Part shown: positions 1 to 64,000 of the stretch, one piece after another | How the letters are laid out: each line of letters begins with the position of its first letter | Position numbering within the stretch: position 1 is the stretch's first letter | Origin: Stentor roeselii | Lineage: Eukaryota; Ciliophora; Heterotrichea; Heterotrichida; Stentoridae | Assembly: GCA_006503475.1 (NCBI GenBank) | Contig: RSEH01000043.1 | Coordinates: 1-64,000, forward strand | Direction: 5' to 3' | DNA length: 64,000 nucleotides | Notes under the pieces: model-generated | Databases searched by the model: none | What the model was told of the DNA's origin: nothing | What the model saw: the letters and a program-made list of their open reading frames with translations, nothing else | Program-made: the position numbers and the translations under genes

Positions 1-2053
1 AGTTTTTTCAATATTTAATTCTTAGTTTCTGAAATTCAGCATGTCTTGAGTAGTCTTGCATGAAAAGAATGTTTAAACGTAGAAGCTTCTGATAAAAAAA
101 TTCAAGTTTTAATATTCAGAACTTTAATTTTTGTATTTGGGGTTCTGATCATTAAATAAACATAAATACACCATGAAATAATTTTCTTTAACCAAACACA
201 AAAAAAAGTAACTTTTTATTCATAGATTTCTTCTCTTGCAAACTGAATTCGAACCTTTTTCTTTACGATTTGGTACCTAAGATACTTCAAATTCAAAAAA
301 TTTAGACCTTTTGTATTTAATAAGAACTCTAACTCTTCTTAAATGTCTTCTTGTGTTGAAAGCTCGAGGATTATTCAATTGAGTAGAGCTTCATTGTTGC
401 TTTATTGAAATTTTTATAAATTCAAGTATTTTAATAAATAATTTTCACCTTTTTCAAAACTACCTCAAAGACATAAGGTGTCTATCATGCAACGTTCATC
501 TATCCGTTCTTCAAATTGAAGCTCTTATGGATTCTTCCTTCAGAACTACTTTCAAAATGACGAAGTTGTGAAAATCTGCAAAAATTCCTGTTTTTTTTTA
601 GCTTTGCTTATTTCTGTCTAATCTTATTATTGAGAATGGGTACTTAGCACCAAATTCAGATAGTAAAGAAAGATACTTAGGTTGATATTAGTTTTAAATT
701 CATGGAATTTAATACCTAAAAAATATTTCATGGAAAATTCTCAAGAAGAAGATCAGAAAAAGTCACTAAAAACCAGTTCTGAAGACTCACCAGAAAAAGA
801 AATAGCATCATTGATACCAGAAAACGAATCAGAATTCAAAAAATTCAATAAAAACTCAAATTTAACATCCTTTAGTTCCCTACTGAAAAGTGAATCTTCA
901 CTATTCCTAGTATTCTCCATAAACTTCTGCACCACATCCAATACTACATCCTAGTAACTCTGATCCCTTTATACTTCTCCGAAACTCATTCCTATTCAGA
1001 TTTCGAGGCAGGTCTGAAATCATATAGTTATGAAATTATCTTTCAATAGTGAATTTAAACTAATATTCATCTCATCATCTTAGATTACAGATGCAAGGAA
1101 TTTAGAGAAATTTTTAATTTTATATCATGATTTATAATTAGAGATGAAAGCCAGAGAGGAAGAGTGGTTTATTACTTCAATTACCCGATTATTATCACCT
1201 TATCATCTTATAATGATTCCTAATATTATATATGATATAGATACTAAAGAAAATGCAATAGCTTAATATCATAATTATGGAAATTCATTGAATATCAATC
1301 TTTAGAATGCCTAAATTATCTCAGTGCTTCTTGAAAATGATATAACTTTATTTAAGATGACTTTTAGCATCTACACATGAAGTAAACAATTTAATATGAT
1401 TTCTTTTGTGGGTATATTAAGTGAATCTGTGTTCATGAGTAATCAATATTAACTATTTTATGAATTAAATAGTTTTGAAATCCTCTCTGATGTTGGATTT
1501 TATTATATTATTTCAGGTAAAGTTATAATCATTCTCAATAAGAGAAAGTCCTGTAGTAGATTTCTTTTAGTATTATAAAGGCAAGACTGCCTTTAATAAA
1601 TAATTTTACTTATATATAAATACATCAAATGAGGGACTTAAATAATAGATTTTCGACTTAAAGAGACTAACTATTATTGAATCATTCTCAGAGTAAATCC
1701 GGATAACATCATTTATCTAGAAATTCCAAGATTAAAGGAATACTGAATTTAATTTCATAATTATACTACCTTGCATCCCGAGTCATCTTAAATGATTAGG
1801 AATATTTTAAGATTATTATTTCAATATTAAATTAATAGTTTCAAGTACCATCTCAAAAAAAAATCATTCATTTAGAAAAATGTACTAAACCAAATACGAT
1901 AAATTTCCACTAACTAAATCCAAAACAACTAAAATCATTCCTAAACCCAATAAATTCCTTAATCAAATCCCAAAACCCCATAAATCGCAAAATTTTCCAA
2001 AACTCTTTAAAATGTAGAACTTTAAAAATCTAATCCAAACAATATAAAATCAA
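1..2053. other. AT-rich region without a convincing gene
   Basis: Stops occur in every frame at about the density expected for such AT-rich DNA. The longest open stretches are short: a 90-codon frame at 682-954 (+) and a 62-codon frame at 753-941 (-) overlap each other, and neither shows a domain or a 15-nt intron that would extend it. Frames at 1144-1600 (+) and about 290-600 (-) read with some protein-like composition between stops and could be decayed genes, but this is weak. The last 200 bases before 2054 are A/C-rich and G-poor, like other leaders in the window. Confidence 0.6.
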
Positions 2054-4561
2054 ATGACCGAAGGATCAGTTCAAGAAAAGTACAACCATTTCACCCTAGT
2101 TATTTTCATAAACAACCATCAATCCTACGTGCAACTAAAAGACGTTTTAGACTACAACGGTGAAGAGTTGACAATAGATGATATCCAGATCGGTGACCTT
2201 GTCTTATTCCAAAACGAAAAATACTACATTCAAAAGCCAAAACTTTACCCGATAAGCCTAATCGAAGCCCATCCTTACTACAACTACTTCAAAAAAGACT
2301 TCATCTTAGACTTCACCCATTTCCGCAAAATCCAATCAGGCGAAAGATGCCGAGACCTGACAATCGGAATCTCCTTGATCGAGTCTATTGTAATCAACAA
2401 GTCATCATCAACTCTGGAAAAACTGAGAAATATGGGCCTTCCTGATTCTCCAGTGGTAAAAATTGCTGAATATCTTAAAAGCAACATGGAAGCGAATTGC
2501 AAAATTGATCAAATTTTGATGAAAATCGAGAGCAAACTACTTTTAATTGAAATTTTTGCAAGTGAGTTGAGGATGATGTATGGAGAAGATGATTTATTTA
2601 CTCAGCTGGACATTTGTCTTTGCAGGTTTAATAGTAACTTGGAGTACGTCGGAGGAAACAATCAGTATTTTGAGAATCGAATCGATTTGCTATGCACAAA
2701 TCAAAATAATTACTGGATTTTATATAAAAAAGACTTCTTTTTCGCCCTTCCTAACAAAAATCTGGAATTTCTTCTGAAAATCGACCCAAGGCCTTCGAAG
2801 GAACTAAAAAAAAAAATGATTGATGAAAAAACTGAAGAAATTGAAAATTTAATTTTAAAGGTTGTTGAAAAAGCAGTAAATTTTGGAGTTTTTGAAACAG
2901 TTCACAAAGCAACTGATGATTACTTCAAGTATGATGAAACAATTAATTCTAGAAAATTTCATGAAACTGTTCGAAAAATTGAATGTTTTTGTTGTCGTGC
3001 AATAATAAAAGACGATGAAGTCAAACTGCCTTGCGGTCACAAGTTTCGTTTGAATTGTTTCGTGCAGCGAGTTTTAAACCTGACTAACCAAAAAGTCGTT
3101 TTACTAGAAGAAGAAAAAGCCAGTCTTCAACCTTTGGCCTGCATTTGTAACGAGCCGATTCCTGAAGAAATTTTAAAAAAAAACATCTCTAACTACTCAA
3201 AATACTTGAAAGACTCCGAAGCGCGAATTCGAATAAACTGCAAAAAATGTGGATATCGACTAGAAAAAAAAGCATTTCTCACAAAATGCATGGACTACTG
3301 CATCACCTGTCAAATCCTAATCATGAGACTCGGTTATTTCGAGACTTGCTACTATTGCAAAGAGAAAATCACAGCGCAAGAGATGAGTGCTTTGAGTAAT
3401 GTGAAAATTAAATGTGATAAATGCAATAGTAACCTTCCTAGTCTTCAGGCATTTCCTTATCTTATCTGTGAGCATAACTTTTGCTTTAAATGTGCCAAGT
3501 CCTGCTTGATCAATGAAAATAAATGGAACTGTACAAAAGGCTGCAAACAAGAAATTGATATTGACCAGGCGTATTGGTATTTAAAGGGCCAGTGCATCAA
3601 TTGCAAAAAGGAATTTTTCAAGTATGAAGATTTTTTCATGTATAAAAACTGCAATTGTCTCACTTGCAAGGACTGCATGATTCAATCAAAAGAAAACAAA
3701 TGTGAAATATGCAAGATTCCTTATTCTGGGTATATTCAGTACTTACTTCAAGAATTTAAAGACCTGAAAGCAAAAAGAATGAGAGATTGTCCTGTTTGTG
3801 GAGAAAAAAAAGACATCGATGATATGATCATGTTTCAAAACTGTGCACATTTTATTTGTCCTGATTGCATGAAAGGAACTGCAAAGGCTGCATATGAAAA
3901 TTCAGAAATTATCAAAATTTTTAAATGTTTCGATCCTGAATGTAACGCTGCCATCTCAGAAGAACAACTAGAAGAGTTTTTCTCTTTGCATAAAAAAAAC
4001 CTGCTTGAAAGTACTGAAGAAAATAACTACTGGGACAAGGTTAACTACTTGAAAATCAAACAGGACATCAAACTTTCCAAATGTCCCAAATGTCCTGCTG
4101 AGTTTTTGACTGGAAAAGCAAGACGTGTGATTTGCTTTAGTTGTGGATATAATTATTGTACTAAGTGCTTTGAGGACTTTCATCCACCTGATGATAGTTG
4201 TCAGTCGACGTTTATTAAGAGAAGGATTGCTGAGATTGAAACAATGTATCCTAATGAACCGATTTCACAGTGCCCTGAGTGCAAAAGTCCTTTTTTGAAA
4301 GATGATCATTGCAATCATGTGACGTGTAAGGACTGCAAGATTGACTTTTGTTTTGTTTGCTCTGCTATTAGAAGTCCTATCTTGGCTCATGGAAATCATT
4401 ATCATCGGCCTCAATGTACTGACTATGGAGCTCTTCCGAAAGGTGAAGTTGATAAAGTTAGTGATAAATGCACTCAGTGTGTCAAAGTGAATGGGATATG
4501 TCCAAGGCCGGCTAATTTAGCTGTTAGAGGAAGATATGCGGATGGGGAGACTGGATATTAA
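2054..4561 (+). CDS. RBR-type E3 ubiquitin ligase with extra Cys-rich clusters
   Basis: An 835-residue protein predicted to transfer ubiquitin through a RING1-IBR-RING2 module. RING1 starts near residue 579 (CPVCGEKKD, then CAHFICPDC), the IBR follows (CPKCPAEF, CFSCGYNYCTKC), and RING2 starts near residue 739 (CPECKSPF) with the DDHCNH segment near residue 752. In RBR ligases of the parkin/HHARI type the cysteine at that spot carries the ubiquitin thioester, and it is present here. Upstream, from about residue 310, lie further Cys/His clusters (CFCCRAI...CGHKF and several CxxC pairs up to residue 570), so the protein has more zinc-binding units than a minimal RBR. The N-terminal 300 residues have no recognised domain. 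The ATG follows an A-rich leader and the frame is uninterrupted. The RBR call is firm; substrate and pathway are unknown. Confidence 0.88.
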   Translation: MTEGSVQEKYNHFTLVIFINNHQSYVQLKDVLDYNGEELTIDDIQIGDLVLFQNEKYYIQKPKLYPISLIEAHPYYNYFKKDFILDFTHFRKIQSGERCRDLTIGISLIESIVINKSSSTLEKLRNMGLPDSPVVKIAEYLKSNMEANCKIDQILMKIESKLLLIEIFASELRMMYGEDDLFTQLDICLCRFNSNLEYVGGNNQYFENRIDLLCTNQNNYWILYKKDFFFALPNKNLEFLLKIDPRPSKELKKKMIDEKTEEIENLILKVVEKAVNFGVFETVHKATDDYFKYDETINSRKFHETVRKIECFCCRAIIKDDEVKLPCGHKFRLNCFVQRVLNLTNQKVVLLEEEKASLQPLACICNEPIPEEILKKNISNYSKYLKDSEARIRINCKKCGYRLEKKAFLTKCMDYCITCQILIMRLGYFETCYYCKEKITAQEMSALSNVKIKCDKCNSNLPSLQAFPYLICEHNFCFKCAKSCLINENKWNCTKGCKQEIDIDQAYWYLKGQCINCKKEFFKYEDFFMYKNCNCLTCKDCMIQSKENKCEICKIPYSGYIQYLLQEFKDLKAKRMRDCPVCGEKKDIDDMIMFQNCAHFICPDCMKGTAKAAYENSEIIKIFKCFDPECNAAISEEQLEEFFSLHKKNLLESTEENNYWDKVNYLKIKQDIKLSKCPKCPAEFLTGKARRVICFSCGYNYCTKCFEDFHPPDDSCQSTFIKRRIAEIETMYPNEPISQCPECKSPFLKDDHCNHVTCKDCKIDFCFVCSAIRSPILAHGNHYHRPQCTDYGALPKGEVDKVSDKCTQCVKVNGICPRPANLAVRGRYADGETGY

Positions 4562-5132
4562 GATAGTTAATATTTTTATGAATCTTTAAGGGATTATCAG
4601 TTTAATTTACTTGTAGATTTTTTGTTATCTTGGAATAGCAAGAGAGATTTAAGATGGTTTGGAATGATAATTATATGCAAGTCTCTTATATTATTTAAAG
4701 ATGATTTTTTATTTACTGAAAGATTTACTATAATTTATACTCTAAGGATTTCTAGACTATTCACATAGTCACCATGTCTTTCAATAAAATTACTGTAAAA
4801 CATTAACAAAGGAATCTAAAAGGCTTGACAAAGGGAAAATTTTTAGAAACTTTCTAATGAAAGTTCTAAAATCCTTCCAATTAGCTCTTTTTCGGACTTT
4901 TGGTCGAGTTTCTTAAAATTTTAACGACCCGGTTTTTATGCAATTTACTTTTTTTAGAGCCTGGCCATTTTGGGTATTCGAAGTGGTCAGATGTAAATCT
5001 CTTCCAACACTCAGCCCCCCCGCAGTCTAAAAATCAACAAAATCCATTTCCCAACAATCCAAAAATCCCATCCAATTCCAATATTCATCAATCAAATAAA
5101 CTTTAAAAGTCAAAACTAGTAAAAATTTAAAT
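4562..5132. other. Intergenic spacer between tandem + genes
   Basis: About 570 bases with no credible gene. A 68-codon frame at 4900-5106 is low-complexity and lacks any domain. The final 150 bases are rich in A and C and poor in G on the + strand, the composition seen upstream of other starts here, so they probably hold the promoter and leader of the gene at 5133. Confidence 0.6.
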
Positions 5133-6959
5133 ATGAAGGTCTATTATGCACCAAGAATTATGCAAGCACTGGTAATCGTCACTCAGCAAATCGGTAAAGA
5201 AGCTTCAAAAATGCACTTAGAAGACATGGACAGTCTTTTCCTGCGTCATTCAGAGCAACTCAAGTCATCCTACGAAAGAGGCCAAAGAGACATCCTATCA
5301 ACCTTATCCTGCCAATTAACAAAGACGTTTTCAGTAGCTTTCCCTTCAGACAGCGCTGAAAATTTGATGGAAACCCTAAAAAACGTGCTTTCAAATAAAG
5401 AAGACTTCTTTTTAATTAAAAACGTCGAATGTAGCCTAACCGACCTTTATCGACTTTCCAAAGACACTGAAAAAATCATTGCTTTTGTCGAGCAAGGACT
5501 GAGCTTTGAAGGCAGGGTCAAGTTGAAAAGGCTTAAAATCAATGTGAAAGTCGTAAAAGACGTCCCTTTAGATGCTCAAAAGGATTTTTTGCAGCAGATG
5601 TTCAGTGATTTCTTTGGAACCGCTGCCAATTCAAGGGTCGTGAATTATATTTCGGCATTGCAGGAAGAACTTAAGGAAGTTAAAAATCCGAAAAAGTTTG
5701 AAGTCAACTTTTTGGATGATAAGGATTTGGATCGAGGCAATTTGTTTCAACAGTTTGATGATGTCATGGCTTTTGGGTGTAAGTCTTCTATGAATACTCA
5801 GGAGATAATTGAACTTAGATTTCAGAAACAACAGAGGAGGCTCTTGAAGGAAAAGGAATGGGAAAAACATCAGATTTATCTGTTGAAAGAGCAAGTCAAA
5901 AACAAAAAAAAGCGAGTAAAAGCAAAGCAACTCGAGCAACTCGAAATGGAAAAGCACTTAAAACGAAAAAACCTAGACATCGAAAAAGAACGACAAGAGC
6001 TAGACCGTTTAAAATCCAACTACTACCGAGAAAAACAAAGAATCCAAGCAAGTCACGAGAGCAAATCCCGTAAAATCAGCGAAGTAATCGCCGAGCTAGC
6101 CTCAACCCTCGACCAAACCGACACATACGGCAAGATCTCGCCAATAACCGAGACCGACGCCTTATCCGACATTTCTTACATAAGCGACTGCGACGTGTCA
6201 TTCGACAACTCTTCAATAAACGAAGTCGACGTTTGTACCTTACAAAAGCGAATATCAGAACTTGAAACTCTCTACAAAGCTGAAACTTTCCCCGACCGCC
6301 AAGAAAAGATACGAAAAGACCTGGATTCACTGAAAAATTACTTGATTAACTTAAGGTCTTCAGCTGCTTTAAAGAATTGCTCAGGCTCTGTGAGACGATT
6401 GAACTCTTTCAAGAATCTCAATGAAAATTGCTTTAAAAGTCCTGTTACTAGTAATCTTACGTCGCCTAAAGCGAGATGTTCTTTAAATTTAAGTCAAAGG
6501 TCGGCTTATAAGTCAACTACAACCACTCCGAAGTCAGGGTCTTTTAACTTCAGGTTTGATGAAATCGCGCCGAAGGAAAAAAATGATGAGGACTATGAAT
6601 TGAAAAAATTTTTAAGGGTTCAGGAAGTTAGATTGAAGGAAAAGGAAGAAAGGGTTGAAAGTGAAAGACTTGGGATTATTGAAAGTTTGAAAAAAATGCC
6701 GAATGCTAATCAGGTTATACCTTTTTTACAGAAGGAATTCATGGAATTTAAAAGGAAAAATCAGGAACTTGAGAAAAAAATTAGAGATTTTGATCAGAAG
6801 GAAATTCAGATTGGAACTAAGGAAAGTTTAATTAGGAAAATGGAGAAGGACTTGGAAGTTAGAAGTAGGGAGGTTTTGGAGAATAAGGGAAGACTTGATG
6901 AGGAAAAGGCTGGAATTATTCAGACACTTGGAAAGTTGAAGGAAGAGTTTGAGAGGTAA
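5133..6959 (+). CDS. Coiled-coil protein, function unknown
   Basis: A 608-residue protein. The first 230 residues look globular and mostly helical with no recognised domain. Residues about 230-330 form a very basic coiled coil rich in K, E, Q and L (for example KEKEWEKHQIYLLKEQ). An acidic Ser/Asp-rich linker follows (around SDISYISDCDVSFDNSS), then a Ser/Lys region, and a second long coiled coil runs from about residue 490 to the end. This layout fits a cytoskeletal or ciliary scaffold, but that is inference. The ATG sits in an A-rich context (aaatATG). The stop TAA is followed by three imperfect 55-bp repeats and then a convergent gene. Codon use matches neighbouring real genes. Confidence 0.85.
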   Translation: MKVYYAPRIMQALVIVTQQIGKEASKMHLEDMDSLFLRHSEQLKSSYERGQRDILSTLSCQLTKTFSVAFPSDSAENLMETLKNVLSNKEDFFLIKNVECSLTDLYRLSKDTEKIIAFVEQGLSFEGRVKLKRLKINVKVVKDVPLDAQKDFLQQMFSDFFGTAANSRVVNYISALQEELKEVKNPKKFEVNFLDDKDLDRGNLFQQFDDVMAFGCKSSMNTQEIIELRFQKQQRRLLKEKEWEKHQIYLLKEQVKNKKKRVKAKQLEQLEMEKHLKRKNLDIEKERQELDRLKSNYYREKQRIQASHESKSRKISEVIAELASTLDQTDTYGKISPITETDALSDISYISDCDVSFDNSSINEVDVCTLQKRISELETLYKAETFPDRQEKIRKDLDSLKNYLINLRSSAALKNCSGSVRRLNSFKNLNENCFKSPVTSNLTSPKARCSLNLSQRSAYKSTTTTPKSGSFNFRFDEIAPKEKNDEDYELKKFLRVQEVRLKEKEERVESERLGIIESLKKMPNANQVIPFLQKEFMEFKRKNQELEKKIRDFDQKEIQIGTKESLIRKMEKDLEVRSREVLENKGRLDEEKAGIIQTLGKLKEEFER

Positions 6960-7034
6960 GTGATAAATATTTGGTTAGTTTTAAGTGATGGTGATGAAAG
7001 GTTAGAGATGTTAATAGTCATCAGTTATTTTAAT

Positions 7035-7180
7035 GAGAAAGATGATAAAGTGCAATATTCATGAACTATATCAATAGTTATTTATTATTAGAAAGATGAT
7101 AAAGTGCAATATTCATGAACTAGACATCAAGAATTATTTATCATGAGAAAGATGATAAAGTTCGATATTCATAAATTTTT
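7035..7180. repeat. Three imperfect tandem repeats of about 55 bp
   Basis: A core reading gaaagatgataaagtgcaat recurs at 7037 and 7091 and, slightly changed, at 7147, giving periods of 54 and 56 bases. Each core is followed by a diverged AT-rich segment ending near tatttat. The repeats fill most of the spacer between two convergent genes (stops at 6959 and 7251), so they lie in both 3' regions. Confidence 0.85.
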
Positions 7181-7250
7181 CATCTAAGAGACTTTATAAT
7201 TCACACATCAACTAATACTAATCCTAATCTTCATCAATATCAAATAGAAA

Positions 7251-8249
7251 TTAACTAATACTCAATATAAACTCTTGACAATTCTCCGGTTTATGATTTT
7301 TTCCACAAAACGAGCAACACCCAGTACAATTTCTTGAAGGTTTTTTCGTATCCTTATTAACCTTCTTACATTTATTCAATCGAGGACAGCTACACTCTGA
7401 AGGAGTATCAATTTCCTGGTTCAAATACTGATACCTGATAAAATTTTTCACCTGTCGTGCGATTTCAAATCCATTATGTTGATTATCATGAATGACTTTC
7501 AAGTCCTCAAAGCAAAAATGTTGATTAAACAACTGACAATCAACAAGTTTAGATTCATACAAGACCTGGTCGATTCCATATTCAACAAGCGAGTTTTCAA
7601 GGCAATTTTTATGCAAGTTACATCCACATAGGCTCAGATGAAAGACTGGGAATAAATTAATCTCTCCACAATAATTGCACCTGACCAGTTTTTGACTCAG
7701 TTGAATTTTTTTCGACTTTCTGTCATCAACGATTCTTTGAGTTTCCTCGTCAAATTCCGATTTTTCATGTAAATCAACATCAACTATCTCGAAGTAGTTG
7801 TTTTCTGAGAACCTGTTGTTGATTGTTTTGATTGTTTCACAGAAAAAATTGAAGTTGAAGTAAGTGTTTTCGTTATAAGCGACTTTTATCAGGTCTTTGA
7901 ATTCTTTTAGGCTGTCTTGATGCATTTCGAGGTGATTTGAACCGTTTGGAGAGAGACTTTTGCGACTTGCTTCGTAGTAAGTAAGGATTAACTCGCAGAG
8001 TGGCTTCATTTTCACGAATTCTGAAACGTTTATGATGTTGTTTTGGTAGATTTCGAGACCTACGATTGTGATTATTAATTGGTCATTGAACTTTGAAAGT
8101 TTTATATTTTCTGGAGCTACGTTGAAGGCTTGGATGTGTTTTTCAGACATTTCTTCGATGATTACTGAAAGGATTCTGCAAAAGTCTTTCTGGCTGAGAA
8201 TAGGAAAGGAATATTCGGGACTGCTGAATAGATATTCGTCTAGATACAT
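7251..8249 (-). CDS. Cys-rich RING-like protein with possible kinase-like remnant
   Basis: A 332-residue protein. The C-terminal third has paired cysteines in a zinc-finger-like order: RCNYCGE, then CGCNLHKNC, and at the end a cluster CSCPRLNKC...CTGCCSFCGKNH...C. This resembles a partial RING or IBR array, but no complete canonical RBR can be laid out. In the N-terminal part, the segment FNVAPENIKLS followed 13 residues later by IVGLEI is reminiscent of a protein-kinase catalytic loop and DFG segment that has lost its key residues; this is only a resemblance. It is convergent with the coiled-coil gene at 5133 and divergent from the pseudokinase at 8763. A ubiquitin-pathway role is possible but unproven. 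Confidence 0.75.
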   Translation of the reverse strand: MYLDEYLFSSPEYSFPILSQKDFCRILSVIIEEMSEKHIQAFNVAPENIKLSKFNDQLIITIVGLEIYQNNIINVSEFVKMKPLCELILTYYEASRKSLSPNGSNHLEMHQDSLKEFKDLIKVAYNENTYFNFNFFCETIKTINNRFSENNYFEIVDVDLHEKSEFDEETQRIVDDRKSKKIQLSQKLVRCNYCGEINLFPVFHLSLCGCNLHKNCLENSLVEYGIDQVLYESKLVDCQLFNQHFCFEDLKVIHDNQHNGFEIARQVKNFIRYQYLNQEIDTPSECSCPRLNKCKKVNKDTKKPSRNCTGCCSFCGKNHKPENCQEFILSIS

Positions 8250-8762
8250 GTTTATTTAGGAATTTTAGTTATTTGGAAGATTTTTATCTTGAGATGTTTT
8301 CATTCTTCGGTTAAAAGTTCAGAAAAATAGTTGTTTTGCAAAACTCTGAAAATTAAGAACTTGTTAGAAATTGAGTAGTTTTAAGTAAACTACTTGAAAA
8401 TCGTCTCATCATAGTCAGACCCCTCAAACATTCTTTTCTAAAGAAATCACTAATCCACTCTTCATCTTAAAGAAAAGTTTTACTTTTGATAATTCAAGAT
8501 TCAAATATTTATCTATTTTTCATAAGTCTTAAAATTAAATTCTTGATTCAAAGCCTTCAAACAATCCTCTACTCAAAATCACCTAAATCCAACTCCAAAC
8601 CCAACACCCAAAAAATCCTAAAAACACCAAATTCCTTAATCTAAAAAACCCAAACCATTCTAAAAATTCCCAAAAAAAATAATCTCCACTCAACACTCAA
8701 CAAAAATTTAAATTTTTCACAATTCAAAAACTGTTTAAAATGAATATAATCCAATAATCATA
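8250..8762. promoter_or_regulatory. Divergent intergenic region
   Basis: About 510 bases between a - gene starting at 8249 and a + gene starting at 8763. No ORF or RNA gene is seen. The half next to the + gene (about 8560-8750) is A/C-rich with almost no G (runs such as cccaacacccaaaaaatcc), matching the leader composition of other + genes, so it probably carries promoter and 5' leader sequence for the pseudokinase genes. Confidence 0.55.
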
Positions 8763-10202
8763 ATGGGCTGTCAAAACACGACTCCTCTCTCAAGACCGAT
8801 ATCTCACCCGACAAGCCAGCCAGTGATAAGCGAGAAGCCGCATGTTCCATTCACCCGAAGCAAGACGAACCGTCAAATAAAATCCGAGATGGGTTCGATA
8901 ATGGACCACTTCAAGGTGTTAAAAGCAATCGGAACAAACCGTTTAGGAACTACTCTTTACGCGAAAGACATCCACACAGGTACCTTCCGAGCGATTCGCG
9001 AGGTAAACAAGTCGCTTTTGCGAGAAGAACATGAGACTTACAATGAAATTGAAATTCTGAAAGACTTCGACCATCCGAACATTATAAAGTCTTATCAAAC
9101 AATAGAGACTTCGATAAACTATTACGTTGTTTTTGAGTACTTGAATGGAGGCAACTTGAAATCGAAAGTAAAAAGAAATGGAAATGAGGTGACTTTATCG
9201 AAGCATATTCATGAAGTGATAAGTGCTTTGAATTACATGCATATTCAAAAAGTTGTTCATTGCAACTTGAACCCGGACAATATCTTGTTTTCAGTCGATC
9301 AAGAAGAATGCTTGGCGAAAATCGTCGGGTTTAACTACTCTCAAAGACTTGAAGACTTACACCCGATAGATATGAAAAATTTGGCTTATTTTTACGTTTC
9401 TCCTGAAATGCTGAAAAAGTCATTCAATGAAAAAACTGATCTTTGGAGTTTAGGGGTTATTGTCTATGAGTTACTTGTGGGTAAACCGCCTTATGTTTCT
9501 AAAGACAAACATGATATCGTCAAAGAGATTTATAGAGGAGAAGTCGACTTGGCCAACCCGAACTTCACCAACTTGTCATTCAATGCTCAGGACTTCATCA
9601 AAAAACTACTCAACCCGAATCAAGAAGAGCGAATGTCAGCGAAAGAAGCCCTGGCCCACCCTTGGCTGTCTTTAAGTGCAAAGGAATACATTTTGAACTA
9701 CGAAGCGATGATGAAACTTAGAAATTTTAAGGTATGAGTCACGCAGATTAAGTCAAATATCACGAGAGAGTTCTTAAAACTCATTAATTCAAGTATCGAT
9801 ATTAAAGACCATGAAATCATCTCTGTTTTCAAGAATTTGGATACGGACTGTGACGGGTTTATTACTAAAGATGAAGTCGTTGAAACTTTTAGAATGGTTG
9901 GAATTGACGCTAGCAATGAAATCAATGCGATTATGAATAATGTTGATATTGATGGAAGTGGAGAACTTGACTTTACTGAAATTAAAATCGCACTTACTGA
10001 TTGGGAAGTTGAAATCTCTGAAGAACTACTGAAAAATGTACTCAGGGCTGAAGGTGAAGATGTGCAGGTCAGTGAATTGAGACATATTTTTGAAGAGATC
10101 CTTCCGCATGAATGGAATGATTTCAGTAAAAAGGTGAAGGTGCAAGAAGGTAAAGCTTTGATCAAAAATCTGAAAGAGTACCTCTTAAATAACTTAGAAT
10201 AG
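8763..10202 (+). CDS. CDPK-like EF-hand pseudokinase, copy 1 (two exons)
   Basis: Exons 8763-9731 and 9747-10202 join across a 15-nt intron to give 474 residues. The start MGC fits N-myristoylation with a palmitoylatable cysteine, so membrane attachment is likely. Residues about 50-301 form a CDPK/CaMK-type kinase fold: the gatekeeper region, SPE motif (213-215), DLWSLG helix and C-lobe are intact. The catalytic residues are not. The VAIK lysine is Arg79; the HRD loop reads HCNLNPDN (166-173), with Asn168 for the catalytic Asp; DFG reads GFN (189-191). The glycine loop is reduced to GTNRLG. After the intron come two canonical EF-hands, 355-366 (DTDCDGFITKDE) and 390-401 (DIDGSGELDFTE), then a region where EF3-EF4 would lie but calcium ligands are missing. 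It is therefore probably a Ca2+-binding scaffold or regulator rather than an active kinase. Copy 2 starts 48 bp downstream. Confidence 0.93.
9732..9746 (+). other. 15-nt intron in pseudokinase copy 1
   Basis: gtatgagtcacgcag, phase 0, between kinase and EF-hand halves. Retention would add an in-frame TGA. A is at position 10 and C before the final AG. Copy 2 has an intron at the same codon boundary (after NFK). Confidence 0.95.
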
Positions 10203-10250
10203 CTTTCATAATTCAGAATGGTGAACAGTCAATTTCTTTAAATTACATAA

Positions 10251-11696
10251 ATGGGATGCCAAAACTCTTTGCAGGCCTCAAAACCAGTACTTTCGAAAAG
10301 CCAAAGCGAGATTATTCAAGTGAGTCATCAGAAAATTGCGATTCGGTCAATTCGAATCAACCGTTCACTGACATCAATCCAAAGCCTAATAACAGACCAC
10401 TTCAAAATCCTGAAAGTAATCGGTACAAACCGTCTCGGTTCAACATTTTACGCACAAGACCTTCATACAGGTACTTTCCGAGCGATTCGAGAAGTTCGAA
10501 AGAGTTTACTAAGCGAGAGTTTTGAAGGTTATAACGAAATTACAATCCTAAAGGACTTCGACCATCCAAACATAGTAAAATCATATCAAGCAATAGAAAC
10601 ATCTCACAATTTCTACGGTGTTTTCGAGTACTTAAACGGTGGATCACTCGATCAGAAAGTGAGAGGCGGTCGAAACGAAGTAAACATTTCGAAGTTCATT
10701 CATAATGTCCTCAGCGCACTGCATTATATTCATCTTCAGGGTGTTGTTCACTGCAACTTGACCCCAAGAAATATCTTATTGTTAGATGAGGACAGCGAAT
10801 GTATTGCAAAAGTCGTCGGCTTCAACCATTCTCGAGCTTTTGACAACCTTCAACCTGTGGACTTGAAACTTATTTCTTTCATTCATTCTTCACCAGAAAT
10901 GCTGAAAGACCAGTATAATGAAAAGACTGATATGTGGAGTCTTGGTATCATTGTTTATGAATTACTTGTTGGAAAACCTCCTTACAACGGAAAAAATAAC
11001 CAGGAAGTCCTTAAAGAAGTTTATAATGCGGAGGTGGATTTAAACAACCAGAACTTTAATGAACTTAGCTTTAATGCACAGGATTTTATTAAGAAACTCT
11101 TGCAAACTGACCCTATTTTAAGACTTTCGGCAAAAGAAGCACTTGGACATCCTTGGGTGTCCCTGGGAACTAAAGAAAATGCGATTAACTCTGAAGCAAT
11201 GATGAGACTTAGGAACTTTAAGGTATTTGATAAGTAGATCAAGTCTAATGTGACGAAAGAAGTCTTGAAAATGATTAACTCGAAAATTGCTTTAAAGGAA
11301 CATGAAATTGTTTCAGTTTTTCAGGATCTGGATAATGACTGCAATGGGTACTTGTCTAAGGAAGAGATCGTTGATGGATTTCAAATCGTTGGAATTGATG
11401 CCTCTACTGAAATTGACACTATTATGAATAATGTTGATATTGATGGAAGTGGATTTTTGGATTTCAGTGAAATTAAAATTGCTTTGACTGACTGGGAATC
11501 TGAGATCATTAAAAATAACGTGTTGGTCAGATTGATTCAATTTCACTCTGGATTCGCGTTATTAAAAGATCTGAAAGAATGCCTTCCAGAAGTTTTGCCT
11601 CACGAATGGAACGAGTTCACGATGAAGACTCGAGTCACAGAAGGAAAAGTTTCCTTGGAAAGTCTTCAAGAATACATATTAAGCAGTCTTAGATAG
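10251..11696 (+). CDS. CDPK-like EF-hand pseudokinase, copy 2 (two exons)
   Basis: Exons 10251-11222 and 11238-11696 give 476 residues, closely similar to the preceding gene along its whole length, so this is a tandem duplicate. MGCQN at the N-terminus again predicts myristoylation and palmitoylation. The same catalytic positions are lost: Arg80 for the VAIK lysine, HCNLTPRN (167-174) for HRDxKxxN, and GFN (190-192) for DFG. The loop Asn174 and the structural SPE and DMWSLG motifs remain. Two canonical EF-hands follow (DNDCNGYLSKEE and DIDGSGFLDFSE); the last two EF-hand positions are degenerate. That both copies keep fold and EF-hands while lacking the same catalytic residues indicates loss before duplication and continued selection on a non-catalytic role (inference). 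The stop TAG abuts the ATG of the tubby-like gene directly. Confidence 0.93.
11223..11237 (+). other. 15-nt intron in pseudokinase copy 2
   Basis: gtatttgataagtag, phase 0, at the same place as in copy 1 (after the codon for Lys in RNFK). A at position 10. Retention adds an in-frame TAG at its end. Confidence 0.95.
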
Positions 11697-13016
11697 ATGA
11701 TTATAATCGACATGTTCTGCAAGAGAGAGTTCCTCGATGACAGTTCATCATCTGAAGACATCAGCACGACTCAATCAAACCCAACAAACAGGTCGTCAGA
11801 CGTTCACGAAACCATCCCAGTGAAAGTGATTCCAAAGCCTCCATCAACAAGACCAATTTCAGCCAATGCTCGAATTATATCAATCCAAAGAGCTAAACTT
11901 CTAAACCGTGGAAAAGATTCAGTAAGAGTCGAAACCAGTCCATTCTTCAGAAGTTCTCCATCAAATTTTCCCCCCATAAACGACCCCCAAATAATTCGAG
12001 CAGAATCAATCTTCGAAGGGTCAAAGACAGAAGCAAAATCAAACCTTTTAAAAAATGAAGACCTGAAAGTCGATGAAATCGAAGAAATCAAGATAAACGA
12101 TTTCGTGCAAGTCAAAGAAAAAACTCCTGTCAAGAGCTTTTTACGGCCGGAGTCTCCTGAAAGAATCGACCCGAGCATTAGAAAGACGGAGAGTAGAAAT
12201 AGCGAAATCACTCCAGAGCCCAGGTATCAAAGAATGACAGTCCAACCCAATCGCGGCCTTAGAGAAAGACCAACCAGTCACCAATCACAACGACGACAAA
12301 GCGAGTTCAAAACAGTGACAACTGTTTCCATTAAAAAACTGTCAAATTCTAGTCTTTCTATCTCCCCTGACTTTAAAACAAGTGCATTTTTACCTGTTCC
12401 TCAAGGGTCTAGTCTTCAAATCGTGATAAACAAGGTGAAAGATGAGGTTTCTAAGAAAAGTTCAGAATTTACTGTAAAGTTAATGTCGACTGGACTTTTA
12501 ATGTTTTCAGGAAAAAGAAGAAAATCGGGAAATTTTTTGTTTTCTTTGAAAGAAAATGAATTTTCGAAGAAATCGGAAAATTTTCTTGGAAGGATCTCGA
12601 AAAATGATAGGGTTTTTAGATTTTTTGACTTTGGGACTAAGGTTAAAAGTGGGGAAAATGGAAGGAAACAGTATGGAACTTGTGTTTATGTAAGGAATAT
12701 TTAGGAAAAAGATACGTTTTTTGTTGTGGTGCCTAAAGTTGTTGATAATAAAATCGTTGAACTTAGACCAAAACTTGTTGAATGCAACTTTGGACCGGCT
12801 TTAAGTGAAAAATTCTTTCAGAAGAGGATTAAAGCTACTGGAATACTTTTTTCTAAGAAAAATTTTGTGGTGACTGATGAGAAAGATATTGGGGATTATG
12901 TGAAAATGGAAAAAACTCGGAGTAGAACTTTTAGGTTGGCGGTTTTTTCACCTTTTTCTCCTTTTCAAGCTGTTTGCATAGCTTTGACTCGGTTTGAGAA
13001 GATTATTAAGGACTGA
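11697..13016 (+). CDS. Tubby-like protein (two exons)
   Basis: Exons 11697-12689 and 12705-13016 give 434 residues. Residues about 1-235 are Ser/Thr/Pro-rich and probably disordered. The C-terminal 200 residues match the tubby domain in outline: an early beta strand region (TVKLMSTGLLMFSGKRRKSG), NFLGRISKN, YGTCVY, then VVVPKVVD, and the terminal signature FSPFSPFQAVCIALTRFE, comparable to the LSALQAFAIALSSF ending of tubby/TULP proteins. Those proteins bind phosphoinositides and, in ciliated cells, deliver membrane cargo to cilia; that role here is inferred. The final residues are KIIKD rather than the usual KLACE-type ending. The first ATG directly follows the stop of the upstream gene; ATG at 11712 is an alternative start. 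The stop is TGA. Confidence 0.82.
12690..12704 (+). other. 15-nt intron in tubby-like gene
   Basis: gtaaggaatatttag, phase 0, within the tubby domain between CVY and EKDTFFVVVPK. A at position 10. Retention adds an in-frame TAG. Removing it restores the continuous beta-strand run typical of the family. Confidence 0.93.
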
Positions 13017-13209
13017 TGTGAAATATGTAAAATGTTAGAGTAATAAAATGCTTTTGATTTGAATAAAGTGCTTAGAATGGACTTTAATGACTAAAATAGT
13101 TTTATTATACCAGGTAAACATTTATAACTCTAAAATTTTCATCAAGTTAAAACAATAAATATGTTATTTCTTATAATTTCCTTATTATGTTAAAAATCTC
13201 AAACTTCTT

Positions 13210-14499
13210 CTAATTTCGAAATCGATGAGGAACTCCTAAATTGTCTTCCAGAAATCGAATATATTCATAAACAATGTCTCTATCATTCGTCCTCGAATCA
13301 TCAATAATCAAGACCTCAGCCCATAGATCAAAAATTTTTTTCATTCTTTTCAAAAAACTGAGAAGCAAGTTCGAAATAAGAGTCGCTCTTTTAATTTTCT
13401 TCAGTTCTCCTTCTTTTCTCATTATTTGGCACTCAATGTGCGCTGAGACTTGTGCTTGGTTGAATATTAAAAGTTTGTCGATTTCGAAGACCTTTTTCTG
13501 CTTTTTCATGTTTTTCCATTGTGAAAAAGATGATGAAAGTCTTCCTGATGCTAAAGATCTCGCCTTGGTCATTAAAAATTTTAGACCCATCATTTTGATT
13601 CTTCGATTTGTTGTTTTAGGTCTTTTAAATAGTCTTTTTTTTGTTTTTTTTAGCATTTTCCATTTGAGGAAAGATTTCACCAGTTCTAAAAATACTTCTT
13701 TTTCTCTTTTTTTGTTATTCACGATTTGGATCATTTTTTTTACCCCGGCAAACCTTTTAAGAGCAGTAAACTTAAACCGATAATCCCTAAGTCCTCTACC
13801 AACAGGAGTGACTCCATTTTTCTTCTTAACCATCATCATGAATCCAAAGCTTTTTCTATTCAAAACAAGTCTCTTCACCAAAACCGCCAAACTACAAATC
13901 GCGACTTTTTTCTCAGTCCTAAAAAAGCTTTTCCTTAAAGCAAAACTAGCCAAAGGTGCTGTTTTTTTATGCAAAAAGTGAACAATTCTAATTCCCGCCA
14001 TTTCCCTGTGACTTTCCGCAAGCAACTCAGAAACGACCCATCTTTTCCAAGTGAACAAAGCAAGTCGGACCTTTCCCACCCTCCAAGAGTTCGACTTAAT
14101 AAAGGCCAATGAAAAGTTCTTAAAGCCCAAGTCTTGGCCTTGCTTTTGAATGATGAAAGAAGCAAGCTTAACACCTGAAAGCATTCTTGAACTGGGAAAA
14201 GTTTGTAACTTTAAAGCTCGGGTTGAATGGTGCCAGGAGAGTAAAGCTTTTCTTTGATGTTTCTGAAGAATGAAGATGAAAAATTGAATGTAACGAGTCT
14301 TGAGTTTTGATTGTTTTTCGAGTTTTAGTTGGGAAATTCCTTCCATCACGTGCGCAAGGTATTCGCTTTGCCAGATTCGGAAACGACGCACTTTTCGGAT
14401 GTCGACGAAGAGCTTGTTGCTTAGGATTCGGACTAGCTTTTCAGCTGCTATTTTTTTTAGTTCTTTGAATCCTTTGAATAGATCCTTTTTCGGGTCCAT
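13210..14499 (-). CDS. Basic helical repeat protein, Sfi1-like
   Basis: A 429-residue, very basic protein almost free of acidic stretches. Short helical units with a hydrophobic-x-x-Phe-x-x-Trp pattern recur at irregular spacing: around Trp43 (VRRFRIWQSE), Trp89 (RKALLSWHHS), Trp151/154 (LALFTWKRW), Trp280 (LVKSFLKWKML), Trp328 (LSSSFSQWKNM) and Trp393 (KKIFDLWAEVL). Sfi1 proteins carry comparable units that each bind a centrin, so a centrin or spasmin-like Ca2+-binding partner is a reasonable guess; Stentor-like cells have such contractile fibres. The match is by pattern only and the spacing is looser than in Sfi1. The opposite strand has a 169-codon frame that is a compositional shadow. Confidence 0.8.
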   Translation of the reverse strand: MDPKKDLFKGFKELKKIAAEKLVRILSNKLFVDIRKVRRFRIWQSEYLAHVMEGISQLKLEKQSKLKTRYIQFFIFILQKHQRKALLSWHHSTRALKLQTFPSSRMLSGVKLASFIIQKQGQDLGFKNFSLAFIKSNSWRVGKVRLALFTWKRWVVSELLAESHREMAGIRIVHFLHKKTAPLASFALRKSFFRTEKKVAICSLAVLVKRLVLNRKSFGFMMMVKKKNGVTPVGRGLRDYRFKFTALKRFAGVKKMIQIVNNKKREKEVFLELVKSFLKWKMLKKTKKRLFKRPKTTNRRIKMMGLKFLMTKARSLASGRLSSSFSQWKNMKKQKKVFEIDKLLIFNQAQVSAHIECQIMRKEGELKKIKRATLISNLLLSFLKRMKKIFDLWAEVLIIDDSRTNDRDIVYEYIRFLEDNLGVPHRFRN

Positions 14500-14762
14500 T
14501 TATTAGTCAGTGAAGATTGTCTAGAAGAAGTTTATTTTAAAGGTTTTCATGAATCTAGCGTGTTTAGGATGGGTTTAATTTAACTTTGAGGAAAGGGTTT
14601 TTTCAAATTATAATAAGATTAAATGTCTTAGTCGAAATGATTAAAAGGTTTTCAAATACTCAGATACAATAACCACTGACTCATGAAAATTTTATTAATT
14701 AACTTAATATTTCATATTTAAAGTTTTTAAACCAAATCACATTTTAAATACATCATATTTAA

Positions 14763-15752
14763 CTAGCCCAGCTTCTTACTTAATATAGTTAAATTCTTCT
14801 GAACTGACTTCATATTTTCAGCAATTCCCAACTTGAGTTCTTTAAGCGCTTCAAGAGATTCCTTAATCCTTTCTTCAAGTGCTCCAGTATTCGCCTCATA
14901 ACAAGAAAGCGCTTTATGAACACTGACACTTTTCAAGTAAACCGGATGAAAAATCTTGAATTTTTCCACAATTTCCGGAATTCCTTTAGTTCCATCAAAG
15001 AACGGTAAAGTTTCATAACTCAACTTTTCAATAAGAGCTAAGTTTTCATCAGAAGCAGTTCCCAGATTATTACAATTCGAGAGCATGTCTTCCAAGTCGT
15101 TTTGCAAATGTCTTGACTCTTCTTTTATTTTTTTCAGCAGGTTTTTATTGATAAGGTTTGTTTTAAACACGAGTGCCGAGATGCTGCGGCCGACAGGCTG
15201 AGGCTCTTCCCACTTCCCAAGTGCATTTTCAAGTTCAGTCACATGATTATGAAGCTCTACAAGTTTCTGCTGCTCTAAAAAATTCGAAATTTCCACCTCA
15301 AATTTAATCCCTTTAGAACTTCCAGGATTTTCCACAGGTTTCGCTTTCGGGAACTTGACTTTTCCAGGTTTAGTGACTTTTTTCCCTTTTTTCATCTTTT
15401 CCTTGATTTTTTTTAGTTTTGATGCTAAAATTTCGATTTCCTCTGAATTTTCTTTATATTCCGGATGATTTTTCCCTAGTTGTTCAGTTTCTAATGAAAG
15501 TTTTTGTAGTTCTTCCTCGGCTAGGGCGATTTTTCGTATTTTGTCGCGGGATTGTTTATCCCAGATGTTATCTTGAGTCTTTTTTTGGCCGTAAAGAGTG
15601 TTGAAAAGTTCGACTCTTTCCTTGAAACTGGCTTCGCAAGGGTGTTGAACGAGGCCTGATGTCTTTGTGATCACAATTGGACGGCTTTCTAGGTTGATCT
15701 CGTCAATGCTCTTCTGAGGGTCGGGGCTTTCCAGGACTGAAGTTTTTTCCAT
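14763..15752 (-). CDS. Coiled-coil protein, possible dynactin subunit 2 (dynamitin)
   Basis: A 329-residue protein. The N-terminal 60 residues are unstructured in appearance, then comes a helix rich in K and E (about 65-125), a Lys/Pro linker (KGKKVTKPGKVKFPKAKP), and a C-terminal half of coiled-coil segments. The segment LVELHNHVTELENALGKWE followed by repeated predicted helices ending LKELKLGIAENMKSVQKN resembles the layout of dynamitin, where an ELE-x-xLG helix opens the coiled-coil region. No catalytic motif is present. Dynamitin would act in the dynein-dynactin cargo complex. The resemblance is modest and a generic coiled-coil protein cannot be excluded. It lies 17 bp downstream of the next - gene (15770-16426). 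Confidence 0.8.
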   Translation of the reverse strand: MEKTSVLESPDPQKSIDEINLESRPIVITKTSGLVQHPCEASFKERVELFNTLYGQKKTQDNIWDKQSRDKIRKIALAEEELQKLSLETEQLGKNHPEYKENSEEIEILASKLKKIKEKMKKGKKVTKPGKVKFPKAKPVENPGSSKGIKFEVEISNFLEQQKLVELHNHVTELENALGKWEEPQPVGRSISALVFKTNLINKNLLKKIKEESRHLQNDLEDMLSNCNNLGTASDENLALIEKLSYETLPFFDGTKGIPEIVEKFKIFHPVYLKSVSVHKALSCYEANTGALEERIKESLEALKELKLGIAENMKSVQKNLTILSKKLG

Positions 15753-15769
15753 TTATAACTAGTTTAGGA

Positions 15770-16426
15770 TTAACCATTTAGGTCACTTTTCAGGTTGATT
15801 ATTTCTTGCTGGCTTTTTTGGAATTGACGGAAGGTCAGCTGGTTTTCTTGTTGTAGACTGTTTATCATTTCTTGCATTCTTTGGTTTTTTTGGTAGAGGT
15901 CTGAAGGTTCTACCCAGGTTTCGAGCTCGACAGGAGCTGATCCTTCAGTCCATCCCTCCTCAAGTATTTTCGGTATTTGTAAAGAAATACTCACAGTTTT
16001 CCCTTGAAGTTCATAAGAAACACTAAACAAAACAGCAGCCGCATCTTCTTCAGCCACACAACGTCTAGCCTCAAAGTTAGCAGAAACAAAAACAGAGTTA
16101 ACCCTGATATCCTCATAAGTCATAAAATTCAAACTCATCTTCGTCTCTCCCTTCAAAGCCTTTCCAAATAATAACTTAAGCCACATCAAAGAAGCCTGTT
16201 TATAAAGAGGAGTCATCATATCTCTCGGAAGCAGTTCAAGTGAATAAGTGCAGGACCTTGAGTCATTTTCAATTTGAATCTTCATAACACTAGGCGATCT
16301 CTGCTGAACAGTGATGGTATGTTCAGCCCTTTTGCTATTATTATTGATCCTCGTTTTACACGAATCAACAGCGCGTACTTCAAGGAAGTCATTCGAGGTC
16401 CATTCTCCGCTGAATAAGTTGTCCAT
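15770..16426 (-). CDS. Small protein with beta-rich head and short coiled coil
   Basis: A 218-residue protein. Residues about 1-170 look like a beta-sheet domain with alternating hydrophobic strands (TITVQQRSPSVMKIQIEN, VLFSVSYELQGKTVSISLQI). Residues about 175-218 form a coiled coil (QRMQEMINSLQQENQLTFRQ). A globular head followed by a dimerising helix is the plan of the XRCC4/XLF/PAXX/SAS-6 superfamily, but no diagnostic residues allow a member to be named. It shares a 51-bp divergent spacer with the + gene at 16478, and ends 17 bp before the - gene at 15752. Confidence 0.78.
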   Translation of the reverse strand: MDNLFSGEWTSNDFLEVRAVDSCKTRINNNSKRAEHTITVQQRSPSVMKIQIENDSRSCTYSLELLPRDMMTPLYKQASLMWLKLLFGKALKGETKMSLNFMTYEDIRVNSVFVSANFEARRCVAEEDAAAVLFSVSYELQGKTVSISLQIPKILEEGWTEGSAPVELETWVEPSDLYQKNQRMQEMINSLQQENQLTFRQFQKSQQEIINLKSDLNG

Positions 16427-16477
16427 TTTGAATGTTAGAATTATTGAAAAGACCTGAAGTAATAGACTCTGGAAGTA

Positions 16478-17065
16478 ATGAAAAAAATTCAGATTGAAAA
16501 ACTTTATATGCCAAGTAGTCCTCTTCTTGGAAGCTCTACTCGGAGGAACTGTCCTTGTTGTGAAGAGAGCTGGGACTTAGCTGCTCTTGACACTCCTACG
16601 CCCAAGGCTAAGGAGAAGGATGCTGATGGAGGAGTTGATCAGAGGACTGCAGGATTTAGGATCATTTTTAAGTATTATTCTTCTGGAAGTCTTCATCGGG
16701 TTGTTAGAAGACGGCCTTTGTCACTTTATGAATCTGGAGAGAATAACAATTCTTATTCAAGAAGCTTTTTTAATTCTAATATCAAAAAACTCACTATCAA
16801 CCCGAAAATCGTCAAAGGTTTCAAACAAAAAAAAAGCCAAAATCCGGTTTTTAAGGAAAAAGAAACGGCTTCTGTCAAGGTTGAGGAATACTCCGCGTTT
16901 CAGAAAGGAGTTGTTGATTTGCTTTGGGAAGATGAAGAAAGAAAGTGTAGGAAAAGTGGAGGGTTGAATAAGTTGCAAAAAGTACTGAGGAGATCGAATT
17001 TACCTCCTTTAGCGACTTCAATAAAGGATCTTAGGGTTAGAAAGTTTAAGTCTTTTAATTGTTAG
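16478..17065 (+). CDS. Hypothetical basic protein
   Basis: A 195-residue protein, not recognised. The N-terminus has CPCCEESWDLAALD, a short acidic/Cys motif, then a region with FRIIFKYYSSGSLHRVVRRRPLS and a basic middle (KKLTINPKIVKGFKQKKS). The C-terminal 40 residues are Arg/Lys-rich and predicted helical (LNKLQKVLRRSNLPPLATS). Its start lies 51 bp from the divergent - gene. The frame is open throughout with typical codon use, which supports it as a real gene. Confidence 0.7.
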   Translation: MKKIQIEKLYMPSSPLLGSSTRRNCPCCEESWDLAALDTPTPKAKEKDADGGVDQRTAGFRIIFKYYSSGSLHRVVRRRPLSLYESGENNNSYSRSFFNSNIKKLTINPKIVKGFKQKKSQNPVFKEKETASVKVEEYSAFQKGVVDLLWEDEERKCRKSGGLNKLQKVLRRSNLPPLATSIKDLRVRKFKSFNC

Positions 17066-17917
17066 AGGATTTTGAATCTGTTTTAAGAGAAATTTTTTGG
17101 AGTGTTTAGGATTATGAAGATTATTTGGTTATATTGAATAGATTAGGAGTGGTTTTTAATGGTAGTTAGTATCAAATTTATTCAGATTGATTGTAAACTG
17201 AAATTTTATAAGTAAAGTTTCTCTCATTTGGCCTTGATTATAAAAATATTTTATGGATTAGGAATTTCGTGTACTCAAGACTTACTTTTCTGATATAAAT
17301 TATATTTTCTTAATTAATATCCTAAATTATATATTAAAAAGTCTTAATCATTATGTCTTAGAGTATATCTTTAGGGATGTGTGAGGTCCAAAAAAAAATC
17401 GAAATAAAAGATATTTGTTCTATCAAAGTATATCAAATATTTGAATAAATAGGTGCATCTTTCTTGCCTTCCTCTAATAAAAACCATTATTTACTTAATA
17501 AAGGTAATGTAATCTTATTCTTTTTATCACTATCAGTTACTATCGAGTAAATTAAATAGAGAATTATCAATAACCATATTAGATAATTTATGATTTGTTC
17601 TCTAATTTACCAAATTTCTGATTGATAATAAAAATTCAAAATATTTCCATCAAACAAACAGAGGTGCAAACAAAATTATCATCACCTTTATTCCTTATTA
17701 AAATCATATAAAATCCTTCCAAATAAAACAATAACAAACAATCTAAATCCAATCCAGAAATTTTTCAAAATTAAAAAAAAATATCAAAATCTTAAACCAT
17801 TCACTAAAGCCCATAATCCCCAAGCACAACCCAAAGAAAACCTAAATCCAAGACCCATTCCAACTCTTTATATTCTCAAACTTCTGTAATTATTCAAATT
17901 AATCGTTAATTTAAATT
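17066..17917. other. Intergenic spacer between tandem + genes
   Basis: About 850 bases, very AT-rich, with no ORF, RNA gene or clear repeat. The last 250 bases (about 17660-17910) are A/C-rich and G-poor on the + strand, like other leaders here, and probably contain the promoter of the C2/coiled-coil gene. Confidence 0.6.
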
Positions 17918-19426
17918 ATGTCAGAAGAAGTATTCGAAATCAGCATCCTAAGAGCAGAAGGTTTTTCAGACCAATCGGGAAATATCGGTTGTTACGTGCA
18001 AATCGACGGGCGACTACACGACGTGATAACGCCACTCAACGCGGACAACCAAGAATCCGAAGTTCTTGTCCCTTTTCGAGGTCTTTTACGACTAATCGTG
18101 AAGAACATGGGCTGCGCATCAGAAGTGCTCGGCTCAGTGAGCCTCGACATTCAAATCCTTCCAGCAGAAGGTTTTCAGTGGCTTCCTCTTTTCTCGAACA
18201 TGGCAAAAGACCAGATCTATTCACTTCCAGAAGAAGTAGAAAAATTCAAACTGTTGATTTTGATTAACCCTAAAAAAGAAGAAAATCTTTTTCAATCAGA
18301 AAAATCGACTCAGCAGGTAGTTCTCAGTAATCAACTTGAAAGAAAAATAGAACCGAATAAGAATTTCGATGGAAAAATCGATGTGAACCTTTCCAAGAAC
18401 ATTGAAAAAAAAACTGAATCTATTCAAGGTAAAAATTTCGACTTCAAGATAATTGAAAGAGGGATTGATAAAGTTTTCAATAAAAGCTTTGAAAAGACCC
18501 TCGATAAAAATTTCAGCAGAAGTTTCGACAAAAACTTCGAAAAAAACTATGAAAAAAACCTGGAAAAGTTCACTTTTGAAAGTATTGAAAAAAAACCTGA
18601 ATTTAAAAAAATCGAGAAACCTTTAACTCTTGAAAAAGCCCGACTTGAAAAATCAGTCGACATGAACAAGTCCGCACTTGAGACTCTTGCCTTAGAAAAT
18701 GAAAAACTCAGGAAAAGTCTTCAAAGACACAAGATTTTATTTGAAGACGTGAGTAAAGAGCTTAAAGCTGCAAAGTTAATCGCGAATGAAGAGCGACGTG
18801 CAAGGAACGAGGTCCAAGAAAAACTCGAAAAAATTTTCGAGGAGCTTGACGAGAACTTAAAAAGAGCTAAAACAAGAGAAGATGGACTTTTAAAGCTTCT
18901 TCAAGAAAAAGATGAAGACCTTGCCGACCAGACCCGAGTAATTTCTCAGTTAAAAGTAAATCTCCGCAACCTGGAACATGAAAAAATGCAGATCATGGAC
19001 GTGATTGGAGAAAACAAGACCGAGCTAAGTCTTTCTAACTTTGAAAGGCTTTCAAAAGAACTTGTTTTAGTAAAGTCCTTGCTGGAAGAGTCAGAATGCC
19101 AAAGACATAAACTCCAAGCTTTGATTCAAGAAATGCCTGAAACTCCGAGCAAGTTAAGCAACTTTTTATCTCCTATTTCACTTAAAAGTTTAGAAATCGA
19201 CGCTTCTGAAGAAGTCGGCGACCGGAAAGAACTTGGATGCATCTTGGAAGACCTGAGCAGCAAGTTTAAAACAGGAATACCTGAAAAAAGAATACCGATA
19301 TTCAAAGAGTCTGATTTGAACACGAAAAACATGAATCTTGATTCTTTTTCGCATGATTTAAAAAATCATAGAAGGAGAGCAACGACTGGGTTTATTAAAG
19401 TTTATAAAGAAAACAGTCGTAAATAA
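17918..19426 (+). CDS. C2-like domain plus coiled-coil protein
   Basis: A 502-residue protein. Residues about 4-120 read as a C2-type beta sandwich (FEISILRAEGFSD... CYVQIDGRLHDV... LLRLIVKNMG... LGSVSLDIQILP... WLPLF). The aspartates that bind Ca2+ in classic C2 domains are not clearly all present, so membrane or protein binding may be Ca2+-independent. Residues about 170-230 hold a degenerate short repeat of the type FxKNxEK (FDKNFEKNYEKNLEKF), encoded near 18465-18600. Residues about 245-400 form a strong coiled coil. A C2 head on a coiled coil is common in ciliary and basal-body proteins such as the RPGRIP1L and CEP families; a specific orthologue cannot be named. The Myb gene follows 48 bp later. 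Confidence 0.82.
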   Translation: MSEEVFEISILRAEGFSDQSGNIGCYVQIDGRLHDVITPLNADNQESEVLVPFRGLLRLIVKNMGCASEVLGSVSLDIQILPAEGFQWLPLFSNMAKDQIYSLPEEVEKFKLLILINPKKEENLFQSEKSTQQVVLSNQLERKIEPNKNFDGKIDVNLSKNIEKKTESIQGKNFDFKIIERGIDKVFNKSFEKTLDKNFSRSFDKNFEKNYEKNLEKFTFESIEKKPEFKKIEKPLTLEKARLEKSVDMNKSALETLALENEKLRKSLQRHKILFEDVSKELKAAKLIANEERRARNEVQEKLEKIFEELDENLKRAKTREDGLLKLLQEKDEDLADQTRVISQLKVNLRNLEHEKMQIMDVIGENKTELSLSNFERLSKELVLVKSLLEESECQRHKLQALIQEMPETPSKLSNFLSPISLKSLEIDASEEVGDRKELGCILEDLSSKFKTGIPEKRIPIFKESDLNTKNMNLDSFSHDLKNHRRRATTGFIKVYKENSRK

Positions 19427-19474
19427 TGATTTAAGTATTAAGCTTCGCCATTGTTTCTGTTGTGGATTTATTAT

Positions 19475-20221
19475 ATGTCAGTAGCTTATCGGAATCCCTG
19501 GACAGCTGAAGAGGACTTCGCTGTCAATCACCTTGTCGCTGAACTCGGCTCGAATAACTGGGCACTTCTTGCTAAACGAATGGCTTCGCAATTCCATATC
19601 GTTCGCAGGTCGGGAAAACAATGCAGAGAGCGCTGGTATAATCATTTGAGTCCTGATGTCGATAAACGGCCTTGGACTGAAGAAGAAGACGATGTTATTG
19701 TTGACTTGTATAAAAAGGTTGGAAAACGATGGACTACCATCGCTAATCAACTTCCGGGACGTACTGACAACTCGGTTAAAAACAGGTTTTATAGCTGTCT
19801 TCGAAGGAAAATCAGAAAATTCAGCAGGAAAAAAAATAATCAAAGGAAAATCGATGAGGCGAAGATAAATTTGAGTGAAAATAAGGAAATGTCTTTGGGA
19901 AGTCATCAGGAAAATGAATCGTGCACAGTGATTGAAAATGGGATTTTAGGCCAGGATCAGGGAAAGAGGGGGGGGTTTAATGCATTTCTTGCATTTCAGA
20001 ATGGGAGTGAACAGAGCAGAAGGAATGAAACGAGTCATGAATCTTCACTACTTGGTTTTGAAGAAGAAATAAGACTACTGAGTCTTTATTCTATGACTTT
20101 TAATTACTTTTGTTTTTACCAGGGATTAGAGAGTTATCGAAAGATGATGGAATCTGGGAAGCTTCATGAATTTCAAAATAGGAATCAAGAAATTCATGGG
20201 AAGAAAGGGTTCAATAGATAG
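19475..20221 (+). CDS. R2R3-type Myb transcription factor
   Basis: A 248-residue protein starting at the ATG of MSVAYRNPW; the open frame reaches back to 19451 only through a non-ATG codon. Two Myb repeats occupy residues about 7-115. R2 begins NPWTAEEDFAVNHLV and ends SGKQCRERWYNHLSP; R3 begins RPWTEEEDDVIVDLY and ends GRTDNSVKNRFYSCL, giving the regularly spaced tryptophans and the DNA-reading third helices of c-Myb-like factors. R2 has about five extra residues (around FHIVRR) before its recognition helix. The remainder is basic then Ser/Glu-rich and not conserved. It should bind DNA in the nucleus; targets unknown. Confidence 0.93.
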   Translation: MSVAYRNPWTAEEDFAVNHLVAELGSNNWALLAKRMASQFHIVRRSGKQCRERWYNHLSPDVDKRPWTEEEDDVIVDLYKKVGKRWTTIANQLPGRTDNSVKNRFYSCLRRKIRKFSRKKNNQRKIDEAKINLSENKEMSLGSHQENESCTVIENGILGQDQGKRGGFNAFLAFQNGSEQSRRNETSHESSLLGFEEEIRLLSLYSMTFNYFCFYQGLESYRKMMESGKLHEFQNRNQEIHGKKGFNR

Positions 20222-20998
20222 GAATATATTAGTTTAGCATTTTGGGAATTTTTGTTGGTTACTTGTGTTTTTGAATTAAAGATTTATACTTTTGTTTTAG
20301 TAGAATTTTTAATATTTGAGCAGTGTTTTTTCCCATTTTCAAATATAAAAACTTCATAAAGTTGAAAAATATGATATAATTGTTTTGAATATATACCATT
20401 CTGATCATCAAGTTGATTTAATAAAAAAGAAATTGGAGTATTTATATAATTTTGAGTTGATTGCTAAGTTATAAAAAGTAAGAAGTACTTGCTTATAATA
20501 GTTCAAATACTATAATTCTCATAAAATTTCTTCATTTACTATCTACTAGCTAAAGAAAGAAATTCTGATTTAATCCAGCTTTTCATGAAATATTCGACTC
20601 ATTCTGACTCACCAAGCATATCCTAAGTGAATTTTAAATATTTTATATTGCGATATAAAAGCCTAGATATAGTATCACTTGTATTAATTTAACCTTAATA
20701 ATCCTAAAGAATGATCCTAAAACGATAAACCATTTATAGATTCAAATAAATTAGCAATTTATATAAACTTTGTGAATTATAGTTAAAAATGATGTAAATA
20801 GTAATATAAAAGTTTATAACTCTATAATTCTTTCCTATACTCCTTATTTGAAGAACTGATATCAAAAGTATCTCTATTATAATAAAGTGTATCTATTGAA
20901 TATATATTGAGCAAAAATTTCCTTGAAATTTCCATTTTCTCCAAAACTAATAAAATCACTAAAACCATCTCAAAATCCAAACTTTCATATTAAATAAA
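20222..20998. other. Intergenic spacer between convergent genes
   Basis: About 780 AT-rich bases between the Myb stop (+) and the stop of a - gene at 20999. No ORF, RNA gene or clear repeat was seen. It is unusually long for convergent neighbours in this window, which are mostly 2-70 bp apart. Confidence 0.6.
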
Positions 20999-21517
20999 TT
21001 AGTACATCGGGTGCGACAAATCCTTTAAAATACTCTTCAAAATCTGATCCTGATACTGTTTAACCGACCCTTTTCGATGCGACTTATGACTTTTATCAAT
21101 AACCTTATATCGACTTTCCCTGCTTTTTGCACTCTGCAAGCTAGAATACCTATTTCCCTTGCTACCATTTCGAACCAAATCCTGATTAAGCGAAGCAGTC
21201 GAGACATAACTAACACTTTGCCTTTCAGAAGGGTATTCCAATCCCTCATCAAAAAGATTAGGCCCAGCAGCTTTAACAATTCCATGCAAGTCCTTTAACC
21301 CATCACTGAAATACGGAATCAAATACTTCTGTTTCTCAAGTTTCTTAAGTTTTTCAAAGCTGGAACAAAACTGTTGACTCCAATGAATGTCTAAAATTTC
21401 TCTTTTTTTCCTAAGAACTTCTAAAATAAAGGCTTGCATGAGCAAAACGCTTTCAAACAAGACATTGTTATAGCTGGTTTCCAGTGATCTGGTGGAAAAT
21501 CCGCTGTAAATAGACAT
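20999..21517 (-). CDS. Hypothetical helical protein
   Basis: A 172-residue protein with no recognised domain. Residues about 15-65 form amphipathic helices (LFESVLLMQAFILEVLRKKRE, then FEKLKKLEKQKYLIPYF). The C-terminal half is Ser/Arg/Lys-rich (LQSAKSRESRYKVIDKSHKS) and ends in a helix LKSILKDLSHPMY. It begins 12 bp after the stop of the alpha-galactosidase gene on the same strand. No function can be assigned. Confidence 0.7.
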   Translation of the reverse strand: MSIYSGFSTRSLETSYNNVLFESVLLMQAFILEVLRKKREILDIHWSQQFCSSFEKLKKLEKQKYLIPYFSDGLKDLHGIVKAAGPNLFDEGLEYPSERQSVSYVSTASLNQDLVRNGSKGNRYSSLQSAKSRESRYKVIDKSHKSHRKGSVKQYQDQILKSILKDLSHPMY

Positions 21518-21529
21518 TTATAGTCTTAA

Positions 21530-22723
21530 CTAATTAGCGGCGGGCTTTTCACCGTTGTTTAGGCCTGACCTGGAGACTCTGTAGATCTTTATTGAATGCT
21601 TTGTCAGGACTGGGATGCTGATGGTCGAAGTCACTTGTTGGGTCTTGTCCCAAAGTTCTGTCACTTTTGCTGGCACTGGAATGCCGTACTCGGCTAAGTT
21701 CACTGTTGCTGTTATGTTGTAGTTACCCCAGTTTGTCACTGTTATTACGGAATCTCCACCGCTTAGATCTCCAACGAAGATGTTTGCCTCGCCTCCTAGG
21801 AAATAGTTGGCGTATGTGCAAGCTTTCTTGCAAACTGCTTGCTTCCCTAGTGGGTCTTGATTTATTGCTATTACGTCTGCATTTGATAGAATAGCCAGAG
21901 TATCACTACTCATTTTCGTCAAATCACACCCAATAATAAGTGGAGCCTTAACAGCAGCCCAAAGACTAAAATGAGTTTTATACTCATTACTAGTCATCCC
22001 TCCATTTCCAACTTCCAGCATATCAGGGTCATTCCAAGCTCCAGGAGCTGCTGCATTAGCATGCAAAGAATTTTCAAAAAAATTAAGAGCCATGCTGCTC
22101 CAAACATCTTTAATATCCTGAGTAGTCCTCCAGCTATTTCCAGTCTCAGGTCCCCAGTTCCAAGGCGATTCCTGTCCCCAATTACAAAGCGAGTAAAAAA
22201 TAGGTCTTCCGGTCTTGTTAAGCGCATCTCTCATAGCCGGGTACCTCTGAAGAGCAGGAAGGCCCTGATTGAAGCAATTATCGTATTTCAAGTAATCAAT
22301 TCCCCAGCTAGCGAAAGTATTCGCGTCAGTCACTTCATGGTTTAGAGACCCGGGGTACTCGGCGCATGTTAAATTCCCTGCGTCGGAATAGATTCCTAGC
22401 TTCAGGCCGAGACTGTGCACGAATGAGGCAAGGCTCGCCATTCCTGATGGAAATTTAGAAGGGTCGGGAACTATCTCGCCCTGAGCGTTTCGAGACTTGA
22501 GAGGCCAGCAGTCGTCGATGTTTATGTAGTTGTAGCCTAACTTGCTTAGACCCGATGATACTAAGGAGGAGGCTGCTCCTCGGATTACTGTCTCGTTTAT
22601 GTTGCAGGCGAAGTGGTTCCAAGAGTTCCAACCCATCTGGGGAGTACGCCCGAGACCGTTGTTGAGAGATGAACATTGGAGTAGAAAGGTTGTGATTAGT
22701 ATCAGCAGAGACCTGTAAGCCAT
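21530..22723 (-). CDS. Secreted alpha-galactosidase, glycoside hydrolase family 27
   Basis: A 397-residue enzyme that should remove terminal alpha-linked galactose (or N-acetylgalactosamine) from glycans. A signal peptide is evident (LLILITTFLLQCSSL), so it is secreted or goes to food vacuoles. The GH27 barrel begins GLGRTPQMGWNSWNHFAC. The nucleophile lies in YLKYDNC (Asp148) and the acid/base in WNDPDML (Asp234); both are present, as are IDDCW, AGNLTC and the paired cysteines. The C-terminal 100 residues form the beta-sandwich usual for the family. Length is normal for GH27. It shares a 44-bp divergent spacer with an MFS transporter, which may point to coordinated expression, though cargo of that transporter is unknown. 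Confidence 0.95.
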   Translation of the reverse strand: MAYRSLLILITTFLLQCSSLNNGLGRTPQMGWNSWNHFACNINETVIRGAASSLVSSGLSKLGYNYINIDDCWPLKSRNAQGEIVPDPSKFPSGMASLASFVHSLGLKLGIYSDAGNLTCAEYPGSLNHEVTDANTFASWGIDYLKYDNCFNQGLPALQRYPAMRDALNKTGRPIFYSLCNWGQESPWNWGPETGNSWRTTQDIKDVWSSMALNFFENSLHANAAAPGAWNDPDMLEVGNGGMTSNEYKTHFSLWAAVKAPLIIGCDLTKMSSDTLAILSNADVIAINQDPLGKQAVCKKACTYANYFLGGEANIFVGDLSGGDSVITVTNWGNYNITATVNLAEYGIPVPAKVTELWDKTQQVTSTISIPVLTKHSIKIYRVSRSGLNNGEKPAAN

Positions 22724-22767
22724 TATAAATGTTTCACCAAAAAAAATAATCTATTAATCGAAAGTTC
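22724..22767. promoter_or_regulatory. 44-bp bidirectional spacer
   Basis: Only 44 bases separate the divergent ATGs of the alpha-galactosidase (-) and MFS transporter (+) genes. Both promoters and leaders must fit in or overlap this AT-rich stretch (contains aaaaaaaataatctattaat) or extend into coding sequence. Confidence 0.6.
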
Positions 22768-24132
22768 ATGGATACTCTAAGAGAAGCCTGGTTATTAAAC
22801 AGAAACTACTTCTCAGTGCTAGGAGGAAGCTTAGCTCATCTAGTCTTAGGAACAGTCTACATAACAGGAAACCTAACAATATACCTATCCTCCTACTTAC
22901 AGCATCAAAACCAAAACATAACCCCAGAAGACCTAAGTATTTTACTTCCTCTCCAAATCACAGGAATAACACTCGCAATGTTCTTAGGTCCTCTTTTACT
23001 ATCCAAGCGATCCTCCAAGACGTAAAATAAATTTAGTATCCTATTACTAGGAAATTCCACAATGATACTCTCAGCATATCTCTCATCATTCATGACAAGT
23101 TACCCTTTACTCTGTCTCTTTTACGGTTTATTTCAAGGAATCGGTGTAGGGATCTCAGTAATCTAAACTCAGTACACAGTTCCTTTAATAGTAGGCTGGA
23201 GCCTTTACCCAAGTCACAAGGGTCGAATAAGCGGGTTGACTTTAGCAGGTTTTGGTCTTGGTTCCTCAATTTTCAACCTGGTATCAACACACATGATAAA
23301 CCCTTCAAATCGCCGAGCTTCTGAAAAAATAAATGACGATTATTACTTTGACTCGGAAATATCATCTCGATTTCCTTCAGTTCTGCGTAATCTCTGCCTT
23401 ATCTACGTTCTTCTCTCTCTCCTGGCAGTTGTTCTAATAACTGAAGTAGACTCGAGTAGTTCAAATAAATTGAATGACCCAAGCCAACAAGTGCATGCTC
23501 ATCATGAATGTCCCAGTATCAAGGAAGGGCTTAAAAGTAAAGTCTTTTGGTCACTGGTCATTATGTCGTTTTTTTCTATCATGCCTGGGTACTTCGTTGC
23601 TAATTGTTTTAAGGTTTTTGGAAGGACTTATATTGAAGATGACCAGTTTTTAGCAGTTGTTGGGTCTGTTAGCTCGTGTTTTAATGGATCTTCTAGGATT
23701 CTCTGGGGATGGGCGATGGATCGACAAGGGTTTAAGAGAACTTATGCGATTTTACTGGTAGTTCAGACGAGTTTTATGTTTCTTTTTTACAGAATTGCAG
23801 GGCAAAAGTTTCTTTACTTGATCTGGGTTTCAGTTATTTTATCTTGTGAAGGAGGCCATTTCGTATTATTTTCTGCAGTTTCTTCAAGAATTTTCGGAAG
23901 AGAGTAAGTTTTAGACAGGAATGGAGGAACTATTTATACCTTTCTCACTTACGCCTTCGCTTCAGGGGCATTAATGAGTTTCATGTTCCAGTCAACCTTA
24001 ACTTCTTCAATCGGTTACCAAGGTTTGATCTACACCTTAAGCCTCCTTTCACTGATAAGCCCAATCATCCTACATTCCTTCAAAGAGTCTCATACCTGGC
24101 CATTAAAACATTCAAACATCGAGTTAAGTTAA
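22768..24132 (+). CDS. MFS transporter, OFA/monocarboxylate-like (four exons)
   Basis: Exons 22768-23021, 23037-23157, 23173-23903 and 23919-24132 give 439 residues with about 12 membrane helices. The first half reads through LGGSLAHLVLGTVYITGN and, after the first intron, ILLLGNSTMILSAYL... YGLFQGIGVGIS; the third exon opens YTVPLIVGWSLYPSHKGRISGL, the loop pattern (W-x-x-x-x-x-K-G-R) found in oxalate/formate-antiporter-like major facilitators. The second half starts at LKSKVFWSLVIMSFF after a hydrophilic central loop. Substrate is unknown; a small carboxylate is the family-based guess. Without splicing, each intron would interrupt the frame with TAA. It is divergent from the alpha-galactosidase and its stop lies 6 bp from that of the next, convergent gene. 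Confidence 0.9.
23022..23036 (+). other. 15-nt intron 1 of MFS gene
   Basis: gtaaaataaatttag, phase 2. Splicing joins SSKT to ILLLGNS and removes an in-frame TAA. A at position 10. Confidence 0.93.
23158..23172 (+). other. 15-nt intron 2 of MFS gene
   Basis: gtaatctaaactcag, phase 0. Splicing joins GVGIS to YTVPLIVGW and removes an in-frame TAA. A at position 10. Confidence 0.93.
23904..23918 (+). other. 15-nt intron 3 of MFS gene
   Basis: gtaagttttagacag, phase 2. Splicing joins RIFGRE to NGGTIYTFLTYAF and removes an in-frame TAA. A at position 10. Confidence 0.93.
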
Positions 24133-24138
24133 CTACAA

Positions 24139-24699
24139 TCAATTAAACCTTCTTCTAATCATATCTTCTACATTTTTTCTCTTCTTTATTTTTTTCTTGT
24201 TTTTCGGTCGAGTGACTGAGAACCTTCTGACCTGTGGCCATTCCTCAGACTGTTTTTTTTCAGCAGAAATGGAAGAACTGGCAGTTTTCGCACTTTTGCA
24301 AGTTAAATACGCCGTGTCCATCATAATCTCCTGGTCAGTCCTTCTCTTTTTTACCCCGTTAAGCATGAGTCCAGGTTCGAATTCCATTGTGTCTCCGACC
24401 ATGAAGTACCCGTTGTTCGATGTTTCTTTTTCCAAGTGCAAAGAACGATAAGGACTGCCACTTCTTATTCTTGGACGGTAAAGCTCGGGACTGTAAGAAC
24501 CTGGACCTACTCGGTACCCTGTGCGCTTCGCCAGGATGTCGTAAGCGATGAAGCGCTTTTCACAGTTAAATGAACTGCGCTTCGAGTCTCCTTTTGGAGA
24601 ACTGAAGGCTACTGAACGCCCGTCGTAAGTTGACTTGAAATCGTATGATAAAGGCGTTTTTTCCTTGGAACTACGGAATTGAAGAAGAGTTGGACGCAT
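24139..24699 (-). CDS. STPGR/SHIPPO-motif protein
   Basis: A 186-residue protein with the motif VGPGSYSPE at about residues 64-72, the short Pro-Gly repeat seen in ODF3/SHIPPO and other STPGR-type proteins that bind the inside or surface of ciliary microtubules. Only one clear copy is present. The rest is Ser/Lys-rich, with a very basic C-terminus (RPKNKKKIKKRKNVEDMIRR). A ciliary or cortical microtubule-associated role is inferred. Its stop is 6 bp from the convergent MFS stop, and its ATG lies 27 bp from the stop of the next - gene. Confidence 0.75.
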   Translation of the reverse strand: MRPTLLQFRSSKEKTPLSYDFKSTYDGRSVAFSSPKGDSKRSSFNCEKRFIAYDILAKRTGYRVGPGSYSPELYRPRIRSGSPYRSLHLEKETSNNGYFMVGDTMEFEPGLMLNGVKKRRTDQEIMMDTAYLTCKSAKTASSSISAEKKQSEEWPQVRRFSVTRPKNKKKIKKRKNVEDMIRRRFN

Positions 24700-24726
24700 T
24701 TTTATAACGATTGAAGAAGGTTTGAA

Positions 24727-26556
24727 TTAAGTTATTTTGGGAGAGATTATTAGATGCTTTTGAAGCTTTTTTAAAAGAGATGAAATGGATTCTAGGTCTT
24801 TTGAATCGATTTTTAGATGTTTCAAGGCTTGGATTATGTGGGTGGATAATGTTGATAGCGTTGAGTCTTCGATTTTTAATGGGTGGTGATGGGATATTAA
24901 ACGTTTTTCGTAGTCGATGTTGTATTTGCAGTTTAAGATGGTTGAGATTCCAGGACATTTTAACTCGTTTCGGTTGTTTATTAGAGTCTCGTTTGGGATT
25001 AGTAGGTCTTCGAGGGTTTGGATAAAGTTTTTGATGATGTTTTCTCCATATTTTTTTGGAAAGTCTATGGTTGGAAAAATTGATTTTTTTAAGTTTACCA
25101 TCAAAATATCAAATCTTCCAACCGATTTCTCAAAATCTCTAAGATGAATTTTCGTTTTACTATCAAAAATGCAATTATTGGTAATCAAAATCCTTTGATT
25201 TCCATTTTTTTCACAAGTTTCAGATTTAGCAGTAGAAGCTTTACTGTTACTTTTTTTCAAAACCTTTTTAAGCCCAGTTTCCTGTCGAGTGAGTCGTTTC
25301 AAATAATTATACCTCGCATCTAAATTTTTTTCATCATTGAACTGTGACTGATACTCATTGATTAAGTCCCTCTTCGTGGCGAAAATATTAGGAATTTTTG
25401 TTCCATTTCTAATACGATCGATTTTATTCATGACTCTTCCGAACTTGTCCCCAAGAGATTCATTACAACCATCGATGTTGTTTGAACAACTGAAGTAACT
25501 TTTTGACCTAAAAGATTTTTGAATAGTTTCTTGTGACTTTCCAACTTGAAGAATAACTGTCGAGTCATTTTGAGAACTCACTTCTAGGTCAGGTATTGGG
25601 GTGACTGGCGCTTGAGAACTTTTTAAAACCTCAGAAAACTTGTAGTTTAAAAGTTTTCCACAAGGACATGAAAAAAAAGCCCATTTTCCTGAAGGGTCTT
25701 TGATAAAATCGAAAAATATCAAGGAAAACTTTAAGCCTGTGAATTTTTCAACGATTTCTTTTAAAGAGGACACTGAAACATGTAGGTCTTTATCAGTGAC
25801 TTTAAAAGGGTGGATCCTTAAATTCGAAATATTTAAATCATTGATACAAAAAGTTTCTCTAGCGTCGCGAGCTTCGCCATCCAATAATTTTTTTTGCGTT
25901 AATCTTGCCAAAAGCGAATTTTTCTCAATTTTCTTCTTCTTACCAGTAACAGTTTTAATATCTTCAATGATAAAATATTGAAAATTTCCAGTTTTATCCG
26001 CAACAGCTCTTAACAAAGGTGAGATTTTCCCTCCAGGTATAAAATGCTGTACAATTCCTAAATTTCCATAAAAAACCCTGATTTTTTCAATGATTTCTTC
26101 TTTGGTATAAATAAATTCAAGGCTTGAAGTTCCAGGTTTAAAAACAAAAACAGGAAACTTTTGACTTGTCTTTGGACTGATCGCTAAAAATTCCGCAAAA
26201 GCAGTTTTTTCATCTGAGACTTGTAAGTACCCAGCAGAGTCAGTTGATAAAAAAGAAACAGGATGTGGAAGGACCAGGGTAGGGACGATATTGATTTTCA
26301 CTTTTCGGGTCTTCACAAATGAGCAGAGCTGTGAAAAAAAGTTGGGAAATCTTTGAAGGTTGAGATTTGGAACTAGAATCGATTTTGAGAGCATCTTTCT
26401 TTTAAGTCCTGCTGAAGAAGCCCTGTTTTCCGCTTTGACTCTGTTGAACTTAGCCAGTGAGCCGATTTGATGAGTTTTAAAAAGGGCGAAGGTCTGGTTG
26501 TAGTCATTTATCACTTTAGACACTTCTTCTTGACAGGCAAATAAACAGTTTTTCAT
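24727..26556 (-). CDS. Large conserved-looking protein, function unknown
   Basis: A 609-residue protein with no domain I can name. Residues about 1-330 appear globular: helices at the N-terminus, then strands such as INIVPTLVLPHPVSFL and FPVFVFKPGTSSLEFIYTKE, then IVQHFIPGGKISPLLRAVAD, and FFDFIKDPSGKWAFFSCPCGK where two cysteines sit in a CPC motif. A Ser/Asn/Lys-rich linker follows, with a Lys-rich coiled segment around residues 390-440, and a C-terminal helical region of about 140 residues rich in Ile and Leu. It shares a 114-bp divergent spacer with the NADAR-like gene. Confidence 0.8.
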   Translation of the reverse strand: MKNCLFACQEEVSKVINDYNQTFALFKTHQIGSLAKFNRVKAENRASSAGLKRKMLSKSILVPNLNLQRFPNFFSQLCSFVKTRKVKINIVPTLVLPHPVSFLSTDSAGYLQVSDEKTAFAEFLAISPKTSQKFPVFVFKPGTSSLEFIYTKEEIIEKIRVFYGNLGIVQHFIPGGKISPLLRAVADKTGNFQYFIIEDIKTVTGKKKKIEKNSLLARLTQKKLLDGEARDARETFCINDLNISNLRIHPFKVTDKDLHVSVSSLKEIVEKFTGLKFSLIFFDFIKDPSGKWAFFSCPCGKLLNYKFSEVLKSSQAPVTPIPDLEVSSQNDSTVILQVGKSQETIQKSFRSKSYFSCSNNIDGCNESLGDKFGRVMNKIDRIRNGTKIPNIFATKRDLINEYQSQFNDEKNLDARYNYLKRLTRQETGLKKVLKKSNSKASTAKSETCEKNGNQRILITNNCIFDSKTKIHLRDFEKSVGRFDILMVNLKKSIFPTIDFPKKYGENIIKNFIQTLEDLLIPNETLINNRNELKCPGISTILNCKYNIDYEKRLISHHHPLKIEDSTLSTLSTHIIQALKHLKIDSKDLESISSLLKKLQKHLIISPKIT

Positions 26557-26670
26557 TTGTTATTCAAATAACCCTGGATGGCCAATAGTAAACAAATTAA
26601 AAATTTTTAAAACTCTAAAAATCTCTGAAACCTTCTGTTGAATCTTTCCTCATTTGCTTCTTTCACATAA

Positions 26671-27456
26671 ATGGAATCAACTCTTTGCTCTGACAACGAG
26701 TTATCAATCCGACCTCCTAAAATCTTCATAAAAAAAAGCCTGGCACGTCCAGACCGTTCACAGTCCCCAACTCTTTTCTATGAAAAGTCATTTCCCAAAT
26801 TACCTCCTCTTAAGCTTTTAGGAAATCCATCATTAAACAAGACACCTCCTCCAAACCCCAGAGGACTGAACCTAATCCAATCATCAAGTCGTTTGAAGTC
26901 AATAGTAAAAAGTTCAATCTTCCCCGACATGCCAGGGAAAAACTTAAACAGAGCTCCTTCAGTTAGTGACCTTCTCCCTCCTCTAACTAAACTTCCTTCA
27001 GGAAAAGACGTAAAATGCTCTAAATGTGAAAAACAATGCACAATTTTTAACGATGTTCAATTAAATGAGTTTAAACTTTGGTCTACTTGTCCTGATTGTC
27101 AGGACCTGCAATTTCCAACTTCTCCAGAAATCGACTTTTTCGATGTGATCACCTTTCAAGCGACTGGAGAATACCAAGAGTTCGCCCTTGAAGCCAACAT
27201 TCCTTTTTGGATGGAAGGCCAGATTTGGCCTTCGGCTTTAGACTGTATTAAAAAGCTGGGAAAGGGAAAAGCTTTTAAAGTAAATCAACAGAAAGTTAGA
27301 CAGCATCCAAGACTTGAGCAGTTGTTAAAAGCGACTGGAAGTAAAGAGTTGATTCATTTGATGCCTGGGAATAAGTACTGGGGTGTTAGCTTTAATGGAA
27401 TTGGAGGGAATCGACTTGGGAAGATTTTAATGAATGTCCGCGCGGAGCTGTTGTAA
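26671..27456 (+). CDS. Zinc ribbon plus degenerate NADAR-domain protein
   Basis: A 261-residue protein. Residues 1-110 are Pro/Ser-rich and disordered. Cys116, Cys119, Cys140 and Cys143 (KCSKCEK... TCPDCQ) form a probable zinc ribbon. Residues about 154-261 end with NKYWGVSFNGIGGNRLGKIL and NVRAEL, the hallmark C-terminus of NADAR/YbiA-family N-glycosidases, which act on ADP-ribose or riboflavin-precursor glycosidic bonds. The usual WPSxEH segment reads WPSALD (186-191), so the Glu-His pair of that motif is absent, and the middle of the domain is shorter than usual. Activity is therefore doubtful; binding an ADP-ribosyl ligand is an alternative. Its stop is 7 bp from that of the convergent gene. 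Confidence 0.82.
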   Translation: MESTLCSDNELSIRPPKIFIKKSLARPDRSQSPTLFYEKSFPKLPPLKLLGNPSLNKTPPPNPRGLNLIQSSSRLKSIVKSSIFPDMPGKNLNRAPSVSDLLPPLTKLPSGKDVKCSKCEKQCTIFNDVQLNEFKLWSTCPDCQDLQFPTSPEIDFFDVITFQATGEYQEFALEANIPFWMEGQIWPSALDCIKKLGKGKAFKVNQQKVRQHPRLEQLLKATGSKELIHLMPGNKYWGVSFNGIGGNRLGKILMNVRAELL

Positions 27457-27463
27457 AATAAGG

Positions 27464-30250
27464 TTATAAAGGATTAGACTGTATAAAAGCTTCTAACTCT
27501 AAAAGAAGATCAGCGAGGATAAAGTCGGCAACGTCGAAAGTCACTTGGGCTTCTTCTGAGCAGTAGTCTATCCATTTTTTTTCGTTTTCTTCAATTTCAC
27601 TTGCAAGGATTGAGGCTAGTCCGGCTTCTCTTACTTTTTGAAGCATTTCTTCATCTAACTTCCCGTCGTTTCCGATCAAAGCGATTGAAGGAATACGACC
27701 TGCACTTATTGAACTCGTTTTTCGCAGGGATTTTTGAAGGGTGTTGAAAATTTTGGAGAAGTCGATTGGATTTATCAAGAAGGCACCGCTTTGCCATGGG
27801 GATGGGTTGTAAAGGCTTTTGAAGTCTTGGAGATGGGAGTTGATTACGTCGAAGATCATCTTGTTGTGAAGTTTGATGTATTCGTTTGGAGATTCTGAGA
27901 TTGATAAGGAAAAACTTGAGTCGCTTGGAGCCTCTGAGGCTTTAAGAACTTCTTCTGTCAGGATTGGAAGGGCTGATAGTTGTCGGCCTTGAATGGTTCC
28001 GAGTGTGAAGTAATGAGTTTGCCAGTCCATCATTCTTTTGGATAGCACATCAAAATCAACCTTCTCCCAAACCTTCTCAAAAAAAACCAAAACCGAATTA
28101 CTTCCAGTTCTAACTAAAACTTCATGTAAAATAACAGCTGCATTTCCAAGCAACTGATAATTTTTCTTTTTAAATTCCTGATAAGCAGCATCATCTAAAA
28201 TTTCCTGATACACAAAAATAATTAACAAATTCACTGCTTTTTCAACAATTTCTTCTTCATCAAGTACAAGAGTTTCTTCAGATATACTAAAAGGATTAAG
28301 TGAAGTATCAGCAGGTTTACGAATATTGAATTCAAAGTGAATAGAGCTAAACTCTTCAACCTCTTCCGCTTCAGGTGTAGCAATACTCGAGTTTTCCTTA
28401 ATCATTCCGACATATTCAGACAAAGACCCAGATCCATCCTCAATAAGGATAGGGTTGACTTTATTAGCGAAAACAATGACAGGCTTTGCAGGTTCACTTT
28501 GAAAGTTCGCGATTAGAAGAGCGGCGTTCGGGGGTCCAAAAGTGATGAACTCTTCACTGGGCTCTTCTGAGTCATGAGAAGCGATGGACATGAGCGAAGG
28601 CGAGTCAATCACGTCTTCATGAGACACTTCTCCGATATTCCCAAATGAAAGATACTCGATCGACGGAAAAATAACTTTTTTCAACTGGTCTGTGATGGAC
28701 CCTGAGATTTCCTCTGAAGGTCTTTTCGACCCTTGTTTGCTTTGTTTCAACTGATAGTCCTCAATCGGCGTCAAAGGAGGTAAAGGGTCAGGATCATTTA
28801 AAAAAACGTCAGTTTTTGAGTTAAACTCGATTTTATCCCAGATTATTTCAAGGTCTTCACTTTGTTCTCTTGAAAAATTTTTATTGAATTTCCCCATCTG
28901 GCTTAAAACAGCGTCTAAAGGGATTTTTCGAGAAGACTTCTCAGGAGAAGGTGTTTGAAAAATAGGAAATTCTGATAATTGAGGAGTTTCAACCACTGCC
29001 TTATCAAAATCCTTCACTAAATGAAAAATTTTAGAGAGTTTCATTAAAAGGAACTCAGAAACTTTATGTAAGCCGATGTCGATGTTCAGTCCATTTTCAG
29101 TTAGGTGGCTTTTTTCAGGTTTTCGAGGAAGGACTTTAACGACTTCTGGTTTTTCTGAAGATGAGTCGTTGCTGATTGTTCGAAGTTCGATTATAGGAGT
29201 GCTGGAACTGGAAATCAGGTCTAAACTTTTCGGTCTTTTCAGCAACTCGCCTGGACCAGGTGGCTCTTCTTTTGATGAGAACTGGCTTGAAAAGTTTTTG
29301 AATATCATGCATTCTCGACCTGCCCTGTTTGAGTTGCCTGAAGCGGAGAATTTTCCATTTTCGATTATAACATGAACTTCTCTGTCTTGTGAATTTGTGA
29401 TGCTGATTTTTTCTATGTTCACATTTGAAGGTTTAAATGGCGACTTTTGATTCGGTTTCGAGAACTTCGGACGAGGTGGGCGGCCTTTCAAACTTTTTCT
29501 TAAAGCTTTTTTTGTTGCTTTTTCAAGATTTACAAGCTGGGCAAGTCTTTTGATTTCAGCTTGGTTCTTTAAAGCTTTTTTTTCCTTTTCTAGCTTTTTT
29601 CTGTCTTTTTTCTTCTTTTTTATGAAAATGTCTAAACTTTTCTTTTTTCCTTCGGACTTCGGCTCGGCTTGCTTCGCTTGTTGAAGAAGTCTTGGAGTTG
29701 AATTACGAGAAATCTTGAAATGATAAAACTCAAGGCCGATATTTGCCCTTCTTTCAGTTTTCGAGTATCCTGTTTTTCTTTTGCAGACTTTTTCAGTTTC
29801 CAAGAAAATTTCCTTTCTTTCTGGAGAGGCCAAGGCTGTTCTAGGCCGGAAAGACTTGATTTTAAACTTTTTGTTATCAAGGCGAGTCTGAATATTGTAG
29901 TTTTTTAGTTTTTCTTTGTGATTTTCTTTCCATTTTAAAGCGAATTCCTTGTTTTTCTGAAGTTCTTTCTTCTCTTTTTTGAATCTTTTCAGAGACTTTT
30001 TCATGAGTTGCTCGATTCGAGGAGTTGTTGCCTGGACTCGGTTTAAAGGACTTACTTGGCATGAACGAGCCTGATTTTTTAAAGCTTTTGGAGATCCTGT
30101 CGGGGTTTGACCTGCTCTTGAGTGGGTCCCTGAATTCGGCAGGACTCTTGAGGAGAGGATTTTTAAGTTTGGGGTCGTACTTGCTTGAAGTTTGACTCTA
30201 GGAGTGTCCAGGTCTGTCAACGGTGGAGGACGTTTTGCTGTGTAAATCAT
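27464..30250 (-). CDS. Large disordered protein with helical C-terminus (possible CEP350/TRM-like)
   Basis: A 928-residue protein. The N-terminal 300 residues are strongly basic with a Lys/Glu coiled region (around KKSLDIFIKKKKKDRKKLEK). The middle is Ser/Pro/Glu-rich and acidic. From about residue 690 helices reappear, and the last 70 residues contain EKKWIDYCSEEAQVTFDVAD and ILADLLLELEAFI. That closing helix pair resembles the C-terminal motif (DUF4378-like) of plant TRM and animal CEP350-family microtubule/centrosome proteins, where a W-x-x-x-x-x-E...I-x-x-x-L-x-x-EL pattern is found. The resemblance is suggestive only. It is 220 bp from the divergent four-TM gene. Confidence 0.82.
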   Translation of the reverse strand: MIYTAKRPPPLTDLDTPRVKLQASTTPNLKILSSRVLPNSGTHSRAGQTPTGSPKALKNQARSCQVSPLNRVQATTPRIEQLMKKSLKRFKKEKKELQKNKEFALKWKENHKEKLKNYNIQTRLDNKKFKIKSFRPRTALASPERKEIFLETEKVCKRKTGYSKTERRANIGLEFYHFKISRNSTPRLLQQAKQAEPKSEGKKKSLDIFIKKKKKDRKKLEKEKKALKNQAEIKRLAQLVNLEKATKKALRKSLKGRPPRPKFSKPNQKSPFKPSNVNIEKISITNSQDREVHVIIENGKFSASGNSNRAGRECMIFKNFSSQFSSKEEPPGPGELLKRPKSLDLISSSSTPIIELRTISNDSSSEKPEVVKVLPRKPEKSHLTENGLNIDIGLHKVSEFLLMKLSKIFHLVKDFDKAVVETPQLSEFPIFQTPSPEKSSRKIPLDAVLSQMGKFNKNFSREQSEDLEIIWDKIEFNSKTDVFLNDPDPLPPLTPIEDYQLKQSKQGSKRPSEEISGSITDQLKKVIFPSIEYLSFGNIGEVSHEDVIDSPSLMSIASHDSEEPSEEFITFGPPNAALLIANFQSEPAKPVIVFANKVNPILIEDGSGSLSEYVGMIKENSSIATPEAEEVEEFSSIHFEFNIRKPADTSLNPFSISEETLVLDEEEIVEKAVNLLIIFVYQEILDDAAYQEFKKKNYQLLGNAAVILHEVLVRTGSNSVLVFFEKVWEKVDFDVLSKRMMDWQTHYFTLGTIQGRQLSALPILTEEVLKASEAPSDSSFSLSISESPNEYIKLHNKMIFDVINSHLQDFKSLYNPSPWQSGAFLINPIDFSKIFNTLQKSLRKTSSISAGRIPSIALIGNDGKLDEEMLQKVREAGLASILASEIEENEKKWIDYCSEEAQVTFDVADFILADLLLELEAFIQSNPL

Positions 30251-30470
30251 TAATATTTGAAGTTTTCATCCTGGAATAAAATAGATATTTAGATGTTGAA
30301 GGTTAAAGGTAAGGAAAGTGAAAAGAAAGACTGAAAGATTGATGTTTAGAAAATGATAACTTATTTATAGTACCTTGCAATTGTTTTATTAATCACTGGA
30401 TATGGTTGATAAAATTTTGTCGTTTTGCTCAGGCTTCTCATAAAAATCGTCTTCTTTAACTGGTCAATAA

Positions 30471-31094
30471 ATGGACAGCGACCCTTTCCTCGACAAGCAA
30501 AAAATCAAACTTCATTGCATTCTTAGCGCTGTGATGAACTTAATCGTCGTAGTCATGCAAATCGTTTCTATCTGCGTCAAGCACTGGGGGAAGTACTGCT
30601 ACTTCACGTGGGGCCTGGTCGAAGGAAAGACGACTAAAGAAGGCCTGGAGCATCGGATTTCAGGGTACAACTATTATTCTGACATCGACGACGAAATGTG
30701 TGGCGGGTATAAACATGTCATTGATGCTGCTTGTCCGAACTTCTGTGAATTCGTTGAAAGAATGAGAGCTGCTGGCATTGTCATGATTGTGTTTCAGGTT
30801 GTTAGTTGTGCTATCAATATATTTTATGTGGTGTTACATTTGAGGATGTACACAGGAAGATATAGTCAGAATTTGGTATTTTATTATGGAGTCTGGGCAC
30901 CTTCTGTCATTTTTATTATGGGATTGACTTTTTATCTGGGAATTAGCAATTTCTATGGAACTGATGATACTTGGAAAAATAGTGAGGATATTAAAACTGG
31001 ACCGGGACTGGCTCTAAGCTTCTCTATACTTGTACTGAACTTCTTACCTGCGATCCACTCCTATATCTTCACTTCTTCTAAACTTTATAAGTAG
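30471..31094 (+). CDS. Four-TM protein with claudin/PMP22-like layout
   Basis: A 207-residue membrane protein. Four hydrophobic segments lie at about residues 17-38 (LSAVMNLIVVVMQIVSICV), 98-120 (GIVMIVFQVVSCAINIFYVV), 135-158 (YYGVWAPSVIFIMGLTFYLG) and 178-200 (LALSFSILVLNFLPAIHSYI). The long first loop has Trp, Gly and several cysteines (KHWGKYCYFTWGL...CGGY...CPNFC), comparable in plan to the extracellular loop of claudin/PMP22 proteins; sequence is too short of landmarks to claim homology. The Kelch gene starts 20 bp downstream on the same strand. Confidence 0.82.
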   Translation: MDSDPFLDKQKIKLHCILSAVMNLIVVVMQIVSICVKHWGKYCYFTWGLVEGKTTKEGLEHRISGYNYYSDIDDEMCGGYKHVIDAACPNFCEFVERMRAAGIVMIVFQVVSCAINIFYVVLHLRMYTGRYSQNLVFYYGVWAPSVIFIMGLTFYLGISNFYGTDDTWKNSEDIKTGPGLALSFSILVLNFLPAIHSYIFTSSKLYK

Positions 31095-31114
31095 CTTTAG
31101 TTTCAATAATTTAA

Positions 31115-33844
31115 ATGGGGTCTTGTGCTTCCAAGAAACATCAAAAGCCTATAAAACAAAACAAGAACTTAAATTCTAAACCTGAAGACCAAAAGGTTGA
31201 AACAGATCAACCTTCAGAATCAATGACTGACAGGGAAACTCCTGAGTTTTTCTATTTCGAAAGGTCTGAGGGGATACTGAGATTAGTGACTAGAGTTGAA
31301 ATAAAAGATTTTAAGATTAAACACGATAAACCTTTTCCTTTAGAATCAGCTATCGGCTTTTTGGATTCTAAACATATTTTGTTGGTTGGCGGCAGGGTCC
31401 AAGACCGATTAAGTTCTGAAGTTTATTCAATCGACGCAAACACTAAAATACTAAAAGAGCATTCAAGTCTTCCAATTCCCAGCAAGCAAGGTCAGCTTCA
31501 CGAGTTATCAGACTGGGTTTACTACATCGGAGGGTTTAAAGCAGGTTCAAACAAAGTCTTAGAGCAGTCTCCCCTGATGAGGTTTAATTTGAAATTAGAC
31601 AAATGGGAAAGCCTATTTATTGAAGGCGAGCAATTCGGTTTCAACAAAATCCAAAACGCAGGGACCTGCGTTTTCGGAAACAAAATTCTTTTACTAGGAG
31701 GTCAGCGCATCACATCGAATGGCGAGTCCCGAAACAACAAAAAAGTCTTTTCTTTAGACCCGTCTAAAGGGTTTTTTATGAAAGAAGAAGGAAAAATTCC
31801 TTTTAAAATCACGAAACCTGTGATCGCTGCAGGTAAATCTTTTGCAATAGTCTCAGGTGGAATGAATTCTAAGAACTATTCTCCTAATCGACTTAGCCTT
31901 ATTATTGAATATGAAGCAAGGAATGATAAGTTCAAGTTTATAAGGATTTTTGACTCGGGTATTGACTTGTTGGAAAAGTACCCTGGCACTAATAATGAAA
32001 GTCTTGCATTGTTTATCAACTTTCCTTGTTTCACGTTTTTCTCAATGAGCAAACAGGAATGGACTGCTTATCAAGTAGTCGATAAAAATACCAGGAAGAA
32101 CCTGCAGGTCAAAAACGTGATGCAAAAGTTACCTGATGATGTCAGCTCGGATGATAGCTTTAGGTTGTCGGGAAACTTTTTGAAACTGGAAAAAAAAGAA
32201 GAGGCTAAAGATTTTAAGGCTTTATTCAAGAAAAATAATGATGTTAAGGAGAGTAGTCAGGAAAATAAGAAATTAGAGGAAAATAAAGGTTCTTTGAAAA
32301 GTTCTTCGGGAAGTTCTTCGGGAAGTTCTTCGGAAAGTTCATCAGAAACTTCCTCAGAAACTTCTCAAAACAGTGGATCTTCGAAAGAATCATCTATTTC
32401 TACAAACTCAATCTTTGCGGTAAATAGAAGTCAGTCTAAACTACCAACTGAAAACAGTATAAAACCACTTGAACTATCACATGAAATAATAGGTAAAATC
32501 CAGGTAAGTACCAAAGAACTGAGTATCAATGAATCCGATTCTAAAGACTTAAAACCAAATTTTAACCTTTTGCCTCAAATAGAAAAAAATGCCTCAAAAT
32601 CGCCTGAAGTATCCTCATCAGGTTCAAGTTCTTCATCCGATTCCTCAAGTTCAGATACCTCCTCATCAAAAAGCAAAAAAAGCCTAAAAACCCATAAAAA
32701 TTTTATCCCTCCAGTTCTTCCAGTTCTAAAATTGCCTCCCGTTGTTCCAAGCATACCAAAACTTCCGATAAATTTACCTGCACCAATAATTTCAAGTCCT
32801 TCAAACATCTCAGATGCTGGAATCGACTCAAGTCCTCCAAAGATTCCAAGTCCTTCAATGACGCCTTCAATATTGTCGCAAGTTCCTAATTTGCTTCCTG
32901 GCAGTGAAAATCTTTCAGCTCCTTCAATGCCGTCACCATTGCCTTCTTCAAACTCGACTGATAATGGAAAGCTAATCTCGATAAACCCTTCTTATTTGAT
33001 GCCGTTGCAGTCAAATGATGATCAAAACGACGTCGAAATCATCCAGATCCAAAAAAGAAAAGTTCCCTTACTTCACTTCGAGCAAAATCAAGAGGAAAAT
33101 GAATTCGAAATCGCGATAAAACTTGAAGAAGACAAAGAAAACAACCTTTTAACACCCAGAGTGAAAAAAACTCAAGATTTTCCCTTACCCGGGTTGAAAC
33201 CTCGTCCAAAGACCTCAGACTTGGGGATCCCTCAAGACTTTTTCTCTAAAAAGAAAGCAAAAACATTAAAAAACTTAAAATGCAGAACAATCAAGCCTTA
33301 CATCGCATCTAAGACCTTCAGAGGCAGTCAGAATTTTTTATCTCCTCGAATAGAAAACCCTTCAAGTCTCAAACTTCTCCACCAAAGTCCAGAGTTCCGA
33401 AAAGATTTCATTGAAAAATACGAATCTTCAAAAACAAGCAGAGGAAATTTATTCAATAGTCTTGCAAAGTCATCAACAAAGTCTAGTAAAATAAAAATCT
33501 TGCCTCAGAAGTTGTTTCCTGATGAAAATATTCAGAAACTCAGTGATTTGGTATTGACTGAATTTCAAGTTAATTGCAAATTTGTACCTTTTATTCAAAA
33601 TTACTTTAGTTTTAAAAGGTTTTTCAGTGAATCGCTTTTGGGATGTCGGTGCAGTTTGGATAATGTTCAGAATGTGCTTTGTGGGATTCCTTTGGTGTTT
33701 GGGAAAAAAAGATTTACTAAAAGGCAGATTGCGTATATTGAGGAAAAAACGGGGTTGGATAGAAATCAGGTGAATCTTAGTGTTGAACAGTTTTGCTTGG
33801 TAGTGTATAAAGCTTATAAAGTGGCTTTATTTAAGAAGAGTTAG
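31115..33844 (+). CDS. N-acylated Kelch-repeat protein with Ser/Pro-rich tail
   Basis: A 909-residue protein. It starts MGSCASKK, a classic myristoylation plus palmitoylation signal followed by lysines, so it is probably membrane-anchored. Residues about 80-300 contain Kelch-type blades, each with a hydrophobic strand and Gly-Gly (HILLVGG, WVYYIGG, KILLLGG, AIVSGG) and downstream Trp or Tyr residues; four or five blades are visible. A Lys/Glu region then leads to Ser-rich stretches (about residues 390-440 and 505-525) encoded partly by a ggaagttcttcg-type microrepeat near 32309-32360, then Pro-rich repeats of the type PSPSxxPS. The last 110 residues are again folded-looking (FVPFIQNYFSFKRFF... 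LDRNQVNLSVEQFCLVVYKA). Probably a protein-interaction scaffold at a membrane. Confidence 0.87.
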   Translation: MGSCASKKHQKPIKQNKNLNSKPEDQKVETDQPSESMTDRETPEFFYFERSEGILRLVTRVEIKDFKIKHDKPFPLESAIGFLDSKHILLVGGRVQDRLSSEVYSIDANTKILKEHSSLPIPSKQGQLHELSDWVYYIGGFKAGSNKVLEQSPLMRFNLKLDKWESLFIEGEQFGFNKIQNAGTCVFGNKILLLGGQRITSNGESRNNKKVFSLDPSKGFFMKEEGKIPFKITKPVIAAGKSFAIVSGGMNSKNYSPNRLSLIIEYEARNDKFKFIRIFDSGIDLLEKYPGTNNESLALFINFPCFTFFSMSKQEWTAYQVVDKNTRKNLQVKNVMQKLPDDVSSDDSFRLSGNFLKLEKKEEAKDFKALFKKNNDVKESSQENKKLEENKGSLKSSSGSSSGSSSESSSETSSETSQNSGSSKESSISTNSIFAVNRSQSKLPTENSIKPLELSHEIIGKIQVSTKELSINESDSKDLKPNFNLLPQIEKNASKSPEVSSSGSSSSSDSSSSDTSSSKSKKSLKTHKNFIPPVLPVLKLPPVVPSIPKLPINLPAPIISSPSNISDAGIDSSPPKIPSPSMTPSILSQVPNLLPGSENLSAPSMPSPLPSSNSTDNGKLISINPSYLMPLQSNDDQNDVEIIQIQKRKVPLLHFEQNQEENEFEIAIKLEEDKENNLLTPRVKKTQDFPLPGLKPRPKTSDLGIPQDFFSKKKAKTLKNLKCRTIKPYIASKTFRGSQNFLSPRIENPSSLKLLHQSPEFRKDFIEKYESSKTSRGNLFNSLAKSSTKSSKIKILPQKLFPDENIQKLSDLVLTEFQVNCKFVPFIQNYFSFKRFFSESLLGCRCSLDNVQNVLCGIPLVFGKKRFTKRQIAYIEEKTGLDRNQVNLSVEQFCLVVYKAYKVALFKKS

Positions 33845-34284
33845 TTTTCCTTAAGATTTTTAAACTTTTAGTTTGAAGGTAGATTTATATCTTGATGATT
33901 AAATGATTTAAATTTGATTTGGATTTTAATATTTTGGCAAGTTTTTCGAGGAATTAAAGAAATATTGAGATATATGTGTTCATAGAAATTTATAAAGGGC
34001 TATGTTTTCATCTGGGATTTAATATTTAAATATTTGAGGCATTAATAAACTTCAATAGATTAATGAATAAAGAAAGAATTCTTAAAAACCAATAGAATAT
34101 AAAGTACCCATATATAAAAATATACCCATATTCAATAAAACTAATACAATTAAACATACACTAGTAATAAATTAATTAACATACAATAAACACATAATTT
34201 CGTAATAAATTTTATAGCAATTCCAGTGATAACCTATAAAAAATTTCATATCCTCCCATTTAAACCTCAAAAATCCAAACATTA
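33845..34284. other. Intergenic spacer between convergent genes
   Basis: About 440 very AT-rich bases between the Kelch gene stop and the importin-alpha stop. No ORF, RNA gene or obvious repeat. Confidence 0.6.
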
Positions 34285-35787
34285 TTAATCAAATTTAAAC
34301 GTATCCTCAACCATTTTTTCCAGTTCCCTATCATCTTGTTCTTCTCCCCCTTCTAAAAACTCTAAAACTTTTCTAGCCTTAGCTCCAATTCTTTCATTCT
34401 CTTCCTGAACCGCCATTTTTTTAACAATTTCAAACCCATCATAATTCTCAAAAGCCAAAACAAACAAATTTTTTCCATCATTAGTCAAAATTTCCTTTCC
34501 CCTAAGCAAGACTTTTCCCAAAGCTTCTAAAACGATCCCACAATTAACATTTTGTTGAAGTAAAACAACTAAACTCTTAATAAGTCCGAGTTCAACAAGC
34601 CTAACCATTTCTTCTAAGCTGCAAACAACAGACGCATTGCAAACAGCCCACGCGCATTCAGAAACAATGACATGTGAAGAATTTTCAACAAGAAAGAATA
34701 TTTTTTCAAAGACATTAGCTTCGAACAAGTAATGCAAAAGATTAGATTTTTCTCCAGTTAAATTCGCGATGGCCCAAACAGCGTATCTTTTAACTTCTTT
34801 ATTTTCCTTTAAAAGACAATCAGCGAGGATGGTCGCAAAGTTATCTTCCAAGATGATCTTGCTAAAAACATCAGATTTATAAAAAATTCCTCCAAAAATC
34901 TGCAAAGAAATCGAACTCAACTTACTTTTTTTCGCTTTGCAAAAACCTTTAAAAAGTTCCAGGTTTTCCTTTTTCATCAATTCATTTAAAATTTCCACTT
35001 CATCTAAATAAGCCTTGATGCTCCAGCAAATATCTATTTGGGTGTTAGGTCCTTTCGTAAAAAGCGACGGAAAAAGAACAGTAAAGACCTCTCTAACCTT
35101 CTGATACTCCAAATGCGGTTTTTTCCTTACCAAGTTATTAACAGTCCACAGAACAGTCTCCGACTGTTTTTTATTAGAATTAACAAAAATCACTGCCTGG
35201 ACAAGTAAAGGAACAGCTCCAAGTTGAAAGACTTTATTTCTTTCTTCAGAGGTATTCGCAACAATATTCCCCAGTGCCCAGGCGGCTTGCACCATGACTT
35301 CAGCCCGAGGCGATGTAAGTAAAAAGACAAGATCAGGCAGCAAGCCAGCCTGGTCAATTGCTTGACAGTAGTTCGAAGCTGAAATATTTGTGCAGATCCA
35401 GGCGGCCTCATATTGCAATTGTGTAAAATCTTCTCTTCTCAGCCAGAAGCTCAAATAATTCATTATCTCAGATATCACTATCAACCCCACTGACTCCTCG
35501 CTGCCTGTCAAGACCTTTCGCACTGCTTGCGCTACGAAAAGGTAAGAATGGTCTGATTGGATTGATAAGTTTGAGAAGATCTCTGGAAGATCGCTATCTT
35601 TGTACTCTTCTTGGAAGTGATCACTTAATTTTACCCACTCTGGAGCCTCGTTTATGTTACGAAGCTTTGAAGTATGGTTCTCACGCTTTGACTTACGGAG
35701 TTCTACTGCTGTTGATGAACGGCTTGAACGCGCTTTTGAGTGGTTGAATGGATTTTCAAAGTCTTTTGCTCGACGATTTTCTTCCAT
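34285..35787 (-). CDS. Importin subunit alpha (karyopherin alpha)
   Basis: A 500-residue nuclear import adaptor. The N-terminus has the basic importin-beta-binding segment (RRAKDF... SSRSSTAVELRKSKREN). Armadillo repeats follow from about residue 85, with the Trp/Asn pairs that grip nuclear localisation signals: AAWICTNIS, AAWALGNIVANTSEERN, ETVLWTVNNL, YAVWAIANLTG and CAWAVCNAS. The linker GAVPLLVQAV is typical. One central repeat reads DICWSIKAYLD, so its usual Asn is missing, and the C-terminal repeats are more diverged; this may be a divergent paralogue. It carries cargo into the nucleus with importin beta. Length is close to the family norm of about 520. Confidence 0.93.
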   Translation of the reverse strand: MEENRRAKDFENPFNHSKARSSRSSTAVELRKSKRENHTSKLRNINEAPEWVKLSDHFQEEYKDSDLPEIFSNLSIQSDHSYLFVAQAVRKVLTGSEESVGLIVISEIMNYLSFWLRREDFTQLQYEAAWICTNISASNYCQAIDQAGLLPDLVFLLTSPRAEVMVQAAWALGNIVANTSEERNKVFQLGAVPLLVQAVIFVNSNKKQSETVLWTVNNLVRKKPHLEYQKVREVFTVLFPSLFTKGPNTQIDICWSIKAYLDEVEILNELMKKENLELFKGFCKAKKSKLSSISLQIFGGIFYKSDVFSKIILEDNFATILADCLLKENKEVKRYAVWAIANLTGEKSNLLHYLFEANVFEKIFFLVENSSHVIVSECAWAVCNASVVCSLEEMVRLVELGLIKSLVVLLQQNVNCGIVLEALGKVLLRGKEILTNDGKNLFVLAFENYDGFEIVKKMAVQEENERIGAKARKVLEFLEGGEEQDDRELEKMVEDTFKFD

Positions 35788-35945
35788 TTTATTTGGATTG
35801 GCTTTTGGATTTTTTTTGGGTAGGATTAGGTTTAGGGGGTTTTTTAGAGTGGTTTGGGTTGCGTTGGAGATTTCGGGGTTTCGGGATTTTTGGAGGTTTT
35901 TTGATTTTCTTTGGGGGTTTGAGGGATTTTAAAGGTGGTTTATGA
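35788..35945 (-). promoter_or_regulatory. T/G-rich (A/C-rich on coding strand) leader of importin alpha
   Basis: Immediately upstream of the importin-alpha ATG the + strand is almost all T and G (gggtttgagg, ggggttttttag), which means A/C-rich and G-poor on the coding strand. It mirrors leaders of + genes in this window. Frames of 65 and 92 codons that pass through it are products of this composition. Confidence 0.5.
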
Positions 35946-35984
35946 TAAGATTTTAGCTAAAATGGCTGATTTGGACTCTTGATT

Positions 35985-38900
35985 TCAAGGACTTGATGGA
36001 GATTTGGCTTCGTCAATGGTTTTAATGGGAGGATCTTCTTCACTTTTTACTTCTGGTTCAGAATTTTTACTTTTATGGCTGCTTTCTTTTTCACTTTTAT
36101 TTTCTGGTTCAGAAACTTTACTTTTATGGCTACTTTGTTTTTCACTTTTATTTAATGGTTCAGAATCTTTACTTTTATGAATGCTTTCGTGTTCACTTTT
36201 CTCATCTGGTTCAGAATTTTTTATTTTATGGATGGCTTCGTGTTCAATTTTCAAATCTGGTTCAGGTCCTTTACTTTTATGACTGCTTTCATGCTCACTT
36301 TTCACTTCTGGTTCAGAGCCACTGTCTTTATCGTTGTTTTCATTTAGTTCTTTGCTAGGCTCATTCAAGCTTTTTTCTTTCTTACTAGAATTTTTTTCGC
36401 TAGCTTCTTTGAAACTCTTTTCTTTCTCACTATGATTTTTTTCGCTAGCTTCTTTGAAGCTCTTTTCTTTCTCACTATGATTTTTTTCGCTAGCTTCTTT
36501 AAAACTCTTTTCTTTCTTACTGGAATTTTTTTCGCTAGCTTCTTTGAAAATTTCTTTTTTGCTAGAATTTTTTTCGCTAGCTTCTTTGAAACTTTTTTCT
36601 TTCTCACTAGAATTTTTTTCACTAGCTTCTTTGAAAATTTCTTTTTTGCTAGAATTTTTTTCACTAGGGTCTTTTAAACTCTTCTCTTTATGAGTAGAAT
36701 CTTTATCAATTAACATTTCATGACTTTCTTTCTTGCCACTATTTTTCTTTTCACTTGTTTTTCTGTGACTGGCTTCACCTTTGCTTGAGAGTTTAATACT
36801 CTTCTTGCTTTCAACTTCTTCTCTCGATTCCATACCGATGAACCTTTCACTTGATTGTTTTTCGATCAAATTTTTTTCACTTTTCTCAATTTCTGGAAAT
36901 TTTTCATCGATTGATTCTTCGAGTTTTTCAAGGTTTTTCCTGCTGGACTTGTTGCTAGATTTTTCATGCATCGATTGTTTATCACTTGGCGCTTTTTGAC
37001 TATCAACATTTTTGCTAGATTTTTCATGAATGGAATGTTTTTCACTCGATTGTTTATGACTTTCAACTTCTTTACTTGATTTTTCATGAATTGAATGTTT
37101 TTCACTTGATTGTTTATGACTTTCAACTTCTTTACTTGATTTTTCATGAATTGAATGTTTTTCACTTGGATCTTTGTGACTTTTAACATTTTCACTGGAA
37201 ATACTCTCATCTTTTGATTTTTGTGCAGAATGTTTGGATTCTTTTGAAATGGATTTTTCTTCTTCGTGGTGTTTTTCACTGGTTTTCGATATTTCGCTGT
37301 TTTCAGAATGTTTTTTCTCGAAATTAACTGGTGTTTTTCTTGATTCATCTAATGGAGGATTTTTTATTGATTTTTCTTTTGAGCTAAATTTACTGCTTGT
37401 ATGAGATTTGTTTTTCGGTAGTTCTTGGTGTTTTTCATCACTTGAGCTCTCTTTGTTTTCTTTCTTTTCAGAAGCATCTTTTCTTGATGATTTTTTCGAG
37501 CTATTCTGTTTACTTGATGATTTAACTTGAACTTTACTGCTTTTATGAGAATCTTTTAGATCTGACCGATTCGAAAGATCTTTTTTGCTACTTTTCTTAT
37601 CAGGGCCTGAATTCTGTTTAATACTTTGAATTTTTTCATCATCCATTCTAAAGCTTTCTTTTTCAGATTCATGATCGCTATCTTTTCTTTTGATATCAAC
37701 ATTTTCAAATTTCTGGCTCTTTATTCCCTGTTCCGAGTTTTCTTCAATATCATCATCTTGGTGAACTTCCTGAGACTTTTCATCACTAGAACTCTCAACA
37801 AGTTCCCTTTGATTTTCCGAAATTTTCGACTTTTTACTTTTTTCCTTTACCGAGCTTATCGATTTTTTGGAGCTTTTCTGTGATTTTAAATTTTTTTCAC
37901 TTTCTTGTCGAGAAGAAATGCTTTTTTCTTTTTCTGGTCTGTGAATTTCTTTTGATTCTGAAAAGTCTTTGATTTCAGGATAATCTTTGGAGGAATGATC
38001 AGGGTTCACTTCTTCTTCAGACTCATTTTTCTTCGATTTTTTTGAACTTTTTGGGTTTTTCGAGCTTTTTTCTGAACTTTTCAGTTTTTCTGAACTTTTC
38101 TCTGAATGTTTTTCACTTTCTTCTTCAGAAGACTCGCTTTTTGGTTTTTCTTCTCTGTGAACCTCTCCGATATCTAATGAGTCTTTGAAATGAGGGTGAG
38201 CTTCGGAGGAGTCCTTAGGGTTTACTTCTTCCTCAGACTGATCACTCTTTGATTTTTTAGATATTTCAGATTTTTTTGAGCTTTTTTCACTTTCTTGATC
38301 AGAATATTCACTTTTTCCTTTATCTGACCTCTGAACTTCTTCAATTTCTGAAAAGTCTTTCTTCTGAGGATGATCTTTGGAAGAATGGTCAGGATCAATG
38401 TCTTTAGACTGATCGCTTTTCAATTTTTTAGAACTTTTGGATTTTTCTGAACTTTTCAGTGATTTTGAATGTTTTCCACTATCCTGTTCAGAGGAGTCGC
38501 TTTTAACCTTTTCTGTTCGGTGGACTTCTACAGTTTCTTTAAAGTCTTTGAACTGACTACCACCTTTGGAAGAGTCCATGTTTTTTTCAGAATGATGACT
38601 TTTCGATTTTTTCGAACTTTTCATTTTTTCTGAATGTTTTTCACTTTCTTGTTCAGAAGACTCGCTTTTTTCTTTTTCTGATCTATGAAATTCTTCTATT
38701 TCTGAAAATTCTTTCATCTGAGGATGATCTTTAGAGGAATGATCAGGGTTCACTTCTTCTTCAGACTCATCACTCTTTGATTTTTTTGAGTTTTTTGATT
38801 TTATCGATTTTTTCGAGCTTTTTTCTGAACTTTTCAGTTTTTCTGAACTTTTCTCTAAATTTTTTTCACTTTCTTGCTCAGAAGAGTAGCTTACTTCATT

Positions 38901-40238
38901 TTCTATTTTTTGAACTTTTTCTGTTTCTAAAGAGTCTTTATTCTGAAGACGAGTTTCAGAATAATTTTCAGGGTTAAGGTCTTCCTCAGACTGATCACTC
39001 TTCGATTTTTCCGAGCTTTTCGATTTTTCCGAGCTTTTCGATTTTTCCGAGCTTTTCGATTTTTCCGAGCTTTTCGATTTTTCCGACCCTTTCGATTTTT
39101 CCGACCCTTTCGATTTTTCCGAGCTTTTCTGTGATTTTGAATGTTTTTCACTATCAGAGTCACTTTTTTCTTTATCAATTCTATGAATTTCTGCAGTTTG
39201 TAAAAAGTTTTCAATCCTCGGAGGACCTTTAGAGTAAATTTCAGGGTTAAGGTCTTCTTCAGACTGATCATCAAGGTCTTCACTTTGATGCCTGTTCCTG
39301 AAGACTGGCTGAGTTAAGTTCAGTTGATCACTTTCAAAGCCAGCAGCTTTTTCATCTTCAACGAAAATTTCGCTGTTTTGAACAATGACGTCAGCTCCGA
39401 CGCCAGCTGACTGATTTCCTCTGGAGTCGATGAGGATAAGATCGCCTTCTTCCATTCCAAGCATCCCCGCAAGGATTGAATAGTTTTCTCTTCCGTTCAT
39501 CAATTCAAGAGCTTCTTCTAAACTCAGCTCAAGGCAGTAGCTCTCGGGACTTTCGATGTCAAAGGCGAGGATTGAGACTTGGTTGTCCTTTTTCTGGATT
39601 TCTACTATAAAGTGCTTGTCGCCAACACTCATTCCTTTTTTGAAAACTGTTTGAGGCTTTTTCTTGTTTAGAGGTGATAATTTACGAGGGTTTTTTCCGG
39701 GCGGGTCAGGCAGTCTAATAATCCTTCTCGACCTAGACGAGTTCCTCGTTCTAATTTCATTCTGCCTTTTCGGAACCTCATCATTTCCAAGTGTATACGG
39801 AAACTCACAAATATTCTTAATCCTCTTTTCAGTTGACTTCCTTTCTTCTTCCCATCGATAAACACTATAAGACGGTTGTTTTTCCTGAAGTCTCTTCAAC
39901 AGTGCCTGATTTTCCATAACAATCTGAATATTTTGCCTCTGTCTGGCCTCAGCATTTAAACTTTTCCGTCGGTTGGAAGAAGCAGACCTCTGCGATCGAG
40001 AACTGACGATTTGGGACATCTTTTCAAGCAAAATGCGATTTTCACGTTCAATTTCAGTAAACCGGTCCTCAAGGAGCTGTTCTTTTTTAGGCTTATGCCG
40101 CAATGTGCCATAAGTAATTGGACAAGAAGTATCAACGAGTCCTCTCATGTTTTTCAGCTTCTTCATATGAATCTTTTTGTTGTACTCGTTCCACTTGCTG
40201 GCTAAAATCTTTTTGCCTTCATTTTGACCTCGGAACAT
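35985..40238 (-). CDS. CFAP97/Hemingway-domain protein with giant Ser-Lys-Glu repeat tail
   Basis: A 1417-residue protein. Residues about 10-80 match the CFAP97/Hemingway (KIAA1430) domain: a helix with HMKKLKNMRGLVDTSCP, then KPKKEQLLEDRFTEIEREN and RILLEKMSQI, the signature Lys-Lys...EIE-x-x-N-x-x-LL-x-K-M helix. CFAP97 relatives act in motile cilia and sperm tails. Residues about 200-285 form a small second domain (GDKHFIVEIQKKDNQVSILA... NGRENYSILAGMLGMEEGDL). The remaining 1100 residues are highly charged, made of several nested tandem repeats dominated by S, K and E, detailed separately. Such a tail could be heavily phosphorylated or glutamate-lysine ion-paired and span long distances; that is inference. 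It shares a 45-bp divergent spacer with the gene at 40284. Confidence 0.88.
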   Translation of the reverse strand: MFRGQNEGKKILASKWNEYNKKIHMKKLKNMRGLVDTSCPITYGTLRHKPKKEQLLEDRFTEIERENRILLEKMSQIVSSRSQRSASSNRRKSLNAEARQRQNIQIVMENQALLKRLQEKQPSYSVYRWEEERKSTEKRIKNICEFPYTLGNDEVPKRQNEIRTRNSSRSRRIIRLPDPPGKNPRKLSPLNKKKPQTVFKKGMSVGDKHFIVEIQKKDNQVSILAFDIESPESYCLELSLEEALELMNGRENYSILAGMLGMEEGDLILIDSRGNQSAGVGADVIVQNSEIFVEDEKAAGFESDQLNLTQPVFRNRHQSEDLDDQSEEDLNPEIYSKGPPRIENFLQTAEIHRIDKEKSDSDSEKHSKSQKSSEKSKGSEKSKGSEKSKSSEKSKSSEKSKSSEKSKSSEKSKSDQSEEDLNPENYSETRLQNKDSLETEKVQKIENEVSYSSEQESEKNLEKSSEKLKSSEKSSKKSIKSKNSKKSKSDESEEEVNPDHSSKDHPQMKEFSEIEEFHRSEKEKSESSEQESEKHSEKMKSSKKSKSHHSEKNMDSSKGGSQFKDFKETVEVHRTEKVKSDSSEQDSGKHSKSLKSSEKSKSSKKLKSDQSKDIDPDHSSKDHPQKKDFSEIEEVQRSDKGKSEYSDQESEKSSKKSEISKKSKSDQSEEEVNPKDSSEAHPHFKDSLDIGEVHREEKPKSESSEEESEKHSEKSSEKLKSSEKSSKNPKSSKKSKKNESEEEVNPDHSSKDYPEIKDFSESKEIHRPEKEKSISSRQESEKNLKSQKSSKKSISSVKEKSKKSKISENQRELVESSSDEKSQEVHQDDDIEENSEQGIKSQKFENVDIKRKDSDHESEKESFRMDDEKIQSIKQNSGPDKKSSKKDLSNRSDLKDSHKSSKVQVKSSSKQNSSKKSSRKDASEKKENKESSSDEKHQELPKNKSHTSSKFSSKEKSIKNPPLDESRKTPVNFEKKHSENSEISKTSEKHHEEEKSISKESKHSAQKSKDESISSENVKSHKDPSEKHSIHEKSSKEVESHKQSSEKHSIHEKSSKEVESHKQSSEKHSIHEKSSKNVDSQKAPSDKQSMHEKSSNKSSRKNLEKLEESIDEKFPEIEKSEKNLIEKQSSERFIGMESREEVESKKSIKLSSKGEASHRKTSEKKNSGKKESHEMLIDKDSTHKEKSLKDPSEKNSSKKEIFKEASEKNSSEKEKSFKEASEKNSSKKEIFKEASEKNSSKKEKSFKEASEKNHSEKEKSFKEASEKNHSEKEKSFKEASEKNSSKKEKSLNEPSKELNENNDKDSGSEPEVKSEHESSHKSKGPEPDLKIEHEAIHKIKNSEPDEKSEHESIHKSKDSEPLNKSEKQSSHKSKVSEPENKSEKESSHKSKNSEPEVKSEEDPPIKTIDEAKSPSSP
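36035..36335 (-). repeat. 51-bp coding tandem repeat (17 residues, about six units)
   Basis: Near the C-terminus of the CFAP97 protein, 17-residue units of the type NSEPDEKSEHESIHKSK recur about six times with changes at a few positions. In DNA the phrase ggttcagaa returns every 51 bases. Confidence 0.88.
36365..36670 (-). repeat. 42/45-bp coding tandem repeat (14-15 residues, seven or more units)
   Basis: Units such as KNSSKKEKSFKEASE (15) alternate with a shorter form KNSSKKEIFKEASE (14). The + strand shows ttcgctagcttctttgaa recurring. The antisense strand of this repeat gives a long Phe-rich open frame that is not a gene. Confidence 0.88.
36965..37195 (-). repeat. 60-bp coding tandem repeat (20 residues, about 3.5 units)
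   Basis: Units of HEKSSKEVESHKQSSEKHSI. Two adjacent 60-base copies (37021-37080 and 37081-37140) differ at only a few bases, so expansion is recent compared with the other repeats in this gene. Confidence 0.9.
37850..39270 (-). repeat. Higher-order coding repeat of about 60-75 residues, seven units
   Basis: Each unit starts with an acidic motif like DQSEEEVNPDHSSKDHPQ, continues KDFSEIEEVHRSEKEKS, then ESSEQESEKHSEK and closes with a variable-length run of SSEKSK-type hexapeptides. Seven units can be aligned by eye; unit length varies because the terminal hexapeptide run expands and contracts. Confidence 0.85.
38998..39130 (-). repeat. 18-bp coding microrepeat (SEKSKS hexapeptide)
   Basis: About seven copies of the + strand unit ctttTCgatttttccgag, encoding SEKSKS or SEKSKG, nested at the end of the first higher-order unit. 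Several neighbouring copies are identical, which points to recent slippage. Confidence 0.9.
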
Positions 40239-40283
40239 AATTATTATTAGAAGAATAAATGAATACTTCGCTCATTTTTTACT

Positions 40284-40670
40284 ATGAAGATTCAATTTGA
40301 TGAATCATTTGAAATTTTGAATAGAAATCGGAAACTTCTGCATCAAAGAAGGACTGTTTCGAGTGTTTTAGACCTTTCCAACACCAGCATTCACAACAAA
40401 TCGTTTTCCTCGCAACTGCCTAGCATTTCGGAAGACTTGAATATAGAAATTCAGAAAATCAAAGATGAAGTCAAGGAAAGGTGCCTTCAACAGCAACGAA
40501 GAGAAATCGTTTTCAACTCGATCATAGCAGCTGAATTTGCTTTGCAGACTGAAGACGTTCGAATTGAAGCAGATGAAAAGTTGTTTGAGCCAGAGTCGCC
40601 AAGTAGGTCTTCAAAGGGTTTCTGGCATTACATGCAAAAATGTCTGAAATGTTTAAAATTTGATAAATAA
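40284..40670 (+). CDS. Small hypothetical protein
   Basis: A 128-residue protein with no recognised domain. The N-terminus is basic and Ser-rich, residues about 50-90 form an amphipathic helix (LNIEIQKIKDEVKERCLQQQ), and the end has Trp and Cys residues (GFWHYMQKCLKCLKF). Its ATG is 45 bp from the divergent CFAP97 gene. The clean frame and typical start context suggest a real gene. Confidence 0.68.
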   Translation: MKIQFDESFEILNRNRKLLHQRRTVSSVLDLSNTSIHNKSFSSQLPSISEDLNIEIQKIKDEVKERCLQQQRREIVFNSIIAAEFALQTEDVRIEADEKLFEPESPSRSSKGFWHYMQKCLKCLKFDK

Positions 40671-40729
40671 TTCAATGAATTTTTGAAGTACAAGATTTTT
40701 AAAGTTTGATTTTATAAGACTTATATAAA

Positions 40730-41257
40730 ATGAGTGTTCATGATAACATATTCCACAATTACAAGGATCATAACCCTTTTTGGAGGGCTCGGTCTCCTGC
40801 TTATCTGGAACGAAGAAATCATTTGTTTGTTACTTGGAGACGCAGAGTCCCTGGCATGTTTGCCAAGCTTTCAATGGCGTATATTGTTATGGCTTTCTTG
40901 CTTGGAATGGTCGGGTTCAAGAAAAGTAGAGATCGACGTGGCAGGTTTTTGGAGATTAACTATGAGTTCACTCGAAAAGGACTACCGTTCTTACAAGCTA
41001 TTGAGGATAGACGATACTTGGCTGTTGAGCAGAGGAAAACTTGGATGTTGGATGAACTTTTCAAGGAGAATAGGGAAGAGTATCTTTATTTGAGTAGATT
41101 GTTTCATGATCCAACTATTTGGGCTACTCCGTTTTCTAGGACTGCTCTTTACATGTCAGGCATTGAGAGAAGTTATAAGAGCCAAGGCAGAAGAATTCTC
41201 ACCTACTTCAGAGGCAAGGACGACTACAGTAGAGGAGTTCCTGACGCTCATTATTAA
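40730..41257 (+). CDS. Single-TM protein, possibly mitochondrial
   Basis: A 175-residue protein. A basic stretch (ERRNHLFVTWRRRVPGMFAK) precedes one hydrophobic helix at about residues 46-63 (LSMAYIVMAFLLGMVGFKK), and the remainder is Arg/Tyr/Glu-rich with aromatic clusters (EEYLYLSRLFHDPTIWATPF). Small, basic, one-helix proteins of this sort are common among ciliate-specific mitochondrial respiratory-chain subunits, but no diagnostic motif is present, so this is a guess. It is on the same strand as the preceding small gene, 59 bp away. Confidence 0.72.
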   Translation: MSVHDNIFHNYKDHNPFWRARSPAYLERRNHLFVTWRRRVPGMFAKLSMAYIVMAFLLGMVGFKKSRDRRGRFLEINYEFTRKGLPFLQAIEDRRYLAVEQRKTWMLDELFKENREEYLYLSRLFHDPTIWATPFSRTALYMSGIERSYKSQGRRILTYFRGKDDYSRGVPDAHY

Positions 41258-41498
41258 CTTAGTTTAGTTAGATTCAAAATCAAACATCATTTATGACAAA
41301 GAGTTACAATTTCATCCCTCCATCCTCTTAATCAATTTATGAAAAATCCAAACCAACCTCCATTAATAAAATCCTTCATACCTCTCACATTTCTTTTTCT
41401 AAACATTCCAAACCAATTGAAATATTCGGTATTTTCATATCTTCCATTCAATTACTTTCTGATCTAAAACTTTGAATGAAATTACTTTAATAAAATAG

Positions 41499-42722
41499 AT
41501 GATCATAAACAAAAGCAGTCCAATCCGCACCCCAATGTCGAAAGAGTCTCCTCTCCGAAGACAAAAGCCAGTTTCCCGTAAAATTTTCCGAGCGTCTCAC
41601 AGCATGTCGACGCCGCAACTCGCCAAAGTCGATCAAGAACCTTTGACAAAGCCTCGAAACACGAGTAGTTCAAAGCCTTTAAAGCCATTCACTAAAACCC
41701 CTACCGTGACTTCCAAGTCATTTTCAATAAAACTAGCGTCTTTCGAAAAGGTCCATCTCGACCAGAAGATAAAAACAAGACAATCAACAAAGCTAAGTAA
41801 AAGTTCCAACCCAATTTTCAACGACTTATCAAAAAATAGCATTGATTACACGAGAACCCTCTCGAAAGTCGACATTTCTTGTATTACCAGAACAGGATCA
41901 ATTGACGGAAAGGCGAAACCAGTTAACCAAGACTCTCTTGTCGCTTTAAAAAACTTGGCTGATAAGTCAAACTTTTCATTAGCTGCTGTTTTTGATGGAC
42001 ATGGGCCAGAAGGTCACCATGTTTCTCGTTACCTTGAATTAAATTTCTCTGAAATTTTGAAAGCGAAACTGAAAAAAAGAAATGAAGGGCTGGACTATGA
42101 ACAGCTTTTTAAAGACGTTGTTAGTGAGACTCACTCGAGACTTTTATCCTCGAGTCTTGATTCGACTTACTCGGGAAGTACTTTGATTTCTGTGTTTTTG
42201 AATGGGGATGATTTTACTTGTGTTAGTGTTGGAGACTCCAGGGCAATTTTATGCACTTTTGATGGGGGATGGAATTATAGGCAGTTGAATAAGGAACATA
42301 AACCTGCGGATCATGAGGAGAGGAAAAGGATTGAAAAAGCTGGTGGAAGGGTTGGGTCTATGAAAGATGCTAATGGAAGACCTGTTGGACCCGTTAGAGC
42401 TTGGGGATCTGGACCTAATAGCCCGGGACTTGCTATGAGTAGAACTTTAGGCGATACTTTTGCGAAAGAATTTGGAGTCACTGCAGTTCCGGATATCTTG
42501 ACTGGCACGCTGACCTCAAACGACCGAGCCTTCGTAGTAGCCTCAGATGGTTTGTGGGATGTAGTAAAAAACCAGCAAGTTGTTGAAGTAATAAGCAAGT
42601 TCTGGGAACAAGGAGAAGTAAACTCAGCTGCAGTAGCCTTGCAAAGCATCGCAGTGAAGAATGCGATGAAGCACGGTAGCTACGTTGATGACATATCAAT
42701 AGTAGTCGTATTTCGACAATGA
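41499..42722 (+). CDS. PP2C-family protein phosphatase (PPM)
   Basis: A 407-residue metal-dependent Ser/Thr phosphatase. Residues 1-120 are Ser/Thr/Lys-rich and disordered. The catalytic domain runs from about 128 to the end with the family motifs: NQD (143-145), FDGHGPEGH (165-173), STYSGSTLISV, VSVGDSRAI, HKPADHEERKRIEKAGGRV, LAMSRTLGD, VVASDGLWDV and the closing DDISIVVV. The metal-binding aspartates in DGHG, SDG and DDIS are all there, so it should be active. The protein ends on TGA just after the final strand, which confirms that TGA is a stop in this genome. It lies 18 bp from the convergent coiled-coil gene. Confidence 0.96.
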   Translation: MIINKSSPIRTPMSKESPLRRQKPVSRKIFRASHSMSTPQLAKVDQEPLTKPRNTSSSKPLKPFTKTPTVTSKSFSIKLASFEKVHLDQKIKTRQSTKLSKSSNPIFNDLSKNSIDYTRTLSKVDISCITRTGSIDGKAKPVNQDSLVALKNLADKSNFSLAAVFDGHGPEGHHVSRYLELNFSEILKAKLKKRNEGLDYEQLFKDVVSETHSRLLSSSLDSTYSGSTLISVFLNGDDFTCVSVGDSRAILCTFDGGWNYRQLNKEHKPADHEERKRIEKAGGRVGSMKDANGRPVGPVRAWGSGPNSPGLAMSRTLGDTFAKEFGVTAVPDILTGTLTSNDRAFVVASDGLWDVVKNQQVVEVISKFWEQGEVNSAAVALQSIAVKNAMKHGSYVDDISIVVVFRQ

Positions 42723-42740
42723 ATCTTGTAAAGATAATTA

Positions 42741-43895
42741 TTAAGGAAGGTTAGGATTATGAATAATCATGGATCCATAGTCAGCAAGTGTTGAATCCTT
42801 TTTCAATTCTTGTTCTTTCACAATACGCGGATGTTTTCCAAAGATATAAGGAGAAGAGTCAATGATTTTCCCAGTGATCGGGTCATAAGAAACAGTCCTT
42901 TGCGATTTTTTCGTGAATTTCGGAGGCAAAGGAGAAAAAACCTGTGAAGAAGTTGAGGAACTTTTAAACGGGTTAGGGACTTGATATTCAAAAAGCCGTG
43001 ATTTGTTCTCAGGACTTCGAGACTTGTCGAACCTGTCGTTATTCATTGTTTCTCTTACGTACTTCAGCACATCAAGCTGCTCTTTATACTCGCGAGCTTT
43101 ACTCAGTCTTTCTTGTCGGTCCTGATTTTCCTGTTCTTTCATTATTTTCAGCATTTCCAGTCTTTTAACGATTTCCTTTTCTTTTGACTGTGCCAAGGCT
43201 TTTTTTTTCTGGTTCTGCTCGTTTATCTGGAAGTCAAGACTCATTGAATTAACTTTTCTTCTTTCAAGAAGTTGCTTTTTGTCGAATTTCAGTTTAGAGA
43301 TCTGGTTAAACACCTCAGGACTCGGAATGAACTGATTTTTTGACTCTAACTCTTGACGAATTTTTTTCAGTTCTTCTTCTTTTTCTTGTAATTCACTTCT
43401 GAGCTTGTCGAGTTCGTCTTCTTGAAAAGGTCTCGATGAGCTTAAAGGGTGTTGAGAGTCGAGTCTTACCTTTCGAGGACTTAGAGGACGAGACTCTTGA
43501 ATCACTGGCAAATTGGAATCAGATGGTTTTAAGTTGTTGGTTTTTATGATTTCTCTCGCGTTTATTAGTGACTTGGATAGAGATGGACTTGGCTCGATTA
43601 CTTGGGTCTTGTGAGAATGATCTGGGACTGCGGATTGGGAAAGAATATGACTCATTGGACCGTAGATGTTTGTACGACTTGATTGAGAAAATATTGAAGA
43701 TCTTGAACCTGCTTTACCATCGGCAACACCACAACGAGTTGTGAAGTTTGGATAAAGACGGGAAGATTCAGTGTTTTTTGTTACTTCGAAACGACGTTTT
43801 CCACCTTTTTGATCTAAAAGGGTCTGGGGTAATGTTAATAGATTTTGTTTTGAGTCTTCTAGCGAGAGATTAGGGTCTCTTATGAGAGTGGTCAT
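42741..43895 (-). CDS. Coiled-coil protein, function unknown
   Basis: A 384-residue protein. Residues 1-155 are Ser/Pro/Asn-rich. A coiled coil occupies about 160-285 (LDKLRSELQEKEEELKKIR, then KEKEIVKRLEMLKIMKEQEN). The C-terminus has a YDPITGKIIDSSPYIF segment followed by LADYGSMIIHNP. A similar aspartate/asparagine-Pro-Ile-Thr-Gly turn occurs near the end of several ciliary coiled-coil proteins, but no orthologue can be named. Possibly cytoskeletal. Confidence 0.8.
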   Translation of the reverse strand: MTTLIRDPNLSLEDSKQNLLTLPQTLLDQKGGKRRFEVTKNTESSRLYPNFTTRCGVADGKAGSRSSIFSQSSRTNIYGPMSHILSQSAVPDHSHKTQVIEPSPSLSKSLINAREIIKTNNLKPSDSNLPVIQESRPLSPRKVRLDSQHPLSSSRPFQEDELDKLRSELQEKEEELKKIRQELESKNQFIPSPEVFNQISKLKFDKKQLLERRKVNSMSLDFQINEQNQKKKALAQSKEKEIVKRLEMLKIMKEQENQDRQERLSKAREYKEQLDVLKYVRETMNNDRFDKSRSPENKSRLFEYQVPNPFKSSSTSSQVFSPLPPKFTKKSQRTVSYDPITGKIIDSSPYIFGKHPRIVKEQELKKDSTLADYGSMIIHNPNLP

Positions 43896-45170
43896 TTATT
43901 TGGATTGAAGATTTAGCTTTTTTCATTTTAAGGGAGTTAATAGGATTATTATGGATTTTAGAAAAATTGAAGTAGGGTTATTTTATTGATATTTATGGAA
44001 AGTTTATGGAAGATCTTGATGCTTTCACCTGTTAGAAATTTTAGAATCTGAGCAAAGAGTGTATATGAATTTAATATAGATAGCCAAAGAATTAAATATA
44101 TGAAAAATATGCTAAATTAAATAACTGTCATTTCACCAGTCTTTTAGCGAACGAAAACTCTTATTATTAGATCACTTTTCTAAATATTGTAATCCATAAA
44201 GAATAAATTAACAAAGTGATAAAATACTGTTAATGAATTATACTCAAGAATTTTAGTTAATAAATATATGATTGAAATATTTGAAGCTAAATGGTTAATG
44301 TAAGAGAATAGGATTTATTATGAGATCGTTAGTAATTTACTAATTTACGTATGCAATATAAATTTATGTGATAAATTCATCTGATTCGATTTTTTTATTC
44401 ATCAATCAAAAATCTTTTCAAAAAATTCATCTTACGATGAACTAATACAAAAAAATAAGTGAAAAACTCTACCTATTATTCTAAGATACACGAAAAAAGA
44501 TTCAAGAGGATATAAAGATTGTTTATTATGATAATATAAAAACTAACCTTAATTATCATTTGAATTAAATTCTGATAATACTTTGATTATCACTTTAGAT
44601 AAAAAAATTTTATATTTTCATACTTTTTAGCATTTAAGTTAGACTTGACACTGAAAAATATTTACAATTCAATGATTAAACAATAAAATTATTACAAGAT
44701 TGATATGAATGGTATGAAAACTTCTTGTAAATCTCTTTGATGTTTGATTGTATAAGGCCTAATTATTATATTATTCCCCTTATTTAAAAAAATACAGGAT
44801 TTGAGTTCATAATTCGATAAGATACCTTTTTCAAGTTGTCCTCATATCTAGATGGCCAGAACAACAAATAAAGAGTAGAAAGAATCATTAACAAAATAGA
44901 CTCTCCGATTCAGAGTGGAATGGTATAAAAAATTATGCTTTGCAATTCAAAGCTTTATAGGTTAGGAATAAATCTTTTTAAGTAAGATTAGTACCTCCTT
45001 AAAATTCTAAACAATTCAATACATCAATCTGAAAGTTCTTCAATAAAAACAATTCTCATCAAACTTAAAAAATCTTATCAAAATAAATCTTCCATTACAA
45101 GAAAACTCATAAAAACCCTCAAGTTCAAGTAAAACCAACAGATTCTTAAATAATTAATCTAAACGATTAT
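43896..45170. other. Long AT-rich intergenic region
   Basis: About 1275 bases, the longest gene-free stretch apart from the left end. No ORF over 60 codons, no tRNA-like B box, and no strong repeat was seen. It lies upstream of the - gene at 43895 and downstream of the - gene at 45171. The last 170 bases toward 45170 are A/C-rich. A non-coding RNA cannot be excluded by eye. Confidence 0.55.
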
Positions 45171-48116
45171 TTAAATGACTTTCGCCTTCAAGCGTTTCCA
45201 AGTAGATCTGCAATTTAAAAGTCTAACAGTTCTCGAGAATTTATTAAGTCCCAAAGCAAACAACTTGACTTTCCACACACTGATCTGATAATCCTGAGAG
45301 TTCTTAGGTGAAAGCATTTCAACAAAAGGAGTGGGTGGTAGGGTGTAAGTATCTTCATTGACCAAAGCGATAGGTGACTCAATAGGACTATAGTACTCTT
45401 TGCAAGGCGATTCAGGAACCAATAGATTTTTGGTTAAAATATGCAAATCTTTCCTTTCACTCTTTCCCAAATCTTTCCCTTTGCCAGTCCTGACACCTAG
45501 ATAATATTTAAGCAAGTTAAAAGGAAGTCGAAGTTTTCCAGCAACAATATTCCTCAAAAGACCTTCCATAACCTTCCCACCATTCAAGTACTTTTTCCTA
45601 ACCCAAGCTTCCTTATCAAAATCCTCCACATTAAAACTCAACGCCGAAAGTGACTTGTTACTTTTATGCATATTTTGTCCTTTCTGCATAATTTTCTTCT
45701 TCTGTCGTTCTTTTAAAGTCTCATGATAAGCAAGTCGTTTATCAAGTCCACATTTTTTCGCTTTGGTCTTCTCAGATATTTTTGACTTATTCATAAAACT
45801 AGAGCGAACATCAGTGCTTGAATGTTTTTTTCCTTGGACTTGACCGATGGTCTTTCGGGCTGAGCTAAGAACTGAAGTTTCAAGAGTCGATCTTTCAGTG
45901 TTGGGCAAAGTCATTTCATTTGAAGGGGTCTCGAATCTGGAACTGGTGAAAATTTGATAAGCTTTTTTAAAGGACTGTTCACTTGACAGGTCTGATAAGA
46001 TACTCTTGCTTAGAAGGTTTCTTTTGAATGAGTTGAAACCTTTTATCACTTTTCGGTATTTTACTTTCTCGAAAAGACTTTGACCTGCGAAGATCAAACG
46101 GATTATTTTCTTGTGCTTTAGGGTTATTGATTCCACTCGGATCTTGTGGAATGATAGAGAAAGGATCGGACGGTATATGGATTGGAGCAGAGTGAAAAAG
46201 TCTTCTAAACTGTCGTGTCTTGGCTTGTGACGTAATATGCTGTTGAATGAGAATGACTTCTGCTTGGAGAGAAGCTTGGATATGCTTGCGGATAAGAAAA
46301 ATAAACCGAATTTCAAGGACTTTTTGCAGCTTGGAAGCAGCAAAAAGGCGAAAACACTTTGAAGACGTCTTGTTAACATGTTCACAAGAGTTGACTTGAA
46401 AAGCTCAAAACTTTTACGCCTTGCCCAAACCGCGAAGCTCGATAACTTCAACAATTTTTCCTTTATCATAACCAATTTCGAAAGCAAAGCTAAAGTTCTC
46501 CTAGGAGTCTTCACCAAATAATCAAAAACCTTAACAACCATTCTAGAAAGTCCTGAAAGTCGAGAAGCAGTAATTTTTAAAAAAGTTTCAAAATTCGTTA
46601 TTTTGCAAAGTTTAAAAAAAAACGACCTGTTATGTTTTCTACACAATTTTTTCAAACATTCAACAAAAACCTCGATTTTACCTGATTTTGTTGATTTTAA
46701 CTCTTCATGTTCTGGTCTTCCAAGACAAGTAAACGACCAGGCCTTGTGCAAAAAATTGATTCGATTGACAACTTTCAGTAAAATCGTTGGAATGCAGCTT
46801 TTGGCATAAGCTCGATGCATAAGTTTCTTTAAATAACCTGCTTCTTTCACTTTTCTGAAGCTTTCTGCCAGGTATTTACTTAGAAGATGTGCTAAAGTTC
46901 TACAGGCTTCTTCTTTATTTAAGATTTCATGAGAAACTGTGCTCGAAAAGTTGTACTTCTCGAGAAGTTCTTCTAACTTTTCACGGTCTTGTTGACAGTA
47001 CTTCGGACTCAGGTCTGGAGATGAGATTTCGTTGTAGTCGTTAAGGGTTAGGTGGTTTAGTGAACAGATTCCTAGGTAGTTGGTGGTGGAGTTGAAAAGA
47101 CTGCAAATTTTTCCTTTGGAAATTTCGAGAACTTCACATTGAAAGGGTTGATTTTCATTATAATAATGAAATTCATTTTCATCAAATATCTCATCCCCTT
47201 CACAATTTTCACCCAGTTCAATTCTATCCAATCCCTCCCACTCCTCCCCCTCAAAGTAACTCTGCCTATAATTCCCAATCCTTTCACTCCAAACATAAAT
47301 TCTCGACTTATCACTAGCAAGAGCAACAACATTTTGATCATTTGCAGCGATTTGCACAACATTCTTATTAGTCCTAAGTTGTTTGACACATTGACAAGAA
47401 TAAGTCAAAAACACTTTTCCCAGACTAGTAAGAACTGCGATTCCCTGCCCGAATCTAACAGCGTCAGTGATGAAATATTCTTCAAGTCCAATCACCTGAA
47501 AAGGATACGAGTTGCAAGAGGCAGTTAAGCAAAAGCACTGTTTAGGTTTCGCATAAGTATACAAAAACCCTCCTTCAGTAACAATCGAAGTAAATCCACG
47601 TCCAGCCAGAACCAGCCTGGCCTTGAAATATCTGGACTCATCAACAACTCTTCCAAAACTTTTCATAAGCCCCACCTCTCCAAGTTCCCCATTGCAGGCA
47701 CTGCCCCAGGTATAAAGAAGTCCTTCTTCACATATGACTGCAGCATGACTTTCATATAAAGAAGCTTGAAAGTAGTAGTTTTTTGCCAAAGCAGGCAGTT
47801 GAAATGGAGACTCTGATTCGAACAGGTCGTCTTTGCAAAAGAGTCCCGCTTTTTCGGCATCTCTGCCAATGAGCCAGATGTTTTGCTTTGATAAAAACAG
47901 GGCCATGGAAGAGTTGCATGAAATTTTGAATATTTTCTCAGGCAGAGGGAAGGACCTGGGGTCTTCACAATGAGGGAGTTCGAATATTTGCACTTCCTTG
48001 TCGTTCGATGTCGCCAACCATGATTGGGTTAGTCCCAGTTGGCCTCCTTCATTGACGAGGGCTGATGGCAGGACTTGGAGTTGGTGATGAGTGTCCCAAA
48101 TCGATAGAGAAAACAT
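45171..48116 (-). CDS. RCC1-like propeller fused to basic helical repeats
   Basis: A 981-residue protein. Residues about 1-290 carry RCC1/regulator-of-chromosome-condensation-like blades, for example AAVICEEGLLYTWGSACNGE followed by LGEVG, FTSIVTEGGFLYTYAKPK and VVALASDKSRIYVWSERIG. From about residue 390 to 720 come basic amphipathic helices with periodic Phe/Trp and Leu (ILLKVVNRINFLHKAWSF, KLLKLSSFAVWARRKSFELF, KVIKGFNSFKRNLL) similar in texture to the Sfi1-like protein at 13210-14499. A Ser/Lys linker follows, and a final helical stretch (KVKLFALGLNKFSRTVRLLN). The helices may bind centrin-like proteins; the propeller may bind another partner. This combination is unusual. Confidence 0.85.
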   Translation of the reverse strand: MFSLSIWDTHHQLQVLPSALVNEGGQLGLTQSWLATSNDKEVQIFELPHCEDPRSFPLPEKIFKISCNSSMALFLSKQNIWLIGRDAEKAGLFCKDDLFESESPFQLPALAKNYYFQASLYESHAAVICEEGLLYTWGSACNGELGEVGLMKSFGRVVDESRYFKARLVLAGRGFTSIVTEGGFLYTYAKPKQCFCLTASCNSYPFQVIGLEEYFITDAVRFGQGIAVLTSLGKVFLTYSCQCVKQLRTNKNVVQIAANDQNVVALASDKSRIYVWSERIGNYRQSYFEGEEWEGLDRIELGENCEGDEIFDENEFHYYNENQPFQCEVLEISKGKICSLFNSTTNYLGICSLNHLTLNDYNEISSPDLSPKYCQQDREKLEELLEKYNFSSTVSHEILNKEEACRTLAHLLSKYLAESFRKVKEAGYLKKLMHRAYAKSCIPTILLKVVNRINFLHKAWSFTCLGRPEHEELKSTKSGKIEVFVECLKKLCRKHNRSFFFKLCKITNFETFLKITASRLSGLSRMVVKVFDYLVKTPRRTLALLSKLVMIKEKLLKLSSFAVWARRKSFELFKSTLVNMLTRRLQSVFAFLLLPSCKKSLKFGLFFLSASISKLLSKQKSFSFNSILRHKPRHDSLEDFFTLLQSIYRPILSLSFHKIRVESITLKHKKIIRLIFAGQSLFEKVKYRKVIKGFNSFKRNLLSKSILSDLSSEQSFKKAYQIFTSSRFETPSNEMTLPNTERSTLETSVLSSARKTIGQVQGKKHSSTDVRSSFMNKSKISEKTKAKKCGLDKRLAYHETLKERQKKKIMQKGQNMHKSNKSLSALSFNVEDFDKEAWVRKKYLNGGKVMEGLLRNIVAGKLRLPFNLLKYYLGVRTGKGKDLGKSERKDLHILTKNLLVPESPCKEYYSPIESPIALVNEDTYTLPPTPFVEMLSPKNSQDYQISVWKVKLFALGLNKFSRTVRLLNCRSTWKRLKAKVI

Positions 48117-48156
48117 GAATTAAATAATATTCAATAGGACAGTTGCTTTAATTTAT

Positions 48157-51100
48157 TTACTTAAATGATCTTTTCGTGTAGCTGCTTCTTTCAGAACCTG
48201 AATCTAATACGTCGAAATTGATTTTTCTTCTGAGTAGTTGGGAGTTGTTGTCGCTTAGGTCAAACTCGGAACGAAGGGATTGGAAATTGGCTTCTTGGAT
48301 ACCGATCAAATGGCAGATTGATGTTCCTCTTTCGCTTTGAAGTTGGCTTGGAAGGTTACGGGCATGGTCAAAAAAAGAAACAATTTCCGCTATTTTTTCC
48401 TTAAACTCATGCGGAGGTGCTTTTTCCTTCGAACTTTTATTCCACATAGCAGAGTCAACAAGTCTTTTCTTCAAATCATTAAACCAGATTTTCAACAGAC
48501 ATTCACATCTAACTGAAAAATAATAAAGAAGTTCATGATCAACAGCAAAGTTTTTCCAATGTCCATAATAAAAATTCCACAACTGTGCATAAGTGACAGA
48601 GATAGGTAAAGAAGCAAGTAGTTCAACAAGCCAGCTTCTTTCAATTTTTTTCTCAACATTGATGAGTTCTACCTTTTTAATAACGAGTTCAGTATTAAAG
48701 CAATAAGGATACTTCGTTCCAAGTTCTTGAAGTCTTTCAGCAGCGACATAAGGCCAGGACATATTAGCGAGTTCAGCGATGAGAGGAATGAAAGTTGACC
48801 TCATCGTATTTTCTACTTCTTTTTGATCCATTTTTTCATAGGTCCTGATGTAGTCCAACAGGTCGAACTGGATAAGGTAAAGGTTGTGTTGTTTGCTGTA
48901 CTTTTCATAAAGTTCATTCACTGAAAGAAGAGAGTTGTCAAGACTGCTGATTTGACTGAGAAGTGAAGGACTTTCCTTGAAGATTTGCTTGATGCTGAAC
49001 TGGATTCGTGCTAAAGCTTTTCTGCTTAAATGAGCTTCTTTTTCATCTTCGAATACCTTTTTTTCTTCTTTTGTGCCTTTGAAGCTTTCGAGGAACTTGT
49101 CAAGAGCGAGGGTGCACATGTCTAGATACTCAAGACGCTTCTCTAAGGACAGGTCCCCTTTGCGAATAGAGGCGAGTTTATCGAATTCTTTATAACTATT
49201 CAAATAATCAAGCACCTTGAAGCAGTACCTGGCAAGCAAGTCATTTTCACCGATTTCAGTGGACTTGATTTTTTCGTCAATGAACTCTTTCAAAAAAGGA
49301 CTTTCAATAGAAAGCAACTGATTGGTAAGTCCACATTCAATGAGCCATGTAAAAAGAATCCGATGAATATTTTTATCATGATGTTTGCACAACTCCGCAA
49401 CAATCTCATCTTTTATCTCATAAACAGCTTCAGTGCTAACACCCTGGAACCAGAAGTTATCAAAGTGAACCCCAGCCAACACATCCCTGACCTCACTCAA
49501 CAGTCTAGACAAGAACTCATAACACTCATCAATCTCTTCCTTCCCATCACTTCCTTTAATATCCGCTAAATCCAGAGCTTTTTGCACACAAAGATAAACA
49601 ATTCCACGATAACACCTAAGTCCTTTTAAGTCCAAAGTAATCTTCGCCAGTCCAACAGACGCAGCATTTCTTATAAGTCTTTTCATGGCTTCTTCAAGAA
49701 GTTCAGTCTTCTGAATCGCGCTTTCAACCGAGTTGGCCTTGTGAAGACATTCTTGGGCGACGTAGATTTCCGAATCAACTAAAGTAAAAAAACTGGAACA
49801 TCGAACAGTCAAAGTTTTTAAAGTTTCTGTCAAAGAAGGACGTCGTGACCTGCTGGGTCTCAAGCTTCGGACTTGCAAGATGTAAGAATCGATCAGAGCC
49901 TTTGCAAGACAATGTCCACGAGAAGTGGAGACTAAGTTGCGGTAAGTAATGTCTTTCAATAAAAGCTGGTCATCTGGTGCAAGCGCGCTTACCACACGTC
50001 GAAAGCTGTGGTCTTCTGTTATCATTGAGAGAAGTTCTAGGAAATCTTCATTTCTTTTCAGGAATTCGAAGAGGTTTGAAAGAGAACTTCCTGATTTTTT
50101 TAATTGGTCTCCGTAGTTTTTTGATAGGAAGTCTTTGAATTTTTCAAGACGATGCTTTACTTCTAAGAGATGACTTGCTTGGAATTGCTCTACTTGGTTA
50201 AAGGCTTCGCCTTCACAGTAACTCACGTTTTCTTCCCAAACTGCGCGCAAGATGCGCGCAGAGTAAAGGTAGAGGGATTTGTACTCGGCTAGGCAGAGCA
50301 GGGGATCGTCTAGTAGTAAGGAGTGAAGGTGATGGTCTACCACTTTGTGGTTACCGATTTGCTTGAATAAGTCCATTGCTCGAACTTTTTCTTTTTCTGG
50401 AATTGGAGTTAAGATAGTTTCATCTGTTTTGTTTACTTGTACAGGCCCCACAATAAGGGCTAGTAACATGCAGCAAGTATGCAAGACTCCAAATCTCTGA
50501 ACGAATTCACCAAATTTATGAGAATCTCCCTCATTTGATAGGGATTGATAGAGTACATCTATAGGTCTAATTTCTACATATTCTATCAGTTCAAGACTTG
50601 TCAAACATAGTAAGTCACAAGGAGGTCGATATATAAAGTTAGATAAATTCGTTAGACACTCAAAACTCAGTCTTCCTGGGGGACTAGCGAGGTATCTGAC
50701 ATTGCTTTTTTCTCTAAACTCAGATCGAGGAAGGTATCCGCAAAGTCTTGCACAAGAGTTTGTCATTTTTTGATAAGATTTCACAACCTTGAGTCCCAAA
50801 ACCTCTGAACCCTTAATCTCATCAAAACAACTAACAGTTTCTTCAGGTTCCCTAACCGAATTTTCGCTTTGAAGCATAGCAATCCGAGTCAAAGACCTTC
50901 CAACACAAAGCAATCTGCTAGAATTTTCAATCTTTTCCTCCATCACAAGACACCCAGATTCAGTAAAAACAAACTTTTCATAAACAACAGGTTTATCCGA
51001 CGAGTTTCCAATTTCAGAAGTATTTAAATCAACTTTTCCAATAAATCTTACAGCAGCAGGAGGAAACTTCAGAAAAATCGAGAACTCCGAAGTAGGTCTA

Positions 51101-52263
51101 AATGAAAGTATCGGGTCAATCTGACACTCTTCTAAAGGCAGTTCATGAAAAGTAAAGAAAACTCTGATTCCATTCTTCGTAACAGCCATCAAATGCACTT
51201 CATTCGTAAACCCTCTTGAAAGTGCTTGAATGAATTTAACTTCAAGTCGATCAGGGTGTAAGGAGTACATCCTTTGATTAGTTTCTCTGATTCTCTGCAA
51301 CAACACCCTAGAAGTGATTTTACAAATTTTCTTACTTTTTGTTCCTAAAACTCCAAGATCATAGACATCAATCCTATACCCCCCCCTTGCATAAACAGCT
51401 AAAGAATACAGAATATTCCTGGAAGTATCAACAGTGATCTGAGAAATCCTACTCGAGTTATAAGCCTTGATGAACCCAGGGATTAAAAACGAGAAAAAAG
51501 GATTAGAAATATCAGACCTGCGGTACTTTTTACTTGAAGTGAACCAAGAGCTAGTATAACTCAATTCACTAATACTTCCATCCGATGTACCCAGCAAGAT
51601 CCTTCCATTAGGCAATACAGAAACACATTCAATTCCCACTTCATCCGTATTAATCCTCAAATCCGCTTCAATCAATTTGAACTCCGGTTCCAAAGAGACT
51701 CCAACAAAATAAATCTGGGTGCGAGAAGCAATCAACAACATATACTTGACCTTATTCGTGAAAAGGTCAGGGTTTTTCGGAATAAGCGACACTTGAATCA
51801 CCAGCTCCTGAGAGGCGGGGTACTCGATAAACGAGTTACTTTTCAGGTAGTCCCAGAAGTAAACCAGGTTATTTATCGAGAACCAAACTCGCGTTATCTG
51901 GGGAAGAATGCCCGCCAGGAGATGGTCTTCACTTGTTTCCCGGTATTTGTTAAGCAGAGCTGCTGGGATCTCGTAAACCTTCCGCTTGATGAAGTCTTGG
52001 AAACTCTGCTGGTAGGAATCGTCGCTGAACTCTGAATGGTCTCGCAGGTCTAGGTACTGCTCGTCTATTGCTACGTATGTGTCAAAGGTTTGAGAACCTG
52101 ATATCGAACTTTTTAAACGGTTTAGTTCATCGCTTAAGACTTTTTTTGTCTCTGCTGGAGGACCTAACGGCTTTTTGCTTTGGGGCTTTTCAATTCGATT
52201 CGTGGAATGTGAAAGCGATGGCGTGTATTCGACTGATGGGATTAGGGAAAACTTATTTTCCAT
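48157..52263 (-). CDS. Nuclear pore scaffold protein Nup155/Nup170
   Basis: A 1368-residue inner-ring nucleoporin. The N-terminal beta-propeller (about residues 70-500) has family landmarks: LAGILPQITRVWFSINNLVYFWDY, then VLPNGRILLGTSDGSISELSY, WFTSSKKYRRSDIS, FFSFLIPGF and VDTSRNILYSLAV...IDVYDLG, which parallel vertebrate Nup155 (GRIFLAGKDG-type blade, then SRNILY and VYDLG). The remaining 850 residues are an alpha-solenoid, including the RGHCLAKALIDSYIL region and later helices up to LLASLPISVTYAQLWNFYY. Length matches Nup155 (about 1390). It anchors the pore inner ring to the membrane and to other scaffold Nups. It is divergent from the amino-acid transporter by 107 bp. Confidence 0.94.
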   Translation of the reverse strand: MENKFSLIPSVEYTPSLSHSTNRIEKPQSKKPLGPPAETKKVLSDELNRLKSSISGSQTFDTYVAIDEQYLDLRDHSEFSDDSYQQSFQDFIKRKVYEIPAALLNKYRETSEDHLLAGILPQITRVWFSINNLVYFWDYLKSNSFIEYPASQELVIQVSLIPKNPDLFTNKVKYMLLIASRTQIYFVGVSLEPEFKLIEADLRINTDEVGIECVSVLPNGRILLGTSDGSISELSYTSSWFTSSKKYRRSDISNPFFSFLIPGFIKAYNSSRISQITVDTSRNILYSLAVYARGGYRIDVYDLGVLGTKSKKICKITSRVLLQRIRETNQRMYSLHPDRLEVKFIQALSRGFTNEVHLMAVTKNGIRVFFTFHELPLEECQIDPILSFRPTSEFSIFLKFPPAAVRFIGKVDLNTSEIGNSSDKPVVYEKFVFTESGCLVMEEKIENSSRLLCVGRSLTRIAMLQSENSVREPEETVSCFDEIKGSEVLGLKVVKSYQKMTNSCARLCGYLPRSEFREKSNVRYLASPPGRLSFECLTNLSNFIYRPPCDLLCLTSLELIEYVEIRPIDVLYQSLSNEGDSHKFGEFVQRFGVLHTCCMLLALIVGPVQVNKTDETILTPIPEKEKVRAMDLFKQIGNHKVVDHHLHSLLLDDPLLCLAEYKSLYLYSARILRAVWEENVSYCEGEAFNQVEQFQASHLLEVKHRLEKFKDFLSKNYGDQLKKSGSSLSNLFEFLKRNEDFLELLSMITEDHSFRRVVSALAPDDQLLLKDITYRNLVSTSRGHCLAKALIDSYILQVRSLRPSRSRRPSLTETLKTLTVRCSSFFTLVDSEIYVAQECLHKANSVESAIQKTELLEEAMKRLIRNAASVGLAKITLDLKGLRCYRGIVYLCVQKALDLADIKGSDGKEEIDECYEFLSRLLSEVRDVLAGVHFDNFWFQGVSTEAVYEIKDEIVAELCKHHDKNIHRILFTWLIECGLTNQLLSIESPFLKEFIDEKIKSTEIGENDLLARYCFKVLDYLNSYKEFDKLASIRKGDLSLEKRLEYLDMCTLALDKFLESFKGTKEEKKVFEDEKEAHLSRKALARIQFSIKQIFKESPSLLSQISSLDNSLLSVNELYEKYSKQHNLYLIQFDLLDYIRTYEKMDQKEVENTMRSTFIPLIAELANMSWPYVAAERLQELGTKYPYCFNTELVIKKVELINVEKKIERSWLVELLASLPISVTYAQLWNFYYGHWKNFAVDHELLYYFSVRCECLLKIWFNDLKKRLVDSAMWNKSSKEKAPPHEFKEKIAEIVSFFDHARNLPSQLQSERGTSICHLIGIQEANFQSLRSEFDLSDNNSQLLRRKINFDVLDSGSERSSYTKRSFK

Positions 52264-52370
52264 TTATACTGATTGGGGATCTTGGTTAGTTTTGGTGATT
52301 TTGGAGAGTTGGAGAGTTGATTTAGGAATTTTTAGATATCTGGAAGATTTTAGTTGATAGTTGAATAAAT

Positions 52371-53936
52371 ATGGACAGTCCTGGAAGAAGCTCTTTCATC
52401 CCAAGTCCCAAAGACGGAGGAATATACCACAAAATGAAATATTTCGGAAAACTTTCAACAATGAATCCATCGTTATCTCTAACACTTCCAGCTCATGTGT
52501 ACAATCCAGCATTATTTTATTTCTCGAATTTAAAAAAGCAGAAGTCTTGGATGACAGTCTTTAGGTAATACACAATTAGCATTTGGAACACAATGATTGG
52601 GTCGACTGTACTTACAATGCCATGGGGTGTGCAACAGTCAGGTCTCATAATGGCAATAAGTAAGGTCTAAGCAGTTCAAATCCTAGTGGTTGGTTTTCTC
52701 GCCTGGTACACCTGTTTTCTCACCAACAAATACTGCGAGATGCATAACGAAGACGACATCATCAACCTGATCCTGCGAATGTGGGGTACCAAAGGTCAAA
52801 AGATGACTCTTGTGATGTCCTGCTCAGTGCTAATAGGTGCAACAATGGCTTTCAATGTGCTGATGAACTCATCATTTTTCAATATTCTCAAAGGACTTTC
52901 AATCTGGTTCACAGGCAACCAAATCAGTTCCTGCGATGACTGCTGGGAAGACTTTTCCGCTCGATACACTCCTTTTATTTTAATGGGTCTTCTAATAGTC
53001 GTTTTAAACTTCAAGGAAAAATCAACATATATCAAGTTAAACTCAGGAGGTATCTTTTTCGTGATCGCTATTTTGATTTTTCTCATCTGTGTTGGAATGA
53101 GAGCGCTCATAATCAACACTTTTACCTTAGACCATGAATCAAACTCTGGAAACATCGGGTGTAAAGATGATTGGAACTGTTTACATCATAACCGAAAAGT
53201 TCAAATCAGTTTATACGAGCCGAATTTTTTCATGTTGAGTGGAATTTTAACCTTATCGTTTTTCTTGCATAATTGTATAGCGATTATCATGAAAAACAAT
53301 GAAAATCATGAGCACAATAGTAGAGATTTAGCTTTAGGGTACATGGCAGCAGGGGTGAGTTACTTGACAATTGCAATAATTGGGTACTTTGGGTTTAGAG
53401 GAAATGGTTTCCCGCAGTCTTCAATTGCTCAAAACGCTTTAGACATGTTTTCACCAACGAATCCTTTAGCCTTCATCTTTCGATTGATTTTATTCACTCA
53501 AATGTTCACAGTGTACCCGATGGTCCTTTATTTTGTAAGGACTCAGTTCTTTGGTTTTCTCTACGGAACTGACTACCCGTCAAAGAAACATATTTTTATC
53601 ATGAGCATTGTTTGCAGCTCGGCAACGACACTTGTTTCAAGTATTTACCCGAAAGTTGGAACTATTGTTGGAATCGTTGGAGCTTTTTGTGGACTTTATT
53701 TTGTTTATGTTGTTCCCGTTTGTCTTCATATTTATTACTCGAAACCTGGAAGACTTGATGAAAATTTGTCATCTCCTAATCAAAGTGTCATGAAAATTGC
53801 TATGAATGATGAAGAAATGCTTGGAAGTAAGAAAAAGAGTATCTCGATGTTTAGGTGGAAAATTGATGCTGCTTTGCATTCTTTGATTATTGTTTTTGGA
53901 TTGGTTGTTGTTGTGTTCCAGTTTTATTCTACTTAG
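52371..53936 (+). CDS. Amino acid transporter, AAAP/SLC38-like (three exons)
   Basis: Exons 52371-52564, 52580-52659 and 52675-53936 give 511 residues with about 11 membrane helices. The first helix is created only by splicing: it reads SIWNTMIGSTVLTMPWGVQQ, then SGLIMAIIQILVVGFLAWYT, the unwound TM1 pattern (N-x-x-x-G-x-x-x-L-x-x-P) by which AAAP/SLC36/SLC38 carriers are recognised. Later helices include MTLVMSCSVLIGATMAFNVL, NFFMLSGILTLSFFLHNCIA, YMAAGVSYLTIAIIGYFGF and the C-terminal HSLIIVFGLVVVVFQFYS. Na+- or H+-coupled amino-acid uptake or vacuolar efflux is expected; substrate unknown. Confidence 0.92.
52565..52579 (+). other. 15-nt intron 1 of AAAP transporter
   Basis: gtaatacacaattag, phase 2. 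Splicing joins MTVF(S) to SIWNTMIGS and removes an in-frame TAA. A at position 10. Confidence 0.95.
52660..52674 (+). other. 15-nt intron 2 of AAAP transporter
   Basis: gtaaggtctaagcag, phase 1. Splicing joins LIMAI to IQILVVGFLAW, completing a membrane helix, and removes an in-frame TAA. A at position 10. It lies only 80 bases from intron 1. Confidence 0.95.
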
Positions 53937-54002
53937 AGTTATTAATTATTGGAGGATTAGATAGTTTTAATTTTTTTGGGTTGAAATGAAATTTGTTGTT
54001 AA

Positions 54003-55388
54003 TTATTTTAGCTTATGTTTTATTCTATTAATAATTTCTTCGATTTTTATTTTTCTTCTTTTTCTTTCATTTTCATGCAAATTTCCGGAACTTGAATACT
54101 CTTTGACTGTCTTCAGCACAAATTCCTTTAAAGTGACTAGTTTTTCTTTAAGACTCATTTTTTTATATTCAGGATTACAGCTTCCAATTAATTTAACAGC
54201 AAGTAAATCCAACCAGTTTTGAATAGACATAAAAATATTTTTTAGTTCCTTTAGTTTCACTTCTGATTTTTCATGTTTTTGTAGAAATTCTTTGAATTCT
54301 TGGCTTTCTTCTGCATCTTTTTTCTCACTTGAGAGCAAATTGAATTTTTTCTGCATATCAGAAATTTTTTGTTGGAAAGAGTTGCAGGATTCTTCTTTTT
54401 GATGAATGTTTTCAGTCAATTCTTTTAAGCTTGTTTCTTTTGTAAGGAACCTTTCGATAACATCTTCTATTGTTTGGAGTCCTGTTTTTAGCTTGATTTT
54501 TTGAAAGGCAATGTCAAGTTTTTCGAATGTTTTTTTCTCTGAAATGATTTTTTTGTTGAGGAAATACTCGAAGCATTTATGGATTAACAAAGAATTTCTC
54601 AGTTTGTCAAGATGAGCACTCCTTTCTTCAATCATGGTAAGTTCAATTATTTCAAGTCGATTTTTATTGTGTTCTTCTGTAGCTCTCAACAACTTTCTTT
54701 TTTCATTCGAATGATTTTCAAGTCGTGATTTTTCTTCATTCAAAGAATTTTTCTCATAAAGAAACTGGCTTAAAGCTTCATTATAAACAGACTTGAACTG
54801 AATGGCTGAGTCAATCGTATCTTTTCTTTGTTTAAGTCTCGTTTCCAGTTCACGAGTGATTTTTTCTAGACTTCTCTTTAATTTCACTTCTTTTTTCTCT
54901 AAAAATTCTTTCGTGCTCATCATTCGATCGTGCATCGATTCCAGCATCATTTGAGTAGAAAGTTCTTCAGATTCTCTTTCTTCGGCTTCTTTTATCTGCT
55001 GTTTTAAGTGTTTGTGAAATGAAGCTTTTTGAAGGTCTTCTTTTTTACTTGTGCAACTTTCATTTAGTTGTTTCAGCCTGAGCTTTAAGTTTTCGATTTT
55101 TGACTCTTTTTGGATGTTGAGGACTGAATATTTGTCGATTGTCTTTCTGAGAGTGGATAGTTGAAATGAAAGTTCGAACATTTCACTTTGAGGCAAAGGC
55201 TTGATGTTCCTGACAGTTGCCGAAAGATTAATGATTTTCGACGTATCTCTAGTATCCACTATTTGCCGAAGCATTCTAGTGGAAGAAGGAGAAATCGGAC
55301 TAGACCTTCTAAAGATAGGAAGTGATTTTGGTATATGAGGAAGACCTTCCATGCTGAAAATATTAAAACTTAATAAACTCTTATTCAT
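54003..55388 (-). CDS. Coiled-coil protein resembling outer dynein arm docking complex subunits
   Basis: A 461-residue protein if the first in-frame ATG (55388) is used; ATG at 55352 (MEGLPHIPKSL) is a good alternative. After a Ser/Pro-rich N-terminus, nearly all of residues 60-400 is coiled coil. The segment FQKIKLKTGLQTIEDVIERF followed by LTKETSLKELTENI resembles the F-x-x-I-x-x-x-TG-x-x-x-x-x-E-x-V-x-x-F block of CCDC63/CCDC114/ODA1-type docking proteins that attach outer dynein arms to ciliary doublets. This block is the main evidence; the rest is generic coiled coil. The neighbourhood has other cilium-type genes. Confidence 0.82.
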   Translation of the reverse strand: MNKSLLSFNIFSMEGLPHIPKSLPIFRRSSPISPSSTRMLRQIVDTRDTSKIINLSATVRNIKPLPQSEMFELSFQLSTLRKTIDKYSVLNIQKESKIENLKLRLKQLNESCTSKKEDLQKASFHKHLKQQIKEAEERESEELSTQMMLESMHDRMMSTKEFLEKKEVKLKRSLEKITRELETRLKQRKDTIDSAIQFKSVYNEALSQFLYEKNSLNEEKSRLENHSNEKRKLLRATEEHNKNRLEIIELTMIEERSAHLDKLRNSLLIHKCFEYFLNKKIISEKKTFEKLDIAFQKIKLKTGLQTIEDVIERFLTKETSLKELTENIHQKEESCNSFQQKISDMQKKFNLLSSEKKDAEESQEFKEFLQKHEKSEVKLKELKNIFMSIQNWLDLLAVKLIGSCNPEYKKMSLKEKLVTLKEFVLKTVKEYSSSGNLHENERKRRKIKIEEIINRIKHKLK

Positions 55389-55460
55389 TTGAATTAAAAT
55401 TATTACATTCAAACTCTAAATTTGCAGTATAAGACAATACCTAAGCAGCAAAGTTTATTA

Positions 55461-56153
55461 TTAGTAAAGATTTCTGGGAGAGACCAGCACAGATAACGAT
55501 CGATTACTGTTCCTACTTTGTGGAATTCCACACAACATACTATGACTTCTAACCTTCGTAACCACAGTTTGGTTAAGTATCTTTTTACTATTTCTATTCC
55601 TCACAACATTCTCAGAAGATGAAACTTCTCTTAAAACCTGCCCACTAGTAGTTCTTTTATGTTTTCCAGCAGCAAGACTATTTTTAATCCCCAAAACTTT
55701 TTCCCTTTTCTGCTGAAAAATGATTTCATTTCTTTTCTTAATAAACTCCAAGTCAATCGCATATTGAAGTTTAACTTCATTTCTAGCCTGTTCCACCTTT
55801 TTCGCTATTTTTTCTTTATTTTCCTTATTTTCTCTGTTTTCCTTAAAATCTTTCCCAATTTTTCCCTTTGAAATCACTTTCTTTTTCTCAACACTAGAAG
55901 AAAATGTAGAATCAGTAGGACTGATACAATTTTTCCTGTTTTTTTCGACACTGATGACAACTCTTGACTTGACCAGTCTGATTTTTTTATCAAGGTTTCT
56001 TCTTGACTGAATAATTTGCCAAACTTGCATATCTGAGTGTGAAGGACTGACGAATCTTGTCTTATGCTGAGTTTGTGATCTTTTATGAGCAGGAGAGTTT
56101 GACTCACTGCAACTTTCTGATAGTTCAATCACTGGTGCAAGTCTTTTAAACAT
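55461..56153 (-). CDS. Hypothetical basic protein
   Basis: A 230-residue, strongly basic protein rich in Ser, Arg, Lys and Asn. A Lys/Glu helix (FKENRENKENKEKIAKKVEQ then ARNEVKLQYAIDLEFIKKR) occupies about residues 100-150. The ends appear disordered (SCSESNSPAHKRSQTQHKTR and SRNSNRSLSVLVSPRNLY). No domain is recognised; microtubule or nucleic-acid binding would fit the charge but is speculation. It is divergent from the + gene at 56213 by 59 bp. Confidence 0.72.
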   Translation of the reverse strand: MFKRLAPVIELSESCSESNSPAHKRSQTQHKTRFVSPSHSDMQVWQIIQSRRNLDKKIRLVKSRVVISVEKNRKNCISPTDSTFSSSVEKKKVISKGKIGKDFKENRENKENKEKIAKKVEQARNEVKLQYAIDLEFIKKRNEIIFQQKREKVLGIKNSLAAGKHKRTTSGQVLREVSSSENVVRNRNSKKILNQTVVTKVRSHSMLCGIPQSRNSNRSLSVLVSPRNLY

Positions 56154-56212
56154 AACGTATTATTTGAAATTGAAAAACGATAAGAATAAAAAATTCCACA
56201 TTTTAATAAACT

Positions 56213-56722
56213 ATGAACGGACCTCCTCTTCGGCTTCGAGACCTGCCCAGCATTGATGAGACCCGTGATAAGTTCTTGCAAAGGGAAAACAACTTAAAAA
56301 GAATCGGGTATAAAAATGCTGCTGAAATTATCAAGTTGAAAAACAACGTTACTTTGAACTTTATCAGTGAAAACTTTGAAATGCTTGAGTATAAAGATAA
56401 GGAACTCACCAACTGGACTCTGAGGAACTGTGTTCATTGGGGAATCGCTTGTTTAGTATTCCCGAGCATCGGAAACTTGATGTTGACGAGACTTGCTGCA
56501 GATCGTATTTTTAACTTGCACTTCATGGTCCGAATGACGATCCGACTTTCATTTTATGCTTTTCCGTTGTTCTTCTGGACTGATTACGCTTTTGGCGCTT
56601 ATGCACGTATAACTCTTTACCTCTGTGACAAATACGTCGACCGAGTTGAGGTCTACGAGAAGCTGAAAGACCCGAAGATAATAAACCCTTACCTTCCCCA
56701 AGAGCAGCTATTAAAAAAATAA
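56213..56722 (+). CDS. Two-TM small protein, possibly mitochondrial
   Basis: A 169-residue protein. After a charged N-terminal helix it has two hydrophobic segments, about residues 72-92 (CVHWGIACLVFPSIGNLMLT) and 103-128 (MVRMTIRLSFYAFPLFFWTD). The C-terminus is charged with RVEVYEKLKDPKIINPYLPQ. This plan fits small accessory subunits of respiratory complexes or inner-membrane carriers in ciliates, without a diagnostic motif. Its stop is just 2 bp from the stop of the convergent LRR gene. Confidence 0.75.
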   Translation: MNGPPLRLRDLPSIDETRDKFLQRENNLKRIGYKNAAEIIKLKNNVTLNFISENFEMLEYKDKELTNWTLRNCVHWGIACLVFPSIGNLMLTRLAADRIFNLHFMVRMTIRLSFYAFPLFFWTDYAFGAYARITLYLCDKYVDRVEVYEKLKDPKIINPYLPQEQLLKK

Positions 56723-56724
56723 CA

Positions 56725-57747
56725 TTATTTCTTCTTCCCCTTCTTCTTCCCTTTTTTCTTCCCCTTCTTGCCTTTACCTCCACCAGCTCCAAAGAGTTCC
56801 TTGATTTCTTCATTAAAAGCATCAGAATACCCAGAGTCAGGTAAAAGAAGTTCCCCTAAAGAAGAAGTAACTCCAGAAGTCTTAAACCCCAAACAAAATA
56901 CCTTCATAACATTTTCAGGAATTCTATTAAACCTCAAGTCAATCTTCGTCAGTCCTTTATTCAACTTAAGCATTTCAGTTAAACCACTTGAAAACTTTGA
57001 GTTCTCAGTTTCACAAATGACGTTATTATCAGCAAGTCCGACATAAGTCAAGGCCTGGTTGATCCTGAGTCCAAAGAACAGTTCAACAACACCTGAAACT
57101 TCTAAAAGATTACCACGAAGTTCAAGTTCTTCTAAAAGAGACTCTTGAAAAATGATGATTTCCATGAGTGAACGAGATGAGTTCACTGTCAACCCGCAGT
57201 AACTTAAAGAAAGAACTCTAATTCTAGTGTTCATTCGAAGGGCTCTTGCAAGGTACTCAGTGCCTTGGTCTCCTATTGTGTTGTGGTCGAGTTTCAGGAT
57301 TGACAGCGGGTTTTCTTGGTATTGAAGAAGAGTATTCATGATGAACTCGCATGAAAGACATGTAAGTCCACAGTCAAGAAACTCTAAGACTGTTACTGTT
57401 GGACTTACTTTTATAAATTGCATTATTGAACGAACTCCTTCGTCTTCAACTCCTGCATTCCAGAATTGCATTGATTGAAGGTGACTGTAATTTGTGTCTC
57501 GAAGAGCGTCGGCCATTCCTCGCACTACTAATGTTCCGATTGGGTCCCAGAAGACTAGCTCTGTTAAGGTTTCTGGGTTTTTTTCGTCTCGGACTGAAAG
57601 GAACTTTTCTTCCAGCTTTTTAGGCATTGATACACCGTATTCGAATAAACTTCTACGCATTGCTCGGTATAGTTTTTCACCCGAATCGTCTGGAGCTGCG
57701 TTTTTTGATGAGGATGAAGACCCTTCGGATTTTTTCTTTGCTCCCAT
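56725..57747 (-). CDS. Leucine-rich repeat protein, ribonuclease-inhibitor type
   Basis: A 340-residue protein. Residues about 95-300 hold LRR units of the RI-like kind: VTVLEFLDCGLT, LSILKLDHNTIGDQGTEYLA, IRVLSLSYCGLT, LEELELRGNLLEVSGVVELF, LTYVGLADNNVI and LTKIDLRFNRIPENVMKVF, each with LxxLxLxxNxI spacing. The C-terminus is a run of Gly-Lys-Lys (about GKKGKKKGKKKGKKK), whose coding DNA is a short ttcttcccc-type microrepeat. LRR proteins of this sort serve as protein-binding platforms, often in cilia (for example DRC5-like), but the partner is unknown. The MG start could be myristoylated (MGAKKK), though this is weak. Confidence 0.86.
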   Translation of the reverse strand: MGAKKKSEGSSSSSKNAAPDDSGEKLYRAMRRSLFEYGVSMPKKLEEKFLSVRDEKNPETLTELVFWDPIGTLVVRGMADALRDTNYSHLQSMQFWNAGVEDEGVRSIMQFIKVSPTVTVLEFLDCGLTCLSCEFIMNTLLQYQENPLSILKLDHNTIGDQGTEYLARALRMNTRIRVLSLSYCGLTVNSSRSLMEIIIFQESLLEELELRGNLLEVSGVVELFFGLRINQALTYVGLADNNVICETENSKFSSGLTEMLKLNKGLTKIDLRFNRIPENVMKVFCLGFKTSGVTSSLGELLLPDSGYSDAFNEEIKELFGAGGGKGKKGKKKGKKKGKKK

Positions 57748-57826
57748 TTAGATTATGAAAAATTTTAAAAGATTTTTGATTAACCACCAAGCCATTAAAC
57801 TACTCAAGCTGAATAATTACTGAATA

Positions 57827-60034
57827 TTAAAAGTAATACTTCTCGTTTTTTAACTCTATTTTTTCCATTTCCTCATTTTCGAAGTTCTCAAAAATCAAGG
57901 TGCTGATATCATGAGAAGCAAAGCTATTATAGCAGTTGCGGTCCTGTTTCCCATTCCGATAAAAACTTGCTTCAAAATCAAGAGAGCTCTCTTCTTCACT
58001 ACTAGCTCCGCTATTTTCATCACCAAGTCCAAGAAGTCCCCACAGCTTCGAGATTCCTTTTTCCTTGACAGGACTTTCAAGTTTAACCGAGTCATTTTGA
58101 ATCTGGCTTAATTTGCTTTCATACTTTTTCCTGAACTTCGCATTTTTCACAGCATCAAGTGAGTGAAAGAAGAAATTTTCAAGTTCTTGAAGTTGGTCAT
58201 CATTAAGTTTATTGAGGCCAGCATGTCTTTCAACGATTCCAAGTCTTGTATTTAACACCTTGTTTCTTTCTTTCAATTTTCGGCATTTTTCCTTGTACTT
58301 CATTTTGCACATTGACAGCTGTTGGCAAAGGTTAAGTGCTTGTTTCAAGTCGTTTTTTAAATTTATTTTTGAGTCTAAAAGGGATTGTTTACATTCTCGA
58401 AGATCCAAAGCTTCCTGTTCCCGTTTTTTCAACTCATTGTGCATCGTTTTCATCCTTTCTAAAGCTAAAAGTGCCTTTTGGTCGAACTTAGGAATAGAAG
58501 ATGATTTTTCAGTCATAGGAGTGAGTTTGCTGTCGATTATCAAGTCCCCTGCCGGAGGACACCAAAGAAGAACACTTTGCGTTGATGTTGATTCCACTGA
58601 CTTGCTAATATGCTGCTGTCGAGACTGATTAAAAAGCATCTGAGTGAGTCTCGCAATTCTTTCCTCCAACTGCTTCCGAATCGTGTTGGCTTCTTCCACT
58701 TTCGCCTTTCCACCCTGTTGAGCCGTTTCCAGTTCCCTTCGAAGCAATTCCAAATCTTTCTGATAAGCCTGAAGCAATTCCGCTGAATTATTACTTTTAA
58801 TATTCGCTTCAACATTATTAGTAATCGTTTTCGCGATGCCTCCGAACCTTAAAGTGCTCAACGACATTTCAAACTGAGAAAGAGTCGGGACTGCAGTGCA
58901 AATGATGCAAGTTAGTGAGTTGCCTCCAAGAGACGATCTTAAAATTTTCGTTAAATTTGAGTTCCTGTAAGGAATATGTGAGTCGTTATGACTCGAGGTC
59001 TTTTCCGAGAGCTTGTTGATGACTTGACATAAGTAAAAAAGACTGGTATTGATATGTTTTCCTTCATTTAGCAAAGTTTCAAGATTTTCTCTTGAACGGT
59101 TATTCCGATGCTTTACCTCGAAAGACGAGTCCTGGTTCAAAGAACTGACACGTTCAGACCCTGCAAGATCTACGAAGTTAATAGTACTTTCAGTTGTAAT
59201 ACTGTTGGACTCAGAGCTGTTCTCGATCTGCATGCTTGTAACGTTTATTTTGAATATCGTATGAGACCTAGAACTATGATGGTTCATCGCAGTCGCTGCG
59301 TATTTTCGATTAACTTCTCCTTTCTCAATAAACTTCAATATCTCCTGAAGACTTGCAACAGTATGTTCACTTGCCCCTCGGACATAAAATCCTTTAGAAG
59401 GGTCTTCATTAACACTGAGGACATCATTGCTAAATTCGAGCAGGTCGTAGACCTGCTCATTATAAATCTCGAGATAACTGCAACTAAGTGAAAAACTTCT
59501 TTCTGTGTTTTCTTTTATGTGATGGAAGAGGTCTTCTAAGGCGTAAAGAAGAATTCCTTTGTCCTTGTCGCTCTCAGGAGTAGGGGTGAATGACTGGCTG
59601 CGGAAAAATGGGGAAACTGAACGGCCCGCACGGCCGTGAGTCACTGAAACGTTTGCTTTTTTGCGAGGCTCTTCGTGCACACCGTCCGAACCCATCATTG
59701 TGAAGGTTTTTCCGGACCCGGTCTGACCGTATACGAATAAAGTTCCATTGTACCCGTCTAATGAGGCTAGAACTACTCGCTTTGCTACTGTGTCGTAGAT
59801 CTTTTGGTTATTGTCACGGGAGTTGAAACAGTGGTCTGTGTAATAGTTACTGTAAGTGTAGGCGTGGGGAAGTCTTGTTAGTCTTTTGTAATCTAGTAGG
59901 TATTGGGACCACTCTGGCTTCAAACTTACAGTTGTTGAACTGCATAACCAGATAATACTTTCATTTTCTTCAAGTTCCTTGTAGCTTAATGGTCGGAATC
60001 GTAAAGATACGTGAATGTTTTCGCTTCGAGACAT
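57827..60034 (-). CDS. Kinesin motor protein, kinesin-7/CENP-E-like
   Basis: A 735-residue N-terminal kinesin. The motor (about residues 5-425) starts NIHVSLRFRPLSYKE and has the P-loop GQTGSGKT (103-110), FVYGQ, SYLEIYNEQVYDLL, switch I NHHSSRSH, switch II DLAGSER and the TKILRSSLGGNS helix. FGGIAKTITNNVEAN marks the neck-linker border. Two inserts distinguish it: about 40 residues rich in Ser and Arg after FTMMGSDG (NVSVTHGRAGRSVSPFFRSQ) and a longer loop after DLAGSER (LNQDSSFEVKHRNNRSRE). A coiled coil covers about 430-650, followed by an acidic tail. It should walk on microtubules using ATP; the subfamily is tentative. Confidence 0.95.
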   Translation of the reverse strand: MSRSENIHVSLRFRPLSYKELEENESIIWLCSSTTVSLKPEWSQYLLDYKRLTRLPHAYTYSNYYTDHCFNSRDNNQKIYDTVAKRVVLASLDGYNGTLFVYGQTGSGKTFTMMGSDGVHEEPRKKANVSVTHGRAGRSVSPFFRSQSFTPTPESDKDKGILLYALEDLFHHIKENTERSFSLSCSYLEIYNEQVYDLLEFSNDVLSVNEDPSKGFYVRGASEHTVASLQEILKFIEKGEVNRKYAATAMNHHSSRSHTIFKINVTSMQIENSSESNSITTESTINFVDLAGSERVSSLNQDSSFEVKHRNNRSRENLETLLNEGKHINTSLFYLCQVINKLSEKTSSHNDSHIPYRNSNLTKILRSSLGGNSLTCIICTAVPTLSQFEMSLSTLRFGGIAKTITNNVEANIKSNNSAELLQAYQKDLELLRRELETAQQGGKAKVEEANTIRKQLEERIARLTQMLFNQSRQQHISKSVESTSTQSVLLWCPPAGDLIIDSKLTPMTEKSSSIPKFDQKALLALERMKTMHNELKKREQEALDLRECKQSLLDSKINLKNDLKQALNLCQQLSMCKMKYKEKCRKLKERNKVLNTRLGIVERHAGLNKLNDDQLQELENFFFHSLDAVKNAKFRKKYESKLSQIQNDSVKLESPVKEKGISKLWGLLGLGDENSGASSEEESSLDFEASFYRNGKQDRNCYNSFASHDISTLIFENFENEEMEKIELKNEKYYF

Positions 60035-60501
60035 TAACGATGAGATTTGAATATATATTTAAAATAAGAAAGACATTTTTAGGGGCACTCCCTTTTTGAA
60101 TCATTTCGAACAATCAGTATTTTCAATAACAAGGCTTAAATTTGCATCTGAATAATAAGCAACATAATAAAAATTACAATTTTTTCAATGACTTTCAGAT
60201 CTCATTCGAAATTTTTCATCCCAATTAAAATTCAATAATTTTCCACTTTTATTCAAACTACTCCTTGAGCAAGAATTTCCTATAAAATTAAAATAAAATA
60301 CCCAAAAGCTGACATATACAAAAATGACAATCAAATCTCTATCAAATCTAAACTTCTCTCATAACAAATCAATAAAATATCTCTTTAAAGCGCCCCAAGA
60401 ATAAACTAATATATCCAGCGATACTCATCCTATTCAAACAAAAAATCTTGAATCTCTTTAAAAATCCCAAATAAAAAAATCATCAAATCCCATAATAACT
60501 C
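60035..60501. promoter_or_regulatory. Divergent intergenic region
   Basis: About 470 bases between the kinesin start (-) and the start of the coiled-coil gene (+). No ORF is seen. The half close to 60502 is A/C-rich and G-poor on the + strand, as is typical of leaders here. Confidence 0.55.
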
Positions 60502-61377
60502 ATGGAAAGTAAATCAGAAGACCAGAAACCAAGCCAAACATTCGAGTCTCTTCTCGAAGAAATGTAAAAATCATGCAGCCAAAATCTAGAAAAGCAGCTA
60601 AAAAAACATGAAACAGAAGAAAACCTGACAGAAGCCAGCAAGACTTACAAAAAACTTGAAAAACTCAAAAAAACTTTAAAATCTCGACAAAAGCAAGAAA
60701 AAAGTGCGAAAGTCTTAAAAGATAAAAAACTGACAGACGAGGCTTTCTCGACCCAAGTCTCAGCTTTTAACTCAGAATGGGACGACAAAAAGAAAAAACT
60801 GTTGCAAGATCTAAAAAAAGAAGAGGAAAAACTACGAGAAAAGCATAAGCGCCTCAAAAATTCTTTACAAGAAACTGTTTTTAAAAGCTTTTCAGAAAAA
60901 GCGAAACCTGACACTCATCAGCTTCACTTGAAGCAGACAAAGGCTGCCCTGACGAAGCAGAAGGACTACGACAAAGCAATGGAATACGAGCAGAAGATCA
61001 AGGCTTATTCGTCTCAACTGCAGGCAAAGCACGAGGAACAAAAGAACCAAAAACTTCAGATTGAGTCTGAAAGACTTGAGAAAAACTTTCAAAGAGATTT
61101 GGAAAATTTCCATAAGAGGAAAAAACTTGATATTTTTGAGTTTGAACGAAAAAGGCAAAAAGAACTGGAATTTTTAAATAAAAGATATAAAAATACCTCG
61201 AATGACTTGCTTTTGTCTCAGAAAACTTTGAAGAGAAGACTTTCTGAAAATGAAAAAATTGTGAAACAAGGGAAGCCGAATAGTCCTTCTGTTGATATCA
61301 AGGCAGATGTCAGTGCGGAAAAGAGTCAAACTGTTGAAGACTCTACTTTAAGTCAGGTTAATTTAGAATCTACTTAA
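60502..61377 (+). CDS. Coiled-coil protein, two exons
   Basis: Exons 60502-60563 and 60579-61377 give 286 residues. The true start lies 300 bases upstream of the main open frame and is revealed only by the 15-nt intron: MESKSEDQKPSQTFESLLEE is spliced to IQNLEKQLKKHETEENLT. Nearly the whole protein (about 20-255) is a single Lys/Glu/Gln-rich coiled coil, including KKLEKLKKTLKSRQKQEKSA and later FERKRQKELEFLNKRYKN. The end is acidic and Ser/Val-rich. No domain other than coiled coil. It is convergent with, and overlaps at the stop codon, the coiled-coil gene on the - strand. Confidence 0.88.
60564..60578 (+). other. 15-nt intron in coiled-coil gene
   Basis: gtaaaaatcatgcag, phase 2, 62 bases after the ATG. 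Retention gives an immediate TAA. A at position 10. Splicing extends the heptad-rich frame to a proper ATG. Confidence 0.92.
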
Positions 61378-63038
61378 TTCATGATACTGTTTACTAAATT
61401 TTTGTTGTAGTTTGGAGTCTTTTTACCTTTTGTGGAATAACTTTGATATTGCTTTGGTTTTAAAGGATTGGAAAAGTTTTCAACATTTTCGATTTTTTGG
61501 TCTTTAACTGATGATTTTCTCTTGGCTTTTGGGAAAAATTGACTTTCTTGATGGTCTTGGTTGTTTACTTCTTCGAGGGAATCAGGAAGGTTTATATTGT
61601 GTTTAGACTCTTCTTTATGCTTTTTTTCATTTTTTTTTATGTCTTCATGAGCACTTGATTTACTTTTTTTATCAGCTTGTTTTTTTTTCTCGTTTTCTTT
61701 AATGGCTTTTGGATGGATCTCGATTTCCATATCGTCTGACTTTTGAATTAAAATTGGGTTTTCTTCACATTCAACAGGAAATACTTTAAGGGTTAGACCT
61801 GTTTTTTCTTTTTCTTCTTTTTCTGAAAGAACTGGAAGGTTTTGCAGGGTTTTATCTTTTTCTTTAGGTTTTTTTACTGATTTTCTGGTTTCTTTTTTTG
61901 AATGTTTGCTCTGAAATGAATCATAGTGTTTTATCTTTTCTTCTTTTTCTTCTTGTTTTAATTCTTCAAACATTAATAAACTGTTTCTTTTTTCGTTTGT
62001 AATTTTTTCGTAGAATTTTTTCGTCTCTGAATAGATAAAGAAAGTATAAAAAGCCTTTATAATTCTATAATTATCATACATGATTTCAAAAATTCGTTTT
62101 TTCCTTTCACTCAAGATACCTACAAAATTTTTTTTCTCAATTTCAAAATTTTCCTCCTGTTCCCTGAGATCTCTTTCCAACATATCCTTCTCCTTCCATG
62201 CTTTAGAATTTTTAATTTTTTCAATTTTGATAGCTTCATCCGAGCACTTACTGAGCATTTTTTCATGTGAGAACCTAACACCTTGATTATCTTTATCAAC
62301 CAATTCAATACTCCTCTCAATAAACTCTAAATTCAATTCAACATCAATTCTTTCATTTTTTAATTTTTCATATTCATTCTCCAAATTCTTTTTTTCTTGA
62401 ATCATAAAAATTTTCTGTTCCTTGAGCAAGTTCAAAGATTTCGACTTTTCAAAAAGTTCCAGTTCTTTGTTGAAGACTTGATTTTTCAGCTTTTTAAGAC
62501 TGTTCTTATTTGCCGATATCGAATCAAAAACACTCATTTTTTTCTTTTCATTTTCACAAACAGCGGAAAGATTCGATCTTAGTTTAAAGTTTTGGGAATT
62601 TATTGAAAGATTTATTTGATTGTGAAGGAATTTAAGGACTTGCTTTTTTGTGTTTATTTCAATTGATAAACTTTCTTGATCGGATAACAGGAATTTGTTG
62701 ATGTGCTCAATGTGGGAGAGCTTTTCAGTCATTTTTGATAATTTTTCATTTTCTGCTGATGTTTCTTGAGTCTTCATTGCGATGAAGAATTTGATTTCCT
62801 TTATTTTTGATTTGAAGTTTTCTAGAGTATTTTTTAATAGATTAGTGTTTGTGAGAAATTTTGAGTGGAGGCTTTGGAAATGAGAGAGGTCTGGCTTGGT
62901 GTCAGAAAATTGGATTGATTGCTTTTTTGAGTATTCTTCGATGAAGAATTCGAAAAATTCTTTGTATTTCGGAATGACTTGGTTTTTTAAGTAATCGATT
63001 TTAGATACTAGAATTTGACTGTCTACCGCCGCTGCCAT
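61374..63038 (-). CDS. Long coiled-coil protein with Lys-rich tail
   Basis: A 554-residue protein. Residues about 10-380 are largely coiled coil (KIKEIKFFIAMKTQETSAEN, ELFEKSKSLNLLKEQK, KKNLENEYEKLKNERIDVEL). A short less charged helix (NYRIIKAFYTFFIYSETK) interrupts it at about 335-350. The last 170 residues are Lys/Glu/Ser-rich and disordered. No motif allows a family name; composition fits a ciliary or cytoskeletal structural protein. Its stop codon shares bases with the stop of the + gene (TTAA palindrome at 61374-61377). Confidence 0.84.
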   Translation of the reverse strand: MAAAVDSQILVSKIDYLKNQVIPKYKEFFEFFIEEYSKKQSIQFSDTKPDLSHFQSLHSKFLTNTNLLKNTLENFKSKIKEIKFFIAMKTQETSAENEKLSKMTEKLSHIEHINKFLLSDQESLSIEINTKKQVLKFLHNQINLSINSQNFKLRSNLSAVCENEKKKMSVFDSISANKNSLKKLKNQVFNKELELFEKSKSLNLLKEQKIFMIQEKKNLENEYEKLKNERIDVELNLEFIERSIELVDKDNQGVRFSHEKMLSKCSDEAIKIEKIKNSKAWKEKDMLERDLREQEENFEIEKKNFVGILSERKKRIFEIMYDNYRIIKAFYTFFIYSETKKFYEKITNEKRNSLLMFEELKQEEKEEKIKHYDSFQSKHSKKETRKSVKKPKEKDKTLQNLPVLSEKEEKEKTGLTLKVFPVECEENPILIQKSDDMEIEIHPKAIKENEKKKQADKKSKSSAHEDIKKNEKKHKEESKHNINLPDSLEEVNNQDHQESQFFPKAKRKSSVKDQKIENVENFSNPLKPKQYQSYSTKGKKTPNYNKNLVNSIMN

Positions 63039-63134
63039 ATTTATATTAATCTTAAATAACTACCAAAAAAAAATAAAGATAAGATACTTCATTTCTAAGT
63101 AATACATGTTTAATGATCTAACTTCAAATTCTAT

Positions 63135-63914
63135 CTACAACAAACTATCCCAACCTCTCTTCTGAAACCCTGTAACAGGCCGTGTACTATCATCAAAATC
63201 GCTAAACAAAGCAGAATATTTACTCTTGTAAAACCGACTTGCAGAATTTTCAAAGTTTTCCCTAGAAGGACACAATCTTTGAGACATTTCATCTTGCATT
63301 TGTTTTTTAACTTTTTCTTTATTAACTTCTTCTCGAGTTTTATCAATTTTTTTCATTTCTTTCATTCTTCTCCTGAAAATCTGCAAGTCTTTTTCATAAA
63401 TTTCTAAAATTTCCTTTTCCTGAGGACAAACCAAGAAGCCAGATTCCATTTTAAACTGATAAGTCAATCCTCGACTATCTTTTCTCCGATTTTCATAGCT
63501 GCTTTTCGCTCTTGAACTGTATCTTTTATCGTTTAGTTTGAACTTCCTGCTTAAAACTTCTAAATTTTTCATCATTTCGTCTGGAACTTCGTCGGTTTTG
63601 AAGTGATTTTGAAAAAAATCACTGTCATCGTTATAACTTTCATGAACTCCGAATGGAAGTTTTGGAAGTTGATAGATTTGGATGCCTTCTGAGTTCTTGT
63701 GTTGAGACTTTAATATAACCTGCAAAGGGTTAACTTCAGGTTTTTTTTGTTTTTTAGGTCTCGGCTCACGAAAGTCGAAAGGTCTTCCAGTGATAGCAGA
63801 CTTTTCAAGAAGAGAAATCGAATTAAACCCCAAAGTTTCTTTATAAATGCACTTGTTGACTTTAGAAAGGGCTTGTTTGATTGACTCGAATTTAGATGTT
63901 TTGTTTTTTTGCAT
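63135..63914 (-). CDS. Hypothetical protein with C-terminal coiled coil
   Basis: A 259-residue protein if read from the ATG at 63914 (MQKNKTSKFESIKQALSKVN); the open frame extends to 63962 without an earlier ATG, so an upstream exon beyond the visible leader is not excluded. The middle has SAITGRPFDFREPRPKKQKK and VLSRKFKLNDKRYSS. A basic helix occupies about 175-215 (ILEIYEKDLQIFRRRMKEMK). The end reads DFDDSTRPVTGFQKRGWDSL. No known domain. It lies 96 bp downstream-to-start of the preceding - gene. Confidence 0.75.
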   Translation of the reverse strand: MQKNKTSKFESIKQALSKVNKCIYKETLGFNSISLLEKSAITGRPFDFREPRPKKQKKPEVNPLQVILKSQHKNSEGIQIYQLPKLPFGVHESYNDDSDFFQNHFKTDEVPDEMMKNLEVLSRKFKLNDKRYSSRAKSSYENRRKDSRGLTYQFKMESGFLVCPQEKEILEIYEKDLQIFRRRMKEMKKIDKTREEVNKEKVKKQMQDEMSQRLCPSRENFENSASRFYKSKYSALFSDFDDSTRPVTGFQKRGWDSLL

Positions 63915-64000
63915 TATGATTGATTTTCTCGTATTTTTATGTCTAAATTTAACAAGTCTCACTCGCCAGCAAGAGCTTTAATTTACCAGGAGGTGTTAAA

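Follow-up and report, generated by a model that had tools for sequence, protein, structure and literature searches.

Two tandem CDPK-type genes lie on the forward strand of the window, by which we mean the whole 64,000-nucleotide stretch of Stentor roeselii DNA that was analysed, with copy 1 located at positions 8763-10202 and copy 2 at positions 10251-11696. Each gene contains a single 15-nt GT...AG intron that carries an in-frame stop codon, TGA in copy 1 (9732-9746) and TAG in copy 2 (11223-11237). Exon 1 of copy 1 (8763-9731) codes for a Met-Gly-Cys (MGC) N-terminus, a variable segment, the pseudokinase domain and the start of the junction, and exon 2 (9747-10202) for the junction, EF-hands EF1 and EF2 and a degenerate C-terminal lobe ending in a TAG stop. 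Copy 2 is divided in the same manner into an exon 1 (10251-11222) with the MGC N-terminus, pseudokinase domain and junction start, and an exon 2 (11238-11696) with the junction, EF1, EF2, a degenerate C-terminal lobe and a TAG stop. Splicing yields products of 474 and 476 amino acids, respectively, without internal stops. A mechanical list of open reading frames splits the kinase part from the EF part in both genes because the intron contains an in-frame stop. The intron position of copy 1 is common to copy 2 and to the paralogs L033, L034 and L048 of the same genome. An alternative genetic code is ruled out as the source of the in-frame stops, since they fall inside a 15-nt GT...AG intron in all five intron-bearing genes and since TAA, TAG and TGA are all used to end genes within the gene set.

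An earlier sequence-only reading of this locus had proposed that the pair derives from CDPKs, and this origin is borne out by Pfam, by a search for relatives of known structure and by a tree of 36 CDPKs. The Pfam Pkinase match spans the whole domain in copy 1 (E 1.6e-52) and in copy 2 (E 2.4e-50), and the EF-hand pair match has E-values of 5e-12 and 3.7e-10, respectively. The nearest solved relatives by sequence are CDPK1 of PDB entries 9d8s and 3igo, which we take to be from Cryptosporidium (E 1.6e-57 for copy 1; E 1.4e-96 for the family profile). Both products have the CAMK-type kinase domain and the C-terminal calmodulin-like part with EF-hands that define the CDPK class, but they lack its catalytic Lys, Asp and Asp. 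More generally, the clade to which they belong resembles CDPKs in its kinase-junction-EF order and in EF1 and EF2, and differs from them in being without the catalytic residues and without the EF3 and EF4 loops.

This clade consists of ten CDPK paralogs and is recovered with 100/100 support in the 36-CDPK tree, which was confined to this genome, was built with the catalytic columns removed and included no STRAD. What had been described as a tandem pair is indeed two adjacent genes, but they are two of a ten-gene clade and not merely a pair. The clade groups with the catalytically intact L048 and L070 (support 99/99). Searches place the same ten genes on top, whether made with the EF exon only (at least 80 bits, with the next gene at 53 bits) or with the kinase (at least 210 bits, next 183 bits). 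An independent origin of the loss pattern in each gene is unnecessary, as all of them fall in one clade.

In agreement with the sequence-only reading, all three catalytic hallmarks are lost identically in the two copies, with AIRE in place of VAIK, HCNLN or HCNLT in place of HRDLK and GFN in place of DFG. In copy 1 the VAIK Lys is Arg (residue 79; 8997-8999), HRD is HCN (residues 166-168; 9258-9266) and DFG is GFN (residues 189-191; 9327-9335); the corresponding changes in copy 2 lie at 10488-10490, 10749-10757 and 10818-10826. The catalytic-loop Lys that follows HRD had likewise been called lost, and it reads Asn in copy 1 and Thr in copy 2. The pair is further changed at the central Gly of its Gly-loop, which reads GTNRLG, and at a conserved Gly ahead of APE (residue 207), and the APE motif itself reads SPE.

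Across the clade, the DFG Asp is replaced by Gly in 10/10 members and the catalytic-loop Lys is absent in 10/10, while the VAIK Lys and HRD Asp are both missing in eight, including both window copies. Pseudokinases are recognized by loss of the VAIK Lys, HRD Asp or DFG Asp, and all three are thus gone in 8/10. The remaining two, L037 and L040, keep the VAIK Lys and have HCD, GFT/GFS and altered Gly-loops. The HRD-Asp, Lys, Asn and DFG-Asp are retained by 43 of the 44 other kinases in a first set, L009 being unreadable. A profile survey of 89 more CDPK-like segments, three of which repeat genes of the first set, shows them retained in 81. The losses are therefore not due to chance, since the same ones occur in ten paralogs and nearly all other kinases are intact. 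Because they are common to all ten clade members, the losses of the DFG Asp, the catalytic-loop Lys and EF3/EF4 are, on this distribution, older than the tandem pair. An earlier suggestion that loss preceded duplication holds to this extent, but the losses reach more widely across the clade, with L037 and L040 keeping the VAIK Lys and HRD Asp. A free tree places these two genes inside the clade with weak support (86/72), but the data do not reject one common loss of the VAIK Lys and HRD Asp, with both genes outside the other eight (p-AU 0.305).

The EF1 and EF2 loops are canonical in copy 1 (9840-9875 and 9945-9980) and in copy 2 (11331-11366 and 11436-11471), so the two canonical EF-hands previously assigned to each protein are present. 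The C-terminal lobe of copy 1 (10011-10199) is without EF3 and EF4 loops, and by eye both loops are missing in all ten clade members, which consequently do not have the four-EF-hand, two-lobe layout of CDPKs; of the intact relatives, also by eye, L048 is without EF3 only and L070 has both. The supposedly intact CDPK layout is accordingly seen in the kinase domain, junction and EF1/EF2, but the absence of EF3 and EF4 had been overlooked. The junction, the segment through which Ca2+ lifts autoinhibition in CDPKs, is present, with identities of 0.53-0.66 in five clade pairs. The MGC start (8763-8771 in copy 1) is a candidate myristoylation/palmitoylation site, and M1, G2 and C3 are invariant in 10/10 clade members; the N-myristoylation signal noted earlier is a putative one.

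The reference for conservation was a set of 55 columns with conservation of 95% or more among 26 active CDPKs. In the clade, 26 of these columns are kept in 10/10 members, 22 are mixed and seven are lost in all ten. Columns kept throughout include E95 (alphaC), H166, K186, P214, D226, W228, G231 and R290, among others in the kinase, and residues 355, 360, 366, 390, 395 and 401 in EF1/EF2. The seven lost columns include K170, D189, G191, G207 and one C-lobe EF Asp, and the mixed columns include G59, K79 and D168, each retained in just 2/10. Only 18 of 39 kinase-part columns are retained in all ten, so the changes exceed the catalytic residues. Most of the regulatory spine is preserved (Leu, His and Asp each in 10/10, DFG Phe in 9/10), and its beta-4 position is Ser in copies 1 and 2. 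Position 170 reads N, T, S, H, A, S, N, C, C and T in the ten genes. For Gly189 all four Gly codons are in use, and for Ser213 codons of the TCN as well as the AGY type, a variety which suggests that selection maintains these two residues. EF1-2 is better conserved than the kinase in the clade, opposite to most active CDPK pairs: the ratio of EF1-2 to kinase identity is 1.05-1.44 in five clade pairs versus 0.65-1.06 in eight active pairs, and at a kinase identity of 0.35-0.45 the EF1-2 identity is 0.45 (35 clade pairs) versus 0.34 (222 active pairs), with the compared pairs not being independent. For the window pair itself this excess is slight (0.68 versus 0.65 for the kinase).

Judged from its residues, the catalytic site is dismantled, and key residues of the kinase fold are preserved together with EF1 and EF2. 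On balance we lean toward the clade being composed of lipid-anchored, Ca2+-switched pseudokinase regulators derived from CDPKs, a family that probably senses calcium and signals via partner binding and not phosphorylation. An acylated MGC N-terminus would hold the protein at a membrane, and Ca2+ on EF1 and EF2 would, in the style of a CDPK, move the calmodulin-like region relative to the dead kinase fold. The output would then be binding: a partner, possibly an active kinase, would be controlled allosterically or scaffolded, as with STRADalpha. Because Gly occupies the DFG-Asp position in 10/10 members, the cleft seems to be partly re-purposed and not abandoned. The loss of EF3/EF4 could have disabled the CDPK switch.

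STRADalpha acts together with MO25 and, to our knowledge, has no EF-hand part. In its active site the Gly-loop Gly and HRD Asp are lost, the VAIK Lys is Arg and the DFG Asp is Gly (GLR), with the alphaC Glu kept (PMC2686265, in excerpt). The window copies resemble this pattern by convergence and not by descent from the STRAD (STE) lineage, the best matches in searches being CDPKs.

It is unlikely that these proteins are instead atypical active kinases, transferring phosphate without Mg2+ in the manner of CASK or with Mn2+ in the manner of plant ILK1. CASK has GFG at the DFG position, and we know of no EF-hands in cis in ILK1. The CaM-kinase-type domain of CASK is without the DFG Asp yet active without cations, and it keeps its Gly-loop and VAIK Lys (PMC4718504, in excerpt). 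ILK1 has GFG for DFG and HCD for HRD and prefers Mn2+, and mutation of its HRD Asp to Asn increased activity (PMC9403797, in excerpt); the mutant has the same combination of HCN and Gly at the DFG Asp as the window copies. IRAK2 is also reported active although without DFG and HRD (PMC2686265, in excerpt). By analogy with ILK1 and IRAK2, missing catalytic residues alone are no proof of inactivity. L037 and L040 (VAIK Lys, HCD, GFT/GFS) add to this case, being closer to CASK in the VAIK Lys but not in their altered Gly-loops. However, the window copies, which like CASK have lost the DFG Asp, are also without the VAIK Lys, the catalytic-loop Lys and one Gly of the Gly-loop. An intact Gly-loop and VAIK motif are described as the best predictors of activity (PMC4718504, in excerpt). 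Nor do the genes conserve a beta-2 Lys that might stand in as in WNK kinases, with Lys in copy 1, Gln in copy 2 and Glu in L033. ILK1 differs further as a member of the Raf-like MAP3K family that is active with Mn2+.

We are more doubtful still that the clade members are decoys, dead CDPKs that keep substrates, anchors or Ca2+ signals from active CDPKs without an allosteric output. Their architecture, which many active CDPKs share, several conserved kinase-fold residues and an MGC start that also occurs in 13 of 26 active CDPKs would fit such a role, but invariant residues specific to the clade, in the active site and the EF part, suggest a role of its own. CDPK N-termini are determinants of protein placement, and comparison of the N-termini in six pairs gives identities of just 23-44%, which also argues against a decoy.

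Relaxed decay of redundant copies into pseudogenes, for which apparent free drift at catalytic positions such as K170 and the long stem branch of the clade (0.9) might speak, is highly improbable given that open reading frames are intact in 10/10 clade genes after intron removal, that omega = 1 is rejected in 6/6 full-length pairs (LRT 157-398) and that dS is saturated. The dN/dS comparison between copies that the earlier reading had named as the check for such decay gave the same answer, with omega = 1 rejected for the window pair by our own implementation of GY94 likelihood (LRT 227.9 for the full length, 150.0 for the kinase and 36.0 for EF1-2). Since dS is saturated, the copies are old and have long been kept intact, and a recent duplication with early decay is ruled out. 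The clade genes are under purifying selection and are functional; selection does not specify which function.

CDPKs are major Ca2+-decoding kinases in plants, apicomplexans and ciliates, and in cells of the present type Ca2+ governs contraction and ciliary beating. If these genes are indeed Ca2+-switched pseudokinase regulators, then a preserved family has kept the Ca2+ sensor and discarded the enzyme, and CDPKs would be able to signal through binding alone. Tentatively, and with less confidence than in that reading, they may represent a class of their own, lipid-anchored Ca2+ sensors with two EF-hands and a dead kinase fold as effector. Such a class would have had a single origin in which the DFG Asp and C-lobe EF-hands were lost together, leaving a metal-free STRAD-like nucleotide pocket, with the VAIK Lys and HRD Asp lost later and a radiation into ten paralogs, and Ca2+ would allosterically control partner kinases without phosphorylation by the proteins themselves. 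Inactive kinases commonly make up ~9% of kinomes, with 32 in Phytophthora infestans of which three are CAMK (PMC3019232), and the ciliate Ichthyophthirius has 38 unclassified likely pseudokinases (PMC3341644); in the excerpts of these two sources, no description of inactive protist kinases as CDPKs with EF-hands was found. The intact L048 and L070, the intermediates L037 and L040 and the full losses provide a natural series for the order in which catalysis and EF-hands were lost. L069 is placed elsewhere by the free tree, and forcing it into the clade lowers lnL by 16.3 (p-AU 0.091, not rejected at 0.05); the intact HRDLKPEN of L074, the gene most closely related to it, speaks for a separate origin.

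The adjacent genes at positions 8763-10202 and 10251-11696 (copy 1 and copy 2) both lie on the + strand, are separated by 48 bases and encode products of 474 and 476 aa, respectively, after excision of one 15-nt intron each. In both copies Pfam recognizes a complete protein kinase domain together with a pair of EF-hands, and the closest solved structures to these proteins are CDPKs. The sequence-only reading described replacement of the VAIK Lys by Arg, of the HRD Asp by Asn (HCN) with loss of the following Lys, and of DFG by GFN, and each of these substitutions was found in copy 1 and copy 2. Additionally, Asn replaces the middle Gly-loop glycine in both, and both lack a Gly preceding the APE motif that is conserved elsewhere. 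As judged from sequence, the window copies are proteins in which the catalytic residues are gone and key fold and EF1/EF2 residues are retained under selection.

The same reading treated the genes as a tandem pair, and they are indeed neighbors; searches and a tree establish that they do not constitute the whole family, being two members of a ten-gene clade. A kinase-exon search of the 44.4-Mb assembly (522 contigs, including the window) placed ten genes at or above 210 bits with the next match at 183, and a separate EF-exon search recovered these ten at or above 80 bits with the next match at 53. Both searches scored best candidates only and ten is a lower bound; the score gap after ten genes speaks for a closed set, comprised of copy 1, copy 2 and the loci L033, L034, L035, L036, L037, L038, L039 and L040. 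A maximum-likelihood tree was built from 36 CDPKs encoded in this genome, with catalytic columns removed and the long-branched kinase L069 left out; in it the ten genes form a single clade (support 100/100) that groups with L048 and L070 (99/99). The latter two have the VAIK Lys, HRD Asp, catalytic-loop Lys and Asn and DFG all present, with the HRD motif of L048 reading HLD. Five genes (copy 1, copy 2, L033, L034 and L048) carry an intron at the kinase/EF boundary; in each it measures 15 nt and occupies an identical position, which ties the clade to L048 independently of the tree.

The DFG Asp is replaced by Gly and the catalytic-loop Lys is absent in all ten members, and the EF3 and EF4 loops, as read by eye, are likewise missing in 10/10. 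Most simply, these losses would predate the separation of the ten genes. By the same reading L048 lacks only EF3 and L070 has both loops. The HRD Asp is Asn in seven members, Ser in L038 and retained in L037 and L040, while the VAIK Lys is Arg in seven, Asn in L034 and retained in the same L037 and L040 (copy 2 was left out of the first motif table as a duplicate locus and its residues were taken from other alignments). The free tree requires two changes for loss of the VAIK Lys and HRD Asp, and a single-loss tree is not rejected (p-AU 0.305); these residues may have been lost once or twice. The VAIK Ala, a catalytic-spine residue, is retained in both window copies and is Thr or Ser in 7/10 members. 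The third position of the EF2 loop is Gly in L036 and L038, so two perfect sites are not kept by every member.

Conservation of the EF-hands after duplication had been read as a sign of a selected function, and a pairwise codon model (our own script; 36 tests, comprising six pairs as whole protein and five regions) likewise indicates selection. For the window pair omega = 1 is rejected over the whole protein (LRT 227.9), the kinase (150.0) and EF1-2 (36.0), and it is rejected in all six full-length pairs (LRT 157-398); the sole non-significant test of the 36 was the C-tail of L037/L040 (LRT 3.5). As dS is saturated or almost so, omega point values carry little meaning. EF1-2 is more conserved than the kinase in five of five clade pairs, which are not independent (ratio 1.05-1.44), with only a slight excess in the window pair (0.68 vs 0.65). 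Among eight active CDPK pairs, also not independent, EF1-2 is equally or less conserved in seven (0.65-1.00) and the eighth gives 1.06.

We compared the ten members at 55 positions with 95% or higher conservation across 26 active CDPKs. Unchanged in all members are 26 positions, including (copy 1 numbering) E95, H166, K186, P214, D226, W228, G231, R290 and EF1/EF2 anchor residues; 22 are mixed and seven are changed in all (K170, D189, G191, G207, F402, a C-lobe EF Asp and F465). The kinase part accounts for 39 of these columns, 18 of which are retained in all ten. The mixed columns G59, K79 and D168 are retained in just two members, and non-catalytic mixed columns such as Y50, Y221 and E112 also vary. 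Position 189 is Gly in 10/10 using all four Gly codons, and position 213 (the APE Ala) is Ser in 10/10 using both TCN and AGY codons, whereas the catalytic-loop Lys position is highly variable. The difference between these fixed positions and the drifting Lys position suggests that part of the cleft is re-used and not just dead.

On balance we lean toward regarding these proteins as CDPK-derived pseudokinases that would be switched by Ca2+ and act by binding rather than phosphorylation. Drawing on CDPK biology and known pseudokinases, we propose that Ca2+ on EF1/EF2 would shift the calmodulin-like part relative to the dead kinase, and that this shift would alter binding by the protein. The closest mechanistic model is STRADalpha, which like the window copies is described as lacking a Gly-loop Gly, the VAIK Lys (to Arg), the HRD Asp and the DFG Asp (DFG to GLR) (PMC2686265), and in which Mg2+-free ATP binding is reported to maintain a closed, partner-activating form (PMC2686265, PMC4718504). 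That the clade members are instead atypical but active kinases appears unlikely, even with reports that CASK is active though it lacks the DFG Asp (PMC4718504) and IRAK2 without DFG and HRD (PMC2686265). In plant ILK1 (HCD, GFG) an Asp-to-Asn change at HRD reportedly increased activity (PMC9403797), a combination much like the HCN and GFN of the window copies, which adds weight to activity and takes some from the pseudokinase reading. However, the window copies also lack the VAIK Lys, the catalytic-loop Lys and a Gly-loop Gly, so a non-catalytic role is still favored for them; among the ten, activity is likeliest in L037 and L040. Among the papers listed in literature searches on CDPK pseudokinases, ciliates, heterotrich genomes, Stentor, CASK and STRAD, no title or abstract opening describes a CDPK lacking all three sites. 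These genes may already be catalogued in a preprint on the Stentor kinome (doi 10.1101/168187, referred to in PMC9371601).

Rarity was gauged in two surveys of the best-scoring kinases of this genome. The first held 54 distinct rows: nine clade members (without copy 2), L069 and 44 others, not all CDPKs, as 16 have no EF-hand pattern and were excluded from trees, like L071 and L072. The HRD Asp, Lys, Asn and DFG Asp are retained in 43 of the 44 (L009 is unreadable), and the VAIK Lys in 36/36 readable rows. The second survey covered 89 more CDPK-like segments, including three that duplicate genes of the first, and 81 of them retain the former four residues. The other eight (L094, L119, L130, L137, L146, L155, L157 and L162) have single or partial losses, for example HCN with DFE in L094 and GFG in L146; catalytic-residue loss thus recurs in this kinome, and none of the eight combines loss of the HRD Asp and DFG Asp. 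Eleven of the 89 have an altered DFG (six DFD, five DFN) with HRD, Lys and Asn intact, possibly a subgroup with a changed DFG glycine. L069 (G000:C14:120714-122102, minus) is CDPK-like with HNH, GIG and four retained EF-hands; it lacks the VAIK Lys, HRD Asp, Lys, Asn and DFG Asp, and the free tree places it outside the clade. L074 on C251 (41%), its nearest relative, has an intact HRDLKPEN with NFS for DFG. A Pkinase search gave 1346 candidates, of which the best 135 were scored; this number hints at a very large kinome, such as is reported for Stentor (PMC9371601).

Two other kinase genes (L073, G000:C213:178540-184620) lie between L033 and L035 on one contig; by eye, one is a 743-aa frame that combines a kinase domain with apparent ankyrin repeats, and the second is a 402-aa kinase of PDK1-like look. 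The window also encodes a protein with an IBR domain (2054-4561), a protein with a sub-threshold Tub family match (11697-12704), a dynamitin-like protein (14763-15752) and an alpha-galactosidase-like protein (21530-22723). Stentor uses the standard genetic code and 15-nt introns. All three of TAA, TAG and TGA end genes in the set, and in-frame TGA is nearly absent from kinase matches (1/123 listed in the kinase-exon search, 0/135 in the Pkinase search). In Blepharisma introns are also 15-16 nt, but TGA is reported to be read as Trp (PMC9942806). Taken together, these traits point to a probable Stentor-like heterotrich as the source. The introns at 9732-9746 and 11223-11237 and those of L033, L034 and L048 all contain an in-frame stop (5/5), so that a message left unspliced there would yield the kinase part without EF-hands.
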